The notes under the pieces: generated by a model
The model's database searches: none
What the model was told of the DNA's origin: nothing
The model's input: only the letters and a program-made list of their open reading frames with translations
Made by a program: the position numbers and the translations under genes
NCBI GenBank assembly: GCA_016187945.1
Contig: JACPIT010000007.1
Location: 62,001-126,000 of the forward strand
Direction of reading: 5' to 3'
Length of the DNA stretch: 64,000 nt
From: Opitutia bacterium
GTDB lineage: Bacteria; Verrucomicrobiota; Verrucomicrobiia; Opitutales; Opitutaceae
Shown: piece after piece, positions 1 through 64,000 of the stretch
Position numbering within the stretch: the stretch's first letter is position 1
Layout of the letters: each line of letters opens with the position of its first letter

Positions 1-1
1 G

Positions 2-1516
2 GGAACACCCGGGGCGCAGATGCTCGGCCGTCCGCAGCCGCTCGCGAATCTCGCCTCGCACTTCGCCGACGAGTCGAGCGGCTGGACCTTCAACCGTCGC
101 GGAATGGTCGCGGGCTGGTCGGACATCTGGGAGCCGGCGGGACTGGATTCCGGCGAGACTTTCGAGCCGTGGCATTGGCGCGCGTTTCGATTTGTCGGGC
201 TGGAAATCACCACCGGCGATGCGCCGCTGTCGCTCCGGTCGCTGCGGCATCGTTTCACCGCGTATCCGTATCGCATCGTGGGCGAGTTCACGTGCTCCGA
301 TCCACGACTCGAAAAAATCTGGCACGTCGCGCTGCACACGATGCGCCTCTGTTCGCACGAAACCTTCGAGGACTGTCCGCACTACGAGCAGATGCAGTAT
401 GCGGGCGACACGATGATCACCTCGAAAATCGCCATGCTGACGACGGGCGACTACGCGCTGAGCCGGCAGGCGCTGTTTCAGTTCGACTGGTCGCGGCTGC
501 CGGAAGGGCTGACGCAGAGCCGCTATCCGTCGCGATTGCTGCAAGTGATTCCGTCGTGGTCGCTGCACTGGATCACGAACGTGCGCGACTACCTCTACTG
601 CAGCGGCGACGCGGCGACCGTGCGCGAGCTGTTGCCGGGTGCGCTGGCGGTGCTCGACTGGTTTCGCCAGCACGCGGACCCGAGCGGACTGCCGGCGGCG
701 CTGCCTTTCTGGAACATCACGGATTGGTGTCCGTGGTGGCCGCGCGGTGTCGTGCCCGGCGCCGGCGAAGGACCGACGTGCATTATTTCCGCGCAATACA
801 TCCGCGCGCTCGATGAAGTGGCCGATCTCGCTCGTGCCCTCGACGACGAGACGCGTGGCAGTTCACTGCGTGCCGAGGCCGATGCATTGCGCGCGCGCCT
901 GCACGAGCGTTTCTGGTCGGAGGAGGAAGGGCTCTACTTCGACCGGCCCGGCGGCCCCGAGGTCAGCCAATACGGCAACGCCTGGGCGATCCTCTGCGGC
1001 GCGGCGGGCTCGAGCGAGCGGGCGCGGATTTTGCGACGATTTCCCCAAGACCTGCAGCTCGCTCCGGGATCGTTCTTCTGCTGGCACGCCGTATTCGAGG
1101 CGCTGGAAATCGCCGGCGCCTACGATCGCATGTCGGACTTCCTCGGCCCGTGGCACGAGATGATCGACCTCGGGCTCGACACCTTTGCAGAGGAAAACAG
1201 TTTCTGGCGCTCGCTCTGTCACGCGTGGAGCGCGCACCCCGCGCTGGAGTTTCTCGGTCGTGTGCTCGGCGTCGCTCCGCTCGCGCCCGGCTTCGCGTGC
1301 GTGGAAATCGCTCCGCATCGCTGCGGACTCGCGCACGCCCGCGGACGGGTGTGCACGCCGCGCGGTCTGATCGAAGTGCACTGGCGCACCGAGGAAAACC
1401 GATTCGTGATCGAGGGTGGAGTGCCCGCCGCGACACCGACGATCGTGCGCCTGCCCGATGGTTCGCGGCACGAACTGCCGGGCGGGTCGTTCAAACTGGA
1501 GTGTCGTCTCGCGTGA
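2..1516 (+). CDS. Alpha-L-rhamnosidase-like (GH78-type) glycosidase, 3' part
   Basis: The reading frame is open to the left edge of the window, so the true start and probably the N-terminal beta-sandwich domains lie outside; the ATG at 20 is unlikely to be the start. Counting from that ATG, an (alpha/alpha)6 catalytic domain follows. Its hallmark is an ETFEDCPHYEQMQYAGD stretch at residues 114-130, matching the GH78 block around the general-acid glutamate, here E123. A second block near residue 390 (TFAEE, then CHAWSAHP) is typical of the family's general-base region. A short C-terminal beta domain follows. GH78 enzymes release terminal L-rhamnose from plant polysaccharides and glycosides. 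No signal peptide can be judged because the N-terminus is missing. The next gene starts within this stop codon, so the two are co-transcribed. The substrate is inferred only from the family. Confidence 0.85.
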   Translation, partial: GTPGAQMLGRPQPLANLASHFADESSGWTFNRRGMVAGWSDIWEPAGLDSGETFEPWHWRAFRFVGLEITTGDAPLSLRSLRHRFTAYPYRIVGEFTCSDPRLEKIWHVALHTMRLCSHETFEDCPHYEQMQYAGDTMITSKIAMLTTGDYALSRQALFQFDWSRLPEGLTQSRYPSRLLQVIPSWSLHWITNVRDYLYCSGDAATVRELLPGALAVLDWFRQHADPSGLPAALPFWNITDWCPWWPRGVVPGAGEGPTCIISAQYIRALDEVADLARALDDETRGSSLRAEADALRARLHERFWSEEEGLYFDRPGGPEVSQYGNAWAILCGAAGSSERARILRRFPQDLQLAPGSFFCWHAVFEALEIAGAYDRMSDFLGPWHEMIDLGLDTFAEENSFWRSLCHAWSAHPALEFLGRVLGVAPLAPGFACVEIAPHRCGLAHARGRVCTPRGLIEVHWRTEENRFVIEGGVPAATPTIVRLPDGSRHELPGGSFKLECRLA

Positions 1517-2364
1517 GCACCGCTTTGCAATTCACCGCGGCCGGCGAGAGCGCCATGGAGTTGCGCCACGAGGGGCGGCCCTTGTTGCGCTACGTTTTTT
1601 CCGCGGAGACGCCGAGCGACGAGGCAACGCGGCCTTACGCGCACCCGGTCTGCACGCTCGCGGGTGCGGAGCTGACTAATTTTCGCCCCAACGACCACCG
1701 CTGGCATCACGGCCTGAGCTTCACGATCAATCGCGTCGCCGAATGGAACTTCTGGGGCGGTCCGACTTACCGCAAAGCCGACGGCTACCGCTGGCGCGGC
1801 GATCACGGCACTCAGCGTCACGTTGCTTGGCGCGAATGCAGCGCCACGCGCCTCGTGCAATCCCTCGAATGGCTCAGCGGGGCAGGGGAACTGCTCTTGC
1901 GCGAACGCCGCACGCTCACCCCCGCGATCGATTCCTCCTCGGTGTGGTCGCTGCGCTGGCAGGCGGAACTCGAAAACGCGAGCGGGCGCGTGCTGCCGCT
2001 CGGGAATTGCGCTTCGCAGGAGCAACTCGTCGGTTCCCACTACACCGGGCTGCAATTTCGCGGCGCGCGCGATTTGCTCGACGAGCATGGCGATGCCGCG
2101 ATCGGCGTCTTCGCCGAAAGCGGCGCGGCGGACGAAGCGGCCGTCCACGGCGTCGCCGCAAACGGGATCGAGTGGCGCGGACAGAAGGACGGTTCGCAGC
2201 GCCGGATCGCGATCCGCTTCGCGAATAACGCCGGCCCGCTCCACTGGTTCGTGCGGCGCGGCAATCCGCTCGTCGCTTTCCCGTTTCAATTCGACCGCGA
2301 CCTGCCGCTCGCGCCGGGCGATGCGTTGTCGATCGATCACACGCTGACGTTCTCGGATCTATGA
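1513..2364 (+). CDS. DUF6807 (PmoA-like) family protein
   Basis: A 283-residue protein of the DUF6807 family, whose members are often labelled PmoA-like. They are abundant in sugar-degradation loci of Verrucomicrobiota, Planctomycetota and Bacteroidota. Visible family marks are a YAHPVCTLAG stretch near residue 55, DHRWHHGLSF near residue 73 and a WNFWGGPTY block shortly after. The rest looks like an all-beta fold rich in aromatic residues. I chose the GTG at 1513 because it overlaps the upstream TGA (GTGA) and keeps the full N-terminal strand; an internal ATG at 1555 would trim 14 residues. No signal peptide is seen, so it is probably cytoplasmic. The biochemical role of the family is not established. 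The tight coupling to the rhamnosidase-like gene suggests handling of a released sugar or its oxidised form. The next gene overlaps it by four bases. Confidence 0.8.
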   Translation: MSTALQFTAAGESAMELRHEGRPLLRYVFSAETPSDEATRPYAHPVCTLAGAELTNFRPNDHRWHHGLSFTINRVAEWNFWGGPTYRKADGYRWRGDHGTQRHVAWRECSATRLVQSLEWLSGAGELLLRERRTLTPAIDSSSVWSLRWQAELENASGRVLPLGNCASQEQLVGSHYTGLQFRGARDLLDEHGDAAIGVFAESGAADEAAVHGVAANGIEWRGQKDGSQRRIAIRFANNAGPLHWFVRRGNPLVAFPFQFDRDLPLAPGDALSIDHTLTFSDL

Positions 2365-3644
2365 CCGTGCCTCGGAAAACTTTTCTTCGGCAGATCGGTT
2401 GGGGAACGCTCGGCGTCGCGCTTGCGGGAGACCGACTCGCGGCGGCGATGACGAGCGAAGCGAAACTCCCCGTCTTCGAGCCGAGTCGCAGCGACCAGTT
2501 TTGGCGCGCCGTGCGGGGGCAATACGAACTCGCGGCGGACCTGACCTATTTGAACACCGGCGGGCTTGGGCCCTCGCCGCGCGTCGTCGGTGAAGCCTTC
2601 GCGTCGACGACTCGATCGCTGCAAGGGCGCCTCGACACCGGGCACGCGTTGTTCGACGAAGCGCGTCGGGTGGTGGCGGATTTTTTCGGCGCCGCTCCGG
2701 ATGAAGTTTGTTTCACGCGCAACACCACCGAGGGCAACTCGATCGTCGCGGCGGGACTCGACCTGCGCGCGGGCGACGAAGTGATTCTCGAGTCGCACGC
2801 GCACCCGGGCGGTTCGTTGCCCTGGCTCAATCAAGCGAAACGGCGCGGGATCGCCGTGAAGGTCTTCGAGCCCGATCCGTCCTCGCCGACGGGAAATCTC
2901 GAGCGGATACGCGCGCTCATCCGCTCGCGCACGCGCGCCGTTCAGGTCAGCCACGTCACGGCGCCGACGGGAATCCTGATGCCCGTGCGCGAGATCGCGG
3001 CGCTCGCGCGCGAGCAATCGATCTGGTTTCACGTCGACGGCGCGCAGTCGTCCGGGATGGTGCCGTTCAGTTTGCGCGAGATCGGGTGCGATTCGTTCGC
3101 GACGAGCGGCCACAAGTGGCTCGGCGGTCCTCGCGAAACCGGCGTGCTGTTCATCCGCCGCGAGCGCAACGACGAGGTGTCGCCGGCGCATGTGGGCGCC
3201 TATTCGAGCTGCGACTTCGATTTCGACGGGCGGCTCACCTACGCGGACGGCGCGCGCCGTCACGAATACGGCACGCGCAACGCCGCGTCGGTGGTCGCGC
3301 TTGCGGCGGCGATACGCTTTCAACAAGAGGTCGGCCGGACGCGCGTCGCCGATTGTGGCGCCAGTCTCGCGCAACGGGTGCAGGCCGGTCTGGCGCCGAT
3401 CCGCGGCGTCGAGATTCTCACGCCCGCGTCGCCGCAGATGCGCGCCGCGATGACGACGTTCGCCGTTCCGGGAGTTGAGGCGGCGCGGCTTTTCGGCTAC
3501 CTGATGGAGCACCACGCTCTGCGTTGCCGCCCGGTGACCGAAACCGGTCTTCAGGCGGTGCGCGTTTCCACGCATGTTTTCAACACTCCGGCAGAGTGCG
3601 ACCGCTTGATCGCTGCCGTGCGCGATTTCGTGCGCGCCACGTGA
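2361..3644 (+). CDS. Class V aminotransferase-fold PLP enzyme, exported-looking
   Basis: A 427-residue fold-type I PLP enzyme of the class V aminotransferase/cysteine desulfurase/isopenicillin N epimerase family. The cofactor lysine is K252 in a TSGHKWLGG motif, and the pyridine-nitrogen aspartate is D226 in HVDGAQS. An N-terminal TRNTTEGNS stretch (about 119-127) fits the phosphate-binding region. The first 30 residues look like a weak Tat or Sec leader: PRKTFLRQ followed by a hydrophobic stretch ending in AAAM. The Tat pair is RK rather than RR, so export is uncertain, but a folded PLP enzyme with a Tat-like leader has parallels in this phylum. The ATG overlaps the upstream stop (ATGA), so it belongs to the operon. 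I cannot tell aminotransferase, epimerase or lyase activity from sequence. No cysteine-desulfurase active-site loop stands out. Confidence 0.85.
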   Translation: MTVPRKTFLRQIGWGTLGVALAGDRLAAAMTSEAKLPVFEPSRSDQFWRAVRGQYELAADLTYLNTGGLGPSPRVVGEAFASTTRSLQGRLDTGHALFDEARRVVADFFGAAPDEVCFTRNTTEGNSIVAAGLDLRAGDEVILESHAHPGGSLPWLNQAKRRGIAVKVFEPDPSSPTGNLERIRALIRSRTRAVQVSHVTAPTGILMPVREIAALAREQSIWFHVDGAQSSGMVPFSLREIGCDSFATSGHKWLGGPRETGVLFIRRERNDEVSPAHVGAYSSCDFDFDGRLTYADGARRHEYGTRNAASVVALAAAIRFQQEVGRTRVADCGASLAQRVQAGLAPIRGVEILTPASPQMRAAMTTFAVPGVEAARLFGYLMEHHALRCRPVTETGLQAVRVSTHVFNTPAECDRLIAAVRDFVRAT

Positions 3645-3651
3645 ATCTTCG

Positions 3652-4692
3652 ATGCCCATGAAATTCGGAATCATCCCGCCACGTGCGTTCGCCTTCTGTT
3701 CGGCGCTGCTGGGGCTCGCCGTCGGCGCGGTCGCCGCGTCGCCGACGCACGACCTCTACGTCTGCGCCGCGATCAACAACTCGGCGCGGGTCATGGGCTC
3801 GCGCAGCGAAAGCGCCACCGGCATCTTTCGCCGCAACGACGACGGCAGTTTTTCGCACCTCGGGCTGAATTATCCGCTGATGATTTCGCTGGCCTTCGAT
3901 CCGCGCGACCCGCGGCGCCTCTACGTCGCGTGTCTCAGCGGAATCTTGCGGACGTTGGACGGTGGCGAAACCTGGCGACTGGTGACGGGTTGGAACGAAA
4001 CCGAACCGAAATCCGTGGCCGTCGACCCGCACGCGCCCGACATCGTTTACGCGGGACTGCCGGACGGGTTCATCGTTTCGCACGATGAAGGGCTCACTTG
4101 GAGCCGGGCCGAGAGCGGTCTGCCTGCGCGCGGCAAATACACGCAAACCATCGCGGTCGACCGCGCGCGTGCCGGGCGCGTCCTCGCCGGGTGCGAGACG
4201 GGAATCTATCTCACCGAGGACGGCGCGAGGTCGTGGCGGCGCGTCTTCGCGACGACCGACACGGTCGACGACATCCAGCAATCGCCGCACGACCCGCAAC
4301 TGTGGCTCGCGGTCACGCAGAGCGCGGGCGCGCTGTGCTCGCGCGACGGTGGCGCGACGTGGGAGCGCATCGGCGGCATCCCCACCGAGAAGGCGCTCTA
4401 CAACCTCGCCTTCGACGCCACCAACTCGCAGCGCCTCGCGATCGCGAGTTGGACCTACGGAATCCTCGTCAGCGAGGACGGCGGGCGGACGTGGACGGAG
4501 CGCAACGCCGGCTTGCCCGACCAACATCGCGTGTGGCGCACGGCGATCGATCCCGACACCGGGCGACTCTACGCGGCCGTGCACGAGAAAGCGCTCTATG
4601 CGTCGGACGATTTCGGTCGGACGTGGCGCATCGCCGGGCTCGAAGGCTCGGTGATCCAGAGCTTCACCTTCGTGCGGAGGAGCGACCGATGA
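3652..4692 (+). CDS. Secreted Asp-box (BNR) beta-propeller protein
   Basis: A 346-residue protein with a hydrophobic leader (about residues 7-30, ending VAASPTH) followed by a repeat-built beta-propeller. At least six Asp-box-type repeats of form DGGxTW can be read: DGGETW, DEGLTW, DGARSW, DGGATW, DGGRTW and DFGRTW. Asp-boxes occur in sialidases, sortilin/VPS10 proteins and photosystem-stability-factor-like proteins. They are structural, so no enzyme activity follows from them. The sialidase RIP motif and arginine triad are not evident, so I do not call a sialidase. Start choice is between ATG 3652 and ATG 3658; both give a leader. The gene sits 7 bases after the PLP enzyme and overlaps the next ATG by four bases, so it is part of the same operon and probably acts in the periplasm or outside the cell. 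Confidence 0.78.
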   Translation: MPMKFGIIPPRAFAFCSALLGLAVGAVAASPTHDLYVCAAINNSARVMGSRSESATGIFRRNDDGSFSHLGLNYPLMISLAFDPRDPRRLYVACLSGILRTLDGGETWRLVTGWNETEPKSVAVDPHAPDIVYAGLPDGFIVSHDEGLTWSRAESGLPARGKYTQTIAVDRARAGRVLAGCETGIYLTEDGARSWRRVFATTDTVDDIQQSPHDPQLWLAVTQSAGALCSRDGGATWERIGGIPTEKALYNLAFDATNSQRLAIASWTYGILVSEDGGRTWTERNAGLPDQHRVWRTAIDPDTGRLYAAVHEKALYASDDFGRTWRIAGLEGSVIQSFTFVRRSDR

Positions 4693-6602
4693 AACGCGTT
4701 TTGCTTTTTCTCGCCTTCGCCGCCGGTGCGGCTGCGGTCGCGTTCGCTCAGCCGTCGACGACCGCGCCGATGCCGAAGCCGCCGCGCGATTTCCGGGTCG
4801 ATGCGCGGCGCGCGGCCTATCTCGGCCGCGTGCACGAAGTGCTGCAATGGTATGCCGACTCGGCGAAGCCCGGCCAACCGGAGACGCTCGGCACCGGCCA
4901 GATCGCCGCGAAGCTCGCGCTCCGGCAGGACGCGGCGGCGTTGTCGGCGCGCGTGGTCGAGTTGATGAGCGGGCCGCAAAGCCAGGACATGTTCTGGATG
5001 TTTCCCTGGACGGCGATTTCCTATCTCGGGCGCGACCAGCTCACGCCGGCGGCGAAGGACGCGATCCGCCGCGCGTGGCGCACGTATTTCCCGATGCGCG
5101 GCGACACGGAGAATCACTGGGCGATGTATTACACCTCGCTCTATTTGATGTGCGAACTGTATCCCGACGACCCGGCCGAGAGTTGGTTCAACGGCAAAAG
5201 TTCCGCCGAGAACCGCGCTGAAGCGAAGGACTATCTCGTGCACTGGATGGACCTCGCGACGACGGTGGGGCAGGGCGAGTTCAACCCGACGCACTACATC
5301 GGCGAGTATGCGATCCCGATGCTCTACCTCGCGACGTGGGCGCGCGACCCGGAGATGAAAATCCGCGGCCACATGATGCTCGACTGGCTGATGGCCGATC
5401 ACGCGGCGAATACGTTGAACGGCATTCTGCGCGGCCCGAACGCCCGCACCGACGACACCTCCGTCGTCGAGCGGTGGCTCGCGCTCGCGTCGTATTTTAG
5501 CTGGACGATGTTCGGCAATACGCCGCCGCCGCCGAACTACGGCGGGTTCGGAATCTTCTTCGCCGTCGCTGCGGAGAACTACGAGTTGCCGGAAGTCATT
5601 TACCGCATCGCCCTGGATCGCGAGCACGACTACGTGCAGCGCGACCTGAAACGCACGCGCCGCCGCTGGCGTTACAGCGACGAACTCTTCGCGCCGGTCT
5701 GCAAGACCAACTATCTCCGACGCGACTACGCGGTCGGCTCCTACCAAGGCGGCTTGAGCGATCCGATCCAGGCGCACGTGTGGGATGTGACCTGGGCCGT
5801 GCCCGATCCGCGCGGCGTGCACAACACGATGTTTTCCGTGCATCCGTTTTCGTCGGGACGCGTCATGCAGATGTATTTCACGGAGCTGCCGGACGCGATG
5901 ATCGACTCCCTCGCGAGCCAGGGAAAACCATCCTACGACGTGCCGGACAAGATTCTCGGCGGCTCGCCTTACGAGCGCGTCTTTCAGGATTTCGACACCG
6001 TGATCGCGCTCTACGACATCGCGCCGGGGACGCGTTTCCCGCGCGTGAACGGATTCTTCTCGAAGGATCTGATCAATCTCACCGAGGACCGCTCCGGCTG
6101 GATCTTCGCGCAAGGCGGCAGCACCTTCCTCGCTTACCGGCCGCTCGCGCCGTATCACTGGGAACCGCGCCTCGGCTATCGCCAGTTGCCGTCGACCCAG
6201 GGCTACAAGTGGGAGCGCGTCGACCTCGCCAGCGAAGGCGACCGGTTGCTCGTCAGCCCGCATCTGAAAAACGGCACGATCGTGCAGGCGGCCAGCGCGA
6301 GCGAATTCCGCAGCTTCGAGGAATTCAAGGCGGCGATCGCCGCCTTGCCGCTCGAATTTTCGCTCGACCCGGTGCCGTCGGTAAAAATGAAAACGCTGCG
6401 CGGTCACGAGGTCGCGTTCACTTACGGCGCCGCGCCCATGGTGGACGGGCAGCCGGTGGACTACGCGAAATGGAAACTCTTCGAGGGGCCGCATCTCAAC
6501 GCAGAGAAGGGCTCGCGCAAACTGACGATCACGCACGGCCGGCTCGAACGCGTGCTCGATTTCAACACGCTCACGATCACCGATCGCGTGCGGCCCGAGT
6601 GA
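4689..6602 (+). CDS. Secreted alpha-toroid protein, polysaccharide lyase/heparinase-like (function unassigned)
   Basis: A 637-residue protein with a clear signal peptide (MKRVLLFL start, likely cleaved near AFAQ, residue 22). The N-terminal 330 residues are helix-rich with Trp/Tyr-rich segments such as ENHWAMYYTSLY (about 138-149), SWFNGKSS and NPTHYIGEYA. That pattern resembles alpha/alpha-toroid domains of heparinase-like and alginate-lyase-like polysaccharide lyases. The C-terminal 300 residues look like a beta-sandwich. Candidate catalytic His/Tyr residues are present in NHWAMYY and THYIGEY, but I could not match a specific PL family. The ATG at 4689 overlaps the upstream TGA. Its place among a rhamnosidase-like enzyme, a symporter and peptidases fits breakdown of a plant or algal polymer. 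It could also be a non-catalytic relative. Confidence 0.6.
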   Translation: MKRVLLFLAFAAGAAAVAFAQPSTTAPMPKPPRDFRVDARRAAYLGRVHEVLQWYADSAKPGQPETLGTGQIAAKLALRQDAAALSARVVELMSGPQSQDMFWMFPWTAISYLGRDQLTPAAKDAIRRAWRTYFPMRGDTENHWAMYYTSLYLMCELYPDDPAESWFNGKSSAENRAEAKDYLVHWMDLATTVGQGEFNPTHYIGEYAIPMLYLATWARDPEMKIRGHMMLDWLMADHAANTLNGILRGPNARTDDTSVVERWLALASYFSWTMFGNTPPPPNYGGFGIFFAVAAENYELPEVIYRIALDREHDYVQRDLKRTRRRWRYSDELFAPVCKTNYLRRDYAVGSYQGGLSDPIQAHVWDVTWAVPDPRGVHNTMFSVHPFSSGRVMQMYFTELPDAMIDSLASQGKPSYDVPDKILGGSPYERVFQDFDTVIALYDIAPGTRFPRVNGFFSKDLINLTEDRSGWIFAQGGSTFLAYRPLAPYHWEPRLGYRQLPSTQGYKWERVDLASEGDRLLVSPHLKNGTIVQAASASEFRSFEEFKAAIAALPLEFSLDPVPSVKMKTLRGHEVAFTYGAAPMVDGQPVDYAKWKLFEGPHLNAEKGSRKLTITHGRLERVLDFNTLTITDRVRPE

Positions 6603-6606
6603 AGCG

Positions 6607-7989
6607 ATGAGCATGCCGAGGTTTCCACGAATTTTTGCCGGCGTGTTGATGAGCGTCGCGGTCGCGCAGGCCGCCGAGCGGATCGACTTCGGCGCGTCGG
6701 GAAAAGCCGGTCACGCGATGCTCACTCGCCTGTGCGATGACTTCGGCGGACGTTTGGTCGGCACGGCGGCGAACCGTGGAGCGCTGGAACAACTCGCCTC
6801 GGAACTCCGCGCCCTCGGCTACGCGCCGACGCTGGAGCGATTCACGATGCCCGGTTGGGAGCGCGGCGACGATCGCGTCGAACTCGTCGCCCCGTTCGCG
6901 CGCCGCTTGCGCGTGGCGGCACTCGCGTATTCGCATCCGCACGCGGCTTTCGAGGCGGACCTCGTCGCGATCGGCGACGGACGCCCGGCGGATTATCCGG
7001 AGAACGTCGGCGGAAAGATTGCTCTGCTGAATCACTCGACGACGCTGCCCGTGCGGGAATTCGTGCGCACGGCCGCGGAGCGCGGATTGCGCGGCGTGCT
7101 GTTCGTCGATCGCGAGGCAGGCGGCCAGTTGCTCGCGCGCACGGGAAGTTTCGTCGGCGAATCGCTTCCGATCCCGGTGTATTCGATCACGCAGGAAGAG
7201 GGCGGATGGCTGCAACGTCTCCTCGCGCGCGGGAGGCCGGTGCGCGCGCGGATGGAGACACGCTCGCGTTGCGCGCCGGTCGAGACGGCGAACCTCGTCC
7301 TCCGAATCGCCGGCCGCTCGCCCGAGACGATCGTCGTCGGCGCGCATTTCGATAGTTGGGATCTCGGCCAAGGCGCGCTCGATAACGGTCTCGGCATCGC
7401 CCAGCTCTACGCGCTGGCGCACGCGCTTCGCGGACGCGAACCGGGGCGGACGATCGAGCTGATCTGGTTCAACGCCGAGGAGCTGGGACTGTGGGGCTCG
7501 CGTCACGCCGCCGAATCGCGGCGGGACGCGCCGATCGTGGCGATGCTCAACCTCGACATGGTCGGCGTGCCGATCGCGGTGAACGCTCTCGGCGACGCCT
7601 CGCTCGTGCCGTCGCTCGAGCGCTGGAACGCCGCCCGTGCGGCGAAGCTGCCGGTGGGGGTGCAGAACGTGAATTGGTTCGGCAGCGACCACACGTCGTT
7701 TCAACTCGAAGGCGTGCGTGCGATCACGTTCAACGCGTCGATCCCGCGCGAGTCGGTGCGTTACTATCACGATTTCGCCGACTCGATCGACAAACTGCCC
7801 GAGAAGATCGTCGCGGACTCCGCAGCGGTGATCGGCGAACTCGTCCTCGCCCTCGCTGACGGTCGCGAGCTGTCCGCGACAAGGCGCTCGCCGGAGGAGA
7901 CCGCGGCGCTGTTCACCGGTTTCGGACTCGAGCCGCGGATGCGCGGCGTCGGCTGGTGGCCGTTAGCGACCAAGCCGTCGGCGCGCTGA
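6607..7989 (+). CDS. Secreted M28-family zinc aminopeptidase with PA domain
   Basis: A 460-residue peptidase. Residues 1-22 form a signal peptide (ends VAQAAE). A PA-type insert domain occupies about 100-215, and the M28 catalytic domain about 225-440. The zinc-binding and catalytic residues are all readable: H247 (GAHFDSWD), D259 (GALDNG), E291/E292 (NAEELG), D317 (LNLDMVG) and H362 (GSDHTSF). M28 enzymes are co-catalytic dizinc aminopeptidases or carboxypeptidases acting outside the cytoplasm. The complete ligand set argues that it is active. It starts four bases after the preceding stop, in the same operon, and is followed by the symporter gene. It probably supplies amino acids from extracellular peptides; a role in trimming glycopeptides is only a guess. 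Confidence 0.92.
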   Translation: MSMPRFPRIFAGVLMSVAVAQAAERIDFGASGKAGHAMLTRLCDDFGGRLVGTAANRGALEQLASELRALGYAPTLERFTMPGWERGDDRVELVAPFARRLRVAALAYSHPHAAFEADLVAIGDGRPADYPENVGGKIALLNHSTTLPVREFVRTAAERGLRGVLFVDREAGGQLLARTGSFVGESLPIPVYSITQEEGGWLQRLLARGRPVRARMETRSRCAPVETANLVLRIAGRSPETIVVGAHFDSWDLGQGALDNGLGIAQLYALAHALRGREPGRTIELIWFNAEELGLWGSRHAAESRRDAPIVAMLNLDMVGVPIAVNALGDASLVPSLERWNAARAAKLPVGVQNVNWFGSDHTSFQLEGVRAITFNASIPRESVRYYHDFADSIDKLPEKIVADSAAVIGELVLALADGRELSATRRSPEETAALFTGFGLEPRMRGVGWWPLATKPSAR

Positions 7990-8042
7990 ACCTCGGATCA
8001 GCGCCGACAACACATCTTCAACCACCCCAAACTCGCCCCTGT

Positions 8043-10157
8043 ATGCATTTCTTCGGACTCCACTGGATCGACGGTCTGATCGTTCTCCTCTACATGGCAG
8101 CCATTCTCGCGATCGGCCAGCGGTTCGCGCACGGCGTGAAGAACGAGAAAGATTTCTTCCTTGGTGGCCGGTCGCTCGGGCGGTGGTTTCAATTTTTCCT
8201 GAGCTTCGGCAACATGACCGATCCGGGCCAGGCGACGACGACCGCCAGCTCGGTCTATCGGCAAGGCGCGGGCGGCGCGTGGCTGGCGCTCATCACGCTT
8301 TTTCTGACGCCCTACTACTGGTTTTCGAATGTCTGGTTTCGCCGCGTGCGGCTGACGACCACGGCGGAACTCTTCGAAGATCGGTTCGGCCGGCGCTTTC
8401 TCGCGACGCTCTACGCGGTGACGACGATCCTGATGGCGATTGTCGGCATCGCTGCGGGCAACGTCGTCGCGCTGAAGACGCTCCAGCCCTTGATGGTGAA
8501 AGAGCCGGCGGCCTACACGAGCGAGGATCAGCAGCGCATCGCCGACTACCGCGAGTTCACCGCGCTGCGCAAGGAGCGGGCCTCGGCGCCGTTGGAGCCA
8601 GCGCGAGCGGCGCGCTACGACATCCTGAAAAACTACTACGACCGCGGCGAGTTGCAGCCTTACGTGACGTATCTCCAGCCGGCGGCGTTCTACCTCGTGT
8701 CTTCGCTGCTCGTCGCGGTGTTCGTGATGCTTGGCGGGTTGAAGGCGTCCGCAGTGGTCGACGCCGTGCAGGCGATCCTGGTGATCTTGATCTCGGTAGT
8801 CTTGATTCCGTTCGGGCTCGCGAAAATCGGCGGACTGCACGCGCTGCACGAGAAAGTGCCGGAGGCGATGTTCAACTTGTTCGGCGGGCAGGTCGCGAGC
8901 GAATACACGTGGTATTCGATTGCCGCGCTCTTGCTCGTGCAACTCGTGGGCATCGTCGGCTCGCAGGCGAACATGACGATCGCCGGTTCGGCGAAGGACG
9001 AATTGGCCGCGCGACTTGGCGCGGTGACGGGTGGCTTCAGCAAGCGTTTCGTGACGATCGCATGGGCCTATTGCGGGCTGATCGCGCTCGCCCTGTTCGG
9101 GCCGAATCTGTCGGACCCCGACCAGACCTGGGGCCTGCTCACGCGCGCGCTGCTGCCGATCGGACTGATCGGCGTGATGATCATCGGCATTCTCGGTGGC
9201 AAACTCGCACTGCTCGGCGCGCAGTCGGTCGTGTTGTCCGGCCTCGTGGTGAAAAATCTCTACGAGCCGCTTTTCCCCGGGAAGTCCGAGCGGCACTACA
9301 TGCTCGTCGCGCGCCTCACGGTGCCGGCGGTGCTGCTGTGCGGCATCGGCGTCGCGCTCTATCTCAACAGCGTGATCGCGCTTCTGAAATTCGCGATCGT
9401 GCTGCTCGTCGTGTGGGGCGTGCCGATCACTCTGATTTTCCTGTGGCGCCGGCTCACCGAGACCGCCGTGCGCGTGCAAGTGCTGGCGACGCTCCTGTTG
9501 ATCGCCGTTATCCCCTGGGGCGTCTCACTCGTGCCGACGCTCGCGCAATCCCCCGCGCTCACCGTGATGACGCGAGAGCGCACGGTGACGACCGAGGTCC
9601 GCGCGGCCGCGGCGGACGTGGCGGCAGGACGGGCGGCCGTTGAAGGGCAGAAGATCGTTCAAACCGTCCACATCGAACCGGTTTCGGTCTTCTTCGAGGA
9701 GGGCGTGGTCCGCCTCGATCCGAAAGATCCGAACTCGCCGCGGACCGGCCTCGGACTTTTTCGGGCGGAGGTCTGGCTGGTGTCGCTGCTGGGCGTGGAT
9801 GTCGCCGCGTTTTCGCCGGCGATGCTGCTCACGACGCGCTACGTCGTCGACGCGCTGTTGCCGATCCTGATTCTGCTCGTCGCGAGCTGGCTGACGAAGC
9901 CGACCGATCCGGCGCGCGTGGCGCGCTTCTACGCACGCATGAAGACGCCGGTCGCACCGACACTCGCCGAAGACGCGCGCGAGGTGGAGGCGAGCTACGC
10001 GGAGCCGACGCGCTTCGATCACCTGAAACTGTTCCCGAACTCGAATTGGGAGCTGACGAAATGGAACCGGCAGGACGCGCTCGGTTTTCTCGGCTGCTGT
10101 GCACTGGTCGGCGTTGTCTTGATCTTCTTCAAGGCGGTGCTCGTCCTCGGCCGCTGA
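8043..10157 (+). CDS. Sodium:solute symporter (SSS family)
   Basis: A 704-residue inner-membrane transporter with 13 or more hydrophobic helices. The first helix follows MHFFGLHWIDG, and a YMAAILAIGQRFA segment then leads to the GRSLG motif characteristic of SSS transporters. The open frame extends upstream to 7956, but that part overlaps the peptidase gene and lacks transporter features, so ATG 8043 is preferred. Compared with short SSS members it carries two hydrophilic insertions: a charged loop at about 160-210 (after NVVALKTLQPL) and a larger one at about 500-575, rich in Val/Thr/Arg. Similar long SSS proteins are common in sugar- and uronate-degradation loci of this phylum. The substrate is unknown; the neighbours suggest a sugar, sugar acid or related organic solute released outside the cell. 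It is followed 12 bases later by the S51 peptidase. Confidence 0.9.
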   Translation: MHFFGLHWIDGLIVLLYMAAILAIGQRFAHGVKNEKDFFLGGRSLGRWFQFFLSFGNMTDPGQATTTASSVYRQGAGGAWLALITLFLTPYYWFSNVWFRRVRLTTTAELFEDRFGRRFLATLYAVTTILMAIVGIAAGNVVALKTLQPLMVKEPAAYTSEDQQRIADYREFTALRKERASAPLEPARAARYDILKNYYDRGELQPYVTYLQPAAFYLVSSLLVAVFVMLGGLKASAVVDAVQAILVILISVVLIPFGLAKIGGLHALHEKVPEAMFNLFGGQVASEYTWYSIAALLLVQLVGIVGSQANMTIAGSAKDELAARLGAVTGGFSKRFVTIAWAYCGLIALALFGPNLSDPDQTWGLLTRALLPIGLIGVMIIGILGGKLALLGAQSVVLSGLVVKNLYEPLFPGKSERHYMLVARLTVPAVLLCGIGVALYLNSVIALLKFAIVLLVVWGVPITLIFLWRRLTETAVRVQVLATLLLIAVIPWGVSLVPTLAQSPALTVMTRERTVTTEVRAAAADVAAGRAAVEGQKIVQTVHIEPVSVFFEEGVVRLDPKDPNSPRTGLGLFRAEVWLVSLLGVDVAAFSPAMLLTTRYVVDALLPILILLVASWLTKPTDPARVARFYARMKTPVAPTLAEDAREVEASYAEPTRFDHLKLFPNSNWELTKWNRQDALGFLGCCALVGVVLIFFKAVLVLGR

Positions 10158-10169
10158 ACGATTCCACCG

Positions 10170-10955
10170 ATGAGAATGCCGAATTGGATTTCAGCGCTGT
10201 GCGTCCTGCTCATCGCGTCGACGGGCCTCGCCGTCGCGCCAGCGCCGTCGGTGCTCCTTTGCGGCGGGAGCATGATGAACGGCGATCATTTTTCCGACAG
10301 CGTCGTGCCCGTGATGCGCGCGCACTATGCCGGCGTGAAGAAACTCGCGCTCGTGCTCCACGCGACCGCGCCCGCCGATCGCGACCGCATGGAGGCGCGG
10401 CTCAAGACGGCTTTCGCGCATCTCGCCGGCATCGAAGCCGAGTCGCTGCACCATTACGACGCGGCTGGACAGTGCGCGCTGCTCGAGCGGGCGGACGGCA
10501 TCTTTGTCGGCGGCGGCGAGACCTTCGAGCTGCTCGCGGAGTTGTATCGCACGGGCGAACTCGAGTTGATTCGTCGGCGCGTCGCGGCCGGCGTGCCTTA
10601 CGGCGGCGCGAGCGCCGGAGCGAACGTCGCGGGGCTGCACATCGGCACGACGAACGATTTCCCGGTCGCCGAAATACCGAGTCGTGCGGCGCTCGGCGTT
10701 TTTCCCGCGGTCATCAATCCGCATCACCCATTGTCGGAGGCGAAGGCCGACTTCGACGGACGCGCCGGGAAAATCCGCTACTACCTCCGGTTCAACCCGA
10801 CCGAGACGATCCTCGCGCTCGGCAACGCTTCGATCGCGCGGCTGCACGACGGACGCGTGACTTTCGAAGTCGGGCACGGTTGGGTTTACTCCGCGGCGGG
10901 CGTCCGCGCGCTGAATCCGGGCGATCGGATTCCGGAACTCGTGCCGAAATCGTAG
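10170..10955 (+). CDS. S51-family peptidase (dipeptidase E-like), exported
   Basis: A 261-residue class-I-glutamine-amidotransferase-fold serine peptidase. The nucleophile S148 lies in GGASAGA. D163 lies in TTND, and H185 in NPHHP. Their spacing (15 and 37 residues from the serine) equals that remembered for the catalytic triad of E. coli dipeptidase E. The family comprises alpha-aspartyl dipeptidases and cyanophycinases. Unlike cytosolic PepE it begins with a hydrophobic leader (about residues 6-25, ending AVAPAP), so it should act in the periplasm. It ends the forward operon. Its last 70 bases overlap the 3' end of the convergent reverse gene. An isoaspartyl or Asp-X dipeptidase role beside the M28 peptidase is plausible; a cyanophycinase role is less likely because the protein is short. 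Confidence 0.82.
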   Translation: MRMPNWISALCVLLIASTGLAVAPAPSVLLCGGSMMNGDHFSDSVVPVMRAHYAGVKKLALVLHATAPADRDRMEARLKTAFAHLAGIEAESLHHYDAAGQCALLERADGIFVGGGETFELLAELYRTGELELIRRRVAAGVPYGGASAGANVAGLHIGTTNDFPVAEIPSRAALGVFPAVINPHHPLSEAKADFDGRAGKIRYYLRFNPTETILALGNASIARLHDGRVTFEVGHGWVYSAAGVRALNPGDRIPELVPKS

Positions 10956-11782
10956 CGCAGCGTCCACGCGTGCGCGGAACATGGAGCAAGGTGCAGAGCG
11001 AGGAACGGCTCGAGCGAGAGCGTGTTGCCGTTGGCCCACACGACGCACTTGAACGGCGCGAAGTCGGTCGCGAAATCCACGTGCGTGAGTTTTGGGTGCG
11101 ACAAACGCGCGGAAAACGGCTCGTCGCGCGGCAGCACGAGATGATCGAGATGCCCGTCGCGTTCGCCGTTGAAGGTCCGCCGAAGCACGAGTTCGCGGCC
11201 TTCGAGTGCGAAGCCGGGATTGGGCGGGAGGCCGGTGCCGGCGGGTAGCTGCACGCGAGCGCGTCCGCTCTCGAGTGAGAAAAAGAGATGCGCGAACCAC
11301 TCCAGCGCCAGCGGTGCGTCGCCGCGGTTGAGCAGGCGCGAAGTCGAGAGCAGGGTGCGCTCGCGCAGCTCGACGGTGCGCTCGAGCTCATACGACCACC
11401 CGAGCACGGCTTGTGCGGTGCGGTAGACGATGCGCGTGGGCGTCTGGCTCTCGATTGTCCACGCGCACGGCTCAGTGACGATTACGGCGCCGCCGGCGTC
11501 GAGTCCGAGCGCGCCCGCGCCCGGCGCGAGACCCGTTTCTCCGCGCCAGAGCAGCGGCGCGCCGTCGGTCGTGCGGTGACGGAAAGATTCGGGCAGCCCC
11601 TGGCCGTTGTGCGGCGCAGGATCGGACTTCGGCCATTCCGGTCCGGCGAACAGCGGGCCGGCGGTCGCGTCGTGCACCTGCCAGATGTAGCCGCCCCAGG
11701 CGAAGCGCGGGCCGAGCCGCGAACGATCGGAGACGGGGTCGAGGAGTTCGACGCGGAGCGTGGCGTTCTCGAGGAGCGGCAC
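10886..11782 (-). CDS. Galactose-mutarotase-fold (aldose 1-epimerase-like) protein
   Basis: A 298-residue predicted all-beta protein with no signal peptide. It opens with a strand-rich segment, followed by GPRFAWGGYIWQVHD and a GQGLPESFRHR stretch. These resemble the mutarotase-like supersandwich used to bind sugars, as in DUF4432 and aldose-1-epimerase relatives. Later blocks such as ALEWFAHLFF and FAPFKCVVWANG fit that fold. The canonical epimerase His/Glu catalytic pair could not be located with confidence, so it may only bind or recognise a sugar. It is the last gene of a reverse operon, starting four bases after the small secreted protein. Its 3' end overlaps that of the convergent S51 peptidase by 70 bases. 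Confidence 0.7.
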   Translation of the reverse strand: MPLLENATLRVELLDPVSDRSRLGPRFAWGGYIWQVHDATAGPLFAGPEWPKSDPAPHNGQGLPESFRHRTTDGAPLLWRGETGLAPGAGALGLDAGGAVIVTEPCAWTIESQTPTRIVYRTAQAVLGWSYELERTVELRERTLLSTSRLLNRGDAPLALEWFAHLFFSLESGRARVQLPAGTGLPPNPGFALEGRELVLRRTFNGERDGHLDHLVLPRDEPFSARLSHPKLTHVDFATDFAPFKCVVWANGNTLSLEPFLALHLAPCSAHAWTLRYDFGTSSGIRSPGFSARTPAAE

Positions 11783-11786
11783 GACT

Positions 11787-12272
11787 TCAGCGCACGCGGC
11801 GGATTCGCACCGTCGTGTTCCGTCCTTCGACGAACAGCACGAACTCGCTGCGCGGGCGCGCGCGGATTTCGACGGCTTTGCCGACGAGTTCGTAGGGGAT
11901 CGTCTCGACGCCTTCCCAGATTTGGCCGTTGTCGAGGCTGAAGCGGTTGGGCGATTCCCACGACACGACTTTCGCGGTGAGCGGCGGCAACGACTCCCAA
12001 TCGTCGTTCGACACGGGGAGACCGAAGCGCTCGAGCCAGCCGCGTTTCGGTGCGGAGGGCGTGGTGACGGACGATGCGGCGGCGCCCGCGGCGGCTTGCT
12101 GGCGGATGAGCGCGGCGTCGATCACACCGATCTCGTCCGGCGTCAGTCGATCGAGTCCGGCGCGTTTCCATTCGGCGTCGGTGAGGATGGCTTTGAGGCC
12201 CGGGAAAACCTTCTGCGCGGGCGCGAGCGTCGTGGCGGCGAGAGCCGCGAGAACGAGAAGCAGCGTCTTCAT
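11787..12272 (-). CDS. Small secreted protein with C-terminal beta domain, unknown
   Basis: A 161-residue protein with a classic signal peptide (MKTLLLVLAALAATTLAPAQ, cleavage near 19). A middle helix segment contains LTPDEIGVIDAALIRQQ. The C-terminal domain (about 100-161) carries SLDNGQIWEG and ends FVEGRNTTVRIRRVR. This resembles a small SH3-like beta module seen at the C-terminus of many uncharacterised proteobacterial exported proteins, with the same LDNGQxW and RVRRV-type ends. No catalytic residues are evident. Gaps of 6 and 4 bases to its neighbours place it in one operon with the ABC exporter and the mutarotase-like protein. I do not assign a function. Confidence 0.75.
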   Translation of the reverse strand: MKTLLLVLAALAATTLAPAQKVFPGLKAILTDAEWKRAGLDRLTPDEIGVIDAALIRQQAAAGAAASSVTTPSAPKRGWLERFGLPVSNDDWESLPPLTAKVVSWESPNRFSLDNGQIWEGVETIPYELVGKAVEIRARPRSEFVLFVEGRNTTVRIRRVR

Positions 12273-12278
12273 GGCGGA

Positions 12279-14033
12279 TCAGATGTGGAGAAAACCGTCG
12301 CTCGAACCTTGCGCGGCGACGAGGCGCGCGAAGGTGCCGCTGCGCGCCGTGAGCGTGCGAAAATCGCCTTCTTCGACGATGCGGCCGGCGTTGAGCACGA
12401 TGATGCGATCGGCGTTGCGGATGGTGCTCAGGCGGTGCGCGATCGTGATGACCGTGCGCCCGGCGGACAGGCGGTCGAGCGCGTCTTGGATCAGGCGTTC
12501 GCTCTCGTAGTCGAGCGCGGAGGTGGCTTCGTCGAGGATGAGCACGGGCGGGTTGCGCAGGATGGCGCGCGCGATGGCGAGCCGCTGGCGCTGGCCACCG
12601 GAGATGGTGGCGCCGCGTTCGCCCACGCGGGTCGCGTAACCTTCGGGCAGGCGGGCGATGAACTCGTCGGCGTTCGCCTGGTGCGCGGCGGTGCGGAGCT
12701 CTTCGTCGGTCGCGTCGGCGCGGGCGAAGCGGAGATTGTCGGCGATGGAGCCGGAGAGCAGGAGGCTGTCCTGCAATACCACCGCGAGTTGCCGGCGGAC
12801 CCAGCGCATGTCCCACTCGGATTGCGGCACGCCGTCGATCAGGATGCGGCCTTCGCCGGGCGCGTAGAGTCCGAGCAGCAGGTTCGCGAGCGTGCTCTTG
12901 CCGGAGCCGGACGGACCGACGAACGCGATGTGCTCGCCGGGGCGAAGGTGCAGGTTGATCTCGTGCAGAACGCGGCGCTCTGGCGCGGTCGGGTAGGCGA
13001 ACGAGACGTTCTCGAACTGGATTTCGCCGCGGAGGCGTTCGATCCGGCGAGTGCCGCGCCAGTCTTCGACGTAGGTGGAGTCGATGAGTTCCTTGACGCT
13101 CTGGTAGCTTTCGCGGCCGATGAAATACTGCTCGCTCAACCCGACGAACGCCTGGATCGGACCGAGGACGATCGGCAGGCCGGCGACGAAGGCGAAGAGC
13201 GTGCCGTAGGAAATCGTGCCGCGGATCGCGAGCAGCGCGCCGCCCGCCATGACGATCAGCGCGATCACCTGCGTGCTCACATACCAGAACGTGCCGAAGA
13301 TCGCGTTGAGGTAGCTTTGATGGACGCGGCTGCGCGCGAAATCGAGGCTGGTGCGGTCGAGATCGGCCTCGGCCTGATGCTCCTCGCCGAAGCTGCGCAC
13401 GAGACGCAGCGCGGAGATGTATTCGCTGGCGGTGCCGGCGAGTTTCTCCTGCGCGAGGCGCGCTTCGTTGTTCGTGCGCTGGAGGCGGGAAAAAAAGTGG
13501 TATTTCGCGATGCCGTAAGCCGGCAGCACGAGCGCGAGGACGAACGCGAGGCGCCAGTTCAGCGCGGCGAGGATCACGAAGATGCAGCCGCCATAGAGGA
13601 TGTTCGGCAGAAACTGATTCAGGATGTTGTAGAGCAGCGCTTCGACCTTCTGCGTGTCGAAGGCGTATTTCGAAAGCAGTCGCCCGGTCTTTTGCTGATC
13701 GAGGTAGCCGAAGCTCAGGAACTGGAGCTTGAAGAAAATCCGCGAGCGCATCTCGACCATCATCTGGGCCATCGCCTTCGCGATCTCATTGGCGCCCCAG
13801 ATGGAGAACACGTAGTGGATGGCGAGCAGCACGAGGAACAACCCGCCGAGCTGCACGATCGCGACGCTGTCGCGCGCCGGCACGGCGACGTCGATCATGC
13901 GCTGGAAAAGCCAGGGGCAGGGCGCGACCGCGAGCGAGCGGAGCAGAGCGAGTCCGAGTCCGCGCGCGAGGCGGCGGCGGTTGCCCCACAAATATCCCGT
14001 GAGCGTGCGCGCCGCGAGCGCTTCGGCAGACAT
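12279..14033 (-). CDS. ABC transporter, fused permease and ATPase (MsbA-like exporter half)
   Basis: A 584-residue half-transporter. The N-terminal 330 residues form a six-helix type-I exporter membrane domain, with the first helices around 20-45 and 60-80. The nucleotide-binding domain follows: Walker A GPSGSGKST at about 373, signature ISGGQRQR at about 476, Walker B VLILDEATSALD at about 495 and a switch histidine in IAHRLS at about 527. All motifs are intact. It should act as a homodimer exporting a lipid, peptide or drug-like compound; specificity cannot be read. It lies 6 bases after the Gfo/Idh/MocA gene and 6 bases before the small secreted protein, so these are one transcript. No cysteine-peptidase domain for leader processing is present. 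Confidence 0.93.
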   Translation of the reverse strand: MSAEALAARTLTGYLWGNRRRLARGLGLALLRSLAVAPCPWLFQRMIDVAVPARDSVAIVQLGGLFLVLLAIHYVFSIWGANEIAKAMAQMMVEMRSRIFFKLQFLSFGYLDQQKTGRLLSKYAFDTQKVEALLYNILNQFLPNILYGGCIFVILAALNWRLAFVLALVLPAYGIAKYHFFSRLQRTNNEARLAQEKLAGTASEYISALRLVRSFGEEHQAEADLDRTSLDFARSRVHQSYLNAIFGTFWYVSTQVIALIVMAGGALLAIRGTISYGTLFAFVAGLPIVLGPIQAFVGLSEQYFIGRESYQSVKELIDSTYVEDWRGTRRIERLRGEIQFENVSFAYPTAPERRVLHEINLHLRPGEHIAFVGPSGSGKSTLANLLLGLYAPGEGRILIDGVPQSEWDMRWVRRQLAVVLQDSLLLSGSIADNLRFARADATDEELRTAAHQANADEFIARLPEGYATRVGERGATISGGQRQRLAIARAILRNPPVLILDEATSALDYESERLIQDALDRLSAGRTVITIAHRLSTIRNADRIIVLNAGRIVEEGDFRTLTARSGTFARLVAAQGSSDGFLHI

Positions 14034-14039
14034 GGCGAC

Positions 14040-15155
14040 TCAGGCGAGCGACGGCGCCTGGCCCTTGGCGCGAGGCGGCGAGCGGTCGCCGTGCAACACC
14101 GAATAAAACGGATCGCCCGGGCGAATCGAGCCGCGCGTGACGACTTCGCCGGTGAAGGCGGATTTGTAGATCGCGGTGAGCAGGTCGACGGTCTTGCGCG
14201 CCTCCTCGCCGGAGGTCAGCGGGCGGCGGTTGGCGTCGCGGTCGGCGACGAGCGCGCAGAGTTGCGTGCCGTGCGAGGCGCTCACGTCGGGCGGGAAACT
14301 TTGCCACGCCTGGAGGAGGCCGTCGTCCTGCGCCGGCGGCACGGGCGTGAAGCGCCAGTTGTCGCGCGTGTAGCCGTAGAGGTGCGTGAGTTCGAGCGTC
14401 GCGCGCTGATAATCGAGGCGCAGGTAAGTTTCCTGTCGCGGACTCAGCGCGCTGTTCACGATGGAGCCGAACGCGCCGTTGGCGAAAGTGACGAGCGCCA
14501 TCGAGACGTCCTCGACCTCGATGGCGCGGTCGAGCGTGCCGGCGATCGCGCGCACTTCGCGCCAGTCGCCGAACAGGTGGAGAAAGTGATCCATCGCGTG
14601 GATGCCGAGGCCCATCGTGGGGCCGCCGAGTTCGGTTTCCCAGCGGCCGCGCCATGGCACTGCGTAGTAGGCGGGATCGCGATACCAGAGCGTGTTGCAG
14701 ACGCCGACGAGCGGACGCCCGAGCTGGCCGGTGTCGGCGAGGCGTCGGACGTGCGCGGTCGACGCGCCGAAGCGCATCTGGAAAATGCAGGCGGTGTAGC
14801 AGCCGGTGCGCGCTTCGGCGGCCTGGATTTGGTCGAGTTCGGCGAGCGACCCACAGAGCGGTTTTTCGCACAGCACCCACGCGCCGCTTTCCATCGCGGC
14901 AACGCTCATCGCCGCGTGTTGGCCAGGCGGCGTGGCGATCAGGACGAAGTCCGGCCGGACTTCGCGCAGCATCGTTTCGTAGTCCGTGAAGGTGCGCGGA
15001 ATCGAGTGGCGCTGGGCGAATTCGGCGACGCGCGTCGCGTCGATGTCGACAGCCGCCTCGAGGGTCACCCGTTGCTGGGTTGCTTCGACCGCGCGAATGT
15101 GGGCGTCACCAATGGAGCCAGTGCCGACCAGGGCAGCGCGATAGACTTTGTTCAT
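14040..15155 (-). CDS. Gfo/Idh/MocA-family NAD(P)-dependent oxidoreductase
   Basis: A 371-residue protein. An N-terminal Rossmann domain carries GTGSIG at 11-16, and CEKP near 95 holds the conserved catalytic-region lysine. A C-terminal alpha/beta substrate domain follows, with LGGPTMGLGIHAMDHFLHLFGD. Such enzymes oxidise or reduce sugars, inositols or sugar acids. The frame extends 10 codons upstream to 15185, but MNKVYRAALVG is the natural N-terminus, so I start at 15155. It is first of the tightly spaced Gfo-ABC-small-protein-mutarotase set. A GACGG/CCGTC inverted repeat lies 33 bases ahead of this start. The substrate is unknown. Confidence 0.9.
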   Translation of the reverse strand: MNKVYRAALVGTGSIGDAHIRAVEATQQRVTLEAAVDIDATRVAEFAQRHSIPRTFTDYETMLREVRPDFVLIATPPGQHAAMSVAAMESGAWVLCEKPLCGSLAELDQIQAAEARTGCYTACIFQMRFGASTAHVRRLADTGQLGRPLVGVCNTLWYRDPAYYAVPWRGRWETELGGPTMGLGIHAMDHFLHLFGDWREVRAIAGTLDRAIEVEDVSMALVTFANGAFGSIVNSALSPRQETYLRLDYQRATLELTHLYGYTRDNWRFTPVPPAQDDGLLQAWQSFPPDVSASHGTQLCALVADRDANRRPLTSGEEARKTVDLLTAIYKSAFTGEVVTRGSIRPGDPFYSVLHGDRSPPRAKGQAPSLA

Positions 15156-15187
15156 GCGGCGAAAAGAAGGATGCGGCGCACACAATG

Positions 15188-15199
15188 GACGGAACCGTC
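15188..15199 (-). promoter_or_regulatory. Short inverted repeat upstream of the Gfo/Idh/MocA gene
   Basis: GACGG-AA-CCGTC is an uninterrupted five-base-arm inverted repeat about 33 bases before the chosen start on the reverse strand. It could be a small operator half-site pair. Its length makes chance occurrence likely in GC-rich DNA, so it is recorded only as a candidate. Confidence 0.15.
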
Positions 15200-15287
15200 A
15201 GCGCCGCGCGACAGGAAACCGAATGAAAATGGCTGAAAATTTGCCGCGGCTCGCACGCGCGGGCGCGGAGGGCGAAATGCGGTGCGG

Positions 15288-15305
15288 TCGCGCGCCGGCG
15301 CGCGA
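15288..15305 (-). terminator. 18-base perfect palindrome directly after the diiron gene stop
   Basis: TCGCGCGCCGGCGCGCGA is a perfect 18-base palindrome that touches the stop codon (15306-15308) of the reverse-strand diiron gene. As RNA it can form a 7-bp GC stem with a CCGG loop. There is no U-tract, so it may be a processing or pausing hairpin rather than an intrinsic terminator. Confidence 0.35.
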
Positions 15306-16634
15306 TCACGGCAGCCCGACGAGGCGGCGAATCGCGTTGCCGGTGAGGCGTTGAGCGGCGGGCACCGAATGGGGCGTTCGTCCGCCGTGAATCTGGGCGA
15401 GTTCGGCGAACCTGGCCTGCGTGGCGGCGATGAATTCCTCGACGGAGCGCGTCTCGCCGCCTAGTCGCATGATCTCGGGCAGCCAGCGGTGGCCGTAGCG
15501 GACGTGGTTCTGTTCGTCGTTGCGATCGAAGGCGAGGAGCGTGTCGGCTTCGAAGTCGTTGAGTTCCCGCACGCGATCCATGACGGCGGCTTTCGTCGGA
15601 AAACTTCCCGCCTCGAATTCCATCGTCATCATCGCGTAGCGCTCGTGCGGCGGCATCTGGACGAGAATGTGGTAGAGATCGAGGGAGTGTTCGACCGTCA
15701 TGAGGTCGACGCCGAGTTTCGACAGTTGACGGAAACCGAAGGCGCTGTGCCGCGACTCGTCCCAGAGGTGGCGCGCGAGATCGTAGTGGAGATCGAACGG
15801 CGCTTGCGGCGTGTCGAAGAAGACGGTCGCGAGATAGTCGACGGCGTCCATCTCCATCATGAGCCAGACGTAGACCATGAGGCGGATCACGCGCGCGTCG
15901 GTTTGCGGGTCGGTGAGCCATTGGCGCACGATCGGCGTCTCGGCGGGGTCGGTGCTGAAGACGCTCGAGCACGTCGGGTATCGGCCGCGATTGCAGGTCG
16001 GCGGGTGCTGGTAGCGGCGCGCCGCGGATTCCCAAACGAAATCGCCCGGCAGCGGCCGGCGGACCGATTCGCCGAGCAAACCGCCCTCGGCGGCGAGCGC
16101 GTGGCGGAGGTGCGCGACCCAGGCATCGGAGCCGGCGGGCAGGTTGCCGAGGAACGGCTCGATCTCGCGCGCGTGGCGTTCCTCGTCGGCGATGAACTCT
16201 TCGGCCAATTTTCGCGACGGCCAGTCAGCGAGCGGGTGCGTGACTTGGAGATAGTGGCGGTAGGCGGAGAGCAGCGCGGGTTTCAGCACGCGGTAGAAGC
16301 CGGCGAGTGCGACGTAGCTGTCGGTCGGCATCACCGCCTCGGTGAACAGGCGCTGCAAGAACTCGCGCGTGGCTTCGCCCGAGCCGAAGCCGCTCATCTC
16401 GCGGCCGCGCTCGCGCAGGAAGCGCGCGTGGCCGGCCGATTCCCAGACGTGCTGGCAGAGCAGGTATTTCAGTTCGGGTTCGCCGACGCGGTAGATCAGC
16501 GTCGTGGCGGTTCGGACGAATTCGCGTTCGGCCTCGAAGAGCAGCCGCTGCAGCCGGGCCATTTCAACGACCGCGGCCATGCGGCCCGACGCGGCGGTGT
16601 TGGACGGGGTGACGTAAGACGTGGAGGCGACCAT
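15306..16634 (-). CDS. Tandem ferritin-like diiron protein
   Basis: A 442-residue mostly helical protein without signal peptide. Four metal-ligand-type Glu/His motifs are spaced as two ferritin-like four-helix bundles: E65-x3-H69 (WESAGH), E151-x2-H154 (EERH), E293-x2-H296 (DESRH) and E374-x2-H377 (EQNH). An Arg/Cys-containing linker at about 205-225 (PPTCNRGRYPTC) separates the halves. This suggests one or two diiron centres, as in DUF455-like and N-oxygenase or desaturase relatives. I cannot name the substrate. It is encoded behind the PhyH oxygenase gene on the same strand (90-base gap) and before the oxidoreductase (150-base gap). Two O2-using iron enzymes side by side suggest a shared oxidation pathway, possibly under the divergent AraC regulator. 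Confidence 0.75.
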   Translation of the reverse strand: MVASTSYVTPSNTAASGRMAAVVEMARLQRLLFEAEREFVRTATTLIYRVGEPELKYLLCQHVWESAGHARFLRERGREMSGFGSGEATREFLQRLFTEAVMPTDSYVALAGFYRVLKPALLSAYRHYLQVTHPLADWPSRKLAEEFIADEERHAREIEPFLGNLPAGSDAWVAHLRHALAAEGGLLGESVRRPLPGDFVWESAARRYQHPPTCNRGRYPTCSSVFSTDPAETPIVRQWLTDPQTDARVIRLMVYVWLMMEMDAVDYLATVFFDTPQAPFDLHYDLARHLWDESRHSAFGFRQLSKLGVDLMTVEHSLDLYHILVQMPPHERYAMMTMEFEAGSFPTKAAVMDRVRELNDFEADTLLAFDRNDEQNHVRYGHRWLPEIMRLGGETRSVEEFIAATQARFAELAQIHGGRTPHSVPAAQRLTGNAIRRLVGLP

Positions 16635-16724
16635 GAAGGGAGTTGGCAGGGCGCTTCATCGACGAGCCGGCCCTCGCGTGGAAGAGGAACCCGTCCGCGA
16701 GACGCCGCGCCCTGCCGAAAGAGT

Positions 16725-17648
16725 TCAGCAAATCCGCCCGCGTTTGCCGGCCGTGGTGTGACCGGGCGGATTGGCGCCGACCCAGCGCTCGTCAATCGGC
16801 TCGCTCGCGCGCTGGTAGCGGGAGTCGCTCGAGATGCGGAGGCGATTGTCGCTGCGGTTGTCGAGCGACGCGTGCACGAGGAACATGCCGAAGGTGAGAA
16901 AATCGCCGGCGCGGAACTCGGTCGTCAGCCAGCGGCCGCCGAATTTGTTGCGGACGGAAGGCGGGTTGTGCGAGAGCGTGCCGGTGAACGTCCAGCCGCC
17001 GTTCTTCGCGGCTTCGGCTTGCTTGGGCTTGTTTTCGCAGAAGGCGTCGACGTCGCGGTAGACGTAGTTTTCGAGGAGATCCATGCGCTTGTGCGAGCCC
17101 TCGAGCACCATCAGCCCGCCGAGCGTGAACGAGATGTCGCCATACGGCATCCAGCAGGTCAGGTGGCGGTGCGTGCCGCGGCCCATGTAGGGCAGATCGC
17201 AATGCGGATTAGTGCCCTTGCCGGGGCCGATCGCGCGCAGCCAGGTGAAGTCGTAGTGGCGGAGCGATTCGCCGAAGAGTTTTTCGTAGAACTCGACGAC
17301 GCGGCCCGAGTAGAGCAGGCGCTGCACGGCTTCGTTGTTGTTCGTGATTTCCGGTTTGAACACGTAGCCGGAGCCGGGCTTGCAGACCGCATCGAGATGC
17401 GGAAACGCCGGATCGAGCACGCCGGCCTCGGCGAGGCGCGACGTCAGGCTCGCGCGCGCCGCGAGGACCTCGGCGCGGTCGAGATAGCCGCGCATGTAGA
17501 GGTATCCGTCGTCGGCGAGGCGGCGGCGCAATTCCTCGACGTCGTCGGCAGCATCGCTGGAGTCGCGCAAGAGGCCGATCTTGTCTTCGTCCATGTCCAG
17601 CGCGTGGCCGTAGGAATACAGCGGGGGCAAAGCAGTCGTGGTGCTCAT
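16725..17648 (-). CDS. Phytanoyl-CoA dioxygenase (PhyH) family Fe(II)/2-oxoglutarate oxygenase
   Basis: A 307-residue non-haem iron dioxygenase of the PhyH family. The iron facial triad is readable as H149 and D151 (HCD) and distal H259 (FLVHASLDN). A 2-oxoglutarate-binding arginine is likely R269 or R271. No signal peptide is seen. PhyH enzymes hydroxylate diverse small molecules and are numerous in this phylum, where most substrates are unknown. The gene is transcribed divergently from an AraC-type regulator across 64 bases, the usual arrangement for a regulator and its target. The diiron gene follows on the same strand. Conserved aromatic blocks (YDFTWLRAI, HRHLTCWMPYGD) fit the double-stranded beta-helix core. 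Confidence 0.88.
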   Translation of the reverse strand: MSTTTALPPLYSYGHALDMDEDKIGLLRDSSDAADDVEELRRRLADDGYLYMRGYLDRAEVLAARASLTSRLAEAGVLDPAFPHLDAVCKPGSGYVFKPEITNNNEAVQRLLYSGRVVEFYEKLFGESLRHYDFTWLRAIGPGKGTNPHCDLPYMGRGTHRHLTCWMPYGDISFTLGGLMVLEGSHKRMDLLENYVYRDVDAFCENKPKQAEAAKNGGWTFTGTLSHNPPSVRNKFGGRWLTTEFRAGDFLTFGMFLVHASLDNRSDNRLRISSDSRYQRASEPIDERWVGANPPGHTTAGKRGRIC

Positions 17649-17712
17649 GCGTCCAAGTTACACGCGACCGGCCGCGCATAAAATGGTTGAAGTGGGAGAA
17701 GTGATGTAAATT
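17649..17712. promoter_or_regulatory. Divergent PhyH / AraC promoter region
   Basis: This 64-base interval separates the divergent PhyH and AraC-regulator starts and is relatively AT-rich in its middle (cataaaatggttgaagtg). A direct repeat, GAAGTG-GG-AGAAGTG, sits at about 17689-17703, the kind of short direct repeat that AraC-type proteins bind. GGGAGAA at 17694-17700 is also the only ribosome-binding-site-like element before the TTG start. No promoter boxes can be assigned with certainty. Confidence 0.35.
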
Positions 17713-18573
17713 TTGGGCCGCGTGCCGCCCGCCGCCCGATACCGCGCCCAACCTTGGTTGCAAAGCCCGCTGCGCACGCCGGTCGGGGAGATCGAACTCG
17801 CCGGCCTGCTCGTGAACGTTGGCGGCATTGATCCGGCGAACATGCGGATTTTGCGACGCTTCACGCTCGTGCTGATGGTGGAGGGCGAGGGCTACTTTCG
17901 CGACGCGCGCGGGGCGAACATCGCGCTGCAAGCCGGCGATGTCGTGCTGGTGTTTCCGGAAATCGCGCACGCTTACGGCCCCGTCGCCGGCGGCGAGTGG
18001 ACGCAGGTCTACTTCGTGTTCGATGGCCCGCAGTTTCAGTTGTGGCGCGGGCAAGGTCTGCTCGCGCCCGAGCGGCCGGTGTTGCGGCTGGGCTCGCCGG
18101 ACTACTGGCGGCGACGGCTGCACGAAGTCGTGAAGAGCGAACCGCTACACCGCGCCGGGGCGCCGCTGCGGGCGATGGGACGATTCTTGCAGGTGGTGCT
18201 CGAGATGGTCGCGGTCGACGCGGAGAACGTTCGCCAGGCCGGTCGCGACGCGTGGCTCGAAAAAAGTCTGCGGCTGCTCGGCGAACGCGGACCGGCAGGC
18301 TGGCCCGCGCCCCAGGATGTCGCCCAGCAGGTTGGGCTGAGTTACGAGAATTTCCGGAAGCGGTTCACGCAGCTCACGAACGAGTCACCGGGGCGATTCC
18401 AGAAGCGCCGCCGGCTCGAATGGGCGTGCGCGGCGATCTATCACGGCGAGCTGTCGCTCAAGGAAATCGCGGACGCGCTCGGTTTCTGCGACGTGTTTCA
18501 TTTCTCGAAAGCGTTCAAGCAGGAGATCGGCTACACGCCATCGGACTATCGGCAGCGCGTGCGCGGCAAATGA
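17713..18573 (+). CDS. AraC-family transcriptional regulator
   Basis: A 286-residue regulator with an N-terminal cupin-like ligand domain (about 15-150, including GVxL-type strands and AGDVVLVFPEIAHAYGP) and a C-terminal double helix-turn-helix (about 195-283). The latter carries VAQQVGLSYENFRKRF and the family-typical IADALGFCDVFHFSKAFKQEIGYTPSDYR. The start is the TTG at 17713, 12 bases after a GGAGAA element; GTG 17722 is an alternative. Ligands of this subgroup are usually sugars or related metabolites. Being divergent from the PhyH gene it most likely controls that gene and perhaps the diiron gene. A strong hairpin follows its stop. Confidence 0.9.
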   Translation: MGRVPPAARYRAQPWLQSPLRTPVGEIELAGLLVNVGGIDPANMRILRRFTLVLMVEGEGYFRDARGANIALQAGDVVLVFPEIAHAYGPVAGGEWTQVYFVFDGPQFQLWRGQGLLAPERPVLRLGSPDYWRRRLHEVVKSEPLHRAGAPLRAMGRFLQVVLEMVAVDAENVRQAGRDAWLEKSLRLLGERGPAGWPAPQDVAQQVGLSYENFRKRFTQLTNESPGRFQKRRRLEWACAAIYHGELSLKEIADALGFCDVFHFSKAFKQEIGYTPSDYRQRVRGK

Positions 18574-18583
18574 TCCGAGAATA

Positions 18584-18623
18584 GCCGCGCCCGCGGGGCG
18601 TTGAACGCCGCCGCGGACGCGGC
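18584..18623. terminator. GC-rich hairpin between convergent genes
   Basis: A long inverted repeat begins ten bases after the AraC stop. The left arm GCCGCGCCCGCGGGGCG and right arm CGCCGCCGCGGACGCGGC pair around a TTGAA loop, with one bulge and one mismatch. It sits between the convergent AraC (forward) and glycosidase-like (reverse) genes, so it could terminate or insulate both. Neither side has a clear U-tract. Confidence 0.5.
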
Positions 18624-18641
18624 CTGAACCCCCAGGAAAAA

Positions 18642-20960
18642 TCAGACGGCCCAGCCCTCGGGCCAAGTGGTGCCCGGAATCGGGCGCCAGTAGATCGCAC
18701 GGTCGATCCGCGGCGGGTGGTGCCGGTATTGCTCGGTGAGACGGATCTTCGTCTTGAGATGCCCGATGAGATTCTCGCCGTAGAAAAACGTGTTCTCGCC
18801 CACGCCGGACACGACGAGCACCTCGTGTGGTGTCGTCTCGAGCAGTTCGATCAAGCCGCGCACGTTGGCGAGTTCGAGATCGATGGCGTTCTGGAGTTTT
18901 TTCTCGCAGACGGATTTCGTGACCGGATCGGTCGCGTCGAGGTAACCGTAGACGCATTCGCACCACGCGCAGACGTTGCGCAGCGAGGTGACCCAATGCA
19001 GGTAGGCGCGCACGCGATCGCGCAGGTCGGTGAAAACGCTGCGCGCGTCGCCGGTCACGTGGCCGATCTTGGCCGAGAGTCGCGCCACGAGCGGATGCAG
19101 GCGCGCGATAACCTCGCGATCCATGTCGGCGGCCATCTTCGCGCCGGATTCGCGCGTGATGAGATCGAAGAGCACGTCTTTGCCGAGATCGTTCAGCCCG
19201 GGATTGTTGTGCTGGAAGCAGCCGTGACGCTCGTAGTAATCGCGCTCCGCCGCCGGCACCGCCTCGATGTCCGGCACGAAGGGGCGGTCCCACGTGCGCT
19301 GCCAGCAGAAGCCGAACGCGCAGTAGAGTCCGACGAGCGGCTGACCGCCGAGCGCGTCCTCGAAATCGCGCCAGGCCGCCGTGAGCGTCGCGGCGTGAAC
19401 GGGGCCGACGAGTTGAGCGGCGTAGTCGCTGAGCACGTCGTCGATCGGTTTCTCGGGAAAGAATTGCGCGGCGCGGATCGCGACGGGATTCGGCCAATAC
19501 GGCGCGCGAGTCGGGTTGGTCAGTCCGCCGAGGCAACTGATGCGCGCGAGGCCGGTGTCGCGCACGGCAAGCAGCTTGGCGTGCAGCATGCGCGGGAACG
19601 GCAGGCCAAGGAGCGGCTCGTGATTCATCACGCTGGACGCGGAGTAGTGGAGGATCGGCTCCACGCCTTGCGCGCGCGATTGCACGAGCGCGTCCTTTTC
19701 GGCCTCGTCCATCGTCGTGTGGAAGAGACTGCCGGCGACGCCAAGATTCTCGGGATACTTCGGATGCGAGTAGGGCACCGAGTAACCGCGCACGAGCAGC
19801 GACGGCGCTTCCCACGTCACGTGTCCGCCCATCTCGGCCTTGATGTGCTCGTGCTCCACCTTGAAAGGTTCGATGCGGAGGATGACGTCGAAGTCCGGGT
19901 TGATCTCCGCCGCGGCGGTGCGGAGGTTTTTCAGGTAGCGGCCGATGCTTTGGCCGGCGGCTTGGGCGACTTTGTCGTGGTTGCGCCACTCGCGAATCAT
20001 GTAGGGGCCGCCGTTGCGGCCGACGTAGAGCGAAGCGGTGTGCTCGAAGCCGGCGCCGCTGTCGTTCGTCCAGACCGACATGTAGCTCAGGTCCGGCACC
20101 GCGCGCATGATTTTCTGGAGCGCCTCGCGGTAATGCCGCTGCACGATCGGGTGATCCTGCGCCATCGTGTAGCGCGGTAGCCGCGAGCGAAACGGGTGAT
20201 CCACGCGCGCGCCGCGCAGCGACGGGTATTTGGCAAAAAAGCGCTCCGGCATCGTGCGCGGCTCGAACATGCACACGCCAGGCTTCAAACCGTAGCGGCG
20301 GCCGAGCGCGGCGAGCTTGACGAGATGCGCGAGGTTGGCGTCGAGGTAGAGCGCGGGCCAGATGCTCTTGGTGAGAGGCGTGTCGACGAAGTGATTGAAA
20401 CCCGGCGCGTAGGTGTAGAACTGCGGGTAGTATTCCGACGGCGTGAAGTCCTCGTAGGGCATGTGCGCCTGCAGGCCGTTCACCTCGCAATGCGTGAAGC
20501 CCGCCTCGGCGAGCGAGGCGACGTAGCGCTCCGGATCGAAGTTGCGGGCGCTGCGCCAGTATTGCGTGTAGCACGCGTCCCAATGCGGCCGGTGCCAGCC
20601 GAATGTCGCGGGCAACCAGAGGCCGGTCGCGAGTTTCTCGCGGGTGAGATCGCTGATGCCGCTCGCGAGGAGGCGGACCGCGGCGTAGAGAAACGAGCCG
20701 TGCGTCGCCGCGATTTCACCCGTGCCGTCGGCGGCGATGCGGAGCCACATCCAAGCTGCGGAGTCGCGCGCGCGCGACGGCAGCAGCGCCGGCAAGCCGC
20801 GCGTGGCGAGCGCGACGTGGACTCCGCGCGAGTCGGCGGAGACCTCGGCGCCGGTCAGGCGCGCGAGTTCGACAGCCGCGGTGATTTCGGCGGGGTCGGC
20901 CGCGGCGGGGTGCGAGACGAATTGGACCGACAAGGAGCTAGGCTTGGGGATAACTGGCAT
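18642..20960 (-). CDS. Cytoplasmic glycoside-hydrolase-like protein (GH20/GH67-type architecture)
   Basis: A 772-residue protein without signal peptide. The first 120 residues (containing AAVELARLTGAEV) look like the small alpha/beta domain that precedes the barrel in alpha-glucuronidases and beta-hexosaminidases. A TIM-barrel-like region follows from about 125 (FGWHRPHWDACYTQYWRS) to about 480, with a VWTNDSGAGFEHT block near 320 containing Asp and Glu that could be catalytic. A helical C-terminal domain ends the protein. The frame extends upstream to 21035, but MPVIPKPSSL is a more natural N-terminus and leaves room for a promoter. It may hydrolyse an imported uronic-acid- or hexosamine-containing oligosaccharide. 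Exact family and activity are not established. Confidence 0.7.
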   Translation of the reverse strand: MPVIPKPSSLSVQFVSHPAAADPAEITAAVELARLTGAEVSADSRGVHVALATRGLPALLPSRARDSAAWMWLRIAADGTGEIAATHGSFLYAAVRLLASGISDLTREKLATGLWLPATFGWHRPHWDACYTQYWRSARNFDPERYVASLAEAGFTHCEVNGLQAHMPYEDFTPSEYYPQFYTYAPGFNHFVDTPLTKSIWPALYLDANLAHLVKLAALGRRYGLKPGVCMFEPRTMPERFFAKYPSLRGARVDHPFRSRLPRYTMAQDHPIVQRHYREALQKIMRAVPDLSYMSVWTNDSGAGFEHTASLYVGRNGGPYMIREWRNHDKVAQAAGQSIGRYLKNLRTAAAEINPDFDVILRIEPFKVEHEHIKAEMGGHVTWEAPSLLVRGYSVPYSHPKYPENLGVAGSLFHTTMDEAEKDALVQSRAQGVEPILHYSASSVMNHEPLLGLPFPRMLHAKLLAVRDTGLARISCLGGLTNPTRAPYWPNPVAIRAAQFFPEKPIDDVLSDYAAQLVGPVHAATLTAAWRDFEDALGGQPLVGLYCAFGFCWQRTWDRPFVPDIEAVPAAERDYYERHGCFQHNNPGLNDLGKDVLFDLITRESGAKMAADMDREVIARLHPLVARLSAKIGHVTGDARSVFTDLRDRVRAYLHWVTSLRNVCAWCECVYGYLDATDPVTKSVCEKKLQNAIDLELANVRGLIELLETTPHEVLVVSGVGENTFFYGENLIGHLKTKIRLTEQYRHHPPRIDRAIYWRPIPGTTWPEGWAV

Positions 20961-21259
20961 GACGGTGTAAGCCGTATGCGAAGCGCGCGCCAGCCGAGGC
21001 AACCGCAAACCCGCGCGCGCCCCAAGGCACACCAAACATTTCCCAAGATTTGCATGCGCTCACGCCGCGCCTGGCGCGTTCGGACGAGTTCACATCGAGC
21101 CGGCGCGGAGAGACCGGAGCGCGGTCGTTCGCGCGCGCAATCGGCCCGGTTTGTTACGGTTGGGTTTCCGGCGGGTAACATTCTTGTTCGCGACGCCGTC
21201 GCGCGTTGACCGCTCGGTGCGGCGAGGTTCGGGTGCGGACGACCTCGCTCCTGCTCACC
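20961..21259. other. Divergent intergenic region (299 bases)
   Basis: This stretch separates the reverse glycosidase-like gene from the forward TonB-receptor gene. It is GC-rich and contains no convincing open frame, RNA gene or long repeat. The candidate receptor promoter at 21151-21181 is the only element I can point to. Confidence 0.5.
21151..21181 (+). promoter_or_regulatory. Candidate promoter of the TonB-receptor gene
   Basis: TTGTTA (21151-21156) and TAACAT (21176-21181) are separated by 19 bases and resemble -35 and -10 boxes. They lie about 80 bases before the receptor ATG. The same stretch contains a GTTAC ... GTAAC inverted repeat that could be an operator. The spacing is longer than ideal. 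Confidence 0.3.
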
Positions 21260-24037
21260 ATGACCATGCGCACCATCATCCAACTTCTCTCCGCCCTGTT
21301 GTTTTTCGCCAGCGCGGGGCTTGCCGGCCTGCGGGCCGGCACGATCTCGGGCCGCGTCACCGACGGCTACACGAAACTCGCGCTCGGCGGCGCCCGCGTC
21401 ACTGCCGGCGGCGTCGAGACTTACTCGGAAACCACCGGCGAATTCACGCTGACCGGCGTGCCCGCGGGCCAGCAGATCGTCGAAGTGAATTATGTCGGCT
21501 ACGCGCCGCTGCAGCTCTCGCTCGAGGTCGCCGCGAGCGGCCTCACGCGTCTCGATCCGGTGTTCAATCGCGACCTGGTGCGGCTCCCGCAATTCGTCAT
21601 CGCTGGCTCGACGGTCGGCACCGCGCGTTCGCTCAACGAGCAGCGCGCCGCGGAAACGCTCACGAACGTCGTGGCCGCGGACGAGATCGGGCGGTTTCCC
21701 GATCAGAACGCGGCCGAGTCCGCGCAACGCATTCCCGGCGTCGCGCTCTACCGCGACCAAGGCGAGGGGCGCTTCCTCGTCGTGCGCGGCATCCGGCCCG
21801 ATTTGAATGGCATGCAACTCAACGGCGTCGCGATGACCTCGCCCGACCGCGGCGCGCGCACCGTGCCGCTCGACGTCATCCCGTCGGACGCGCTCGGTTC
21901 ACTCGAAGTCACGAAGGTTCCGCGCCCCGACCTCGACATCGACGGGCTTGGCGGCCGCGTGAACCTGAAGACGCGCAGCCCGTTCGATGCCGATGGCCGC
22001 CAGCTCCAACTCGCTGCGCAGGGCCAGTGGAACAACCTCCGCGAGCGTCTCAGCAGCAAATTCAACGGCACCTACTCGGACATCCTGAACGGCGGCAAAC
22101 TCGGCTTCATCTTTTCGCCCACGTGGCAGGAGCGCCGCTTCGGTTCCGACAACATCGAGACGTCCGGCAACTGGGCGGCGCCGGCGGGCAACAGCGTCCT
22201 CGCGCTGCCCGACATCAATTACCGCGAATACGAAATCACCCGCACGCGCTACGGTGCCAACGCCGGACTCGAGTTCCGTCCCGATCCCGCGACGCTCTTC
22301 TACGTCCGCGGCCTCTACTCGTATTTCACCGACCGCGAGAATCGCTACGTGACCACGATTCCGTTCTCCGAGGCGTCCAGCGCCGTCGTCACCAGCGAAA
22401 CCGCCGCGGCGTTCACCGGCGTCCGCCGCGAGAACAAGCAGCTCCGCAATCGCGAGAAACAGCAGGACGTCACGTCCTACTCGGCCGGTTTCGAAAAGAA
22501 CCTCGTCAACTGGCGCCTCGATGGCCGCGCGGCCTTCAGTCGCGGCAACGAAAACCGCCGCGAAGACACGGTGATCTTCCGCAAATCCGCGCGCGGCACG
22601 AACTGGTCTTACACCCTTCCAGGCGTCTACGCGCCGCTCGTCACGCAGACCGCTGGCACCGACCTCAGCGACCCGGCGTCGTTCAACGAACTCAACCGCC
22701 TCCGCTCCGCGCCCGCGTGGGGGTCGGACCGCGAGCAGAACTACGCCTTCAACGCGCGGCGCGAGTTTGTCACTGGCTCGGGCCAGCCGTCGTTCGTGAA
22801 GTTCGGCGCGCAGGCGCGCTTCAAGACGAAGGCGCAAAACCGCGAGCAGTCGAATTTCGCCGCGCCGGCCTCGTTCACGTTCGCCTCGCTCGCGCAGACG
22901 CAGGGGGAGGGCGACTACGCGTTTTTCCGCGGACCGCGCGTCAACGCCGAGGCGTTCACGCAGCAATTTGTGAACAACAAAAGCGCGTTCACCGAGACGC
23001 GCGACGTCGTCTCCAGCGAGCAGGAGGACTGGACCTCCGACGAGGACGTGCTCGCCGGTTACGCGATGGGCGGCGTCACCTTCGGCGACTTCAACGTCTC
23101 CGGCGGCGCGCGCTTCGAGCGGACGAAGTTCGCCGCGACCGGCAACGAGCAGCGCATCGTCTCCGGCGCGACGACGTTCGCGCGCGCCACGCGCGAGCGC
23201 AGCTACAACAACTTTCTCCCGGGCGTCTATCTGCGCTACGACGCCGACTCGCAGACGGTCTTCCGCGCGTCGTGGACCAACAGCGTCGCGCGCCCGGCGT
23301 TTTCCGAGAGCGCGTTGATCCGCTCCGTCAACGACGACGCCAAGACCGTCACCGAGAGCAACCCGGGCCTGAAAGCGCTCGAGTCGGTCAACTGGGACGC
23401 CTCCGCCGAGCACTATTTCCGCGGCCTCGGCGTCGTTTCGCTCGCCGCGTTCTACAAGAAAATCACCAACTTCACCTACCGCACCTCCGTGCCCAACGGC
23501 GATCTGGCGAACCCCACCTACCTGCTCACGACCTACGTGAACGGCAACGAGGGCGACGTCAGCGGCCTCGAGTTCGCCTTCACGCGTCGACTCGATTTTC
23601 TCCCGGGCGAACTGCGCAACGTGACGTTCCTGACGAACTACACGCTCACGCACAGCCGCGCGACATATCTGCGCACCGCGACGGGGACGTTCGAGAACGC
23701 GCCGTTCATCGGCCAGTCGCCACGCAACGCCAACGTCGCGCTCAGCTACGAAGCGCACCGCCTCTTCGTCCGCCTCTCGTTCAACTACCGCAGCTCGCAC
23801 CTGCGCGAGGACGAGCCGATCGGCGACAGCCTCGCGAACGACATCTACATCGACGATTTCAAGCAATGGGATCTCAACGCCAGCTACCGGATCGATCGTC
23901 GCTGGGAGCTGTTCGGCGAGGTGCTCAATCTCACCAACGAGCCGTTCCGCGTCGCGTTCACGAGTGCGCGCACGCGCTTCCGTCAGTTCGAGGAATACGG
24001 CTGGAGCGCGAACTTCGGCCTGCGGTGGAAGCTGTGA
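21260..24037 (+). CDS. TonB-dependent outer-membrane receptor with carboxypeptidase-regulatory domain
   Basis: A 925-residue outer-membrane transporter. The signal peptide starts at MTMRTIIQLLSALLFFASA and is cleaved around residue 27-30. A CarboxypepD_reg-like beta-sandwich follows (about 30-110: ISGRVTD, YSETTGEFTLTGVPAGQ, VEVNYVGYAP). The plug (about 120-260) contains DEIGRFPDQNAAES, QRIPGV and RGIRPDLNGMQLNG. The 22-strand barrel ends in the aromatic-rich sequence FGLRWKL. ATG 21260 was chosen over an in-frame TTG at 21206 because it begins the signal peptide directly. DEIGRFPDxN is typical of receptors for oligosaccharides, phytate or siderophores. The adjacent secreted phytase, 84 bases downstream, points to uptake linked to organic phosphate. 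No SusD partner is present. Confidence 0.93.
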   Translation: MTMRTIIQLLSALLFFASAGLAGLRAGTISGRVTDGYTKLALGGARVTAGGVETYSETTGEFTLTGVPAGQQIVEVNYVGYAPLQLSLEVAASGLTRLDPVFNRDLVRLPQFVIAGSTVGTARSLNEQRAAETLTNVVAADEIGRFPDQNAAESAQRIPGVALYRDQGEGRFLVVRGIRPDLNGMQLNGVAMTSPDRGARTVPLDVIPSDALGSLEVTKVPRPDLDIDGLGGRVNLKTRSPFDADGRQLQLAAQGQWNNLRERLSSKFNGTYSDILNGGKLGFIFSPTWQERRFGSDNIETSGNWAAPAGNSVLALPDINYREYEITRTRYGANAGLEFRPDPATLFYVRGLYSYFTDRENRYVTTIPFSEASSAVVTSETAAAFTGVRRENKQLRNREKQQDVTSYSAGFEKNLVNWRLDGRAAFSRGNENRREDTVIFRKSARGTNWSYTLPGVYAPLVTQTAGTDLSDPASFNELNRLRSAPAWGSDREQNYAFNARREFVTGSGQPSFVKFGAQARFKTKAQNREQSNFAAPASFTFASLAQTQGEGDYAFFRGPRVNAEAFTQQFVNNKSAFTETRDVVSSEQEDWTSDEDVLAGYAMGGVTFGDFNVSGGARFERTKFAATGNEQRIVSGATTFARATRERSYNNFLPGVYLRYDADSQTVFRASWTNSVARPAFSESALIRSVNDDAKTVTESNPGLKALESVNWDASAEHYFRGLGVVSLAAFYKKITNFTYRTSVPNGDLANPTYLLTTYVNGNEGDVSGLEFAFTRRLDFLPGELRNVTFLTNYTLTHSRATYLRTATGTFENAPFIGQSPRNANVALSYEAHRLFVRLSFNYRSSHLREDEPIGDSLANDIYIDDFKQWDLNASYRIDRRWELFGEVLNLTNEPFRVAFTSARTRFRQFEEYGWSANFGLRWKL

Positions 24038-24120
24038 ACACGAACGATGCCCCAAGTCGCGCGATGTTTCCGCTCGCGCCTCACGACTTCGGCGCGGACT
24101 GAAGCGCCGCGCTTCCCACG

Positions 24121-25791
24121 ATGACCCGCCGGCTTCTCACTCTCGCGCTCCTCGCCGTTCTCGCTCCGGTCCACGCGTCCGCGTCGGCATACGCGGCGTT
24201 CCGCGCCGACATGCAAGCGGGCGACGCTTACACGATCGACGCCCGGCAGCTTCACCCGACGCAGTTCGCGCTCGGCTGGCGCGAGGTGGTTTTCAAACGC
24301 GCGAAAATCGACGCGAAAGACGCCACGGCGCTCGCTGGCTACCTGCAGGAGAAAGACGTGCCGATCGTCGTCGGGCCGGGCGGCGTGCCGTTCATGACCG
24401 ACGGACACCACACGATCCGCGCGCTGCTCGAGTCGCAGCACGCCGACAAAACCGTTTACGGACACGTGTTCGCCAACTGGGCCACGCTCGCGCCCGCCGA
24501 GTTCTGGGCGCGCATGCGTGCGAGCAATTACGCTTACCTGAAAGACGCCGCCGGTCGCGACGCGGCGCCCGAGGCGTTGCCGGCCTCGCTGCTCGAGATG
24601 CAGCGCGACCCCTGGCGCGGGCTCGCGTGGGCGCTGATGGAAGCCGGCGCGTTCACCGAGCTGAAAGGCGTGTTTTTCCAGGAATTTCGCTGGGCCGATT
24701 TCCTCCGCGCGCGCGTCGAGTGGGACGACGCCAACCAAGCCGACTTCCAGCGTGCGCTCGCCGAGGCGAAAAAAATCGCCGCCACGCCCGTGGCTGCCGC
24801 GCTGCCCGGCTACCGGGCCGGCGTGCTCCAGCCTCGCGTCGTCACCGCGCCGGTGAAACACGACACCGACGATCCCGCGATCTGGATCAACCCGGTCGAT
24901 CCGGCGCAGAGCCTGATCGTCGGCACCGACAAGGACACCGACGGCGCGCTTTACGTCTTCGATCTCCACGGGAAAATCGTCCGCACCTTCTCCGGCCTGC
25001 GGCGTCCGAACAACGTCGACATCGCCACCGGCTTTCGCCTTGGCGGAAAAGAAGTCGCGATCGCCGTGACGACGGAGCGCGAGGCGCAGCGCCTGCGGAT
25101 CTTCACGCTGCCCGAGATGACCTGCGTCGAGCGCGGCGATTTGATCGTGTTCGACGGCGACCCGAACCGGGCGCCGATGGGCGTTGCGCTCTATCGCCGC
25201 CCGCGCGACGGCGCGATGTTCGCATTCGTCGGCGGCAAATCCGGCCCCGCGCAGGGCTACCTCGGCCAATACCGTCTCGACGACGACGGCACGGGCCAGG
25301 TGAAGATGACGCTCGTGCGGCAGTTCGGCGCCTACAGCGGCACAAAGGAAATCGAGGCCATCGCCGTCGACGCCGAGCTCGGCTACGTTTACTACTCCGA
25401 CGAACAACGCGGCGTGCGCAAATACGCCGCCGACCCCGATGCGCCCGATGCCGACCGCGAACTCGCGTGCTTCGCGACGAGCGGCTTCGCGGGCGATCAC
25501 GAAGGCGTTTCGATTTGGAAACGAGCGGACGGCACTGGCTACGTGATCGTCTCCGATCAACAGGCGAACAAGTTCTGGCTCTTCCCGCGCGAAGGCGCGC
25601 CCGGTCACCCGCACGAACACCGAGTAGTGAAAATTGTCGAAGTCGCCGCGATCGAGAGCGACGGCAGCGACGTCACGTCGCAGCCGCTCGGCGAGCAGTT
25701 CCCCCATGGTCTCTTCGTCGCGATGTCGAACGGGCGCGTGTTCCACTACTACGGCTGGGAGCAGATTGCCGGCGGGGATTTGCGCCGCTGA
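24121..25791 (+). CDS. Secreted fusion: ParB/Srx-like N-domain plus beta-propeller phytase
   Basis: A 556-residue exported protein (signal peptide 1-22, ends ASASAYA). Residues about 35-215 resemble the exported ParB-like (ParBc_2-type) domain, with QLHPTQFALGW, a VPIVVGPGG strand and the core motif FMTDGHHTIRALL at 91-103. Residues about 230-550 match a beta-propeller phytase: HDTDDPAIW (247-255), IVGTDKDTDGALYVFDL (from 266), RPNNVD near 296, and later IEAIAVDAELGYVYYSDE and GDHEGVSI, which carry calcium- and phosphate-binding acidic residues. Such phytases remove phosphates from inositol hexakisphosphate outside the cell. The N-terminal domain's role here is unknown. It follows the TonB receptor, a pairing known for bacterial propeller phytases. 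The join appears continuous, without a frameshift. Confidence 0.85.
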   Translation: MTRRLLTLALLAVLAPVHASASAYAAFRADMQAGDAYTIDARQLHPTQFALGWREVVFKRAKIDAKDATALAGYLQEKDVPIVVGPGGVPFMTDGHHTIRALLESQHADKTVYGHVFANWATLAPAEFWARMRASNYAYLKDAAGRDAAPEALPASLLEMQRDPWRGLAWALMEAGAFTELKGVFFQEFRWADFLRARVEWDDANQADFQRALAEAKKIAATPVAAALPGYRAGVLQPRVVTAPVKHDTDDPAIWINPVDPAQSLIVGTDKDTDGALYVFDLHGKIVRTFSGLRRPNNVDIATGFRLGGKEVAIAVTTEREAQRLRIFTLPEMTCVERGDLIVFDGDPNRAPMGVALYRRPRDGAMFAFVGGKSGPAQGYLGQYRLDDDGTGQVKMTLVRQFGAYSGTKEIEAIAVDAELGYVYYSDEQRGVRKYAADPDAPDADRELACFATSGFAGDHEGVSIWKRADGTGYVIVSDQQANKFWLFPREGAPGHPHEHRVVKIVEVAAIESDGSDVTSQPLGEQFPHGLFVAMSNGRVFHYYGWEQIAGGDLRR

Positions 25792-25869
25792 ATGCGCCGG
25801 CGACGGTTCCCATCAGCCGATCAGAGGAGAGTGTGAACGAGACGGCGCGGGCGGACCGCAGAGCGTCGA

Positions 25870-26718
25870 CTACGAGCGAGTTCGAGCCGCGGCCGCGTTG
25901 CGCCAGGCGAGGGGACTGGTGCGCTCGGCGGCTTTGAACGCCCGATAAAAGGTCGTGATCTCGTCGAAGCCGCATTCGTAGGCGATCGATGTCACGGATC
26001 GGTTGGTTTCGCGGAGCAGTCGTTTCGCGTGTTCGAGGCGGTGGCGCTGAATGACGGCGAGCCACGATTCTCCCGTCGCCTCGCGGAACAACTGCGTGAA
26101 ATGCCGGCGACTGAGGCCGAGCGTCGCCGCGGCGCTGTCCACGCTTTGCCGATCGTAGAAGCGCCGCGCCAGCTCCGCCGCATACGCCGCCACGCGCGCC
26201 CGCGCGGGCTGGTCGGCCGCTGCATGTCGCGGCTCCGGCGCGCGTCCGGCGGCGGCTCGGGCCACGAGGCCGAGCGCCTGCCAGGCGAATCCCGTGATCA
26301 ACAGCTCCGCGCCGACGCGCGCCAGCGTTTGCTCGTGCAGCAGGTGGCGAACGATGCCGCGCAATTCGCCGTTCCACGCCGGAGCAGGGAAGTGGCGGAA
26401 TCTTGCCAGGCTCGTCGGCAGGGAGCTGAACGACCGCGGCGCGAGGCAAAGCGCATAGAGCGAGAGCGGCCGGAGGCCGTCGTCCTCGATGTGGTGCCGC
26501 TCGCCCGCCGGGACGAGCACGACGCCGCCGCCCCGCAACGGCACGCGCGCGCCCCCGCGCACGAGCCAACCCGCGCCGGAGAACGGCTGGACGATCTTCA
26601 TGAACGGGTGCCGCGCCGGCTCCATGCGGAAGCCGCGGGCGTGGTGACTTTCGAGAACGAACACGCCGCAGGCGGGAAACTGGACGGCGATCGGGCGCCG
26701 GGCGCGGGGATCGAACAT
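25870..26718 (-). CDS. AraC-family transcriptional regulator
   Basis: A 282-residue regulator. The N-terminal cupin domain (about 10-125) includes RMEPARHPFMKIVQPFSGAGW and VVLVPAGERHHIED. The C-terminal double helix-turn-helix has SAAATLGLSRRHFTQLFREATGESW and SIAYECGFDEITTFYRAFKAAERTSP. The open frame continues upstream to 26817, but that extension lies in the divergent promoter and adds no domain, so MFDPRARRP is taken as the start. It is divergent from the Rieske oxygenase gene by about 100 bases and is the obvious candidate regulator of the Rieske/MetE-core pair. Its ligand is unknown. Confidence 0.9.
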   Translation of the reverse strand: MFDPRARRPIAVQFPACGVFVLESHHARGFRMEPARHPFMKIVQPFSGAGWLVRGGARVPLRGGGVVLVPAGERHHIEDDGLRPLSLYALCLAPRSFSSLPTSLARFRHFPAPAWNGELRGIVRHLLHEQTLARVGAELLITGFAWQALGLVARAAAGRAPEPRHAAADQPARARVAAYAAELARRFYDRQSVDSAAATLGLSRRHFTQLFREATGESWLAVIQRHRLEHAKRLLRETNRSVTSIAYECGFDEITTFYRAFKAAERTSPLAWRNAAAARTRS

Positions 26719-26819
26719 GGCGGGACTGGGAATGGCGACGAGCGCCCGATTTGCCAAGCCGCATCGCCCAAGGCGCCACGACTCGGGAGGCGACAAGGTG
26801 ATAGGATGCCGCGCCACGC
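26719..26819. promoter_or_regulatory. Divergent AraC / Rieske promoter region
   Basis: This 101-base interval must contain promoters for both the AraC regulator and the Rieske oxygenase. GATAGGAT at 26800-26807 resembles a -10 element but lies very close to the ATG at 26820. No convincing -35 or operator repeat could be picked out, so only position supports the call. Confidence 0.35.
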
Positions 26820-27857
26820 ATGACTTTGACCGAGGATACGGTTTTCTCCGCGCTGCGGCGCACCTGGCAGCCCGTCGCGAACGCGCCCGCGCTGCCGCCC
26901 GGTGCCGTCATCAATTACACGCTGCTCGAGACGGAACTGGTCATCGCCCGGTTTGCCAACGGGCAGTTGCTGGCGGCCGACGTGGCTTGTCCGCACAAGG
27001 GCGCGCGCCTGTCGGCGGGATGCATCCACGACCGCGTGCTGATGTGTCCGTATCACGGCTGGACCTTCGCTGTGGACGGCGCGTGCGCGGCGATTCCGTC
27101 GCTGGTCGAACCGAGCCCGGAGAAGTTGGCGCTCTCGCACCTGCGCACGTATCGCGTGCAGGAGCGCTACGGATTCGTGTGGGTGAAGCTCGAGGATGCG
27201 CCGTTGGCGAATGGCGCGAAGCACGAATTGCCGGACGTGCCGGAGTTCGAGGATGCGCGTTGGACTTACCGTCTCGGCCCGCCGATGGCGTTCGCGGCGG
27301 GCTGGAGGCGTGAGGTGGAGAACTACCTCGACATGACCCATTTTGCTTTCGCCCATCGCCGCACGCTCGGCCTGTGTGCCGATCCCCGGATTCGCGGCAT
27401 GGAGATCACGACGCATGCGGACGGCGGTTACCAGATGGACGCGCCGTTCCCAGCGCTCGAAACCGCGCACGAAATGCCGGGCAAGCTTCAGAGTGCGCAC
27501 CATCGGCGGCAACGGAGCTGGTTGCCGAACTTCACGACGATCCGCCAGAGCTTCGCCGACGGCGACGAGCGCGTGCTCGTGCACATTCCGTCGCCGAACA
27601 CGCGCGAGAGCTGCACGTGTTTCTGGTCGCTCGCGATTTCGCCGGGTTTTTGCGGCCCGCCGCCGGAGGCGCAGATCGAGTTTGCCGTGAAGGTGCTCGA
27701 TGAAGACCGCCGGATGTGCGAGCTGCAGGTGCCGCGCGAAGTGCCGATCAATCCCGCGCGGGGCGCGTGGGGCGTGCTCGTGACGCCCGGCGACACGCTC
27801 GCGAACACTTTCCAGAAACAACTCCGTCGCTGGCTGCTCGCCGGCGCCGGCGAATGA
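26820..27857 (+). CDS. Rieske non-haem iron oxygenase, catalytic (alpha) subunit
   Basis: A 345-residue Rieske oxygenase of the VanA/phthalate-oxygenase-like type. The [2Fe-2S] ligands are C57-P-H59 and C76-x2-H79 (CPYHGW), 17 residues apart. The mononuclear iron site is in ENYLDMTHFAFAH: N168, D171, H174 and H179. Length and motif spacing are normal for single-component-alpha enzymes that demethylate or hydroxylate small aromatics, amines or sterol-like compounds. The enzyme needs a reductase, and none is encoded nearby, so electrons must come from elsewhere. The MetE-core gene begins 19 bases after this stop, and an AraC regulator is divergent. Oxidative demethylation coupled to methyl transfer is an inference from context only. 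Confidence 0.92.
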   Translation: MTLTEDTVFSALRRTWQPVANAPALPPGAVINYTLLETELVIARFANGQLLAADVACPHKGARLSAGCIHDRVLMCPYHGWTFAVDGACAAIPSLVEPSPEKLALSHLRTYRVQERYGFVWVKLEDAPLANGAKHELPDVPEFEDARWTYRLGPPMAFAAGWRREVENYLDMTHFAFAHRRTLGLCADPRIRGMEITTHADGGYQMDAPFPALETAHEMPGKLQSAHHRRQRSWLPNFTTIRQSFADGDERVLVHIPSPNTRESCTCFWSLAISPGFCGPPPEAQIEFAVKVLDEDRRMCELQVPREVPINPARGAWGVLVTPGDTLANTFQKQLRRWLLAGAGE

Positions 27858-27876
27858 GATCAACCCCGAAACTCCC

Positions 27877-29004
27877 ATGTGCGACGTTTGCCTCTCCCCC
27901 AAACACGTTTCCTCCCGTCCTCGTGCGCTCGCGGCCGCCGCGGGTCTTCGCGCTCCCGCCGTGAAAGCGGCGCACGCGGCAGTGCCACCGATTCCGAAAT
28001 CGCCGCGCATCCTCGCGACGACGGTCGGCTCGTATCCGGTGCCGGACTGGCTCGCGGCGTCGCCGAGCGAGCAGGGCGTGATCGATGCGACGCGCGTCGT
28101 CTTCGATTTGCAGCGGCAGGCGGGCATCGATCTGCCGACGGACGGCGAGCTGTATCGGTTCGACGTGAATCATCCCGACACGAACGGGATGATCGAATAC
28201 TTCATCCGGCCAATGGCCGGGATTTCATCGGTGGTCGGACGTTCGGTCGCGGAGGAGTTCGCGCGGCATTCGCCGATGGGATTTCGGCGCAAACCGGCTG
28301 GTGTCGTTACGGGCCCGCTGGGCGAAGGCTCGCTGAATTTGCTCGCGGATTGCCAGCGCGCAGCCGCGGTCGCGGGCGGGCCGTTCAAGTTCACCGTGAC
28401 GAGCCCCTACATGCTCGCGCGCACGCTCCTCGATCATCACTACCGCGACTTCGCCGCGCTGACGCTCGCGCTCGCCGACGTGCTGGCGGATCAGGTGCGC
28501 GGTTTGCCGGCGGCGTGCGTGCAGATGGACGAGGCCAACATCCCGGGCAATCCGGCCGATGGCCCGCTCGCGGCGGAGGCGATCAATCGCGTGCTCGACG
28601 CGATCGACCGCGGCACGGAGCGCGCGGTGCATTTCTGTTTCGGCAACTACGGCGGACAGACGATTCAAGCCGGCGGTTGGAAGAAGCTGATCGCCTTCTT
28701 GAACAGCCTGCGTTGCGACCATCTCGTGCTCGAATTGGCGCATCGACCGGCGTCGGATCTCGACGCGCTCAGGCAGATCGACCGGAAGATTGCTCTCGGA
28801 GTCGGCGTCGTGGATATCAAGGTGAACCACATCGAGACGCCGGACGAAATCGCGGAGCGCATCGCCGCAGTCGAGAAGAAGGTCGGCGCCGGCCGCGTGC
28901 GTTGGGTGCATCCCGATTGCGGATTCTGGATGCTCAAACGCTCCGTCGCCGATCGGAAAATCGAGGCGTTGGTCCGGGGGCGCGACCGATACTTGAGCTC
29001 CTGA
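27877..29004 (+). CDS. MetE-core (cobalamin-independent methionine synthase C-domain-like) methyltransferase
   Basis: A 375-residue TIM-barrel protein equivalent to the C-terminal catalytic half of MetE; the folate-binding N-terminal half is absent. The zinc-site set is complete: H252-x-C254 (HFCFGN), E286 (LVLELAHRP) and C348 (HPDCGF), matching His, Cys, Glu and Cys of MetE. Other family marks are TTVGSYPVP (48-56), DLPTDGELYRFD (85-96) and QMDEANIP (216-223). The first 40 residues are an unusual extension beginning MCDVC, with Ala/Arg-rich sequence that is neither a clear signal peptide nor a known domain. Core-only members include folate-independent methionine synthases and methyltransferases using other donors. 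Its partner appears to be the upstream Rieske oxygenase. Substrate is not assigned. Confidence 0.85.
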   Translation: MCDVCLSPKHVSSRPRALAAAAGLRAPAVKAAHAAVPPIPKSPRILATTVGSYPVPDWLAASPSEQGVIDATRVVFDLQRQAGIDLPTDGELYRFDVNHPDTNGMIEYFIRPMAGISSVVGRSVAEEFARHSPMGFRRKPAGVVTGPLGEGSLNLLADCQRAAAVAGGPFKFTVTSPYMLARTLLDHHYRDFAALTLALADVLADQVRGLPAACVQMDEANIPGNPADGPLAAEAINRVLDAIDRGTERAVHFCFGNYGGQTIQAGGWKKLIAFLNSLRCDHLVLELAHRPASDLDALRQIDRKIALGVGVVDIKVNHIETPDEIAERIAAVEKKVGAGRVRWVHPDCGFWMLKRSVADRKIEALVRGRDRYLSS

Positions 29005-29061
29005 CGCTGTCGGGCGGGTGAGACGGTAGCGGTCGACAACGCTGGCCGGCAGCTCAACCGC

Positions 29062-31602
29062 ATGAGCGTCCTGCGAGAGGGCAGAAGGCGTTTCGGGTCT
29101 ATGCTGAGCGGCGCGATGATGCGTTTCCGACCGCTTTGCTTTCGCCTTTGTTCGTGGCTCTCGTTGTTTGCGAGTTGCGTCCCGGCGCTCGCGGATGCGC
29201 GCGAACCGATCGAGGTTGTGCAGGCGTCGAGTGCAAGCGTGGCGCAGCGTCGGGCGACCGACGAGTTGGTCGCGCGGCTGCGTCGGCTTTATCCGGACGA
29301 ACGCTTCGTGCACGCGCGTGAGGTCCGCCCCGCAGCGCGGACGATCGTCGTCGCAGAGCTGTCTGCGAGCGCGGCGCTCCTCGGCGGCCTGGTCGATCCG
29401 GCGGGGCTCAGCCGGCCGGAAAGCTTCGCGGTGAGTCATCGCGGCGATCTCGCCGTGATCGCGGGCGCGGATGCACGTGGCGTCGTTTATGGCATATACG
29501 CGCTCCTCGAGACGCTGGGCTGCGGGTTCTTTCTGAGCGACGAAAGCGAGCCGCTGCCGCGACGCGGCACGTTGTCGTTCGAGGGTTGGTCCCCGAGCGA
29601 CGCACCGCTGTTTGCCGATCGGATCATCCTGAACTGGCATAATTTTCTCAGCAGCGCAACGACGTGGGAATACGAAGACTGGGAACGCTACATCGCGACC
29701 GCCGTGCGTCTGCGTTTCAACGACCTGATGGTGCACGCCTACGGCAACAGCCCGATGTTTTCGTTCCAATTCAACAGCGTGGCAAAAACGGTCGGCTATT
29801 TCGCGACCACGCAGCGCGGGCGCGATTGGGGCACCCAGCACGTCAACGACGTGCGGCGACTTGTGGGCGGCGATGTATTTTCGTCCGCGGTGTTCGGCGC
29901 TTCGGTCGCGCAGGTCGACTCGGAGCGGCGAGTCGAAGCGACGGTGACCATGATGCGGCGCGTGTTCGCGGAGGCGCGCGCTCGCGGACTCGGCGTCACG
30001 TTCGCGCTCGACGTCGATACAACGTCGGCGAATCCATCGGAGATCATCGCCACGCTGCCGGCCGACGCACGCTTCCGCTCGGGGGAACACGAACTGGCGA
30101 ATCCGGACACGCCGGCGGGCTTCGCGTTCTATCGAGCGCAGGTCGAGCAACTGCTGACGCTGTATCCGGACGTCACGCGCCTCGCGGTTTGGTTCCGCGA
30201 TCCGACCGCGAATACGCCGTGGCGCCGGTTGAAGCGCGCCGAAATGCCTGCCGCGTGGCAACGGGAATTCACCGGCCCCGACGAGGACGTGTCGGCGTTC
30301 GCCCTTGCGAAAATCGTGCACGCGTTCCGCCGCGCGTTGACGGAATTGAAACGTGACGACGTCGCCCTCGCGACCGGATCGTGGGCGTTTCCCTTCCTGA
30401 CTGCGACGGATCGGTATCTGGCGCCGGAAATCCCCATCATCGCGCTCGATTGGTGGGTGTCGTTCGACTCGGCACGTGCCCGGCGGGATTTCCGTGCAAT
30501 GCGCAGCGGTCGCAAGGTCATTCCGATCCTCTGGACTCATCATGACGACCGCACCTACGTGGGGCGCCCTTACACGCCCTTCCGCGATCTCGCGACGAAG
30601 CTCGAACAGATCGGCGCGGCGGGTTTCGGCGTCATTCATTGGACGACGCGACCGCTCGATCTCTATTTCCGCAGCACGAGCCGGCAAACGTGGCGGCGAA
30701 CCCGCGATGAGCCGCTCGAACTCACCTGCGACGATGCGGCGGCGCGGCTATTCGGCGAAGCGGCACGTAAGACCGGCGGTCGCTACCTGCTCCCGTGGGT
30801 GACGGAGGCGCCGATGTTCGGCCGCGAAACCACCGCACTTCATCGATTTCCCGCTATCGACGCCGGAAATCCATGCACAACGCGGCCGCGAGCGACTGGC
30901 GCTGCTCGACGAAATCGAAATGGCGCAGGGGCCGTTGGAGTCGCCAGCGAGCGAACGGCTCCGCTACTTCGCCGCCCACGAGCGATTCGTGCTGTCGTTT
31001 TTTGCCGCGCAAGCGGCTGTCGAGCGGGCGAGAGATGCGCTGAAGCGCGACGATTTCGCGCGCGCGAAGGTGGAAATGCGCGACGTTCGACCGGAGCGGG
31101 GCATCGCAGACTACGTCACTGCGGCGCGCGTCGGCGTCATCACACCGGGCGAAAAGGCGCTGATCGTCTCGCTCAATCTGCGCTGGCTGCCGGATGTGTT
31201 GTCGGTCCGTCAGGCGGCGGGGCTGGAGCCGGTTCGCTACCGTTTCGGCGACGTGCAGCAGGAGCCGCTCGCGCAAGGCGCCGATCCCAACACCTACTAC
31301 GTCGACGAGCAGCGTCGCTGGTGGAAGGTCGTCGATCGCACGACCGGTCCTTCGAAGTTACGCCTCACCGCGATTTCCGGTGACCGCCACTCGCCCGGTC
31401 GCTACGTCGTGAACGGTGCGGCGGCGCTCGCGCCCTCGAGGGTGGGTTCGTCACCGCGATATTGCTTCCGCAGACACCAGCCGAGCGCACGCCGCGCCGT
31501 GCAGTTTCGAGAAAACACGAAAGCCTGCGACTTGAGCTGTCCCATCGTCCGCCGACACCTCCACCCAAACAGCGGTGCTCTCTCGAACTCGTCGCCGAGT
31601 GA
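29062..31602 (+). pseudogene. Secreted alpha-glucuronidase-like/GH gene with disrupted reading frame
   Basis: The 5' part encodes a signal peptide (near MMRFRPLCF, from 29116, cleaved about ALADARE) and a domain resembling the alpha/beta N-terminus of alpha-glucuronidases (ATDELVARLRRLYPDERF, ADARGVVYGIYALLETLGCGFFLSDE). A barrel-like region follows (WHNFLSS, RFNDLMVHAYGNSP, GVTFALDVDTT, DWWVSFDS, ILWTHHDD). Protein-like sequence leaves this frame near 30830-30845 and continues one base over (DFPLSTPEIHAQRG, then LRYFAAHERFVLSFF and DPNTYYVDEQRRWWKVV). The original frame runs on to a stop at 31381-31383 but is Arg-rich nonsense after the break. Around 31400-31440 coding character seems to return to the first frame (LEGGFVTAILLPQTPAE), ending at 31602. 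It is either a pseudogene or carries sequencing errors. No active product is expected as written. Confidence 0.6.
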
Positions 31603-31906
31603 GCGCGAGAGGGAGATGTGCGTTTACGCGCGGTGGGAAAAATCGCGGCGGTGCCGGTTCGCGCTTCGCGGTCCGTCGATTCCGGGGCCGCCAGCCAGCA
31701 AGCCCTCGATGAAATTCGCGAACGACGATCAAAATCCAGGCGAGTCAGCGCTATCTCTCGCGGGGACGATTTCCAACCCGCCTCCGCACACGGAGGGCGC
31801 GGTCGAATTTTTGCTACCGCCTGAGAAGCGGCGGCGAGAAGTGCAGCAGTTTAATTCATTTTGAATTGAACATCGGGAAAATCCATGATGCATTCGGTTT
31901 TCGACA
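31603..31906. other. Intergenic region before the polysaccharide locus
   Basis: About 300 bases between the broken glycosidase-like gene and the GbsR-type regulator. No reading frame here looks protein-like. The last 60 bases become AT-rich and contain the palindrome at 31849-31871. This is where the promoter of the polysaccharide locus is expected, although no clear -35/-10 pair was identified. Confidence 0.5.
31849..31871. promoter_or_regulatory. AT-rich palindromic operator candidate ahead of the GbsR-type gene
   Basis: GTTTAATTC and GAATTGAAC form a nine-base inverted repeat with one mismatch around a five-base ATTTT spacer, 35 bases before the regulator's ATG. It stands out from the GC-rich surroundings. 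Winged-helix regulators of the MarR/GbsR type bind such dyads as homodimers. Autoregulation, and perhaps control of the downstream locus, is a reasonable inference. Confidence 0.5.
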
Positions 31907-32461
31907 ATGGCCCGGCTCGCAATCGACGCACACGTTGCCTCTGCCACGTCCGCTCGTGGACTGGTGTTGGCGGCTGGACGACCGGTGGATGCGGTCGGGT
32001 TCGAGGAGCAAGTGGTCGATTTTTTTGTGGGCGCGGCGGACATCCTTGGAGTCCCAAAATCGGTGGCGGCAATCTATGGAGTGGTCTTCGCCTCGCCGGC
32101 GCCGCTCAGCTTCGCGGAGATCGAGACGAGGTTGAACATTTCCAAGGGTTCGGTGAGCCAAGGGCTGCGCGTGCTGCGCGAAGTCGGCGCACTCAAGGAG
32201 GTCTCGAGGACTGAGGACCGGCGTGAGCTCTTCGAGCCCGACTTGGAGATGCGCAAGCTGATCGAGCGTTTTCTCGAAAAGCGCATGCAGCGCCAGTTGG
32301 ACGACGGCAAAACCAGGCTTTCCGCGCTCCGGCGCCAGATCCCGGGTGGCAGCCGCGAGGAGATCGCGCGGCTGAATGCGCGATTGAAATCGCTGCAAAG
32401 CTGGCAGGACAAGGCCCGGGCGTTGATGCCCGTCGTTCGCACCTTTCTGAAGCTCACGTAA
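31907..32461 (+). CDS. GbsR/MarR-family winged-helix transcriptional regulator
   Basis: A 184-residue regulator. The winged helix-turn-helix spans about 48-110 (AAIYGVVFASPAPLSFAEIE, then LNISKGSVSQGLRVLREVGAL), a pattern typical of GbsR relatives. The charged C-terminal half (about 115-180) is helical and probably a dimerisation coiled coil (LIERFLEKRMQRQL, REEIARLNARLKSLQ). It is the first gene of the long forward polysaccharide locus and has a palindrome 35 bases upstream. A T7 tract (32020-32026) lies inside the gene. It likely represses or activates its own operon in response to an unknown cue. Ninety-four bases separate it from the next gene, so an internal promoter is possible. Confidence 0.85.
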   Translation: MARLAIDAHVASATSARGLVLAAGRPVDAVGFEEQVVDFFVGAADILGVPKSVAAIYGVVFASPAPLSFAEIETRLNISKGSVSQGLRVLREVGALKEVSRTEDRRELFEPDLEMRKLIERFLEKRMQRQLDDGKTRLSALRRQIPGGSREEIARLNARLKSLQSWQDKARALMPVVRTFLKLT

Positions 32462-32555
32462 TCGGAACCTTCCAGGTTTCGCCCATGCAGAACCGACTGC
32501 TCAATCCCTTTTCGGTCGCAAACAAATCCCGGAAGCGACCCGGCGAAGCTTTGCC

Positions 32556-33272
32556 ATGATGTCGACCTTGCTCCGTCGCTGGGTGCGTGGTGTGCGCTTT
32601 ATCGGCAAGGTTGTCACCGGTCGCGAAGTCTGGATGCGCTCTCGCGTCTCCGCGGTCACGGAATTCCACGGATCGGAATACGGCGGTTGGGCGATTCTCG
32701 CCGACAGTCTGGACGCGAGTTCGACCGTGCTTTCTTTTGGCATCGGGGATGACTGCACGTTCGATTTGGCGTTGATCGCGAAATACGGCTGCACGGTGCA
32801 TGGGTTCGATCCGACGCCGAAGTCGATTGCTTGGGTGGAGAGCAACATTCATGACCCGCGTTTCGTTTTCCATCCCTGGGCGCTGGCGGGGCACAGCGGG
32901 ACGCTGGAACTCTATCTGCCCGTGCATCCCGACCATGTCTCGGCTTCGCTCCGTCCGGGCACGCATGTCTCGGCCGGGCGAGTTCAGGTGCCATGTTTCG
33001 ATCCGAGAATGTTGATGCAGCGCCTCGGAGTGGCCGAGATCGATGTGCTCAAGATGGATATCGAAGGTGCCGAATACGAAGTCATCGACCGGTTGGTTAC
33101 GGACGGAGAACTTCGCAAAGTCCGGCAATTGCTCATCGAGTTCCATCATTGGCTGCCTGCGTTTGGTGCGGCGGCGACGCGCCGGGCCCTCCATCAATTG
33201 AGACAAGCGGGCTTCGTGCCGTGCTGGATTTCACCGAGCGGACATGAGGTGTTGTTCGTTCCGCGCCCATGA
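32556..33272 (+). CDS. FkbM-family SAM-dependent methyltransferase
   Basis: A 238-residue methyltransferase of the FkbM type. The SAM-binding region is VLSFGIGDDCTFDLALI (about 58-74), followed by the acidic-loop motif VHGFDPTPKS. The family mark DVLKMDIEGAEYEVIDRL lies at about 165-182. There is no signal peptide. FkbM-type enzymes O-methylate sugars or polyketides, and in surface-polysaccharide loci they usually methylate a sugar hydroxyl. ATG 32559 is an equally possible start. The next gene's ATG overlaps this stop by four bases. Substrate is inferred from context only. Confidence 0.85.
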   Translation: MMSTLLRRWVRGVRFIGKVVTGREVWMRSRVSAVTEFHGSEYGGWAILADSLDASSTVLSFGIGDDCTFDLALIAKYGCTVHGFDPTPKSIAWVESNIHDPRFVFHPWALAGHSGTLELYLPVHPDHVSASLRPGTHVSAGRVQVPCFDPRMLMQRLGVAEIDVLKMDIEGAEYEVIDRLVTDGELRKVRQLLIEFHHWLPAFGAAATRRALHQLRQAGFVPCWISPSGHEVLFVPRP

Positions 33273-34768
33273 CGCCACGGGTTGAAAAAAACTGGTTGTT
33301 GAAGTTTCCGATCTGGTGGGGCCTAGCCGCCTACGCGGTGTTGTTGCTCTGGTTGTGGCCGCGATGGAACTGTGTGCACAATGGCGACGAGTTCGGCTAC
33401 TACGAGAATCTGGCGCTGACCGCGCGCAGCGGACACTGGGTGTCCAGTCATTGGCTGGAGCCGTTGAACCGTCCTCTCGTCTACGGTGGTTGGGCGTTGT
33501 TCACGCTGACGGGCAGTTTCTACATCGCGACGCTGGGGCTCACCTATCTGTTCGCCGTGGGCAACTATGTTTTGTTGGAGCGGCTCCTGCGTTCGCAATT
33601 TCCGATGGGCGCATGGCGTGCGGTGGCTGTATGGGGGATCAGCGCGTGCCCGTTGCTTCTCAACAAGACGATCGAATACACCGGCTATACCGTCAGCGTG
33701 TTCACGCTGTTGGCCGCCTTGTTGGCGTGGCAGAAACGTCGTCTGGGATGGTTTTGCGGCTTGGTGCTCCTCGGATTCACGAGCCGACAGAGCGGGCTCT
33801 TCCTGTTGATCTTGCCGCTGGCGGATCTGTGGGTGCGCCGCCGGTGGGAGTGGCGCCCGATTGCGGCCGTGGCGACTTGCGGCCTGCTTGCCCTGTGGCT
33901 GCTGCAGCAGACAACGCCGACGCTGGCCTGGCAGATTGCGACGACGAAGATGGCGCAGACTACTCCGTGGCAGGCAGCCTGTCGGACGTTGGGCGGCGTA
34001 TTGACGATTATCGCGGGGTGGACGCTTTGGGACACCGTCTTGCACGGCGGCGCGATCGAGCGCGTGCGCCGCAATCTGCGGGCGCCGTGGATTCCGGGGG
34101 CGCTTTCACTATGCATGGTGGCACTCGGCTGGCGACACGGCTTCGAAATCGACATCGGCACGCCGGCGTTTCAGTCCTTGGCGGGCTTGGCGCCGTATTC
34201 GGCGGGAATGCTGCTCTGGCTGGTGGACTGGACTCGATTGCCGGCGTTGCCGGCATGGGGCTTTCTCGTCCTCTATTGTGGAGCTGTCGCGGTGCGCGGC
34301 AAATGGTGGGAGCATTACCTCGTGGATCCTTGGTTGGTGTTGATCGTCTTCACGAGCCCACGCTCCGCTGATGCGCCCGCGACGCCCAATTGGCGCCGGG
34401 TCGGACTGGGCTATGCTGCGCTGCTGTCGTTTTTGCTGTATGCCGTCGTGCTCCACCACGGACGAATGAAGGTGCAAGCGCGGGTCGCTAGCTACGAAAT
34501 GGAACTGCGCACGGGTGCGCGCGTCCTGCCGGAGATGGCAGGCACGTCGTTCGGACTGAAGGGGTGGAAGCTGTTCGCCGCTCTGCGTCCGGACCCGCGC
34601 GGGAACTTGATCGACTTTCTGCATTACGTGCCGACACGCGCTTCGGCTGGTCGCGTGCGCTCGGAATATCCGACCGGCGAGTTGTGGCTCTTGCCCCCAG
34701 GATATGCCAATCGGCGCTTTCCGCTGACAGATGCCGAGTGGCGGGAATTCATCCGGGAGAAATCATGA
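33269..34768 (+). CDS. Polytopic membrane protein, GT-C (GT39/ArnT-like) glycosyltransferase candidate
   Basis: A 499-residue membrane protein with about 10-11 transmembrane helices and a small C-terminal soluble part (about 400-499). The first periplasmic loop after helix 1 contains NGDEFGYYE, an acidic DE motif in the position where GT-C lipid-sugar glycosyltransferases (ArnT, PMT, GT39) hold their catalytic residue. Such enzymes use polyprenyl-phosphate sugars on the periplasmic side. No exosortase Cys/Arg/His pattern was seen. It overlaps the preceding and following genes by four bases each, so it is translationally coupled in the locus. It could add a side-chain sugar; a Wzy-like role is less likely. 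Confidence 0.65.
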   Translation: MTPRVEKNWLLKFPIWWGLAAYAVLLLWLWPRWNCVHNGDEFGYYENLALTARSGHWVSSHWLEPLNRPLVYGGWALFTLTGSFYIATLGLTYLFAVGNYVLLERLLRSQFPMGAWRAVAVWGISACPLLLNKTIEYTGYTVSVFTLLAALLAWQKRRLGWFCGLVLLGFTSRQSGLFLLILPLADLWVRRRWEWRPIAAVATCGLLALWLLQQTTPTLAWQIATTKMAQTTPWQAACRTLGGVLTIIAGWTLWDTVLHGGAIERVRRNLRAPWIPGALSLCMVALGWRHGFEIDIGTPAFQSLAGLAPYSAGMLLWLVDWTRLPALPAWGFLVLYCGAVAVRGKWWEHYLVDPWLVLIVFTSPRSADAPATPNWRRVGLGYAALLSFLLYAVVLHHGRMKVQARVASYEMELRTGARVLPEMAGTSFGLKGWKLFAALRPDPRGNLIDFLHYVPTRASAGRVRSEYPTGELWLLPPGYANRRFPLTDAEWREFIREKS

Positions 34769-35592
34769 CGAGCGCGACCTTTCGCGGAGCGATAAAAGCA
34801 CTGACCCCTCCCGTGCTGCTGGCGCTGCGGCGCCGCTGGTTCGGTTGGAAGTGGCTTCGGGGCGACTACGCCGATTGGGATACGGCGTTGCGGGCGTCGT
34901 GCGGCTACGACGACGCGAAGGTTTTCGCCGCGGTCCTCGCGTCGGCGCGCGCGGTTCGCGACGCTCCGGGGCTGGTCGAACGCGATGGCGCGCTGGTGTC
35001 CGGAGGAGGCGAACCGAATTTGCCGCTGATGGCCTGCTTGCTACGGCAGGCGGCGGACAACGGCGGTCGTTTGCGCGTCCTGGACTACGGTGGCGCGCTG
35101 GGCAGTCTCTGGTGGCAGCACGGAAGTTGGCTGCGGGGGGTGCAGGATCTCCGCTGGAACGTCGTCGAGCAGGCTCACGTGGTTGCGGCGGGCCAGCGTG
35201 AGTTCTCGGTGGGACCGCTGCGCTTTTACCTGACGTTGGACGATGTGATTGCGGCCGACGGTCGACCTGACGTGGTGGTTCTTTCCAGCGTGCTGGCGTA
35301 TCTGCGGGAGCCTGACCAACTACTGGCCCAGTTACAGCGACTCCAGGTGCCGCAAATCGTCATCGACCGGACGGGATTTGTTCGCGAGGGCCGTCGCCGG
35401 CTCGTCGTCCAGCACGTGCCACCGCGCATTTACCCCGGAAGTTATCCCGCTTGGATTTTCGACGCCGAGCTGCTGCGGGCGCTCGAGAGCGATTACCGAT
35501 GTGAGGCGACTTGGCCGGCGATCGATCGTTTCGATCCGTCGGTCGATTTTCGCGGAATGAGTTTTGTGCGTCGGGAATTCTGCGCCAAGTGA
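34765..35592 (+). CDS. Methyltransferase, TIGR04325-like family
   Basis: A 275-residue cytosolic protein. A SAM-binding-like core begins with LRVLDYGGALGSLWWQH (about 96-112), followed by WNVVEQAHVVAAGQ and a PDVVVLSSVLAYLREPDQLL stretch typical of class I methyltransferases. The C-terminal strand region ends RGMSFVRREF. The whole pattern, including a W-rich N-terminus (WFGWKWLRGDYADW), resembles the TIGR04325 putative methyltransferases found in O-antigen loci. ATG 34765 overlaps the upstream stop (ATGA), so the longer open frame starting at 34564 is rejected. The next gene starts at a GTGA overlap. The acceptor is unknown. Confidence 0.75.
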   Translation: MTSATFRGAIKALTPPVLLALRRRWFGWKWLRGDYADWDTALRASCGYDDAKVFAAVLASARAVRDAPGLVERDGALVSGGGEPNLPLMACLLRQAADNGGRLRVLDYGGALGSLWWQHGSWLRGVQDLRWNVVEQAHVVAAGQREFSVGPLRFYLTLDDVIAADGRPDVVVLSSVLAYLREPDQLLAQLQRLQVPQIVIDRTGFVREGRRRLVVQHVPPRIYPGSYPAWIFDAELLRALESDYRCEATWPAIDRFDPSVDFRGMSFVRREFCAK

Positions 35593-36695
35593 ACGCGCTC
35601 AATCACTACTGCACGCTTTTCAACGTTGCTTACGCAGCGCAGGGTCTGGCTTTGGCGGAGTCGTTGCAGCACACCGATCCGACCGGCAAGCTTTTCGTTC
35701 TCGCGATGGACGAGGGCGTGGAGGAAATCCTCGTCGCCTTGAGGCGCCCCAATGTCGTTTGCATTTCTCTCGATGCACTCGAGCGGCACTTCCCGGAGCT
35801 GGCTCGGGCGAAAACCGACCGGACGCGCGTCGAGTATTTCTACACGCTGAGTCCCTTTCTGCCACTCTATCTCCTGCGGGAGAACTCCGGCGTCTCACGG
35901 ATTACCTACGTCGATGCGGACATGTATTTCTTCGCCAGTCCGGAGGAGATGTTCATCGAGATGGGAGAGGGGAGCATCTATGTGGTCGAGCATCGCTTTC
36001 CCGAACATCTGCGCCATCAAGAGTCGCACGGCCGGTTCAACGTCGGTGTGCTGTCGTTCCGACGTGACGCGTCCGCGCTAGCCTGCCTCCGGTGGTGGGC
36101 GGATCGCTGCGTCGAGTGGTGCCATGCTTGGTTGGAGGGCGATCGTTACGCCGATCAAAAATATCTGGATCAATGGCCCGCGCGCTTCTCCGGTGTCGTG
36201 ATGTCGCGCCATCCGGGCGTGAATCTCGCGCCGTGGAACTGGATCAACTTTCACTACCATGCCGCCGGCGAGCGCTTGTTGGTCAACGGCTACCCTCTCG
36301 TGGTATTTCATTTCGCCCGATTTCGGCCGCTGCTGGGGCATCTCGTTTTCAGCTCCGGCCAGCGGCAATACGGGGTTATGCCGCATGCGTTGCGCAACTG
36401 GATTTACCGACGCTACTGGCTGGCGCTGGTTCGGGCGCTGACGGAACTCGAGCGTGCGCGCCCCGCGAGCGTGGCCCCGCTGCGGATGCAGGTGGCCCGA
36501 GCCGATATCGTCGAGCACCTTCCCTCGCGTCTGATCTTCGGCAGCGACTGGGTGTGGGTCGGCGGAGAGTTTTTCTCCGGTCGTTTCGGGTTCGGCCAAT
36601 ATTCCGGTCGAGTGCTCGCCGAAATGAAACGCCTCAAGAACCGCTGGCGGCGCTCCGTGCGCACCGACGCGACGGCCCCGCTCTCCTCTCCATGA
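35589..36695 (+). CDS. Glycosyltransferase, GT-A/GT8-like fold
   Basis: A 368-residue protein that looks like a nucleotide-diphospho-sugar transferase. The N-terminus begins HYCTLFNVAYAAQGLALAESL, a pattern of GT8-like enzymes. The metal/sugar-nucleotide motif is DADMYFF (about 109-115, in ITYVDADMYF), and FNVGVLSFRR and YADQKYLDQWP follow in the expected order. The GTG at 35589 overlaps the upstream TGA (GTGA) and gives the right N-terminus. It would transfer a sugar to a polyprenyl-linked acceptor in the cytoplasm. The next gene's ATG again overlaps by four bases. Donor and linkage cannot be deduced. Confidence 0.8.
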   Translation: MNALNHYCTLFNVAYAAQGLALAESLQHTDPTGKLFVLAMDEGVEEILVALRRPNVVCISLDALERHFPELARAKTDRTRVEYFYTLSPFLPLYLLRENSGVSRITYVDADMYFFASPEEMFIEMGEGSIYVVEHRFPEHLRHQESHGRFNVGVLSFRRDASALACLRWWADRCVEWCHAWLEGDRYADQKYLDQWPARFSGVVMSRHPGVNLAPWNWINFHYHAAGERLLVNGYPLVVFHFARFRPLLGHLVFSSGQRQYGVMPHALRNWIYRRYWLALVRALTELERARPASVAPLRMQVARADIVEHLPSRLIFGSDWVWVGGEFFSGRFGFGQYSGRVLAEMKRLKNRWRRSVRTDATAPLSSP

Positions 36696-37711
36696 ATACG
36701 AAACCTGTCACGTTGGCCCAATTCGGCTGCGGATACTGGGGACCCAATCTCCTCCGCAATTTCAGCACCGTGCCCGGATGCGCGGTCAAATACCTCGCCG
36801 ATCCGAGTGCGGAGCGCCGGGCGTTTGTGCAGAAGAGCTTTCCGGCCACACAAGCCGTCGCCGACTGGCAGACTGTGCTGGCTGACCCGAGCGTCGACGG
36901 AGTCGTCGTCGCCACGCCCGCGGGGACGCACTTCGCCCTGGCCGAGGCGGCACTCAGGGCGGGGAAGCACGTCTTCGTGGAAAAGCCGCTTGCCACGACG
37001 GTGCAGGAAGTCGACGCGCTGGTGACCGAGGCGCGGACGTGGCAACGCACGCTGATGGTGGGGCACACGTTTCTCTACAACAGCGCCGTGCGCTACGTGA
37101 AGAATCTGATCGATCGCGGCGAACTCGGTGAGATCCGCTATATCTACAGCCAACGCTTGAACCTCGGGCGCATCCGCTCGGACATCGATGCCCTCTGGAA
37201 TTTCGCTCCGCACGACATCAGCATCATCCAATACTGGCTGGGCGATCCGACGCCGTCCCAGGTGCTCCGCAGCGGCATGGCCTACATGCAGGACGGGATC
37301 GACGACGTCGTGTTCCTGAATCTCGTCTATCCGAGCAAGGTCATGGCGAACATCCATGTGAGCTGGCTCGATCCGCAGAAGGTGCGCAAGATGATCGTCG
37401 TCGGCTCGCGGAAGATGGTCGTCTACGACGATGTGGCGGACGACAAGATCGCGATCTACGACAAGGGCATCGATCGCCGCGCCGTGCTCGGCGAGAACAT
37501 GGACTACGACAAGCCGCAGCCGGAGTTTGCGTATCGCTCGGGCGACATCCTGCTGCCGCAGGTGAGCTTCAAGGAGCCGTTGCGCGTCGAAGCCGAACAC
37601 TTCGTTGATTGCCTGCGCACCGGTCGGGAGCCGATCACCGGCGGCGCGCATGCGCGGACCGTGGTGGATATCCTCGAGCGCGCTGGTCGCGGAACAGCGA
37701 ACCACATTTAA
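36692..37711 (+). CDS. Gfo/Idh/MocA-family oxidoreductase (sugar-nucleotide 3-dehydrogenase-like)
   Basis: A 339-residue NAD-dependent oxidoreductase. The Rossmann motif is FGCGYWGPNLLRNF (about 10-23). FVEKPLA near 95 supplies the conserved catalytic-region lysine, and a C-terminal substrate domain contains NFAPHDISIIQYWLG. Close relatives in O-antigen loci (WlbA/WbpB type) oxidise UDP-sugars at C3 before a DegT-type aminotransferase adds an amino group. The DegT gene at 42617 could be its partner, giving a 3-amino sugar. The start is fixed by the ATGA overlap with the previous gene. A 54-codon gene follows after 5 bases. Confidence 0.85.
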   Translation: MNTKPVTLAQFGCGYWGPNLLRNFSTVPGCAVKYLADPSAERRAFVQKSFPATQAVADWQTVLADPSVDGVVVATPAGTHFALAEAALRAGKHVFVEKPLATTVQEVDALVTEARTWQRTLMVGHTFLYNSAVRYVKNLIDRGELGEIRYIYSQRLNLGRIRSDIDALWNFAPHDISIIQYWLGDPTPSQVLRSGMAYMQDGIDDVVFLNLVYPSKVMANIHVSWLDPQKVRKMIVVGSRKMVVYDDVADDKIAIYDKGIDRRAVLGENMDYDKPQPEFAYRSGDILLPQVSFKEPLRVEAEHFVDCLRTGREPITGGAHARTVVDILERAGRGTANHI

Positions 37712-37716
37712 CCGAC

Positions 37717-37881
37717 GTGAAGCCGACCATAAGTCCATCGCAGGAGGCGGCGGGGCCGCAGATTCGATCGCGCGTGTCGATTTCGCGCATGGTGGGTTTG
37801 GTGACGGCGGCGGGTCTGACCGGCTACATCGCGTTCCGTTTCATGATAGCATACGTGGGTGTTCTGGGCTTCCACCAATAA
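37717..37881 (+). CDS. Small single-pass membrane protein (54 residues), unknown
   Basis: A short frame starting GTG 37717, five bases after the previous stop and eight bases before the next gene. It encodes a Ser/Gln/Pro-rich N-terminus and one strong hydrophobic helix (MVGLVTAAGLTGYIAFRF, about 25-42, continuing into MIAYVGVLGF). The positional fit between neighbours and the clean transmembrane segment support a real gene. A GGAGG sequence at 37742-37746 lies inside the frame rather than before it. No family is recognised. It might be a small subunit or regulator of the adjacent membrane glycosyltransferase, or a leader peptide. Confidence 0.5.
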   Translation: MKPTISPSQEAAGPQIRSRVSISRMVGLVTAAGLTGYIAFRFMIAYVGVLGFHQ

Positions 37882-37889
37882 ACCTGTTG

Positions 37890-39842
37890 ATGCCATTCAC
37901 CGAAACTCTCCCTACAGCGACATTCGTCGTCGTTGGCTGGATACTTCAGGCGGCTCTCACGGGAGCGCCGCTCGCTCGTTGGTTGGAGTGGGACAGACAC
38001 GCGGAGCGGGTCTCGGCACATTGGCTTTTCACCGCTTTGCTCCTGGGATTCGCGATCGATACCAAGATTCTCTTTCTACTGGCCTGCGTGGGAAAATTCG
38101 AGGTGACATGGATCGTGAGTGCATTGGCGGCGGCAGCGACTCTGGCGCAGCTAGGGATGGCCAGCTTGAAGGGCCGGAATCTCGTTGCGATGGTAGCGGC
38201 GCCAGATCGCGCGCCGCGAAGCATCACTCGACAGGAACTGCTTCCATGGGGGGTGCTGGTCGCAGTGTCCCTTCTCGCCCTTTCGGCTGCGGTGCTGGCG
38301 CCGCGGCAAGCGGACGCCTTACGCTACCATTTAATGCTGCCGAATTGCCTCTCTGTTTTCGGCCGGCTGCAGTTTTTCCCCGACGTGCATCTCGCGCTAA
38401 TGGCCGATGGCGAATTGCTCTACGGGGGCGGGTTGCTGCTGGGTGGATTGAACGTGCCGAACCTGCTCAATTTTGCGATGCTGGTGCTCCTGGGGTATGC
38501 AACCCTTAAGCTTTCCGCAGCGATGCGCCGCGATTCGTCCGAGCGTGACGGAGTTCGGGACTGGTGGGTAGTTGCGCTTACGGTCTCATGTCCGGTGATT
38601 TTTTGGAATGCGACGGCGACAAAGCCTGACATCATAGCTCTGGTCTTTTGCACTTGGGGGCTGCTGCAACTCGCCTCGCATCTGGAGGAACTCGATTGGC
38701 GGCGCGCCATTTTGGCGGGGGTGCTGTGGGGAGAAGCAGCGGCGATCAAGCACACCTACCTATTGTTCGCGCTGTGTGTTCTCCTGGTGACGAGCGTGGT
38801 CCTGCTTCGTCGGCGCGCATGGAAATCGTTGAACGCAGTCGTCCTGGCTGGACTGGTGATCATGGTCATCCCGTTTGGCTGGTATTGGCTGCGTTTCCGG
38901 GCGACGGGGAATCCGTTTTGGCCCGTATTGGACGGGCTGAGCTGGGACGGCGGAGACCTAGGTCAATTGCGCCAGGTGGCCGCTGCCATGCCGTTTGCAA
39001 ATAGCGTGAAGGGAGGCCCGCTGGATTTTGCGCGTTGGTTGCACGATTCGTTGCTGGCTTATCCGCTGATGGGACTCGGTCTGTGGTTGGTGCCTTGGAG
39101 TCTCGCGTGGCTGTGCCTCCGTGGGCAAGAATGGCGTCATCGCTTTTTGGCGGCGATCGCGGGCCTGTTTCTAGCGCTTTTGTATGTCAGCTCACGCAAC
39201 ATTCGCTTTTTTGCGCCTGCGGTGCCTTTGCTCGCGGTGCTCGCAGTCGAAGCGCGGCACTCCGTTCTGGAACTTCCGCGGCGTTGGCGGTTAACCGCCA
39301 ACGCCGTATTTTACATGGCGGCACTGCTGCTGCTGGGACAACTGCTCGGCTATTCTCAACTCTATTTGCGGCGGCTCACCGGGCGAATCACGGCGGAGGC
39401 TTATCTCAGGACGACGCCTAATTTCCAATTTCTTCAGTCGGTGCGAAAGGCACTTCCGGCGGACGCCTTGGTCGGTGTTGCTCTGACTGACAGCAATAAT
39501 TTTTATCTCCAAACCCGGCAGATTCCGATCGACCCGTGGTTTTCGGCATTTGTGGATTACAGGCATATGCGCTCCCCTGACCAACTCGTCGCCGCTTGGG
39601 ATCGGTTGGGCCTGACCCATGTGGTATTGCAGCAGCCATGGGCGCCCGAGATGGACTATCTTCCGGTCGCTTTCGATGACCTCACCGCTCGCGCCGTCGC
39701 AGGCTATTATGAGGTTGTGCTGCAAGATACCACCGAGACGCTCACCAATCGGATCACGGGCACCAAACGCATTGTCCGTGCGACCCTTTATCGACGGCTG
39801 CCGACTTCTATCGCTGGCGAAAGAGGCAGCGCTCCCAATTGA
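37890..39842 (+). CDS. Large polytopic membrane protein, GT-C-type glycosyltransferase candidate
   Basis: A 650-residue membrane protein with about 12 hydrophobic helices and a C-terminal soluble domain of about 150 residues. In the first large periplasmic loop, RQADALRYHLMLPNCL holds an acidic/His set like the catalytic loop of GT39-type GT-C enzymes, and KPDIIALVF lies further on. The frame is open upstream to 37605, but ATG 37890 follows the small membrane gene by 8 bases and begins directly with a membrane segment. The soluble tail (VGVALTDSNNFYLQT, THVVLQQPWAPEM) resembles the C-terminal domain of these transferases. It probably decorates or assembles the repeat unit at the periplasmic face. 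Confidence 0.65.
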   Translation: MPFTETLPTATFVVVGWILQAALTGAPLARWLEWDRHAERVSAHWLFTALLLGFAIDTKILFLLACVGKFEVTWIVSALAAAATLAQLGMASLKGRNLVAMVAAPDRAPRSITRQELLPWGVLVAVSLLALSAAVLAPRQADALRYHLMLPNCLSVFGRLQFFPDVHLALMADGELLYGGGLLLGGLNVPNLLNFAMLVLLGYATLKLSAAMRRDSSERDGVRDWWVVALTVSCPVIFWNATATKPDIIALVFCTWGLLQLASHLEELDWRRAILAGVLWGEAAAIKHTYLLFALCVLLVTSVVLLRRRAWKSLNAVVLAGLVIMVIPFGWYWLRFRATGNPFWPVLDGLSWDGGDLGQLRQVAAAMPFANSVKGGPLDFARWLHDSLLAYPLMGLGLWLVPWSLAWLCLRGQEWRHRFLAAIAGLFLALLYVSSRNIRFFAPAVPLLAVLAVEARHSVLELPRRWRLTANAVFYMAALLLLGQLLGYSQLYLRRLTGRITAEAYLRTTPNFQFLQSVRKALPADALVGVALTDSNNFYLQTRQIPIDPWFSAFVDYRHMRSPDQLVAAWDRLGLTHVVLQQPWAPEMDYLPVAFDDLTARAVAGYYEVVLQDTTETLTNRITGTKRIVRATLYRRLPTSIAGERGSAPN

Positions 39843-39890
39843 TCGAACCCAACACTACAACAGTAGTAACAGAAACAGGCGCGCATTCGC

Positions 39891-40952
39891 ATGACATCAA
39901 TCCTCGATTCCAAAGCAGAGAACAACGCACCATTCGGCTTCTCGATTCGCCCAATGAAGGCGGTTGTGCACCCCGATCACGATACGCAGCTTGCGCTGTC
40001 GTATCGATGGCTGAGCTTTCTCAGCACTGTTTACGGATTCGAGTTCCGAGTGTTGGAAGCGGAGGGAGCCGCACTGCGATTGCCATTCGCGCCGATCCAT
40101 GACATCTACGGGCCCCGTCTGGTCGCGGTGCCGTTCACGGATTATATTGATCCGCAGGCCGACGACGCGTTGATTGCTGAAGCGGCGGCGTTCTTGCGCA
40201 ACAGCTACCCTCAGCATGCGATCACGCTGCGCCTCAGCGGCAATTATCCCGGTCTGCTCGCGACGGGTTTTGAAGCAATTCGTTCCGCATACTGCCACCG
40301 ACTCCATTTCGAGGGAACGGCGGAACAGCTCTGGGAGCGCACTGAGCACTCGTTCCGGAAAAACGTCGGCAAGGCCATGCGCGGTCAGGTCACCGTCGCT
40401 CCGATGAATGACCAGCAGGGGTTGGATGCGTTTTACTGCATGCTGACTCGCCTGCGGCGGCACAAGTTTCACGCCCTGCCGCACTCGCGCCGACACTATG
40501 AAAATCTGCTGGAGACCTTTACCAGATCGAGTGCCGGCAACCTCTGGGTCGCGCGTTTGGGAGACAAGCCGATTGCTGCTGCGTTTATCCTGCATGCCGA
40601 TGGATGGCTCATAGATAAAATGGGCGTGTCTGATGCCGCACATCTCGACCTGTGCCCCAACAATTTGCTATTATGGGAGGTCATCAAATTTGGCTTAGCA
40701 AGGGGCATGAGGGGCCTCGATATGGGTCTGACACCAGGCGACAACGCGGGACTGAAACGTTTCAAGGAAACATTGGGGTGTGTTGCGACGCCAATAACCT
40801 TCTACCGCGGACTGCCGTCGACATTTGATCAAACGCGAGAAAGGGCGCTCCGTGACATGCTGACTAATATTACGGCCACGTTTGTCCGAGACGACGTTCC
40901 GGATGCCGCAACTCAAGCGGCTGCCGAAGTTCTCTACCGCTACTTCTGCTGA
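39891..40952 (+). CDS. FemAB-like / GNAT-fold acyltransferase
   Basis: A 353-residue cytosolic protein with two GNAT-like halves. The C-terminal half carries features of FemAB/BioF2-type acyl- and aminoacyl-transferases: HSFRKNVGKAMR (about 153-164), FYCMLTRLRRHKFHALPH, LWVARLGDKPIAAAFILH and GLDMGLTPGDNAGLKRFKETLG. In surface-polysaccharide loci such proteins acylate amino sugars or add amino acids. If it acetylates a 4-amino sugar it could stand in for the PglD-type acetyltransferase missing from the locus. The gene begins 49 bases after the previous stop, one of the larger gaps here. G+C content starts to drop in this region. The acyl donor is unknown. Confidence 0.75.
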   Translation: MTSILDSKAENNAPFGFSIRPMKAVVHPDHDTQLALSYRWLSFLSTVYGFEFRVLEAEGAALRLPFAPIHDIYGPRLVAVPFTDYIDPQADDALIAEAAAFLRNSYPQHAITLRLSGNYPGLLATGFEAIRSAYCHRLHFEGTAEQLWERTEHSFRKNVGKAMRGQVTVAPMNDQQGLDAFYCMLTRLRRHKFHALPHSRRHYENLLETFTRSSAGNLWVARLGDKPIAAAFILHADGWLIDKMGVSDAAHLDLCPNNLLLWEVIKFGLARGMRGLDMGLTPGDNAGLKRFKETLGCVATPITFYRGLPSTFDQTRERALRDMLTNITATFVRDDVPDAATQAAAEVLYRYFC

Positions 40953-40954
40953 AT

Positions 40955-41902
40955 ATGCCACGGCTTCTTACCAGCAGGTTTGTCCTCAATCCTTGTGAGT
41001 TCCAGCTTCCGGCATATCGCATCAGCCCGTTCACAACATCTGATTTAGAGCGGAATGCTAGCCTGCCGCCGGCCAACCAGATCGATTCGTATTTTGCCGG
41101 TCGCTATCCGACAAAGCGATTCATTTACACGGAGAATGGGCGGGACGCGATTCGGATCGCGCTGCGCACGCTGAAGCTCTCACGAGAAGATTGCGTCACA
41201 ATCTTCACCACAACGGGCAATCATTATGTAAGCGGCTGCGTGACGAAAGAGATCGAAAAGGTGTGTCGCTGGTCTCGTCGAATGGAGCGGGATACGAAGG
41301 CCATTTTCGTGAATCACGAATTTGGTTTTGCTTTCGATGGCCTTGCCGAATTGCGCAGTTACGGGTTACCCATCATTGAAGATATATGTCATTCATTCGT
41401 TTCTCGTAATGCGGCCGATACGGTCGGGAGGATTGGCGACTTCGTCGTTGCAAGCTTCCCAAAATTTTTCCCTATCCAGTGCGGGGGGGGGTTGTGGCAC
41501 GCACCTGATTTCGAGATTACGGAGGAGGTTTCGTCAGATTTCAGGAACTATTGCCGGACGGTGCTTTCGCACTATTGTTCTGATATTGCGGAGATCGCCG
41601 AGCGTCGTCGTGAGAATCATCGGCGGATGGCCGTTCTATTTGGAGATTTGGCACTCCCCGCCAGGTTCTGCCTTTCCGAAGGAGATGTGCCAGGAGTCTT
41701 CATGTTCCGCGTCCCGGAGGAAACTGACCTGCTTGCCATGAAGGGCTTTATGGCACACCACGGGGTCCAAGGTGGAGGGTTTCACACCGAAATGACATAT
41801 TTCGTTCCGGTGCATCAGCGTATGACCGCACTCGGGATGAGCTACATAGCGGACCTTGCAAATTGCTACCTGCATTCAACCGAGTCACACCATCACAGAT
41901 GA
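40955..41902 (+). CDS. DegT/DnrJ-type PLP aminotransferase homologue, short and divergent
   Basis: A 315-residue protein with the layout of a sugar aminotransferase but shorter than the usual 360-390 residues. A TENGRDAIRIALRTLKL block (about 59-75) matches the phosphate-binding GTxALxxAL region. D143 sits in IIEDICHSF and K170 in SFPKFFPIQCGGG at the positions of the PLP-contacting Asp and Lys. The region between about 85 and 125 is shortened, so substrate binding may differ. The conserved triple glycine (177-179) is written as a G9 tract at 41483-41491, a potential slippage site. Base composition is much lower in G+C than elsewhere (26 of 60 at 41341-41400). It overlaps the next gene by four bases. 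Activity is uncertain. Confidence 0.65.
   Translation: MPRLLTSRFVLNPCEFQLPAYRISPFTTSDLERNASLPPANQIDSYFAGRYPTKRFIYTENGRDAIRIALRTLKLSREDCVTIFTTTGNHYVSGCVTKEIEKVCRWSRRMERDTKAIFVNHEFGFAFDGLAELRSYGLPIIEDICHSFVSRNAADTVGRIGDFVVASFPKFFPIQCGGGLWHAPDFEITEEVSSDFRNYCRTVLSHYCSDIAEIAERRRENHRRMAVLFGDLALPARFCLSEGDVPGVFMFRVPEETDLLAMKGFMAHHGVQGGGFHTEMTYFVPVHQRMTALGMSYIADLANCYLHSTESHHHR
41483..41491 (+). repeat. G9 homopolymer inside the DegT-like gene
   Basis: Nine consecutive G residues encode three in-frame glycines of a conserved PLP-enzyme loop. Three GGG codons in a row are avoidable by synonymous choice. Slipped-strand mispairing here would shift the frame and switch the gene off, a familiar phase-variation layout for surface-sugar genes. 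This is the longest G run I noticed in the window. Confidence 0.6.
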
Positions 41903-42597
41903 ATCACAAATCAGCATTTTGGAGGAAGGTTTGGCACGATCACGCGCGTCAGAACCGGCGCGCGGACCCAATGACTCGCGTGATGCGCACGCGGGACGGG
42001 CAACCAATCTCGGCCATCCAATGGAAACGGGAGGCGAATCACATTTTGCGAGTGGCAGGTGTCCGCTCCACCGATCGAGTGCTCGAACTATGCTGCGGTA
42101 ACGGCGCGCTTACGGAGGAACTGGCATTGCGATGCCAATCCGTCGTGGCCGTAGATTACGTGTCAGCGCTCGTTGCTGAACTCAGAGAAAAGTCGTTGCC
42201 GAACGTCTCGTGCCGCTGTGCAGACGCTAGACAACTCACGTTCTCTTCTGAAGCGTTCGACGTGGTTTTGGTTTGTGCTGGCATCCAGTATTTCACGGAC
42301 ACGGAGGCGGCGAAGTTCGTGCTCGATGCTTTCCGATGGCTCAAGCCAGGCGGGCGCATATGCCTCGTGGACGTTCCAGATAATCGAAAGCTTTGGCGCT
42401 ATGTTCGGTCAAATGAGAAACGGCGACTTTACTTCGGCCGAATCTTGGCTGGGCGGCAATTGGTTGGCACCTGGTATGACGAGAGGTGGTTTCTGAATTT
42501 GGCGGACTACGTCGGCTATCGGTCGGCGAAGATTATTCGCCAACCCAGTTACATGATGAATCACTTTTATCGCTTTGACTTGCTGCTAAAGAAATAG
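41899..42597 (+). CDS. Class I SAM-dependent methyltransferase
   Basis: A 232-residue methyltransferase. Motif I is VLELCCGNGALTEEL (about 61-75), motif II is VVAVDYVSALVAELR, and FDVVLVCAGIQYFTD (about 119-133) plus LKPGGRICLVDVPD follow in the usual order of Methyltransf_11-like proteins. There is no signal peptide or membrane segment. ATG 41899 overlaps the upstream TGA (ATGA), so the earlier in-frame ATG at 41863 is rejected. It lies in the low-G+C stretch with the FemAB-like and DegT-like genes, and these three may have been acquired together. It likely methylates the sugar product of this trio, but the acceptor is not known. Confidence 0.85.
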   Translation: MNHKSAFWRKVWHDHARQNRRADPMTRVMRTRDGQPISAIQWKREANHILRVAGVRSTDRVLELCCGNGALTEELALRCQSVVAVDYVSALVAELREKSLPNVSCRCADARQLTFSSEAFDVVLVCAGIQYFTDTEAAKFVLDAFRWLKPGGRICLVDVPDNRKLWRYVRSNEKRRLYFGRILAGRQLVGTWYDERWFLNLADYVGYRSAKIIRQPSYMMNHFYRFDLLLKK

Positions 42598-42616
42598 CGC
42601 TTCGCTCAAACTTCCC

Positions 42617-43720
42617 ATGAAAATACCATTCGTCGACCTGCACGCGCAGTATCTCACGATCAAATCCGCCATCGACCAGGCCGTCGCCGATGTCATTCGC
42701 CAGTCCGCCTACATCCGCGGGCCGTATGTGGAGAAATTCGAAACCGAATACGCGCAGTCCATGGGCGTGAAGCACTGTGTGTCGTGCTCCGATGGCACCG
42801 CGGCGATCTACATCGCGATGCGCGGTCTCGGCCTCAAGGCCGGCGACGAGGTGATCACGACCGCCCATTCCTGGATCTCGACCACGGAAACCATCACGCA
42901 GGCCGGCGGTCGCGTGGTTTTCTGCGACACCGACGAGGACACGTTCACGATCGATGTGAAGCAGATCGAGGCGAAGATCACGCCGCGCACGAAGGGCATC
43001 ATCCCCGTGCACCTTTATGGTCAGTCGGCCGACATGGAGGCCATCATGGCCATCGCGCGGAAACACAACCTGTGGGTGATCGAGGACTGCGCGCAGGCGC
43101 ACCGCTCCACGCAAAACGGCAGGATGGTCGGCACGTGGGGCAATGCGGCAACCTTTTCGTTTTATCCGGGCAAAAATCTGGGCGCCTACGGTGATGCGGG
43201 TGCTTTGGTCACCAATGACGACAAGCTCTCGGATTGGTGTGCCACGTTCGCCCGCCACGGCGGCAAAGGCGACCACATCATGGAGGGCATCAACAGCCGT
43301 CTGGATGGTTTGCAGGCGGCGATCCTGTCGGTGAAACTGCCGCATCTCCCGGCTTGGACGGCGGCACGTCAGCGCGTCGCGGCGCGCTACGATAAGCTGC
43401 TGGCGGGCGTCGGCGACATCGTCACGCCCAAGGTCGCCGTGGGTCGGACACACGTCTATCACCTGTATGTGATCCGGACGGCTCGGCGCGACGCCCTGCG
43501 CGAACACCTCACCGCCGCCGGCATCGCGACGGTGTTGAACTACCCGAAGGCGCTCCCGTTCTATCCGGCTTACGCGTATCTCGGACACAGGCCGGCGGAC
43601 TTCCCCGTCGCGCACGCGAACCAGTCGCGCATCCTGTCCTTGCCGATCTATCCCGAAATGCCGGATGAAATGATCGATCACGTGGTCGCGACCATCAAGG
43701 CGTTCTACGCGCGCGCGTGA
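42617..43720 (+). CDS. DegT/DnrJ/EryC1-family sugar-nucleotide aminotransferase
   Basis: A 367-residue PLP enzyme of full family length. It begins MKIPFVDLHAQY, as WlbC/WbpE- and DegT-type proteins do. SCSDGTAAIYIAMRGLGL (56-73) binds the cofactor phosphate, D157 lies in VIEDCAQAHRS, and K186 in SFYPGKNLGAYGDAG is the Schiff-base lysine. It would transfer an amino group from glutamate to a keto-sugar nucleotide. The Gfo/Idh/MocA dehydrogenase at 36692 could supply a 3-keto substrate. High G+C returns here, in contrast to the preceding three genes. The flippase gene starts at a GTGA overlap with this stop. Confidence 0.9.
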   Translation: MKIPFVDLHAQYLTIKSAIDQAVADVIRQSAYIRGPYVEKFETEYAQSMGVKHCVSCSDGTAAIYIAMRGLGLKAGDEVITTAHSWISTTETITQAGGRVVFCDTDEDTFTIDVKQIEAKITPRTKGIIPVHLYGQSADMEAIMAIARKHNLWVIEDCAQAHRSTQNGRMVGTWGNAATFSFYPGKNLGAYGDAGALVTNDDKLSDWCATFARHGGKGDHIMEGINSRLDGLQAAILSVKLPHLPAWTAARQRVAARYDKLLAGVGDIVTPKVAVGRTHVYHLYVIRTARRDALREHLTAAGIATVLNYPKALPFYPAYAYLGHRPADFPVAHANQSRILSLPIYPEMPDEMIDHVVATIKAFYARA

Positions 43721-45345
43721 GTTCTGCCGCCGATCGCCCCAGCGTGGATTCAAATTCTCCGCCTCCCTCCGCCCCGGCTGCTGCCACTTCCAGCCGGGAG
43801 CGACTGGTGCGCAATTCCGCGTGGAATTTTTCGGCCTACGTCGTTTACGTGCTGGCGACGTTTCTTTCGGCACGCCTCTACATCGACTATGTCGGGCTGA
43901 AACAATACGGGCTGCTCGTCCTGCTCGGCTCGATCATCGCTCCCCTCGGCCTGTTGAACTTCGGGTTGGCGCAGGCGACGGTGAAATACATGGCGGAGAG
44001 TTTCGCGCGCGGCGATCGCCCCGCCGCCGCGAACTATCTCAGCAACACGCTGCTCTTCAACCTCGGGGTGGGAGTGCTCGGCGCTCTGACGCTCGGCCTG
44101 CTCGCACCGTGGCTGACCGTGGCGGTCTTCCGCATCGACGCGGCGGACCAGGCGCTCGCCACCGCGATGCTCCACTGGACGGCGGCGACTTGGCTGACAA
44201 CGCAAGTCGCGGCGACATTCACCGCGGTGCCGACGGCGCTGCAGCAATACCGGGTGGTTTCACAGGCCAACACCTTCTTCATGACGATGAGCATCGTCCT
44301 GGGGCTCGGGACGCTGATTCTTGGCGGGAATCTGTTGAACGTGGTGCAGGTGCGCTTTGCCTGGAGTATCGTCACGGTGGCCGGATGGGCCTGGTTGGCG
44401 AACCGGGCCTGCCCCGGTTTGCGTCTGCGCCCGAGTTATCACCGAGGGGCGTTTCGCAACAGTTTCCGATTTGGGGCGTGGCAAACCGCGGCCAGCGCCG
44501 GGAGCATTGTTGCCAACCAAGCAGACAAATACCTGCTCGGGATCTACGTCTCCACGGGCGCGGTTGGTCTCTTCAACGTGCCGACGGTCATCTTCACGAC
44601 CGCCTATATCGGCATTACCAAGCTGGCGGACATCCTTTTCCCTGCCATCAGCGATCTCCACGGTCGGGGCGATCGCGTGCGGATGGCCATGCTCGTGCAG
44701 AAGGCCGCATGGGCGATCTCACTGGTGATGGTGTCGGTGCAGTCCGCGCTGTATGTATGGGCTCCTGATATTTTGCGGCTCTACTTGGGGACTGAAGTGG
44801 ACCCGGCGGCAATTCAGGTGCTGCGCATATCAGCCATCGTCTCGATGGTTAGCGCGCCCTCGATCGTTGTGGATCAGTTTCTCCTCGGCGTCGGTGCGAC
44901 GCATTGGACGGCGATGACCGCGTTCGCCAGCGGCGCGATCAATCTGATCGGTGGTGTCCTGCTCGTGCCGCGCTTCGGATTGGCGGGGGCGGCGTGGAGC
45001 GACATGATCGCCGTCGTTGGCTCGCGACCGCTGTTGCATTATTTGATTTGGAAACGCGAGCTCTCGGCAGACGCTGGTCGGAGTGAATTCTTCAGCATGC
45101 TTTACGGCAGCGCGATGGTCGGGATTCCGATCACGTTGGGGCTGGCCTTGGTGCGAGGTCTCTTTCCCGCGCCGCTCACTTGGCTGATGTTGCCGCCGCT
45201 TGCGTTGCTCGTGGCCGCGGTTACCGCCGCTTGCTGCATGGGGATCGGGCGCTACCTCCCCGGTCACAGCGCAGCCCATGCGATTGCGGCGGACGCATAT
45301 GAGCGCCTGAAGGCCAAGCTGATTGCCGCGCGCGAGAAAACCTAG
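43717..45345 (+). CDS. Wzx-type polysaccharide flippase (MATE/MOP family)
   Basis: A 542-residue membrane protein with a 30-residue Ser/Pro/Ala-rich N-terminus and then about 12-14 transmembrane helices. The MOP/Wzx start RLVRNSAWNFSAYVVYVLATFLS leads the first helix, and GLKQYGLLVLLGSII follows. Charged residues within helices (e.g. in GAWQTAASAGSIVANQADKYLLG, about 250-270) fit lipid-linked oligosaccharide exporters. It should move undecaprenyl-diphosphate-linked repeat units to the periplasm. The GTG start overlaps the aminotransferase stop. It is the only flippase in the window, which supports a Wzx/Wzy-type pathway over an ABC-dependent one. Confidence 0.88.
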   Translation: MSSAADRPSVDSNSPPPSAPAAATSSRERLVRNSAWNFSAYVVYVLATFLSARLYIDYVGLKQYGLLVLLGSIIAPLGLLNFGLAQATVKYMAESFARGDRPAAANYLSNTLLFNLGVGVLGALTLGLLAPWLTVAVFRIDAADQALATAMLHWTAATWLTTQVAATFTAVPTALQQYRVVSQANTFFMTMSIVLGLGTLILGGNLLNVVQVRFAWSIVTVAGWAWLANRACPGLRLRPSYHRGAFRNSFRFGAWQTAASAGSIVANQADKYLLGIYVSTGAVGLFNVPTVIFTTAYIGITKLADILFPAISDLHGRGDRVRMAMLVQKAAWAISLVMVSVQSALYVWAPDILRLYLGTEVDPAAIQVLRISAIVSMVSAPSIVVDQFLLGVGATHWTAMTAFASGAINLIGGVLLVPRFGLAGAAWSDMIAVVGSRPLLHYLIWKRELSADAGRSEFFSMLYGSAMVGIPITLGLALVRGLFPAPLTWLMLPPLALLVAAVTAACCMGIGRYLPGHSAAHAIAADAYERLKAKLIAAREKT

Positions 45346-45366
45346 ACCCATTACGCCTGCATTGCC

Positions 45367-46530
45367 GTGATCAAGCTGCTCAAAGCATCTTCCTACTACC
45401 CGAAATATCTGCGGTGGTTTTTCGCACGCCACCCGGAACTGCGCGATGCCAGCTATGCCGCGCAGCACGCTGCGCTCATGGCCGACGGCTTTTCGTTTCC
45501 CGATGCTTGGAAAAAGACACTGGAGGGCACGGGCGAGTTCTCGGTGGGGGAAATCGTCATCAATGCGGAGCCGCTCCAGCGCCGATGGGCCGGGGAGAAC
45601 GGGGTGTCTTTTGCGGATGCGACCTGGATGCGCGACATCTTCCTCGCACAAGTAGAACACTTCGGCCCGCAGTTGCTGTATGCCCACGCGCATGAGGTCG
45701 CTTATGAGTGGAGCGGAGAACTGAAGCGTCGTTATGGGCGCAGGCTTCCGATCGCCTGCTACGACGGCATCGCCCGCCACGATCCCGCGCTCACGCAGCA
45801 CTGCGATCTATTGTTCTCCCCGGTGGTCCAGTCAGTCGAGTTCTACCGCGCGACCGGCATTCGCGCCGAACTGATGCAGTTTGGCTTCATGCCCGATCTC
45901 CTGCCCCGGCTGGACCGACAGTCGAAACAGTCGCAGGTGAGTTTCATTGGGAGCCTCGACGTCCGCTCCGGACATGCGGGACGTTGCCGACTGCTCGGAC
46001 ATATCCAGCGGGAAGCCCCGCTCGATCTGTGGCTGAGCGGTTTGCCATCGGACCGGCAACTGATTCGGTATGCGGTTTCGTTCGCGCGCCGGGGGGAGTG
46101 GACGGCGTTGGGGCGCTTCCCAGCGGTCGCGACAACTCTGCGACACCTTCGCACCGCGAGTCAGGGCGAACTTTTCGGTGTGGCGATGTATTCCGCCCTC
46201 GCGAGCAGTCGGATCACGGTGAATATGCATCACGACGCGGCGATCACGACCGGGCAGGCCGGAAACATCCGTCTCTACGAGGCGACCGGGGTCGGCACCT
46301 GCCTTTTGACCGACTGGAAGCCGAATATGCCGGAGCTGTTCGACGTCGACCGCGAAGTCGTTACCTATCGCAACGCGGAGGAGGCGGTTGAAAAAATCCA
46401 TTATCTGCTCGAGCACGAGAATGAGCGGCGGACGATCGCAGAACGCGGGCAGCGTCGAACACTGAACCGCTACAACTATGCCGACGAGATCCGCCGAATC
46501 GCCCCGGTGCTGAAAGATCTGCTTCGATGA
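45367..46530 (+). CDS. CgeB-like/GT4-related glycosyltransferase
   Basis: A 387-residue protein resembling CgeB/DUF3880-type glycosyltransferases. The N-terminal half has few marks (MIKLLKASSYYPKYLRWFF, LLYAHAHEVAYEWS). The second half shows QVSFIGSLDVRSGHAGRCRLLG and SRITVNMHHDAAITTGQAGNIRLYEATGVGTCLLTDWKPN, then a heptad-like DREVVTYRNAEEAVEKIHYLLEHENER. That order (small GT-B C-domain with a gratuitous helix) fits the family. The start is GTG 45367, 21 bases after the flippase. It overlaps the next glycosyltransferase gene by four bases. Donor unknown. Confidence 0.8.
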   Translation: MIKLLKASSYYPKYLRWFFARHPELRDASYAAQHAALMADGFSFPDAWKKTLEGTGEFSVGEIVINAEPLQRRWAGENGVSFADATWMRDIFLAQVEHFGPQLLYAHAHEVAYEWSGELKRRYGRRLPIACYDGIARHDPALTQHCDLLFSPVVQSVEFYRATGIRAELMQFGFMPDLLPRLDRQSKQSQVSFIGSLDVRSGHAGRCRLLGHIQREAPLDLWLSGLPSDRQLIRYAVSFARRGEWTALGRFPAVATTLRHLRTASQGELFGVAMYSALASSRITVNMHHDAAITTGQAGNIRLYEATGVGTCLLTDWKPNMPELFDVDREVVTYRNAEEAVEKIHYLLEHENERRTIAERGQRRTLNRYNYADEIRRIAPVLKDLLR

Positions 46531-47852
46531 AGGTGCTTTGGCTCTGCAATCAGCCGCTGCCCGCGATGTGTGAACATCTCGGAGTGCCATCGAACTACGG
46601 TGGCTCATGGATGGTCGCGCTGAGCGGCGAACTCGCCAAGCTCCCGGACGTTGAGCTGATGGTAATCTCTACCCGCCGAAAAATCGCCGAACGTCGGGAA
46701 CACCGTGAACCGAACGGGATTCTGCACGTCGTGCTGCCAGAGCTTGTGGACAGTTCCGCTGGACTCCTGCGGCATCACATTGTGCGTCAGCAGATTTCCC
46801 GTGTCTGGCCTGGGTTGGCGGCCGAGAGCGCCCTTCGTGCGTGCGTCGCGGAAATCCAACGATGGATGCCCGACGTGATCCATATTTTTGGCACAGAACG
46901 TTTCTGGGGAGAGGTCGCCGCCTGCACGGAGGTGCCATGTATCGTGCATATTCAAGGCATCCTGACCGCCTACCAGAAATTTTGGTGGTTCCAGATGCCG
47001 TGGTGGGAACGGCTGCAGTATCCGGCCTTTTGGATTCGGTGGCTGCAGTTCTCGGCCGCGGCGAAGAAGGAACGCGAGGTCTATCTGGTCAATCGCCGCT
47101 TTTTCGGCCGGACGGACTGGGACCGCGAACGGCTCCGGGAATTGAACCCTTGGGCTGAATACGTGTTCATGCACGAGGCGATCCGGCCGGCATTCTTCGT
47201 TCGTTGCTGGCGCTTAGCGGAGTGCAAGCGATTCCGACTGTTTTCAACCAGCTCGCCCTTTCTCTGGAAAGGCGGCCGCACGCTCTTGCATGCATTTGCC
47301 CTCGTGCGTGCCCGACACCCCGAAGCGGAATTGCGGGTGGCCGGAGTCAACGCGGGGCATCCGATTGGGCGTCAACTGGTGCGTCTTGCGAAGAAACTCG
47401 GAGTTGCGGATGGACTGCACTTGCTCGGTCAAATGGACGCAGCGGGGATTGTCGCCGAAATGTTGCGAGCGCATGTGTTCGTGCTTGCCTCCGCGATTGA
47501 GAACAGCCCGAACAGCTTGTTTGAGGCGCAAGCGGTTGGGATGCCGGTAGTCTCGACGATGGCGGGCGGGGTTTCCTCTTACGTTGAAGAGGCGCGAACT
47601 GGCCTCCTTTGTCCGGTTGGCGACTCACGGACGATGGCGGCGCAAATCGTGCGTTTGACGGGAGACGATGCTATCGCCCAGCGAATCGCCGCCGGCGCGC
47701 GAACGCAGGCGCACGACTGCCACCATCCTGTGACTGTCGCGCGTAGACAGCTCGAATCCTATCGCAGACTAGCCGAACGCCGCATACCTCCGATTGCCGG
47801 CGCCCCCGCTTCCAGCACCGTTTCTCCGCCATCTCATGAACCCTCTCGATAA
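46527..47852 (+). CDS. GT4-family glycosyltransferase
   Basis: A 441-residue GT-B glycosyltransferase. It begins MKVLWLCNQPLPAMCEHLG with a GGSWMVALSGEL acceptor-side motif. The donor-binding C-domain carries GGRTLLHAFALVRARHPEAELRVAG (about 248-272), LHLLGQMDAAGIVAEMLRAHVFVLASAIENSPNSLFEAQAVGMPVVST and ARTGLLCPVGD. The ENSPNSLFEAQA segment is the EX7E-type region of GT4 enzymes. It is probably cytosolic or membrane-peripheral. Its 3' end overlaps the next gene by 17 bases. Donor sugar unknown. Confidence 0.87.
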   Translation: MKVLWLCNQPLPAMCEHLGVPSNYGGSWMVALSGELAKLPDVELMVISTRRKIAERREHREPNGILHVVLPELVDSSAGLLRHHIVRQQISRVWPGLAAESALRACVAEIQRWMPDVIHIFGTERFWGEVAACTEVPCIVHIQGILTAYQKFWWFQMPWWERLQYPAFWIRWLQFSAAAKKEREVYLVNRRFFGRTDWDRERLRELNPWAEYVFMHEAIRPAFFVRCWRLAECKRFRLFSTSSPFLWKGGRTLLHAFALVRARHPEAELRVAGVNAGHPIGRQLVRLAKKLGVADGLHLLGQMDAAGIVAEMLRAHVFVLASAIENSPNSLFEAQAVGMPVVSTMAGGVSSYVEEARTGLLCPVGDSRTMAAQIVRLTGDDAIAQRIAAGARTQAHDCHHPVTVARRQLESYRRLAERRIPPIAGAPASSTVSPPSHEPSR

Positions 47853-49206
47853 TAACGTCGCTCCTTACGCGGTCTATCTCTGCGTCGCGGTTTTCATCTA
47901 TCTGGCGTGGCGTCATCCGGCGGGCTTGTGTTTCAGCACGGCGACTATTCGTGGCATCGCTTGGGTCGAAGTTGGAGGCGTCAATTACGCGCGCCTGCTG
48001 GTTGGTATGCAGGCAATAGCGTTTTGCTTGTTGTTTTGGCGAACTTTGACCGGGCCGGGACAAAAGCGACTGCTGCATTTTTTCAGCACCCGATACAGCG
48101 CTCCTTTATGGGTGCTGGCGGTGCTTTGGTTGAAGGTGATTGCGGATATCGTGGTCGGCGGCTCAAACGAATTCGCACGCGAAGCGCTCAAGTTGTCGTT
48201 GTCGCAGGTGATCTTCCCCACGGCGTTCGTCTTGCTCAGTCTGGCCTGCTACGGTGTAACTCAGTCTATTCGCGGCTATATTTGGGGGATGTTGCTGTTC
48301 AGCGCTGCTTTCCTTCTGCCCACGGTGATTCCCATCTGGCAGGAGCAGCGGATTCAGGAGTCATTGTTCGGCGGCACCCGTTTGATCATCTATGGTCTCG
48401 ATACGATTAGCAGCGGGCACTACTTCATGCTCGGGGCACTCGGTTTGCTCGGTGTCATCATGTTGGAGTCTCGACGCCAGATCGTCACGCAGCTTGGGTG
48501 GGCGGGGGTCGGCGCATTGACGATGTTGCTCTACTTGAATGGCACGCGACAGTTGCTGCTGGCGCTAGTGCTTGCTGGTTTCATGTGCCTCTACACCTAC
48601 TTTCGCAACAAATCCGGGCTGGCGGTTCTGATCATCGGTTTCCTTGCGATTTCGAGTTACGTGCTTTGGGACTATTTACGTCAGGCGGAGGTGCGAGAAC
48701 GATTCACCGCTGAGGCGGTTGCCCATGAAATCGAGTCCAGCCGTGGCGAAATCTGGAAGGAGGCCATGCGATATTCGTTGGCCCATCCGATTACAGGGTC
48801 GGGGTTCAAACGCTATGGCGAGATTACGTCTCGCTACAATGAGAACACCGGGTCCGTGGAGTCTCAATTGGACGGCGCGCATGGATTCTATCAGGACATT
48901 TTTGCTGAGCACGGGCTGATCTTGGGCGGAGTGGCCCTGATTGCCTTCGTCTACTGCATCTTGGTTATCGTTCGACAAATCAATCCGGCCGGACGATTGG
49001 ATCTTTGGGTTTTCGGCGTGTTCTATCTCGCACTTGTGCCCACCTACGTTTTTTCCGGTGCTCTTGCCGACACTCCTGGACCCTACCTGCTTTCGGCGGG
49101 GATGCTCGGATTTTACCTCGTGCATCACGAAACCATGCCGATGTGGGCGATGGGGTGGGGTTTGGCAAAGCAGCCGAGGCGGCGTGCGGCTCCGACGGGC
49201 CAATGA
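47836..49206 (+). CDS. O-antigen polymerase/ligase-like membrane protein (Wzy candidate)
   Basis: A 456-residue membrane protein with about 11-12 helices and the Wzy_C/O-antigen-ligase layout. A long periplasmic loop at about 300-375 contains SRGEIWKEAMRYSLAHPITGSGFKRYGE and an H at DGAHGFYQDIFAEHGL, matching the conserved RxxxW...PxxGxG...H...E pattern of these enzymes. Arg residues after helix 6 (NGTRQLLLALVLAGF) are also typical. It starts at ATG 47836, inside the end of the preceding gene; an upstream in-frame ATG at 47794 is less likely. In a Wzx-containing locus it is the best candidate polymerase, but a ligase role cannot be excluded. Confidence 0.8.
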   Translation: MNPLDNNVAPYAVYLCVAVFIYLAWRHPAGLCFSTATIRGIAWVEVGGVNYARLLVGMQAIAFCLLFWRTLTGPGQKRLLHFFSTRYSAPLWVLAVLWLKVIADIVVGGSNEFAREALKLSLSQVIFPTAFVLLSLACYGVTQSIRGYIWGMLLFSAAFLLPTVIPIWQEQRIQESLFGGTRLIIYGLDTISSGHYFMLGALGLLGVIMLESRRQIVTQLGWAGVGALTMLLYLNGTRQLLLALVLAGFMCLYTYFRNKSGLAVLIIGFLAISSYVLWDYLRQAEVRERFTAEAVAHEIESSRGEIWKEAMRYSLAHPITGSGFKRYGEITSRYNENTGSVESQLDGAHGFYQDIFAEHGLILGGVALIAFVYCILVIVRQINPAGRLDLWVFGVFYLALVPTYVFSGALADTPGPYLLSAGMLGFYLVHHETMPMWAMGWGLAKQPRRRAAPTGQ

Positions 49207-50003
49207 GCCAGGTTCATTTTTCGATCATCACGCCCACGCTGAACTGTGCGGCGACGTTGCCGGCGACGTTGCTGGCGGTGCAACAATTGCGGACGGCAAT
49301 CTCCCTCGAGCACTTCGTCGTGGATAGCGACTCGACGGACGGCACTGCGCAGCTCGCGGAGCGATCCGGGGCAGTGGTCCTCCGCCATCCGCGCGGAAAC
49401 ATGTATGCCGCGATCAATGCCGGTGTGAAGGCTGCGCAGGGTGCTTGGGTGACGTATCTCAACGGCGACGACGTGCTCTACGCCGACGCGATCGTCGCGG
49501 CCCTGCAGAAGCACGGCACGGCGGCGGAAATCATCTACGGCGACATCGACTACATCGATGAGACAGGCCGTTTCCTGTTTAGCTGGCGTGCGCCCGAGGC
49601 CGGCTGGCTTGGATTCCTGAAACGTTACTACAATCCGTTTCCGCAACAGGGCACGCTCTTCCGGCGTGAGCTGTTCGATCGACTGGGCGGTTTCGACACC
49701 CACTTCCGCTATTCAGCGGATTATGATTTCTGGTGTCGTGCCGAAGATGCCGGGGCGCGTTTTCAGAAACACGCCGGCCCTTCGCACGCCGGCTTCCGTT
49801 TATTGCCCAGCCAGCTTTCGCAAAGTCGCCGGCACGAGATGGCGCCGGAAGGCCAGGCCATCCGCGCGCGTTTGCGGCAAGGTCGCGGAGCCTTGGCGCA
49901 TGCGGCGGGAAATCCCATCGCGAGCCTCTATCGTTGGTCCACCAACCTCGACAGCTATTGGCTCCGTCGAACCCGCGGTCGCGAGTTGGACCGCCGAGGA
50001 TGA
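49203..50003 (+). CDS. GT2-family glycosyltransferase
   Basis: A 266-residue GT-A enzyme with classic marks: FSIITPTLNCAATLPATLLAV at the N-terminus, EHFVVDSDSTDGTAQLAE near 36-53, GNMYAAINAGVKAAQGAWVTYLNGDD (about 64-89, with the metal-binding DD), then FPQQGTLFRRELFDRLGGFD and YSADYDFWCRAEDAG as the catalytic ED-type region. It resembles WcaA-like transferases. The ATG overlaps the polymerase stop by four bases. It adds one sugar of the repeat unit at the cytoplasmic face. Confidence 0.9.
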   Translation: MSQVHFSIITPTLNCAATLPATLLAVQQLRTAISLEHFVVDSDSTDGTAQLAERSGAVVLRHPRGNMYAAINAGVKAAQGAWVTYLNGDDVLYADAIVAALQKHGTAAEIIYGDIDYIDETGRFLFSWRAPEAGWLGFLKRYYNPFPQQGTLFRRELFDRLGGFDTHFRYSADYDFWCRAEDAGARFQKHAGPSHAGFRLLPSQLSQSRRHEMAPEGQAIRARLRQGRGALAHAAGNPIASLYRWSTNLDSYWLRRTRGRELDRRG

Positions 50004-50010
50004 GACCGGC

Positions 50011-50670
50011 ATGAGGGGAGCGCTTGTGGCATTCTGCGGGCTCGACGGCGCCGGCAAATCGACACAACTCGATCTGCTGGAGCGAACCTTGCGCGCGCGC
50101 GGCTGCAAAGTCCGACGTTTTTGGGCGCGCGGCGGCTACACGCCGCTCTTTTCCGGAGCGAAATCGCTGCTACGTCGGTTTCGCCCCGGCGCACTACCCG
50201 TGCCAGGAAAATCCGCTCAGCGCGAACGACAGATGAGTTCTCCGACCTTGCGGCGCCTCTGGCTCACCCTGGCGATGCTCGATCTATTTCTGTGCTACGT
50301 GTTGTGGCTCCGAATTTGTCGGTTCCTCGGCTACGCCGTGCTTTGCGATCGGTATCTTGAAGACACCGCGCTCGATTTCCGCCGGAATTTCCCGCACGAC
50401 CGCACGGAATCGTGGTGGTTGTGGTGGGCCTTGGTGCGCGCGACGCCAACGCCTGACGCGGCCTTTCTGCTCCTAATTCCGGTCGACGAGTCGCTCCGGC
50501 GTTCAGCGGCGAAAAACGAACCGTTCCCCGACACCCCGGAAACGCTGGCGTGGCGTCTTCGCAGCTACGAGGAGCTCGCGGCGACGGGCATGTGGCGCCG
50601 GCTCGACGGCCGCGCACCACGCGAGGAAGTGCAACGACAAATTCAAACGACGCTGGGCCTATGCGACTGA
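50011..50670 (+). CDS. Thymidylate-kinase-like P-loop protein
   Basis: A 219-residue P-loop protein. The Walker A motif FCGLDGAGKSTQL is at residues 8-20. The lid-like region and the DRYLEDTALDFRRNFP stretch (about 115-130) resemble the DR(Y/W) motif of thymidylate kinases. A hydrophobic segment LAMLDLFLCYVLWLRICRFLGYAVL (about 88-112) is unusual for a nucleotide kinase and suggests membrane contact. It sits between a GT2 gene and an APH-like kinase gene, and overlaps the latter by 10 bases. A true dTMP kinase role is unlikely in this context; phosphorylation of a sugar, lipid or other locus-specific acceptor is more plausible, though unproven. Confidence 0.75.
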   Translation: MRGALVAFCGLDGAGKSTQLDLLERTLRARGCKVRRFWARGGYTPLFSGAKSLLRRFRPGALPVPGKSAQRERQMSSPTLRRLWLTLAMLDLFLCYVLWLRICRFLGYAVLCDRYLEDTALDFRRNFPHDRTESWWLWWALVRATPTPDAAFLLLIPVDESLRRSAAKNEPFPDTPETLAWRLRSYEELAATGMWRRLDGRAPREEVQRQIQTTLGLCD

Positions 50671-51878
50671 GTCTGCTGCTCGAGCGTGAACCGTTCGGCG
50701 CGATATTGGAGGCGACGCTGGCGCGGTATTGGAGCGCGCGGAGTGGGCGCGCCATGCATGTGTGCTGGCATCAGCCGGGAACCGGCCCGGCAGGGGCCCA
50801 AGAGTGGCGGGGCAACTCCTATCTCAACTACTTCACCGTGTCGGAAACTTCGGCCGCTGCACTCGCCGTGATCCGGCGCGAATTTGCGCGGAGTCGGTCG
50901 CCTTGGCTGCGGCCGGTTCAAGCCGCCTACGTTTCGCTCGCAACAGCGCGTTCAACGCGGAGATGGTTTTCGCAGGCGGCATTCAGCGTGATGCCGCAGC
51001 GCGACGATGCCGCTGGGTCGTTCGTAGTGCCGGGCAATCACCGGTTGAGGATCCTTTGCCCCGAACGCAATTCATCGGTCGTGCTTCTGAAGAACGGGTT
51101 TCCGGCCCGTTATCTCGCCGCGGAAATCGAGGCGCGCCAGAGCATCGCCGCGACGCTCGCTCCGCCGCTGGCTGAAGTCGCACTCGACGGGTCTTGGTTC
51201 GCCGAGGGCTACATCGAGGGCACGCCTGCCAACCGATTGACTCCCGAGAAGGAGCGCGAAGCGATCCGGTTCGCGGTTGAAGGTCTACGGGAATACGCGA
51301 TCGTTCCGACGCTCAAAATCGAGCGTGCGTCGGACTGGACGGAGCGACTGGAACAGCGCATCGGCGAGTTGCTGCGCGAATCCGGCGCCGAAATCGATGC
51401 GGAGATATGCCGTCGTTTGCGCGACTCTGCGGGGCGTCTGAACCAGTGCGTGCGGGCCGCGGGAGCCTTGCAGCTCGGCACTGCGCACACCCACGGAGAC
51501 ATGCAGGCCGGCAACATCCTCTCGGCCGACGATCGCGTGTGGCTGATCGATTGGGAGGGAGCCGGGCGACGGCTGGCGAACTACGATTTGTTGTCTCTGC
51601 TTCTGGACGTCCGGCTCGATCCACATTGGGGCGAAAATTTGGCTAGACGACTCGATGAAGCGCCGGCTCTCGGCACGCTATCGTTCTTGAGCGACTGGCC
51701 TGGTGTGGACTGGGGGGCAGGAGGGCGCAGGCCGACGCTGGCGGCGTTCATCCTAGAGGAAATGTGCTACGTCCTCGACGACGCGCTGCAGTCGTTCCGC
51801 CGAGCGCCCACCGATCGCTTGCGAGCGTTGGCGGAGACGGTGGAGGCGGCTGAGAAGAATCTCGCGAACGTCGCATGA
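50661..51878 (+). CDS. Aminoglycoside-phosphotransferase-like kinase
   Basis: A 405-residue protein with an APH/choline-kinase-type catalytic core. The Brenner-like motif is H278-G-D280 with N285 (HGDMQAGNIL), and the metal-binding segment is D297-W-E (LIDWEGAG). VVLLKNGFPARYLAAEIEARQSIA (about 134-157) supplies a possible ATP-lysine region. The N-terminal 120 residues are unassigned. Such kinases phosphorylate small alcohols or sugars. Here it starts inside the preceding kinase-like gene, so the two are translationally coupled and may act in sequence or as partners. Targets might include a sugar or polyol used for the polymer. Not expected to be an antibiotic-resistance enzyme. Confidence 0.78.
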   Translation: MRLSLLLEREPFGAILEATLARYWSARSGRAMHVCWHQPGTGPAGAQEWRGNSYLNYFTVSETSAAALAVIRREFARSRSPWLRPVQAAYVSLATARSTRRWFSQAAFSVMPQRDDAAGSFVVPGNHRLRILCPERNSSVVLLKNGFPARYLAAEIEARQSIAATLAPPLAEVALDGSWFAEGYIEGTPANRLTPEKEREAIRFAVEGLREYAIVPTLKIERASDWTERLEQRIGELLRESGAEIDAEICRRLRDSAGRLNQCVRAAGALQLGTAHTHGDMQAGNILSADDRVWLIDWEGAGRRLANYDLLSLLLDVRLDPHWGENLARRLDEAPALGTLSFLSDWPGVDWGAGGRRPTLAAFILEEMCYVLDDALQSFRRAPTDRLRALAETVEAAEKNLANVA

Positions 51879-53080
51879 CGAAGCCTTCGCTAACTCCCCC
51901 GGTGCATCGTCCGCTGCTGTTGAACCAAGTTGCGGGACCGCTTTTTCGCGAACTCGCCGCGGATCTCGCCCACGAACTTGGGGCGGTGACGCTGGCCACC
52001 GGGCATGCCCGGGACTTCGCGCGGGCTCTGCCCGAGGCGGTGGAAGTGCGCGCCGGGCCGGACTACGACCGGCGCAGTAACGTGAGACGGGCTTGGAGTT
52101 GGCTCCGGTTCTTTTTTTTCGCGCTTGGCGAAGTTTGGCGCAGCGATCCGGCCTCGCCGCTTCTGATCGTTTCCAATCCGCCTTTTTTGCCGCTCGTGGG
52201 CTGGCTCGCCGCCTTCTTCCGTCGGCAGCCCTATGCGATCCTCATCTACGATTTTTATCCCGGGCTGCTCGAACGGATGGGCAACATTTCCACAAACGGC
52301 TGGATCGCGAAGCTCTGGCGGAGGTTCAACCGGCACACGTGGTTGCGGGCGCGACTGCTGATCGCGATCGGCGAGCACATGGCGGCGAACGTCCGGCGGG
52401 AGCTTCCAGCCGGAGGCCCTCCCGTCCACGTTATTTCGAATTGGGTCGACACCGGTTTCATTCGCCCGCTGGCGAAGGCAGAGAACGAATTCGCCCGGCG
52501 TCACCGACAGCAGGAGGTGCGGACGGTGCTCTATGCGGGCAATCTTGGGCACACCCACGATCTCGATCCTCTGCTCAACGCCGCAGCGGCGATGCGTGAC
52601 CGCACGGATTGGAAATTCCTCATTGTCGGCGAGGGAGCGCGTCGAGAGACCATCGCGCGACGCGTCGAGCAAGAGCGGCTTTCGAATGTCACGTTGCTCC
52701 CGTTCCAACCAGAATCGGAACTGCCGCAGCTTTTGGCTACGGGCGATGTGGCGGTGGTGACCTTTCTACCCGGAGTCGAAGGCTACATCGTGCCAAGCAA
52801 GACGTATTACTCGCTCGCGGCGGGGTCGGCGTTGCTTGTGCTCGCGCGCCATCCAAACGAGGTCTCGGATCTGGTGGCGAGGGCACAGTGCGGCGTCACT
52901 ATCGATCCGCAAAACTCCGCGGGAATTGTGGAGTGGCTCGAGCATTGCGGTCGCGATCCCGAGCTGCTGCAGCGTTGCCGGCGGCAGGCCCGGGCTGCTG
53001 CGGAAATGTATTTCGGACGCACGGCAAACACGGCTGCCTATGCGGCTCTTTTTCGGAAACTGAGCCGGGACACGCGGTGA
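51875..53080 (+). CDS. GT4-family glycosyltransferase (WbuB-like)
   Basis: A 401-residue GT-B enzyme similar in plan to WbuB. The N-domain has LLLNQVAGPLFRELAADLAHELG and PLLIVSNPPFLPLVGWLAAFF (about 88-108), then YAILIYDFYPGLLERMG. The C-domain shows TVLYAGNLGHTHDLDPLLNAA, WKFLIVGEGARRETI and VTLLPFQPESELPQLLATGDVAVVTFLPGVEGYIVPSKTYYSLAAG. The PSKTYYSLAAG segment is characteristic. A T8 tract (52112-52119) encodes part of a Phe run at residues 79-82. The start overlaps the kinase stop (ATGA) and the stop overlaps the next GTG. It probably adds a late amino or deoxy sugar. Confidence 0.88.
   Translation: MTKPSLTPPVHRPLLLNQVAGPLFRELAADLAHELGAVTLATGHARDFARALPEAVEVRAGPDYDRRSNVRRAWSWLRFFFFALGEVWRSDPASPLLIVSNPPFLPLVGWLAAFFRRQPYAILIYDFYPGLLERMGNISTNGWIAKLWRRFNRHTWLRARLLIAIGEHMAANVRRELPAGGPPVHVISNWVDTGFIRPLAKAENEFARRHRQQEVRTVLYAGNLGHTHDLDPLLNAAAAMRDRTDWKFLIVGEGARRETIARRVEQERLSNVTLLPFQPESELPQLLATGDVAVVTFLPGVEGYIVPSKTYYSLAAGSALLVLARHPNEVSDLVARAQCGVTIDPQNSAGIVEWLEHCGRDPELLQRCRRQARAAAEMYFGRTANTAAYAALFRKLSRDTR
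52112..52119 (+). repeat. T8 homopolymer inside a GT4 gene
   Basis: Eight T residues lie within codons for Phe 79-82 of the WbuB-like glycosyltransferase. In a GC-rich genome such a run is uncommon and may slip during replication or transcription. The run is in frame here. Confidence 0.4.
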
Positions 53081-54198
53081 AAATCGGCATCAATCTGCTG
53101 TTCCTTCTGCCCGGAGAAACGGGTGGCATCCAGACCCACGCAGTCGCGTTGGTCGAGGCACTGGGACGACTCGACCGCGAGCACGAGTATTTCCTTTTCC
53201 TCAACGAGGAGAGCCGCGATTTGCCGCTCGAACTGCCGGCGAATTTTCATCGAGTGCCCTGTGCGTTCTGCGCGCGACGTCGCGCAGTTCGTTACGCGTG
53301 GGAGCAATTCCTCTTGCCCGCCCAAGCGATCGCGCGGGGGCTCGATATGGTGCACTCGATGGCTTATGTCGGCCCGGTGTTGGCGCCGGGACTGTCGCTG
53401 GTGACGACTCATGACGTGAATTTCCTCGCGTGGGGGCGCAGCATGGGTGCCCTCCGGCGACTGACACTCGGCACCATCTGCTTCGCGATGGCTCACCGAG
53501 CCGATACCGTGCTGACGGTTTCTCATTTCGCGGCGCAGGAGATCGCTACGCGCCTGCGGGTAAATCGGCGGAGAATCGTGGTCGTCGCGAATGCCGCGGA
53601 CGCCGCTGATGCGGACGATGGTGCGACGGGAGGAAATAACGTCGTCCTGCCCTATTTCGCAGCCTTCGCGGGGGGCGACGAGAACAAGAACATCGCTCGC
53701 CTGATCGACGCGTTCGTCCTCGCCGCCGACCGCGTGCCGCATCGATTGGTGCTGCTCGGTCGACTGGCGCCCCGCCTCGCGGAACAGGTCGCGCGCGCGC
53801 CCGCCTCGGTGCAAGCAAGGATCGAGGCGACGGGTTTCCTCTGCCGGACCGAGTTGCGGCGCCGGTTGCGCGGTGCGGCATTTTTAGTGTTTCCGTCGTT
53901 CTACGAGGGCTTCGGCCTGCCCATTCTCGAAGCGCAACGCGAAGGCGTAGCGGTGGCGTGCGCCAACTCGAGTTCACTCCCGGAAGTGGCGGGGGATTCG
54001 GCTCTCCTTTTCGATCCGCATTCGACCGAGGACATCGCTGCGAAAATCGAGCAACTGGCGTCGGACCGGACACTGCAGGCGACATTGCAGGATCGCGGGA
54101 CGCGCAACGTGGAACGCTATTCCTGGGCGGCGTCGGCTCGTCGGCTGTATCACGTTTATCTTGAGCTATTGCGTCCCGCAGCCTCGCCACAAATTTGA
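53077..54198 (+). CDS. GT4-family glycosyltransferase
   Basis: A 373-residue GT-B enzyme. It opens MKIGINLLFLLPGETGGIQTHAVAL (the GG loop near 16). DMVHSMAYVGPVLAPGLSLVTTHDVNFL is followed by a donor domain with PYFAAFAGGDENKNIARLIDAF, HRLVLLGRLAPRL and RRLRGAAFLVFPSFYEGFGLPILEAQREGVAVACANSSSLPEVAGDSALLFDP. The EGFGLPILEA segment carries the two conserved glutamates of GT4 enzymes. The GTG start overlaps the upstream stop (GTGA); the longer open frame to the left is rejected. The donor is not assigned. Confidence 0.92.
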   Translation: MKIGINLLFLLPGETGGIQTHAVALVEALGRLDREHEYFLFLNEESRDLPLELPANFHRVPCAFCARRRAVRYAWEQFLLPAQAIARGLDMVHSMAYVGPVLAPGLSLVTTHDVNFLAWGRSMGALRRLTLGTICFAMAHRADTVLTVSHFAAQEIATRLRVNRRRIVVVANAADAADADDGATGGNNVVLPYFAAFAGGDENKNIARLIDAFVLAADRVPHRLVLLGRLAPRLAEQVARAPASVQARIEATGFLCRTELRRRLRGAAFLVFPSFYEGFGLPILEAQREGVAVACANSSSLPEVAGDSALLFDPHSTEDIAAKIEQLASDRTLQATLQDRGTRNVERYSWAASARRLYHVYLELLRPAASPQI

Positions 54199-54203
54199 CT
54201 CCC

Positions 54204-55367
54204 ATGACTCGGCCACTGACCCGTTTGGAACAACTGCTCTGTTGCGGCACTGCGGACGACGAGGCCTGGCAGCGCGCGGAACTCGTCCAGCTCTGGCGGG
54301 AGGTCGGCGACGAGGTGGCATGGCGAGCGGCGGAGCGAAACGAGGTGAGTTCACTGGTTGGCGCCGCGCTCCAACGCGTGCTGCCGCCCGCAGAAATTCC
54401 CGGGCACTGGCACGAAGCGGTGACCACCGTGACCCAGCGCATAACGCTTTACCTGGCGGAACTGGACCGCGCTGCCGCGGCGCTCGCGGTTGACGGAATT
54501 CAACTGGTGGCGTTGAAAAACTCAGGAATCGCGCGCGGCATCTATCCGCATCCGGGCGGCTGTCCGATGGGCGACATCGATCTGTTAGTCGATCCGCGCG
54601 ATTTCCGACGAGCGCACGCGTGTCTCGTCCGCCTTGGCTACGAGTTCGATTCACGGAGCCCGCTCGGGGAAAAAGGGCTCGTGGAAGCAGAGCAGAGCGG
54701 CGGGTCGGAATATCGCGTGAAGCTACAGGACGGCTCGTTCCTCTGGGTCGAGTTGCAATGGCGGCCGGTCGCCGGGCGTTGGATTCAGCCGCATCAGGAG
54801 CCCGCCGCCGCGGAACTTCTCCGGCGATCCGATTCCGTTCCGGGCACGACCGTGCGTCTGCTTTGCCCGGTCGACAATCTGCTTCAGGTGTGCCTGCACA
54901 CGGCGAAACACAGCTACGTGCGCGCGCCGGGATTTCGGCTGCACACTGATGTCGATCGTATCGTGCGCCGGTGCGGAATCGACTGGGACGAGTTTATCGC
55001 GCGCGTCGACGCCTTGCAGGTCCGCGTGGCGGTCTATTTCTCGCTGGCATTGGCGGCGGAGCTTTTGCGCACACCGGTGCCGGCGACTGCGTTGGAGCGA
55101 CTGCGGCCGGCCGGGTGGAAGGAGCGGGCGGTTCGGCGTTCGCTCGCTTCGGCGGGGCTGTTCGATCCCCAAGCGCGCAAGTGGAGCAAGCTCGGTTACA
55201 TCGTCTTTAATCTGTTGCTCTACGACACCGCGGCCGGGGTGTGGCGCGCGGTGTTTCCGTCGTCGGAGGTGATGCGTCGTCGCTACCCGGTCGGCCCGAC
55301 CTGGGCGCTCCCGTGGTGGCATGCGCGGCGGCTTTGGGAACTCGTCTGGAAGCGCGCGAAGACTTGA
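54204..55367 (+). CDS. Nucleotidyltransferase-family protein (NTP_transf_5-like)
   Basis: A 387-residue protein of the NTP_transf_5 family, nucleotidyltransferase-fold proteins common in surface-polysaccharide and exosortase-associated loci. The core is LVALKNSGIARGIYPHPGGCPMGDIDLLVDPRDF (about 96-129), with the DxD-type metal pair in GDIDLLV. VCLHTAKHSYVRAPGF and a DVDRIVRR stretch lie downstream, as expected. A TTG at 54195 overlapping the preceding stop is an alternative start adding three residues. Members are predicted to transfer a nucleotidyl or phospho group, but their targets are unknown. With the two kinase-like genes at 50-52 kb it forms a set of phospho-transfer enzymes unusual for simple EPS loci. 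Confidence 0.75.
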   Translation: MTRPLTRLEQLLCCGTADDEAWQRAELVQLWREVGDEVAWRAAERNEVSSLVGAALQRVLPPAEIPGHWHEAVTTVTQRITLYLAELDRAAAALAVDGIQLVALKNSGIARGIYPHPGGCPMGDIDLLVDPRDFRRAHACLVRLGYEFDSRSPLGEKGLVEAEQSGGSEYRVKLQDGSFLWVELQWRPVAGRWIQPHQEPAAAELLRRSDSVPGTTVRLLCPVDNLLQVCLHTAKHSYVRAPGFRLHTDVDRIVRRCGIDWDEFIARVDALQVRVAVYFSLALAAELLRTPVPATALERLRPAGWKERAVRRSLASAGLFDPQARKWSKLGYIVFNLLLYDTAAGVWRAVFPSSEVMRRRYPVGPTWALPWWHARRLWELVWKRAKT

Positions 55368-55417
55368 GTGGACCTTTTGCGTTGCGAAGGTAACGCGACC
55401 GAAAAGACACTGCTGCG

Positions 55418-56395
55418 ATGGCCGACGAAATCACCGTTCTCTTCACGTCTGCGGGACGCCGGAATCAGTTGATCGATTGCTTCCGTCGTGACGCCGAGGA
55501 ACTTGGCTTGCGGTTGCGAGTGCTCGCGGCTGATCTGCGCCCGGAACTCAGTTCGGCCTGCCATGCGGCCGACGCGGCATTTGCGGTGCCGCGTTGCACG
55601 AGTGAGGAATACGTGCCGCAGCTCCTCGAAATCGCTCGCGCGGAGGGCGTGAAGCTTGTGGTTCCCACCATCGATCCGGAACTCGGGCCGTTGAGCCGAC
55701 AGCAGGCGCAGTTCGCCAAACTTGGAACTCGAGTGGTCGTTTCTGAACCCGGTGTCGTCGCCCTCGCCGGGGACAAGCAAGCCACCGCGGAGCGGTTGGC
55801 TGCGGCGGGAGTTACCACACCGGCGACCTGCGCGTTGGTCGAATATATGGCGGCGCCCGATCGCCTGCGGTGGCCTGTGGTCGTGAAGCCGCGCAGCGGA
55901 AGCGCGTCCGTCGGCATCGTTCGGCCCATGACGAGAGAGGAGCTTGATGGCCTCGACGCGGCGGCCGATTCCATCGTGCAGGAGCTTTGGCGTGGCACGG
56001 AATATACGGTGAACATGTTCTTCGACGCGTCCGGAACGCTGCGTTGCGCTGTGCCGCATCGTCGGATCGAAGTGCGCGCGGGGGAGGTTTCCAAGGGACG
56101 AACAGAACGGATCCCGCGACTCCTCGAAGCCGCCGAGTTGATCGCGAGTGCGATTTCAGGGGCGGCGCGCGGTCCACTGTGCTTTCAGGCGATTGTCGAC
56201 GACACTGGGGCGTGCGGGGTGTTCGAGATCAACGCGCGTTTCGGGGGCGGGTATCCGCTCGCCCACCGGGCCGGAGCGAGGTTTTCGCGCTGGCTGCTGC
56301 AAGAGGCGACCGGCGTTTTATCCGATGCCTCGACCGACTGGCGGACCGGGGTCACGATGCTGCGATACGATGCCGCCGTCTTCATCGATGAATGA
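55418..56395 (+). CDS. ATP-grasp enzyme (carbamoyl-phosphate-synthase-large-subunit-like)
   Basis: A 325-residue ATP-grasp protein. The N-terminal pre-ATP-grasp domain begins EITVLFTSAGRRNQLIDCF and VVPTIDPELGPLS. The ATP-binding part includes KQATAERLAAAGVTTP, WPVVVKPRSGSASVGI (about 147-162) and IVQELWRGTEYTVNMF. The metal-binding end is CGVFEINARFGGGYPLA (about 267-283). This layout is shared with ATP-grasp ligases in O-antigen and capsule loci that join a carboxylate to an amine. It may attach an amino acid or lactyl/carboxyl group to a sugar. A 50-base gap precedes it; its 3' end overlaps the HAD gene by 8 bases. Confidence 0.85.
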   Translation: MADEITVLFTSAGRRNQLIDCFRRDAEELGLRLRVLAADLRPELSSACHAADAAFAVPRCTSEEYVPQLLEIARAEGVKLVVPTIDPELGPLSRQQAQFAKLGTRVVVSEPGVVALAGDKQATAERLAAAGVTTPATCALVEYMAAPDRLRWPVVVKPRSGSASVGIVRPMTREELDGLDAAADSIVQELWRGTEYTVNMFFDASGTLRCAVPHRRIEVRAGEVSKGRTERIPRLLEAAELIASAISGAARGPLCFQAIVDDTGACGVFEINARFGGGYPLAHRAGARFSRWLLQEATGVLSDASTDWRTGVTMLRYDAAVFIDE

Positions 56396-57074
56396 GGTGC
56401 GCACGATTGTGTTCGATTTGGACGACACGCTCTACCCTGAGCGCGACTATGTGCTGTCTGGATTTGCGGCCGTCGACGCTTGGCTGATGGAGCAAAAAGG
56501 CATCGAAGGATTCGGAGCCCGCGCGGTTGCCGCGTTCGAGCGCGGCGTGCGTGGCCGGATATTCGACGAGGTTTGGGCGGAGCTCGGGGAGCAGGCTGTG
56601 CCGGTGAGTCACCTGGTAGAAGTCTATCGTAAGCATACTCCTCAACTGCGGCTGCCGGAACCGGCGAGGGAATTGCTGGATTGGTGCCGCTGCCGCTACC
56701 GGCTGGCGCTGGTCTCGGACGGCTATCTGGCCGTGCAGGAGCGGAAGGTGGCGGCACTCGGTCTGACGCAGTGGATTGAATGCATCGTCTTGAGCGACCA
56801 ATGGGGACGCGACGCGTGGAAACCGAGCGAGCGGCCGTTCCGCGAGGTGATGGCGCGACTGCCGGGCGAGCCCGAAAGCTTTCTCTATCTGGCCGACAAT
56901 CCGCGGAAGGATTTCGTCGCGCCGAAGCGGCTCGGGTGGCGCACGGTCCGCTTTAGGCGTCCACGGGGCGAGCACGCGAATTACGAGGCGTCTCCTTTGG
57001 AGGCCGCCGAGTGCGAAATCGCCGACCTTTCGGCAATGCGCGATTTACTGACACGGGTCTCTCCCTCGACATGA
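56388..57074 (+). CDS. HAD-superfamily hydrolase (phosphatase)
   Basis: A 228-residue HAD protein. Motif I is FDLDDTLYPERDYV with nucleophile D10 and D12. Motif II is LVSDGYL (about 107), the lysine of motif III is in WKPSERPF (about 145-152), and motif IV is YLADNPRKDF (about 169-178). The alpha-helical cap (about 20-85) makes it a C1-type phosphatase. It starts inside the ATP-grasp gene and overlaps the EpsI-like gene by 4 bases, so these three are coupled. Likely it removes phosphate from a sugar- or metabolite-phosphate in making a special building block; the substrate is unknown. Confidence 0.9.
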   Translation: MNEVRTIVFDLDDTLYPERDYVLSGFAAVDAWLMEQKGIEGFGARAVAAFERGVRGRIFDEVWAELGEQAVPVSHLVEVYRKHTPQLRLPEPARELLDWCRCRYRLALVSDGYLAVQERKVAALGLTQWIECIVLSDQWGRDAWKPSERPFREVMARLPGEPESFLYLADNPRKDFVAPKRLGWRTVRFRRPRGEHANYEASPLEAAECEIADLSAMRDLLTRVSPST

Positions 57075-57814
57075 ACCGAAAATTGCTGATCCTGATCGTA
57101 GGGTTCGCGGTGCTGCTCGGAGCGCTGGCGGTGCAGTTTCGGCACGCCGCGACGACGACGGTGACGCTCCGCCACGAGCCGCTGAAAACGATCTTCCCTT
57201 CTTCCATTCCCGGGGTGCTTGCCTGCCACGAACTGGAATTGGGTCCGACAGAGACGGCGCGTGCGGAAGTCGAGAAGACGTTGCGCTACGACGACCTGCT
57301 TTATTGCGAATACCGACTGCGTGCGGCGGTCGTGACGGTTTACGTTGCCTATTGGGGGCCGGGACGGATGCCGACGCAACTGGTGGCGTCGCATACTCCC
57401 GACCGTTGCTGGGTGAGCGCGGGTTGGACTTGCGAGGAGATGCGCCACCAGGTCGCGTTGGGCGCCGCACGTGTGGTGGACGCCCCGGGAGAATGGCGGC
57501 GCTTTGCCGGGCCGGACGGCGCGCGTTTGCAGGTCCAGTTCTGGCAACTCGTCGGCGGTGAGCTCTACGATTACGGCGAACGCTCGAACCGTGTGCCGTC
57601 GATCTGGCGTTGGTGGCGCGACGCCGCACGCCAGGCGCTTCGGGCGCCGCCGGAGCAGTATTTCATTCGTGTAACCAGCGACCGGCCTTTCGAGCAGTTG
57701 GCGGGCGATCCCGGCTGGCTGACGCTCGAGCGCGCTCTCGCGCGCATCGGCCTGGGAACGAACACTCGGGCGGTCGCAGCTCGTGTGTTGACGAAAGACG
57801 TGGTGCGGCAGTGA
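57071..57814 (+). CDS. EpsI-like (DUF3485) exosortase-associated protein
   Basis: A 247-residue protein with one N-terminal membrane anchor (LLILIVGFAVLLGALAVQF, about 5-23) and a periplasmic domain. The signature HTPDRCWVSAGW (108-119) corresponds to the H-x-P-x2-C-x5-GW pattern of EpsI/DUF3485 proteins. These are normally fused to, or encoded beside, an exosortase in polysaccharide loci. Here it is a free-standing protein, and no exosortase is found in the window. The ATG overlaps the HAD stop by four bases. EpsI-type proteins are thought to act in polysaccharide export or processing, but no biochemical role is established. The motif places this locus with exosortase-type EPS systems. Confidence 0.75.
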   Translation: MNRKLLILIVGFAVLLGALAVQFRHAATTTVTLRHEPLKTIFPSSIPGVLACHELELGPTETARAEVEKTLRYDDLLYCEYRLRAAVVTVYVAYWGPGRMPTQLVASHTPDRCWVSAGWTCEEMRHQVALGAARVVDAPGEWRRFAGPDGARLQVQFWQLVGGELYDYGERSNRVPSIWRWWRDAARQALRAPPEQYFIRVTSDRPFEQLAGDPGWLTLERALARIGLGTNTRAVAARVLTKDVVRQ

Positions 57815-57827
57815 CTGGCAGTTCATC

Positions 57828-58970
57828 GTGAGCAACCCGAGAATCTATCTTTCCTCTCCCCATATGGGCGGTGACGAACTGCGGCTCGTCACCGAAACGT
57901 TTGCATCGAACTGGATTGCGCCCCTCGGTCCACAGGTTGATGCGTTCGAACGCGAGTTTGCAGAAAAAGCCGGGACGAGCCACGCCGCAGCTCTTTCGTC
58001 CGGCACCGCGGCGCTGCATCTCGCGATGAGGTCGCTCCAACTCGAGCCGGGCGACGAGGTGATTTGTTCGAGTCTGACCTTTTCGGCGAGCGTCAACCCG
58101 GTGCTTTATGAGCGGGCGGTGCCGGTTTTCGTGGATAGCGAAGAGAGCAGTTGGAACATGGACCCGACGCTGCTCGCCGAGGCATTGGAGGACGGAGCGA
58201 AGCGAGGCAAGAAACCCAAAGCGGTCGTGCTGGTGCATCTCTACGGCCAAAGCGCGGACATCGATCCCATCGCGACGCTGTGCGCGCGCCATGGCGTTCC
58301 GTTGATCGAGGATGCGGCGGAGGCTCTCGGTGCCACTTACAAGAACAGAGCCCCCGGTTCGTTCGGAGTATGCGGCGTGCATTCCTTTAACGGTAACAAA
58401 ATCATCACCACGTCGGGCGGGGGGATGTTGGTTAGCAACGATGCCCGCTTGATCGAAAAGGCCCGATTCTGGGCGACGCAGGCGCGCGATCCTGCGCCGC
58501 ACTACCAGCATTCGGAAGTGGGGTTCAACTACCGGATGAGCAACCTGCTCGCCGCCGTTGGTCGTGGCCAGCTTCGCGTGTTGTCTCAGCGGGTCGACGC
58601 GCGACGCGCGAACTGCGCGTTCTATCAGGCTGCGCTGGCCGATCTGCCAGGCCTGTCGTTCATGCCCGAGGCGGGATACGGTCGCAGCACGAGGTGGTTG
58701 ACGTGCGTCACGATCGATCCGGCCGTGGCCGGGGTCGATCGCGAACAGGTGCGGCTCGCTCTGGCCGACCAAAACATCGAAGCGCGTCCGGTCTGGAAGC
58801 CGATGCACCTGCAGCCACTCTTCGCCGAAGCGCGATGCTACGGAGGAGTGGTCGCGGAACGGCTCTTTGCTCAAGGGTTGTGCCTGCCCTCCGGGTCCAA
58901 TCTCACTCCCGCGGATCTCGAGCGGGTGGCGGAGGCGGTCCGCTGCGTCTGGCGTTCGCTCGGTCGATAA
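57828..58970 (+). CDS. PglE-like UDP-4-keto-6-deoxy-sugar aminotransferase (DegT family)
   Basis: A 380-residue DegT/DnrJ/EryC1 aminotransferase. It starts IYLSSPHMGGDELRLVTETFASNWIAPLGPQ, the pattern of PglE- and QuiNAc4N-type enzymes. SSGTAALHLAMRSLQL (57-72) and IEDAAEALGATY (160-171) are in place, and K191 in SFNGNKIITTSGGGM forms the Schiff base. It probably aminates the 4-keto sugar made by the PglF-like dehydratase encoded two genes later, giving a UDP-4-amino-4,6-dideoxy sugar. The start is GTG 57828, 13 bases after the EpsI-like stop. The sugar transferase gene begins two bases after this stop. Confidence 0.88.
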   Translation: MSNPRIYLSSPHMGGDELRLVTETFASNWIAPLGPQVDAFEREFAEKAGTSHAAALSSGTAALHLAMRSLQLEPGDEVICSSLTFSASVNPVLYERAVPVFVDSEESSWNMDPTLLAEALEDGAKRGKKPKAVVLVHLYGQSADIDPIATLCARHGVPLIEDAAEALGATYKNRAPGSFGVCGVHSFNGNKIITTSGGGMLVSNDARLIEKARFWATQARDPAPHYQHSEVGFNYRMSNLLAAVGRGQLRVLSQRVDARRANCAFYQAALADLPGLSFMPEAGYGRSTRWLTCVTIDPAVAGVDREQVRLALADQNIEARPVWKPMHLQPLFAEARCYGGVVAERLFAQGLCLPSGSNLTPADLERVAEAVRCVWRSLGR

Positions 58971-58972
58971 CC

Positions 58973-59596
58973 ATGGGACTGAAACGAGCATTCGATGTGA
59001 TCGCGGTTGTCTCGACCGCTGCCGTTTGGCTGCCGGTGCTCGCGGTGCTCGCGGTGCTGGTGCGCTGCAAACTCGGGCGCCCGGTGTTTTTCCGGCAAGA
59101 GCGGCCCGGGCGCCACGAGACGATCTTCGAACTCGTGAAGTTTCGCACGATGACCGGCGCGCGCGACGCCGCCGACAAGTTGTTGCCGGATGCGGAGCGA
59201 TTGACGCCGTTTGGACGCTGGCTGCGGGCGACGTCGCTCGATGAGTTGCCGGAATTCTGGAACGTTTTGAAGGGCGACATGAGCTTGGTCGGCCCGCGGC
59301 CGTTGCTGGTGCAATACCTGCCGCGCTACACGGCGGCGCAGCGACGGCGGCACGAGGTGCGACCTGGCCTGACCGGTTGGGCCCAGATCAACGGACGCAA
59401 CGCGCTCTCGTGGGAGGAGAAGTTTGCTCTCGATCTCTGGTATGTCGAACGCCACAGCTTATGGCTCGACGTGAAGATTCTGTTTCTGACTTTCTGGCAG
59501 GTGCTGGCGCGTCGCGGCATTTCCGCGCCGGGCGAAGCTACCATGCCGGAGTTTCTTCCGCCCAACGATCGGCCCCCTCGTGAGCACTGCCACTAA
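58973..59596 (+). CDS. Phosphoglycosyl transferase (PglC/WcaJ C-domain type sugar transferase)
   Basis: A 207-residue monotopic phosphoglycosyl transferase. It starts LKRAFDVIAVVSTAAVWLPVLAVLAVLVRCKLG (re-entrant membrane helix). PVFFRQERPGRHETIFELVKFRTM follows, then SLDELPEFWNVLKGDMSLVGPRPLL (about 89-113), whose DE pair is the catalytic dyad, and RPGLTGWAQINGRN. It moves a sugar-1-phosphate from a UDP-sugar to undecaprenyl phosphate, starting repeat-unit synthesis. Its small, PglC-like size and neighbours suggest a diamino- or amino-dideoxy sugar as first residue. It overlaps the next gene by 17 bases. Confidence 0.93.
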   Translation: MGLKRAFDVIAVVSTAAVWLPVLAVLAVLVRCKLGRPVFFRQERPGRHETIFELVKFRTMTGARDAADKLLPDAERLTPFGRWLRATSLDELPEFWNVLKGDMSLVGPRPLLVQYLPRYTAAQRRRHEVRPGLTGWAQINGRNALSWEEKFALDLWYVERHSLWLDVKILFLTFWQVLARRGISAPGEATMPEFLPPNDRPPREHCH

Positions 59597-61481
59597 TTCT
59601 CCACTGGAACGGAAGCTTCTCGCGCAGGAAATGCTGCGCGCCGTATCGCTGATCGCGTTGTATGGCTCCGTGCTGGGCGCCTGTCGCTATTTCGCCTACG
59701 AACTGAGGTTCGACTTTCTCGTTCCGCAGAATTTCCAGGAAGAACGACTGCTCTCTCTCGCATTTAATCTGCCGATCAAGTTGCTGTTGCTTGTTCTCTT
59801 CCGGCAGTTCCGCAGCTTGCTGACGTATTTCAGCGTGCCGGATTTGCTCCGGATCGCGGCGGCGATGGCGAGCGCCAATCTGCTCTCCCACATCCTGCGT
59901 CTGGGAGTTACGCCGGCCATGGTGTCGCCGCGCGGCGTGGTGCTGATCGATTTCGTTTTGAGCGTCGGTGCGTTGAGTTTCCTCCGGCTCGGGTTCCGCA
60001 TTTACCGCGAGCGCTACGGCTCTTCGAATGCGGACCAGCCGAAGCGCAAGATCCGGCGCCTGGCGGTGCTGGGTGCGGGCGATGCCGGAGCGCAATTCGT
60101 CCAGGAAATCCAAGCGAAGCCGTCGCTGGGGTTGCGGCCGATCTTTTTTCTCGACGACAATCGCCGCAAGCACGGGCATCACATCCACGGCACGCCGGTC
60201 CTCGGCGCGCCGGAAGAGATCGCACGACTCCGGCGGGATCATCCCGTGGACGCCTGCGTGATCGCGATGCCGTCCGCGCCCGGCAAGCGGCTGCAGGAGA
60301 TATACAAGGTGCTGCGTGAGCAGGAACTCACGGTGGAAATCATCCCGTCGATGGCGGAACTGGCGGAAGGTCGTGTTCAGGTAACCAAGATTCGACCGGT
60401 GCAAGTGGAGGATTTGCTCGGTCGCGAATCGGTCGACCTGCGTTCGGTCGAGGTGGCGAAGCTGGTGGCGGGGAAAGTCGTCTTGGTCACGGGAGCGGGC
60501 GGAAGCATCGGCAGCGAGTTGTGCCGGCAGATACTGAGCCACCATCCGGAGCGATTACTGATGGTCGAGCAAGCGGAGGGCGCGTTGTTCGTGATCGAGA
60601 GCGAACTGAACGAGCGTGGACACAGCAGCACGATTGTCCCGCTGGTAGCTGACATTCTCGACACGCCGCGGATGAATTTCATCTTCGAACGATTCCGCCC
60701 GCAGGTTGTGTTCCACGCTGCGGCCCACAAGCATGTGTTCATGATGGAGCGCCAACCCGGCGAGGCGGTGAAGAACAACACCACGGGCACGCGACTGCTG
60801 GCGGAGCTGGCTTCCGCCCACGGCGTCGAAACGATGGTTTTCATCTCGACCGATAAGGCGATCAATCCGACCAGCGTAATGGGCGCGACGAAACGGCTGG
60901 CGGAAATTCATCTTCAGCACATTCAGCTTCAGCCGTCGAATCACACCAAGTTCATCGCCGTCCGATTTGGCAACGTGCTGGGCTCGTCCGGGAGCGTGAT
61001 CCCGATCTTCAAACGGCAGATCGAGGCCGGTGGTCCCGTGACGGTGACGCATCCGGATGTCACGCGCTACTTCATGACCATTCCGGAGGCCGTCGGTCTC
61101 GTGCTGCAAACGGCGAATCTCGGCGCCGGGGGCGAGATATTTGTCTTGGATATGGGCAAGCCGGTCAAAATCGTCGATCTCGCCAACCAGTTGATCGAAC
61201 TGAGTGGTCTGAGGGCTGGGCAGGACATCGAAATTAAGTTCATCGGCTTACGTCCGGGCGAGAAACTATACGAGGAGCTCCAGCACCAGTCGGAAATGCT
61301 GCTGCCGACTCCTCATCCGCGAGTTACCCGGCTTGCCGCGCAGTCCTCGCGTGCGGAGGATTGGCGGATGCGATGCATCGACGAGGTGGAGCGCCGTGTC
61401 ACGACGTTGGAGGCGAATCAGCTCAAGCTCGTGATCAAGGAGCTGGTGCCGGAGTATCGGCCCCATCTCGATCCCTCTTGA
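59580..61481 (+). CDS. PglF/CapD-like UDP-sugar 4,6-dehydratase
   Basis: A 633-residue membrane-anchored SDR enzyme. The N-terminus has about four transmembrane helices (to about 145). A first Rossmann domain begins LAVLGAGDAGAQFVQEI (about 160). The catalytic Rossmann domain begins VLVTGAGGSIGSELCRQI (about 301). Catalytic-region residues are T424-D425 (STDKA) and the MxxxK pair M434/K438 (SVMGATKR), where Met replaces Tyr as in PglF/WbpM dehydratases. It converts UDP-GlcNAc to the 4-keto-6-deoxy sugar. The GTG start lies within the sugar-transferase gene. It is the last forward gene of the locus. Confidence 0.93.
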   Translation: MSTATNSPLERKLLAQEMLRAVSLIALYGSVLGACRYFAYELRFDFLVPQNFQEERLLSLAFNLPIKLLLLVLFRQFRSLLTYFSVPDLLRIAAAMASANLLSHILRLGVTPAMVSPRGVVLIDFVLSVGALSFLRLGFRIYRERYGSSNADQPKRKIRRLAVLGAGDAGAQFVQEIQAKPSLGLRPIFFLDDNRRKHGHHIHGTPVLGAPEEIARLRRDHPVDACVIAMPSAPGKRLQEIYKVLREQELTVEIIPSMAELAEGRVQVTKIRPVQVEDLLGRESVDLRSVEVAKLVAGKVVLVTGAGGSIGSELCRQILSHHPERLLMVEQAEGALFVIESELNERGHSSTIVPLVADILDTPRMNFIFERFRPQVVFHAAAHKHVFMMERQPGEAVKNNTTGTRLLAELASAHGVETMVFISTDKAINPTSVMGATKRLAEIHLQHIQLQPSNHTKFIAVRFGNVLGSSGSVIPIFKRQIEAGGPVTVTHPDVTRYFMTIPEAVGLVLQTANLGAGGEIFVLDMGKPVKIVDLANQLIELSGLRAGQDIEIKFIGLRPGEKLYEELQHQSEMLLPTPHPRVTRLAAQSSRAEDWRMRCIDEVERRVTTLEANQLKLVIKELVPEYRPHLDPS

Positions 61482-61482
61482 T

Positions 61483-61506
61483 GTTCGGCGGGTCGTAGCG
61501 CCGAGC
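61483..61506. terminator. Weak hairpin after the PglF-like gene
   Basis: GTTCGGCG and CGCCGAGC can pair around the eight-base loop GGTCGTAG, with one G-U pair, just past the stop of the last polysaccharide gene and before the convergent O-antigen-ligase-like gene. No U-tract follows. It may help end transcription of the locus. Confidence 0.3.
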
Positions 61507-61526
61507 CGCGGCAGAGGTTGGCGGCG

Positions 61527-63062
61527 TCAGCGATTCCCGACAGATGGGCCGGAGGTGTCTTCTGTCGCGTGAGGGGCCTCCAGATCGGCAAGCCGCAGCG
61601 CCAAGGGCAGGAAGAGCACTAGCGTCGCCACCACAGCGGGGTTTTGAAAAGGAAAGTCGCATGTCGCGTAGAGCAGGGTCGCTGTCACCGCGACTAGTCC
61701 GCTGAGTGCCACTGGATGGGCGCGACGCGCGCGCGATGCGAAAGCCGACATTGCACAGCCGAGCAGCGCCGCGATCGCCAAGCCTCCGACGAGGCCGAAT
61801 TCCGCGGTGAACTGGAGGAAATCGCTATGGCTTTCGTTCAGCGTCCAGTGGCGCACGTAGAAAGCGTTGCGTTCGCCGAGAAACACCTCGTGCGTGATCT
61901 CCGGGAAGTCGCCGACGTAGGCGGGACTCATGAAGCGAAAGCCGCCGGCACCGACGCCGAAAACCGGAGAGTCGCCGATCATTCGCCGGGTGACCTCGAA
62001 CGCGTAGATGCGTCCTCGCAGTGAAAACTGATCCGTGCCGCTAACGAGGGTCTGGAGTCGCGCACGCGGGTCGGCACTCATAACGGTCATTGCGATCCAG
62101 CCCACGGCGACGACGACGACGATCGCAAACGTCACCGGCAACCACACCCGCGCGCCGGACTGGCGCCGTAGCTGATGGATGATCGCCGCGCCGTAAAGCA
62201 GAAGCGCGCCGACGGCGAGGACGGTGCCAAGTCGCGAGGCACTATAAAAAATTGCCGCGATGCAAAGAACGCCAAGAAGCGCGAGGAAGGGCGATGGCGT
62301 CGAGCGCCGCATGCGCGCTTCGCCACGGAGGTAGGCTCGGGCCGACAGACCCGTTGCGAGCAGGAGGATCAGGAGCAGATAGGCGGCCGCATGGTTGCGA
62401 TAAACGAAACTCCCGAAATTCTCCGTGTTCGGAAAAACAACGCGCCAGTAGATTCCAGGCGCGTGGAAGAATTTCTGCGCGATGCCGAGCAGGGCAACCA
62501 GAGTGCCGTTCACCAAAATCGCCCCGAGGAGAAAGACGGAGGTGCGGCGGCGCGTGATGCCGAGCCAAGCCGCGCATCCCGCCAGGAGGGGCGAACACCA
62601 GATGACCAGCTTGCGCCACTCGTTCATGAGGGTGAAGGGGGCGGTGTAGCCGCTCGGCAACCACGCGATGTGCGATTGGCGTTCCATCCACCAATGCGAG
62701 GAAGATTGGCGATAGGCCCACCCCGGGTTTGCGCTCTGAACAACGACGTAGAGCAGCAGGCCGGCGCTTAACCAGAGCGCGGGAAGGCGAACAAGAACGC
62801 GCCAGGGAGCGGTGCGTCGGGCGCCCTGTCCGACGCGGAGTTCGAGCATGCGGGGCACGAGAGCGAGTGCGAAGGCGACTATCGCCAGCGCGAGCGCCAG
62901 CCACTGACTCCACTCGTGCATGGTGCCAAAGGCCCACGGCTGAAAGCAGCCCCATACCACCAGCACGGCGGTAAGCGCCCCTTCCGTCACATGAATGGGA
63001 GCGGCATTCCGCGCTCCGGCTTCGGCCGCGGACAAAGAAGGCGGAAGGAAGACGGGGCGCAT
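61527..63062 (-). CDS. O-antigen ligase/polymerase-like membrane protein
   Basis: A 511-residue membrane protein with about 12 helices and the Wzy_C-type layout. A large periplasmic loop at about 330-405 has SLRGRIYAFEVTRRMIGDSPVFGVGAGGFRF and a HWTLNESHSDFLQFTAEFGLVGG segment, with the Arg, GxG, His and Glu of O-antigen ligases. Relative to the first such protein (47836) its proximal loop is longer and contains PGIYWRVVFPNTENFGSFVYRNHAAAY. Start MRPVFLPPSLS is preferred; the open frame extends 15 codons further. It is convergent with the polysaccharide locus and divergent, with only 24 bases between starts, from the GspG-like gene. It may ligate the finished polymer. Confidence 0.8.
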   Translation of the reverse strand: MRPVFLPPSLSAAEAGARNAAPIHVTEGALTAVLVVWGCFQPWAFGTMHEWSQWLALALAIVAFALALVPRMLELRVGQGARRTAPWRVLVRLPALWLSAGLLLYVVVQSANPGWAYRQSSSHWWMERQSHIAWLPSGYTAPFTLMNEWRKLVIWCSPLLAGCAAWLGITRRRTSVFLLGAILVNGTLVALLGIAQKFFHAPGIYWRVVFPNTENFGSFVYRNHAAAYLLLILLLATGLSARAYLRGEARMRRSTPSPFLALLGVLCIAAIFYSASRLGTVLAVGALLLYGAAIIHQLRRQSGARVWLPVTFAIVVVVAVGWIAMTVMSADPRARLQTLVSGTDQFSLRGRIYAFEVTRRMIGDSPVFGVGAGGFRFMSPAYVGDFPEITHEVFLGERNAFYVRHWTLNESHSDFLQFTAEFGLVGGLAIAALLGCAMSAFASRARRAHPVALSGLVAVTATLLYATCDFPFQNPAVVATLVLFLPLALRLADLEAPHATEDTSGPSVGNR

Positions 63063-63086
63063 GTAACGAACGTTTGATACCCAACC

Positions 63087-63707
63087 GTGCCTCGAAAGGG
63101 CCAGCACATTTCGGTTCCGCTTTTGCGGAAACCCTGCGTTGCCAGCGATGATGCGACACTTTCTGCTGAAGCGGTGATAAGCGACAGACGCGAATTTTGG
63201 CGGTGGTGGATATTGGGACTAGCTGCGCCGGTGCTGGTGACGGGCGGGTTGTTCATCCTCGCGCGCGTCGCCACTCCGCATCTGCGAATGCGACAAGCAC
63301 GCGAGGAACTTGCGCAATTACAGAGGGCCCTCGATGCCTTTCACGCATATCACCACCGCTGGCCGCAGACGAAGTCTCCGACACAATTTCTTCATGCGTT
63401 GATGGGGCGAATCGACGCGGAGGGGAAAAAGACTGACGTTCGTTGGTTTGTGCCCGGAGGCCGCTTCAATTTTCGTTCCGCCAATCCCGATGCGCCCGAC
63501 GCTGCGATCGTTGATCCGTGGGGACGGCCCTATCGGTATGTTTATCGGACGGCCCAGCAAGGCGGCGTAACGGAGGGCTACACGCTGTTTTCGGCGGGGC
63601 CAGACGGCAGATGCTCCGATCCAAGCGCGTGGGGACGCAGCGCGAACGGTGCGGCGCCGGAAGATGCGGACAATCTTTGGGCATCGTCCGAAATGATCGA
63701 AAGATAG
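63087..63707 (+). CDS. Membrane-anchored GspG-like (type II pseudopilin C-domain) protein
   Basis: A 206-residue protein. A hydrophobic helix (WRWWILGLAAPVLVTGGLFIL, about 39-59) precedes a soluble domain with MRQAREELAQLQRALDAFHAYHHRWPQT, DPWGRPYRYVY and GYTLFSAGPDGRCSDP. That order matches the C-terminal part of major pseudopilins (GspG), including the Asp-rich calcium-binding tail. The prepilin peptidase site (Gly before a Phe-Thr-Leu-hydrophobic-Glu run) is missing, so it is unlikely to be a standard pseudopilin. Start GTG 63087 is tentative; GTG 63174, just before the helix, is a good alternative. No other secretion genes are nearby. Confidence 0.65.
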   Translation: MPRKGQHISVPLLRKPCVASDDATLSAEAVISDRREFWRWWILGLAAPVLVTGGLFILARVATPHLRMRQAREELAQLQRALDAFHAYHHRWPQTKSPTQFLHALMGRIDAEGKKTDVRWFVPGGRFNFRSANPDAPDAAIVDPWGRPYRYVYRTAQQGGVTEGYTLFSAGPDGRCSDPSAWGRSANGAAPEDADNLWASSEMIER

Positions 63708-63715
63708 TTAGGACG

Positions 63716-64000
63716 ATGTCAGCGAGACGAAGCACGCCTACTCTCATTTGGTCTCTCCTTGTTGCGCTTTGCGGCGCAATCGCTGTCGCGAGTTGGACGG
63801 CCGTCGAGCGACTCGGGCGACACGATTTTCTCGTTTTCGGCGAAATAGGCGCCGAATGCCGAATCGTCGTGCCGCGCAATCCCACGGATGCGGAAATCGT
63901 GGCGGCCAATCTCCTCGCCGCGACGTTCGCGCGTTGTGCCGGTCGTTCACCGGAACGGTTCAAAATCCGACGCGGTGCGAACTGGGGCGAGCTGTTTCAT
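63716..64000 (+). CDS. Start of a secreted protein, alpha-glucuronidase-like N-domain (partial)
   Basis: The first 95 codons of a gene cut by the right edge. ATG 63716 follows the GspG-like stop by 8 bases. Residues 10-28 form a signal peptide or anchor (LIWSLLVALCGAIAVASW). The next part contains CRIVVPRNPTDAEIVAANLLAATF, which resembles the start of the small N-terminal domain found before the barrel in alpha-glucuronidase-like and DUF4838-type proteins. The broken gene at 29062 has a comparable beginning. The call is tentative because the catalytic part is not in view. Confidence 0.55.
   Translation, partial: MSARRSTPTLIWSLLVALCGAIAVASWTAVERLGRHDFLVFGEIGAECRIVVPRNPTDAEIVAANLLAATFARCAGRSPERFKIRRGANWGELFH

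Follow-up and report, generated by a model that had tools for sequence, protein, structure and literature searches.

The stretch of DNA analysed here (the window; 64,000 nucleotides from a member of the Opitutaceae) contains an ORF at 24,121-25,791 (forward strand) that starts with ATG, has no internal stop, and encodes a single protein of 556 amino acids, in which a ParBc_2 domain is joined to a beta-propeller phytase. Its N-terminus (approximately residues 1-21; 24,121-24,183, forward strand; MTRRLLTLALLAVLAPVHASA) resembles a type I signal peptide without a lipobox, from which we infer that the protein is exported; all signal peptides were assessed by inspection, not with a predictor, and "exported" below means a signal-like N-terminus by eye. 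The ParBc_2 domain (residues 39-196; 24,235-24,708, forward strand) matches PF08857 with 159.6 bits against a curated cut-off of 23.6 (E = 8.6e-47), and in the PDB, residues 42-231 match 2hwj by sequence (Atu1540; 1e-25). Inside it lies the motif FMTDGHHTIRALL, D94-G95-H96-H97-T98 (24,400-24,414, forward strand). A helical tail and linker (residues 197-246; 24,709-24,858, forward strand) separates the two Pfam matches, with helices at positions 185-199 and 202-206, in the model's own numbering, of a model of residues 22-230. The phytase domain (residues 247-536; 24,859-25,728, forward strand) matches PF02333 with 143.7 bits against a cut-off of 21 (E = 9.9e-42), over 285 of the 375 profile positions; in the PDB, residues 248-542 match Bacillus-type phytases (1cvm, 1.5e-32). 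The first-pass annotation had read a ParB-like core with this motif and a propeller phytase in one chain, and profile searches of the two halves bear it out, as both matches exceed their cut-offs and are far beyond chance. These scores, and the recurrence of the fusion in six genomes, rule out a chance match or an assembly artefact. In a genome-wide profile search the fusion gene holds both the sole ParBc_2 match and the sole phytase match of its own genome. Among three congeners compared, dN/dS was 0.20-0.27 for the ParB part and 0.10-0.11 for the phytase part, indicating purifying selection on both.

Directly upstream, on the same strand, is a gene for a TonB-dependent receptor (21,206-24,037; 943 amino acids from the first TTG, with an ATG at 21,260 as the likelier start), which matches TIGR01782 with 549 bits (2.1e-164) as well as PF00593, PF07715, and CarboxypepD_reg; the gap of 83 nt to the fusion gene agrees with the receptor noticed at first reading. 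Each of the six fusion genomes has a homologous receptor gene upstream of the fusion and in the same orientation (the sixth at locus L243). More broadly, in 21 of 80 phytase loci a receptor related to this one (E ≤ 1e-20) is encoded ahead of the phytase gene, no more than 600 nt away; some of the 80 have too little upstream sequence for its presence to be judged. A conserved block before the receptor gene (TTGTTACGG..GGTAACAT; 21,151-21,181, forward strand) could be aligned in four fusion genomes; the exact pattern, searched across the window's own genome, matched once, at the block itself, which leaves a Pho-type regulon marked by this block unsupported. On the other side, the fusion gene faces a convergent gene for an AraC-family regulator (25,870-26,817, reverse strand; PF12833 and PF02311).

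The combination of receptor, ParBc_2, and phytase also exists in a split version. In a Cephaloticoccus MAG, a receptor gene is followed by a phytase gene (354 amino acids, with a lipoprotein-like start) and then, after 22 nt, by a separate gene for an exported ParBc_2 protein (241 amino acids), the order of the two being reversed relative to the fusion. Genome G1170 has two genes for stand-alone exported ParBc_2 directly 3′ of another TonB receptor gene, without a phytase (L242:5,695-8,765 and L241:1,704-3,660, both reverse strand, the L241 receptor being cut by the contig end); the window's receptor, used as a query, did not find the G1170 receptor (L242). Beside seven other stand-alone ParBc_2 genes of the family no adjacent receptor was seen among the neighbours, part of which were scanned with Pfam. 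In two genomes of one genus, a stand-alone ParBc_2 gene is convergent to a gene for an M14 carboxypeptidase-domain protein (L234:6,806-9,508 and L236:1,062-3,710, both reverse strand).

The phytase half belongs to the same family as 1cvm. Of nine active-site positions of the Bacillus enzyme, eight (K76, R122, K179, E211, E227, D258, E260, and D314) are kept in the fusion, as K271, R320, K373, E412, E428, D459, E461, and D514, and the ninth, E180, is S374, at a position that varies in this phytase subfamily; this substitution may alter phytase activity. The fusion also differs from 1cvm in its additional N-terminal domain. The phytase block has pLDDT values of 88-98 in a full-length model, in which the ParB half is poorly modelled (five alignment rows there) and contacts between the domains are unreadable. 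Like the dual-domain propeller phytases, the fusion has an additional domain ahead of a complete phytase, but there the additional domain is another phytase, whereas here it has a ParB/Srx fold. Tandem phytase stretches within one ORF were seen in records titled Maribacter, Flavobacteriales, and Flammeovirgaceae (L027:4,926-6,977, L028:4,914-6,965, and L032:4,920-6,695, all forward strand). Several unfused phytases of the same family have lipoprotein-like starts by eye (L009:4,902-5,966, L012:4,953-6,005, L007:1-1,020, and L244:5,300-6,415), whereas the fused protein has no lipobox, so the anchoring may differ.

For the N-terminal half, a model of residues 22-230 built from 48 aligned rows has a mean pLDDT of 97.0 and a pTM of 0.91, and 2hwj_B superposes on it with Z = 25.7 and an rmsd of 1.3 over 183 residues. 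The VIA-align list, which cannot exclude folds absent from it, has 30 rows, every one of them 2hwj or a ParB/Srx-type protein; the 29 besides 2hwj are sulfiredoxin, Noc, ParB, KorB, PadC, SerK, SbnI, and similar proteins, with modest Z values of 2.4-6.0. In a plain Foldseek list, ParB/Srx-type proteins appear from E = 0.055 and unrelated proteins from E = 0.43. Taken singly, the scores against the wider superfamily are thus modest, but because of the 2hwj match and the uniformity of the VIA-align list, the assignment of the modelled domain to the ParB/Srx fold is well supported. The structure 2hwj is a chain of 205 residues annotated as a hypothetical protein, whose alignment shows the motif as D-H-H-H; the fusion differs from it in having a signal peptide (by eye) and a phytase.

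Conservation was examined in 60 ParBc_2 domains, left from 88 domain hits after second copies of the same genes were removed; the set mixes fused, exported, and cytosolic ParBc_2, and includes the fused protein of the window and some close copies. Seven residues are invariant in all 60 (T47, Q48, G52, D94, H96, H97, and F128) and four more nearly so (K59 in 58, D163 in 58, R166 in 59, and E188 in 54). Residue 95 is glycine in 12 domains, histidine in 46, and arginine in 2; since it varies while D94, H96, and H97 are fixed, the motif of the first-pass annotation is better written D-x-H-H. That annotation had also named a missing ParB match, or loss of its five-residue motif from all relatives, as grounds for abandoning the fusion: the match was found, and the aspartate and both histidines of the motif, if not its glycine, occur in 60 of 60 domains.

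The fold is shared with ParB, Noc, Srx, SerK, and SbnI (Z of 4-6), which are intracellular nucleotide-using proteins with an arginine motif. A profile alignment sets the GERR of ParB on G95-H96-H97-T98, at a probability of 0.5%, so the register serves as a hint. At the position of the GxxR arginine, as placed by this non-significant alignment, the fusion has T98, and arginine occurs in none of the 60 domains, which have L, T, W, V, S, M, or A instead; the canonical nucleotide grip therefore appears to be absent from the ParBc_2 family. (A mixed alignment was discarded, as its ParB rows fell on phytase columns, and a smaller alignment, containing two rows of ParB alone at 19% identity, went unused as well.) In NTP-binding ParB relatives, mutation of the GxxR arginine abolished binding, according to a recent survey (PMC12704722).

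Among 200 genomes of the Opitutaceae, 14 contain ParBc_2, 54 contain a phytase, and 8 contain both. The fusion is found in six of them, in two genera (G000, G318, G328, G418, G1261, and G1274). Of the remaining two, G1265 has adjoining ParBc_2 and phytase genes and G1221 has both on separate contigs; G1261 and G1265 are recurrences, within this set and with identical contig coordinates, of the Lacunisphaera and Cephaloticoccus MAG loci. The first-pass annotation had raised the question of how many phytases of the Verrucomicrobiota carry the extension: in a draw of 288 genomes of this phylum, 15 have a phytase (14 over the cut-off), 6 have ParBc_2, and 4 have the fusion. ParBc_2 was found in 3 of 177 genomes of the host order, in 2 of 45 genomes examined from behind the 80 phytase loci (the Lacunisphaera and Cephaloticoccus MAGs), and in none of 247 genomes of the Bacteroidota, a phylum (that of Arundinibacter) from which many of the nearest unfused phytases come. 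PF08857 matches 43 of 398 genomes (41 over the cut-off) sampled from the phylum to which a gammaproteobacterial MAG belongs.

A tree of 73 ParBc_2 domains accounts for the phytase fusions by a single change, weakly supported (79/46; 80% of 200 bootstrap trees), so all of them may share one origin. The ParBc_2 of the Cephaloticoccus gene pair groups with the stand-alone copies of G1221 and G1278 (100/99), apart from the fusions; the fusion and the gene pair were therefore probably linked to phytase in separate events. An old ParBc_2/phytase pair that was lost in some lineages is a possible alternative.

A second fusion joins ParBc_2 to a different phosphate enzyme. In a genome of the Pseudomonadota (G728, L130:4,976-6,520, reverse strand), one ORF of 514 amino acids, with a signal-like start by eye, encodes ParBc_2 (4.9e-36) followed by a C-terminal inorganic pyrophosphatase (PF00719, 5.7e-35), whose DGDPLDV stretch we take to be the signature of inorganic pyrophosphatases. 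Two Vibrio pelagius plasmids (L246 and L247; 6,001-7,545 in each, forward strand) carry a homologue with 91-92% identity over all 514 amino acids, annotated as "ParB-like protein"; both domains were confirmed by Pfam in L246, the copy scanned. The annotated genes near the fusion on these two plasmids have no phosphate theme. In the tree, the three pyrophosphatase fusions form one clade (100/99) within eight Pseudomonadota rows, and a 100/100 branch parts these eight from all others, including the Opitutaceae rows; the tree program warns of long branches, among them those of the pyrophosphatase fusions with L248. Exported ParBc_2 has thus been fused to phosphate-releasing enzymes on at least two occasions.

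A relation to phosphate is also reported for the family elsewhere. Under phosphate stress, Pseudomonas fluorescens SBW25 secretes a lipoprotein with Pfam08857, and the authors suggest that it may act like UshA, while also terming it a putative nuclease (PMC5082522). This lipoprotein shares with the fusion protein the Pfam family, secretion (predicted for the fusion), and the relation to phosphate; no phytase part is mentioned in the passages on it. For Pseudomonas phytases, the same study found no evidence of PhoBR control (PMC5082522). Several observations on ParBc_2 at large speak against a phosphate role. Many ParBc_2 proteins are cytosolic by eye and lie beside stress or unrelated genes; 6 of the 14 ParBc_2-bearing Opitutaceae genomes have no phytase match; and none of 34 wider Pseudomonadota ParBc_2 regions, several of them shortened by contig ends, contains a phytase. 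At 12 loci with exported ParBc_2, where genes were called by a composition heuristic instead of a gene finder and 62 of the 68 neighbouring proteins were scanned, only MCPsignal and HAMP recur (two proteins each). Every other family occurs in one protein, so no phosphate gene recurs; of the 117 families, 25 are listed, with PhoU_div seen once among them, and single phosphate-related neighbours may lie among the rest. Two further arrangements were noted among the regions examined. A gene for cytosolic ParBc_2 lies 3′ of a SulP transporter gene with STAS, with an overlap of 4 nt, at L122:4,322-6,585 (forward strand) and L163:4,891-7,292 (reverse strand), which makes a link of ParBc_2 with anion transport possible; and a ParBc_2 protein of 725 amino acids at L004:106-2,283 (reverse strand) has a long C-terminal part and, by eye, a PEP-CTERM-like end.

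The two families are already known; their combination is a new variant. A literature search, mostly of papers open without subscription, found no paper with both ParBc_2 and phytase, and the matches listed include nothing on a ParBc_2-phytase fusion and no tested function for PF08857. Among the five papers listed that name PF08857, ParBc_2, Pfam08857, Atu1540, or 2HWJ, only PMC5082522 concerns the family, judging by title; PMC7381183, judged by its passages, is unrelated to the fusion. The 2025 survey of the ParB/Srx fold used PF02195 as its query (PMC12704722), and its main text contains neither the word "phytase" nor "ParBc_2".

We tentatively favor, at slightly less than even confidence, a reading of the fusion as an exported two-domain phosphate-scavenging enzyme, in which ParBc_2 would contribute a putative second phosphate-directed activity. 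The phosphate role is proposed because the pyrophosphatase fusion and the secretion of the SBW25 protein under phosphate stress point there. Further inferences concern whether ParBc_2 is catalytic and on what substrate, what the receptor does, and how the parts share the work, which might be as follows. The TonB receptor would take up, or serve the use of, phytate, or a metal-phytate or inositol-phosphate complex, and the propeller phytase would degrade phytate to Ins(2,4,6)P3, the endpoint given for propeller phytases in PMC12406696. ParBc_2, with D-x-H-H where ParB has the GxxR arginine, would catalyse hydrolysis of, or transfer at, a further phosphate ester or anhydride, such as lower inositol phosphates or nucleotides. 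More phosphate would thereby be released, the product or substrate being common to the fused enzyme. If ParBc_2 worked on inositol phosphates, phytase would be a fitting partner, and if its reaction yielded PPi, a pyrophosphatase would be; the weak point of this reading is that no single substrate evidently accounts for both partners. Of the two-substrate phosphate scavenger put forward in the first-pass annotation, phosphate scavenging gains support from the pyrophosphatase fusion, the operon linkage, and the SBW25 secretion, while nucleic acid as the second substrate gains none: no computed result indicates DNA or RNA, and "nuclease" is the Pfam name.

The main rival is that ParBc_2 is a non-catalytic binding domain for multivalent phosphate anions such as phytate and PPi, or that it docks the enzyme to the receptor, with only the partner being catalytic; we consider this unlikely, if still deserving of weight. 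It covers both partners, since each of their substrates, phytate and PPi, is a multivalent phosphate anion; the receptor gene adjoins the fusion gene; and the conserved ParBc_2 residues could form a binding site instead of a catalytic one. In many proteins the ParB fold serves as a ligand-binding module attached to other domains, as described in PMC12704722. Against it, the invariant residues are also kept in stand-alone and cytosolic ParBc_2 proteins, which have no partner enzyme in the chain.

That ParBc_2 is instead an extracellular nuclease or UshA-like nucleotidase, so that phosphate would be drawn from phytate as well as from nucleic acids or nucleotides, seems improbable to us. The Pfam family is named "Putative ParB-like nuclease", a UshA-like role is what PMC5082522 suggests for the SBW25 protein that it terms a nuclease, and nuclease reports exist for RK2 ParB and PF0380, as cited in PMC5120207. 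But TK0378, a close homologue of PF0380, turned out to be a serine kinase in that account (PMC5120207), which makes the nuclease label of the fold doubtful; the nucleotide-binding GxxR arginine (PMC12704722) is matched in none of the 60 domains, at a position aligned at the level of a hint; and no nucleic-acid family recurs among the 62 neighboring proteins. We give equally little credence to ParBc_2 as a passenger with an unrelated extracellular role, such as stability or partner binding, joined by chance in one lineage: such an accident would fit the possible single origin of the phytase fusions and their confinement to two genera among the 200 genomes, but it sits poorly with the fact that the domain is under purifying selection, and with the independent occurrence of the Cephaloticoccus gene pair and of the pyrophosphatase fusion. 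For this protein a role in chromosome partitioning is unlikely, given the export signal (by eye) and the lack of an arginine at the aligned position, and an origin in defence or phage was rejected, as the fusion has no PADLOC or PHROGs match and no phage record matches the ParB part.

Beyond the window, the favored two-activity reading can be widened to a bolder proposal, which we regard as rather doubtful: that exported ParBc_2 proteins are unrecognised extracellular phosphate-releasing modules (phosphohydrolases or phosphotransferases) on a ParB/Srx fold, with D-x-H-H replacing the NTP-binding arginine, joined separately to phytase in the Opitutaceae and to inorganic pyrophosphatase in Vibrio, and that the name "ParB-like nuclease" is wrong. 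If this is true, the ParB/Srx fold would gain an extracellular role without its usual nucleotide grip, and a partner domain that goes past Ins(2,4,6)P3 would be relevant to phosphorus cycling and to the use of phytases. The fused and split forms make the ParBc_2 hypothesis directly testable, and with fusions to two different phosphate enzymes, the widespread and perhaps misnamed family PF08857 has a concrete hypothesis that can be put to the test.
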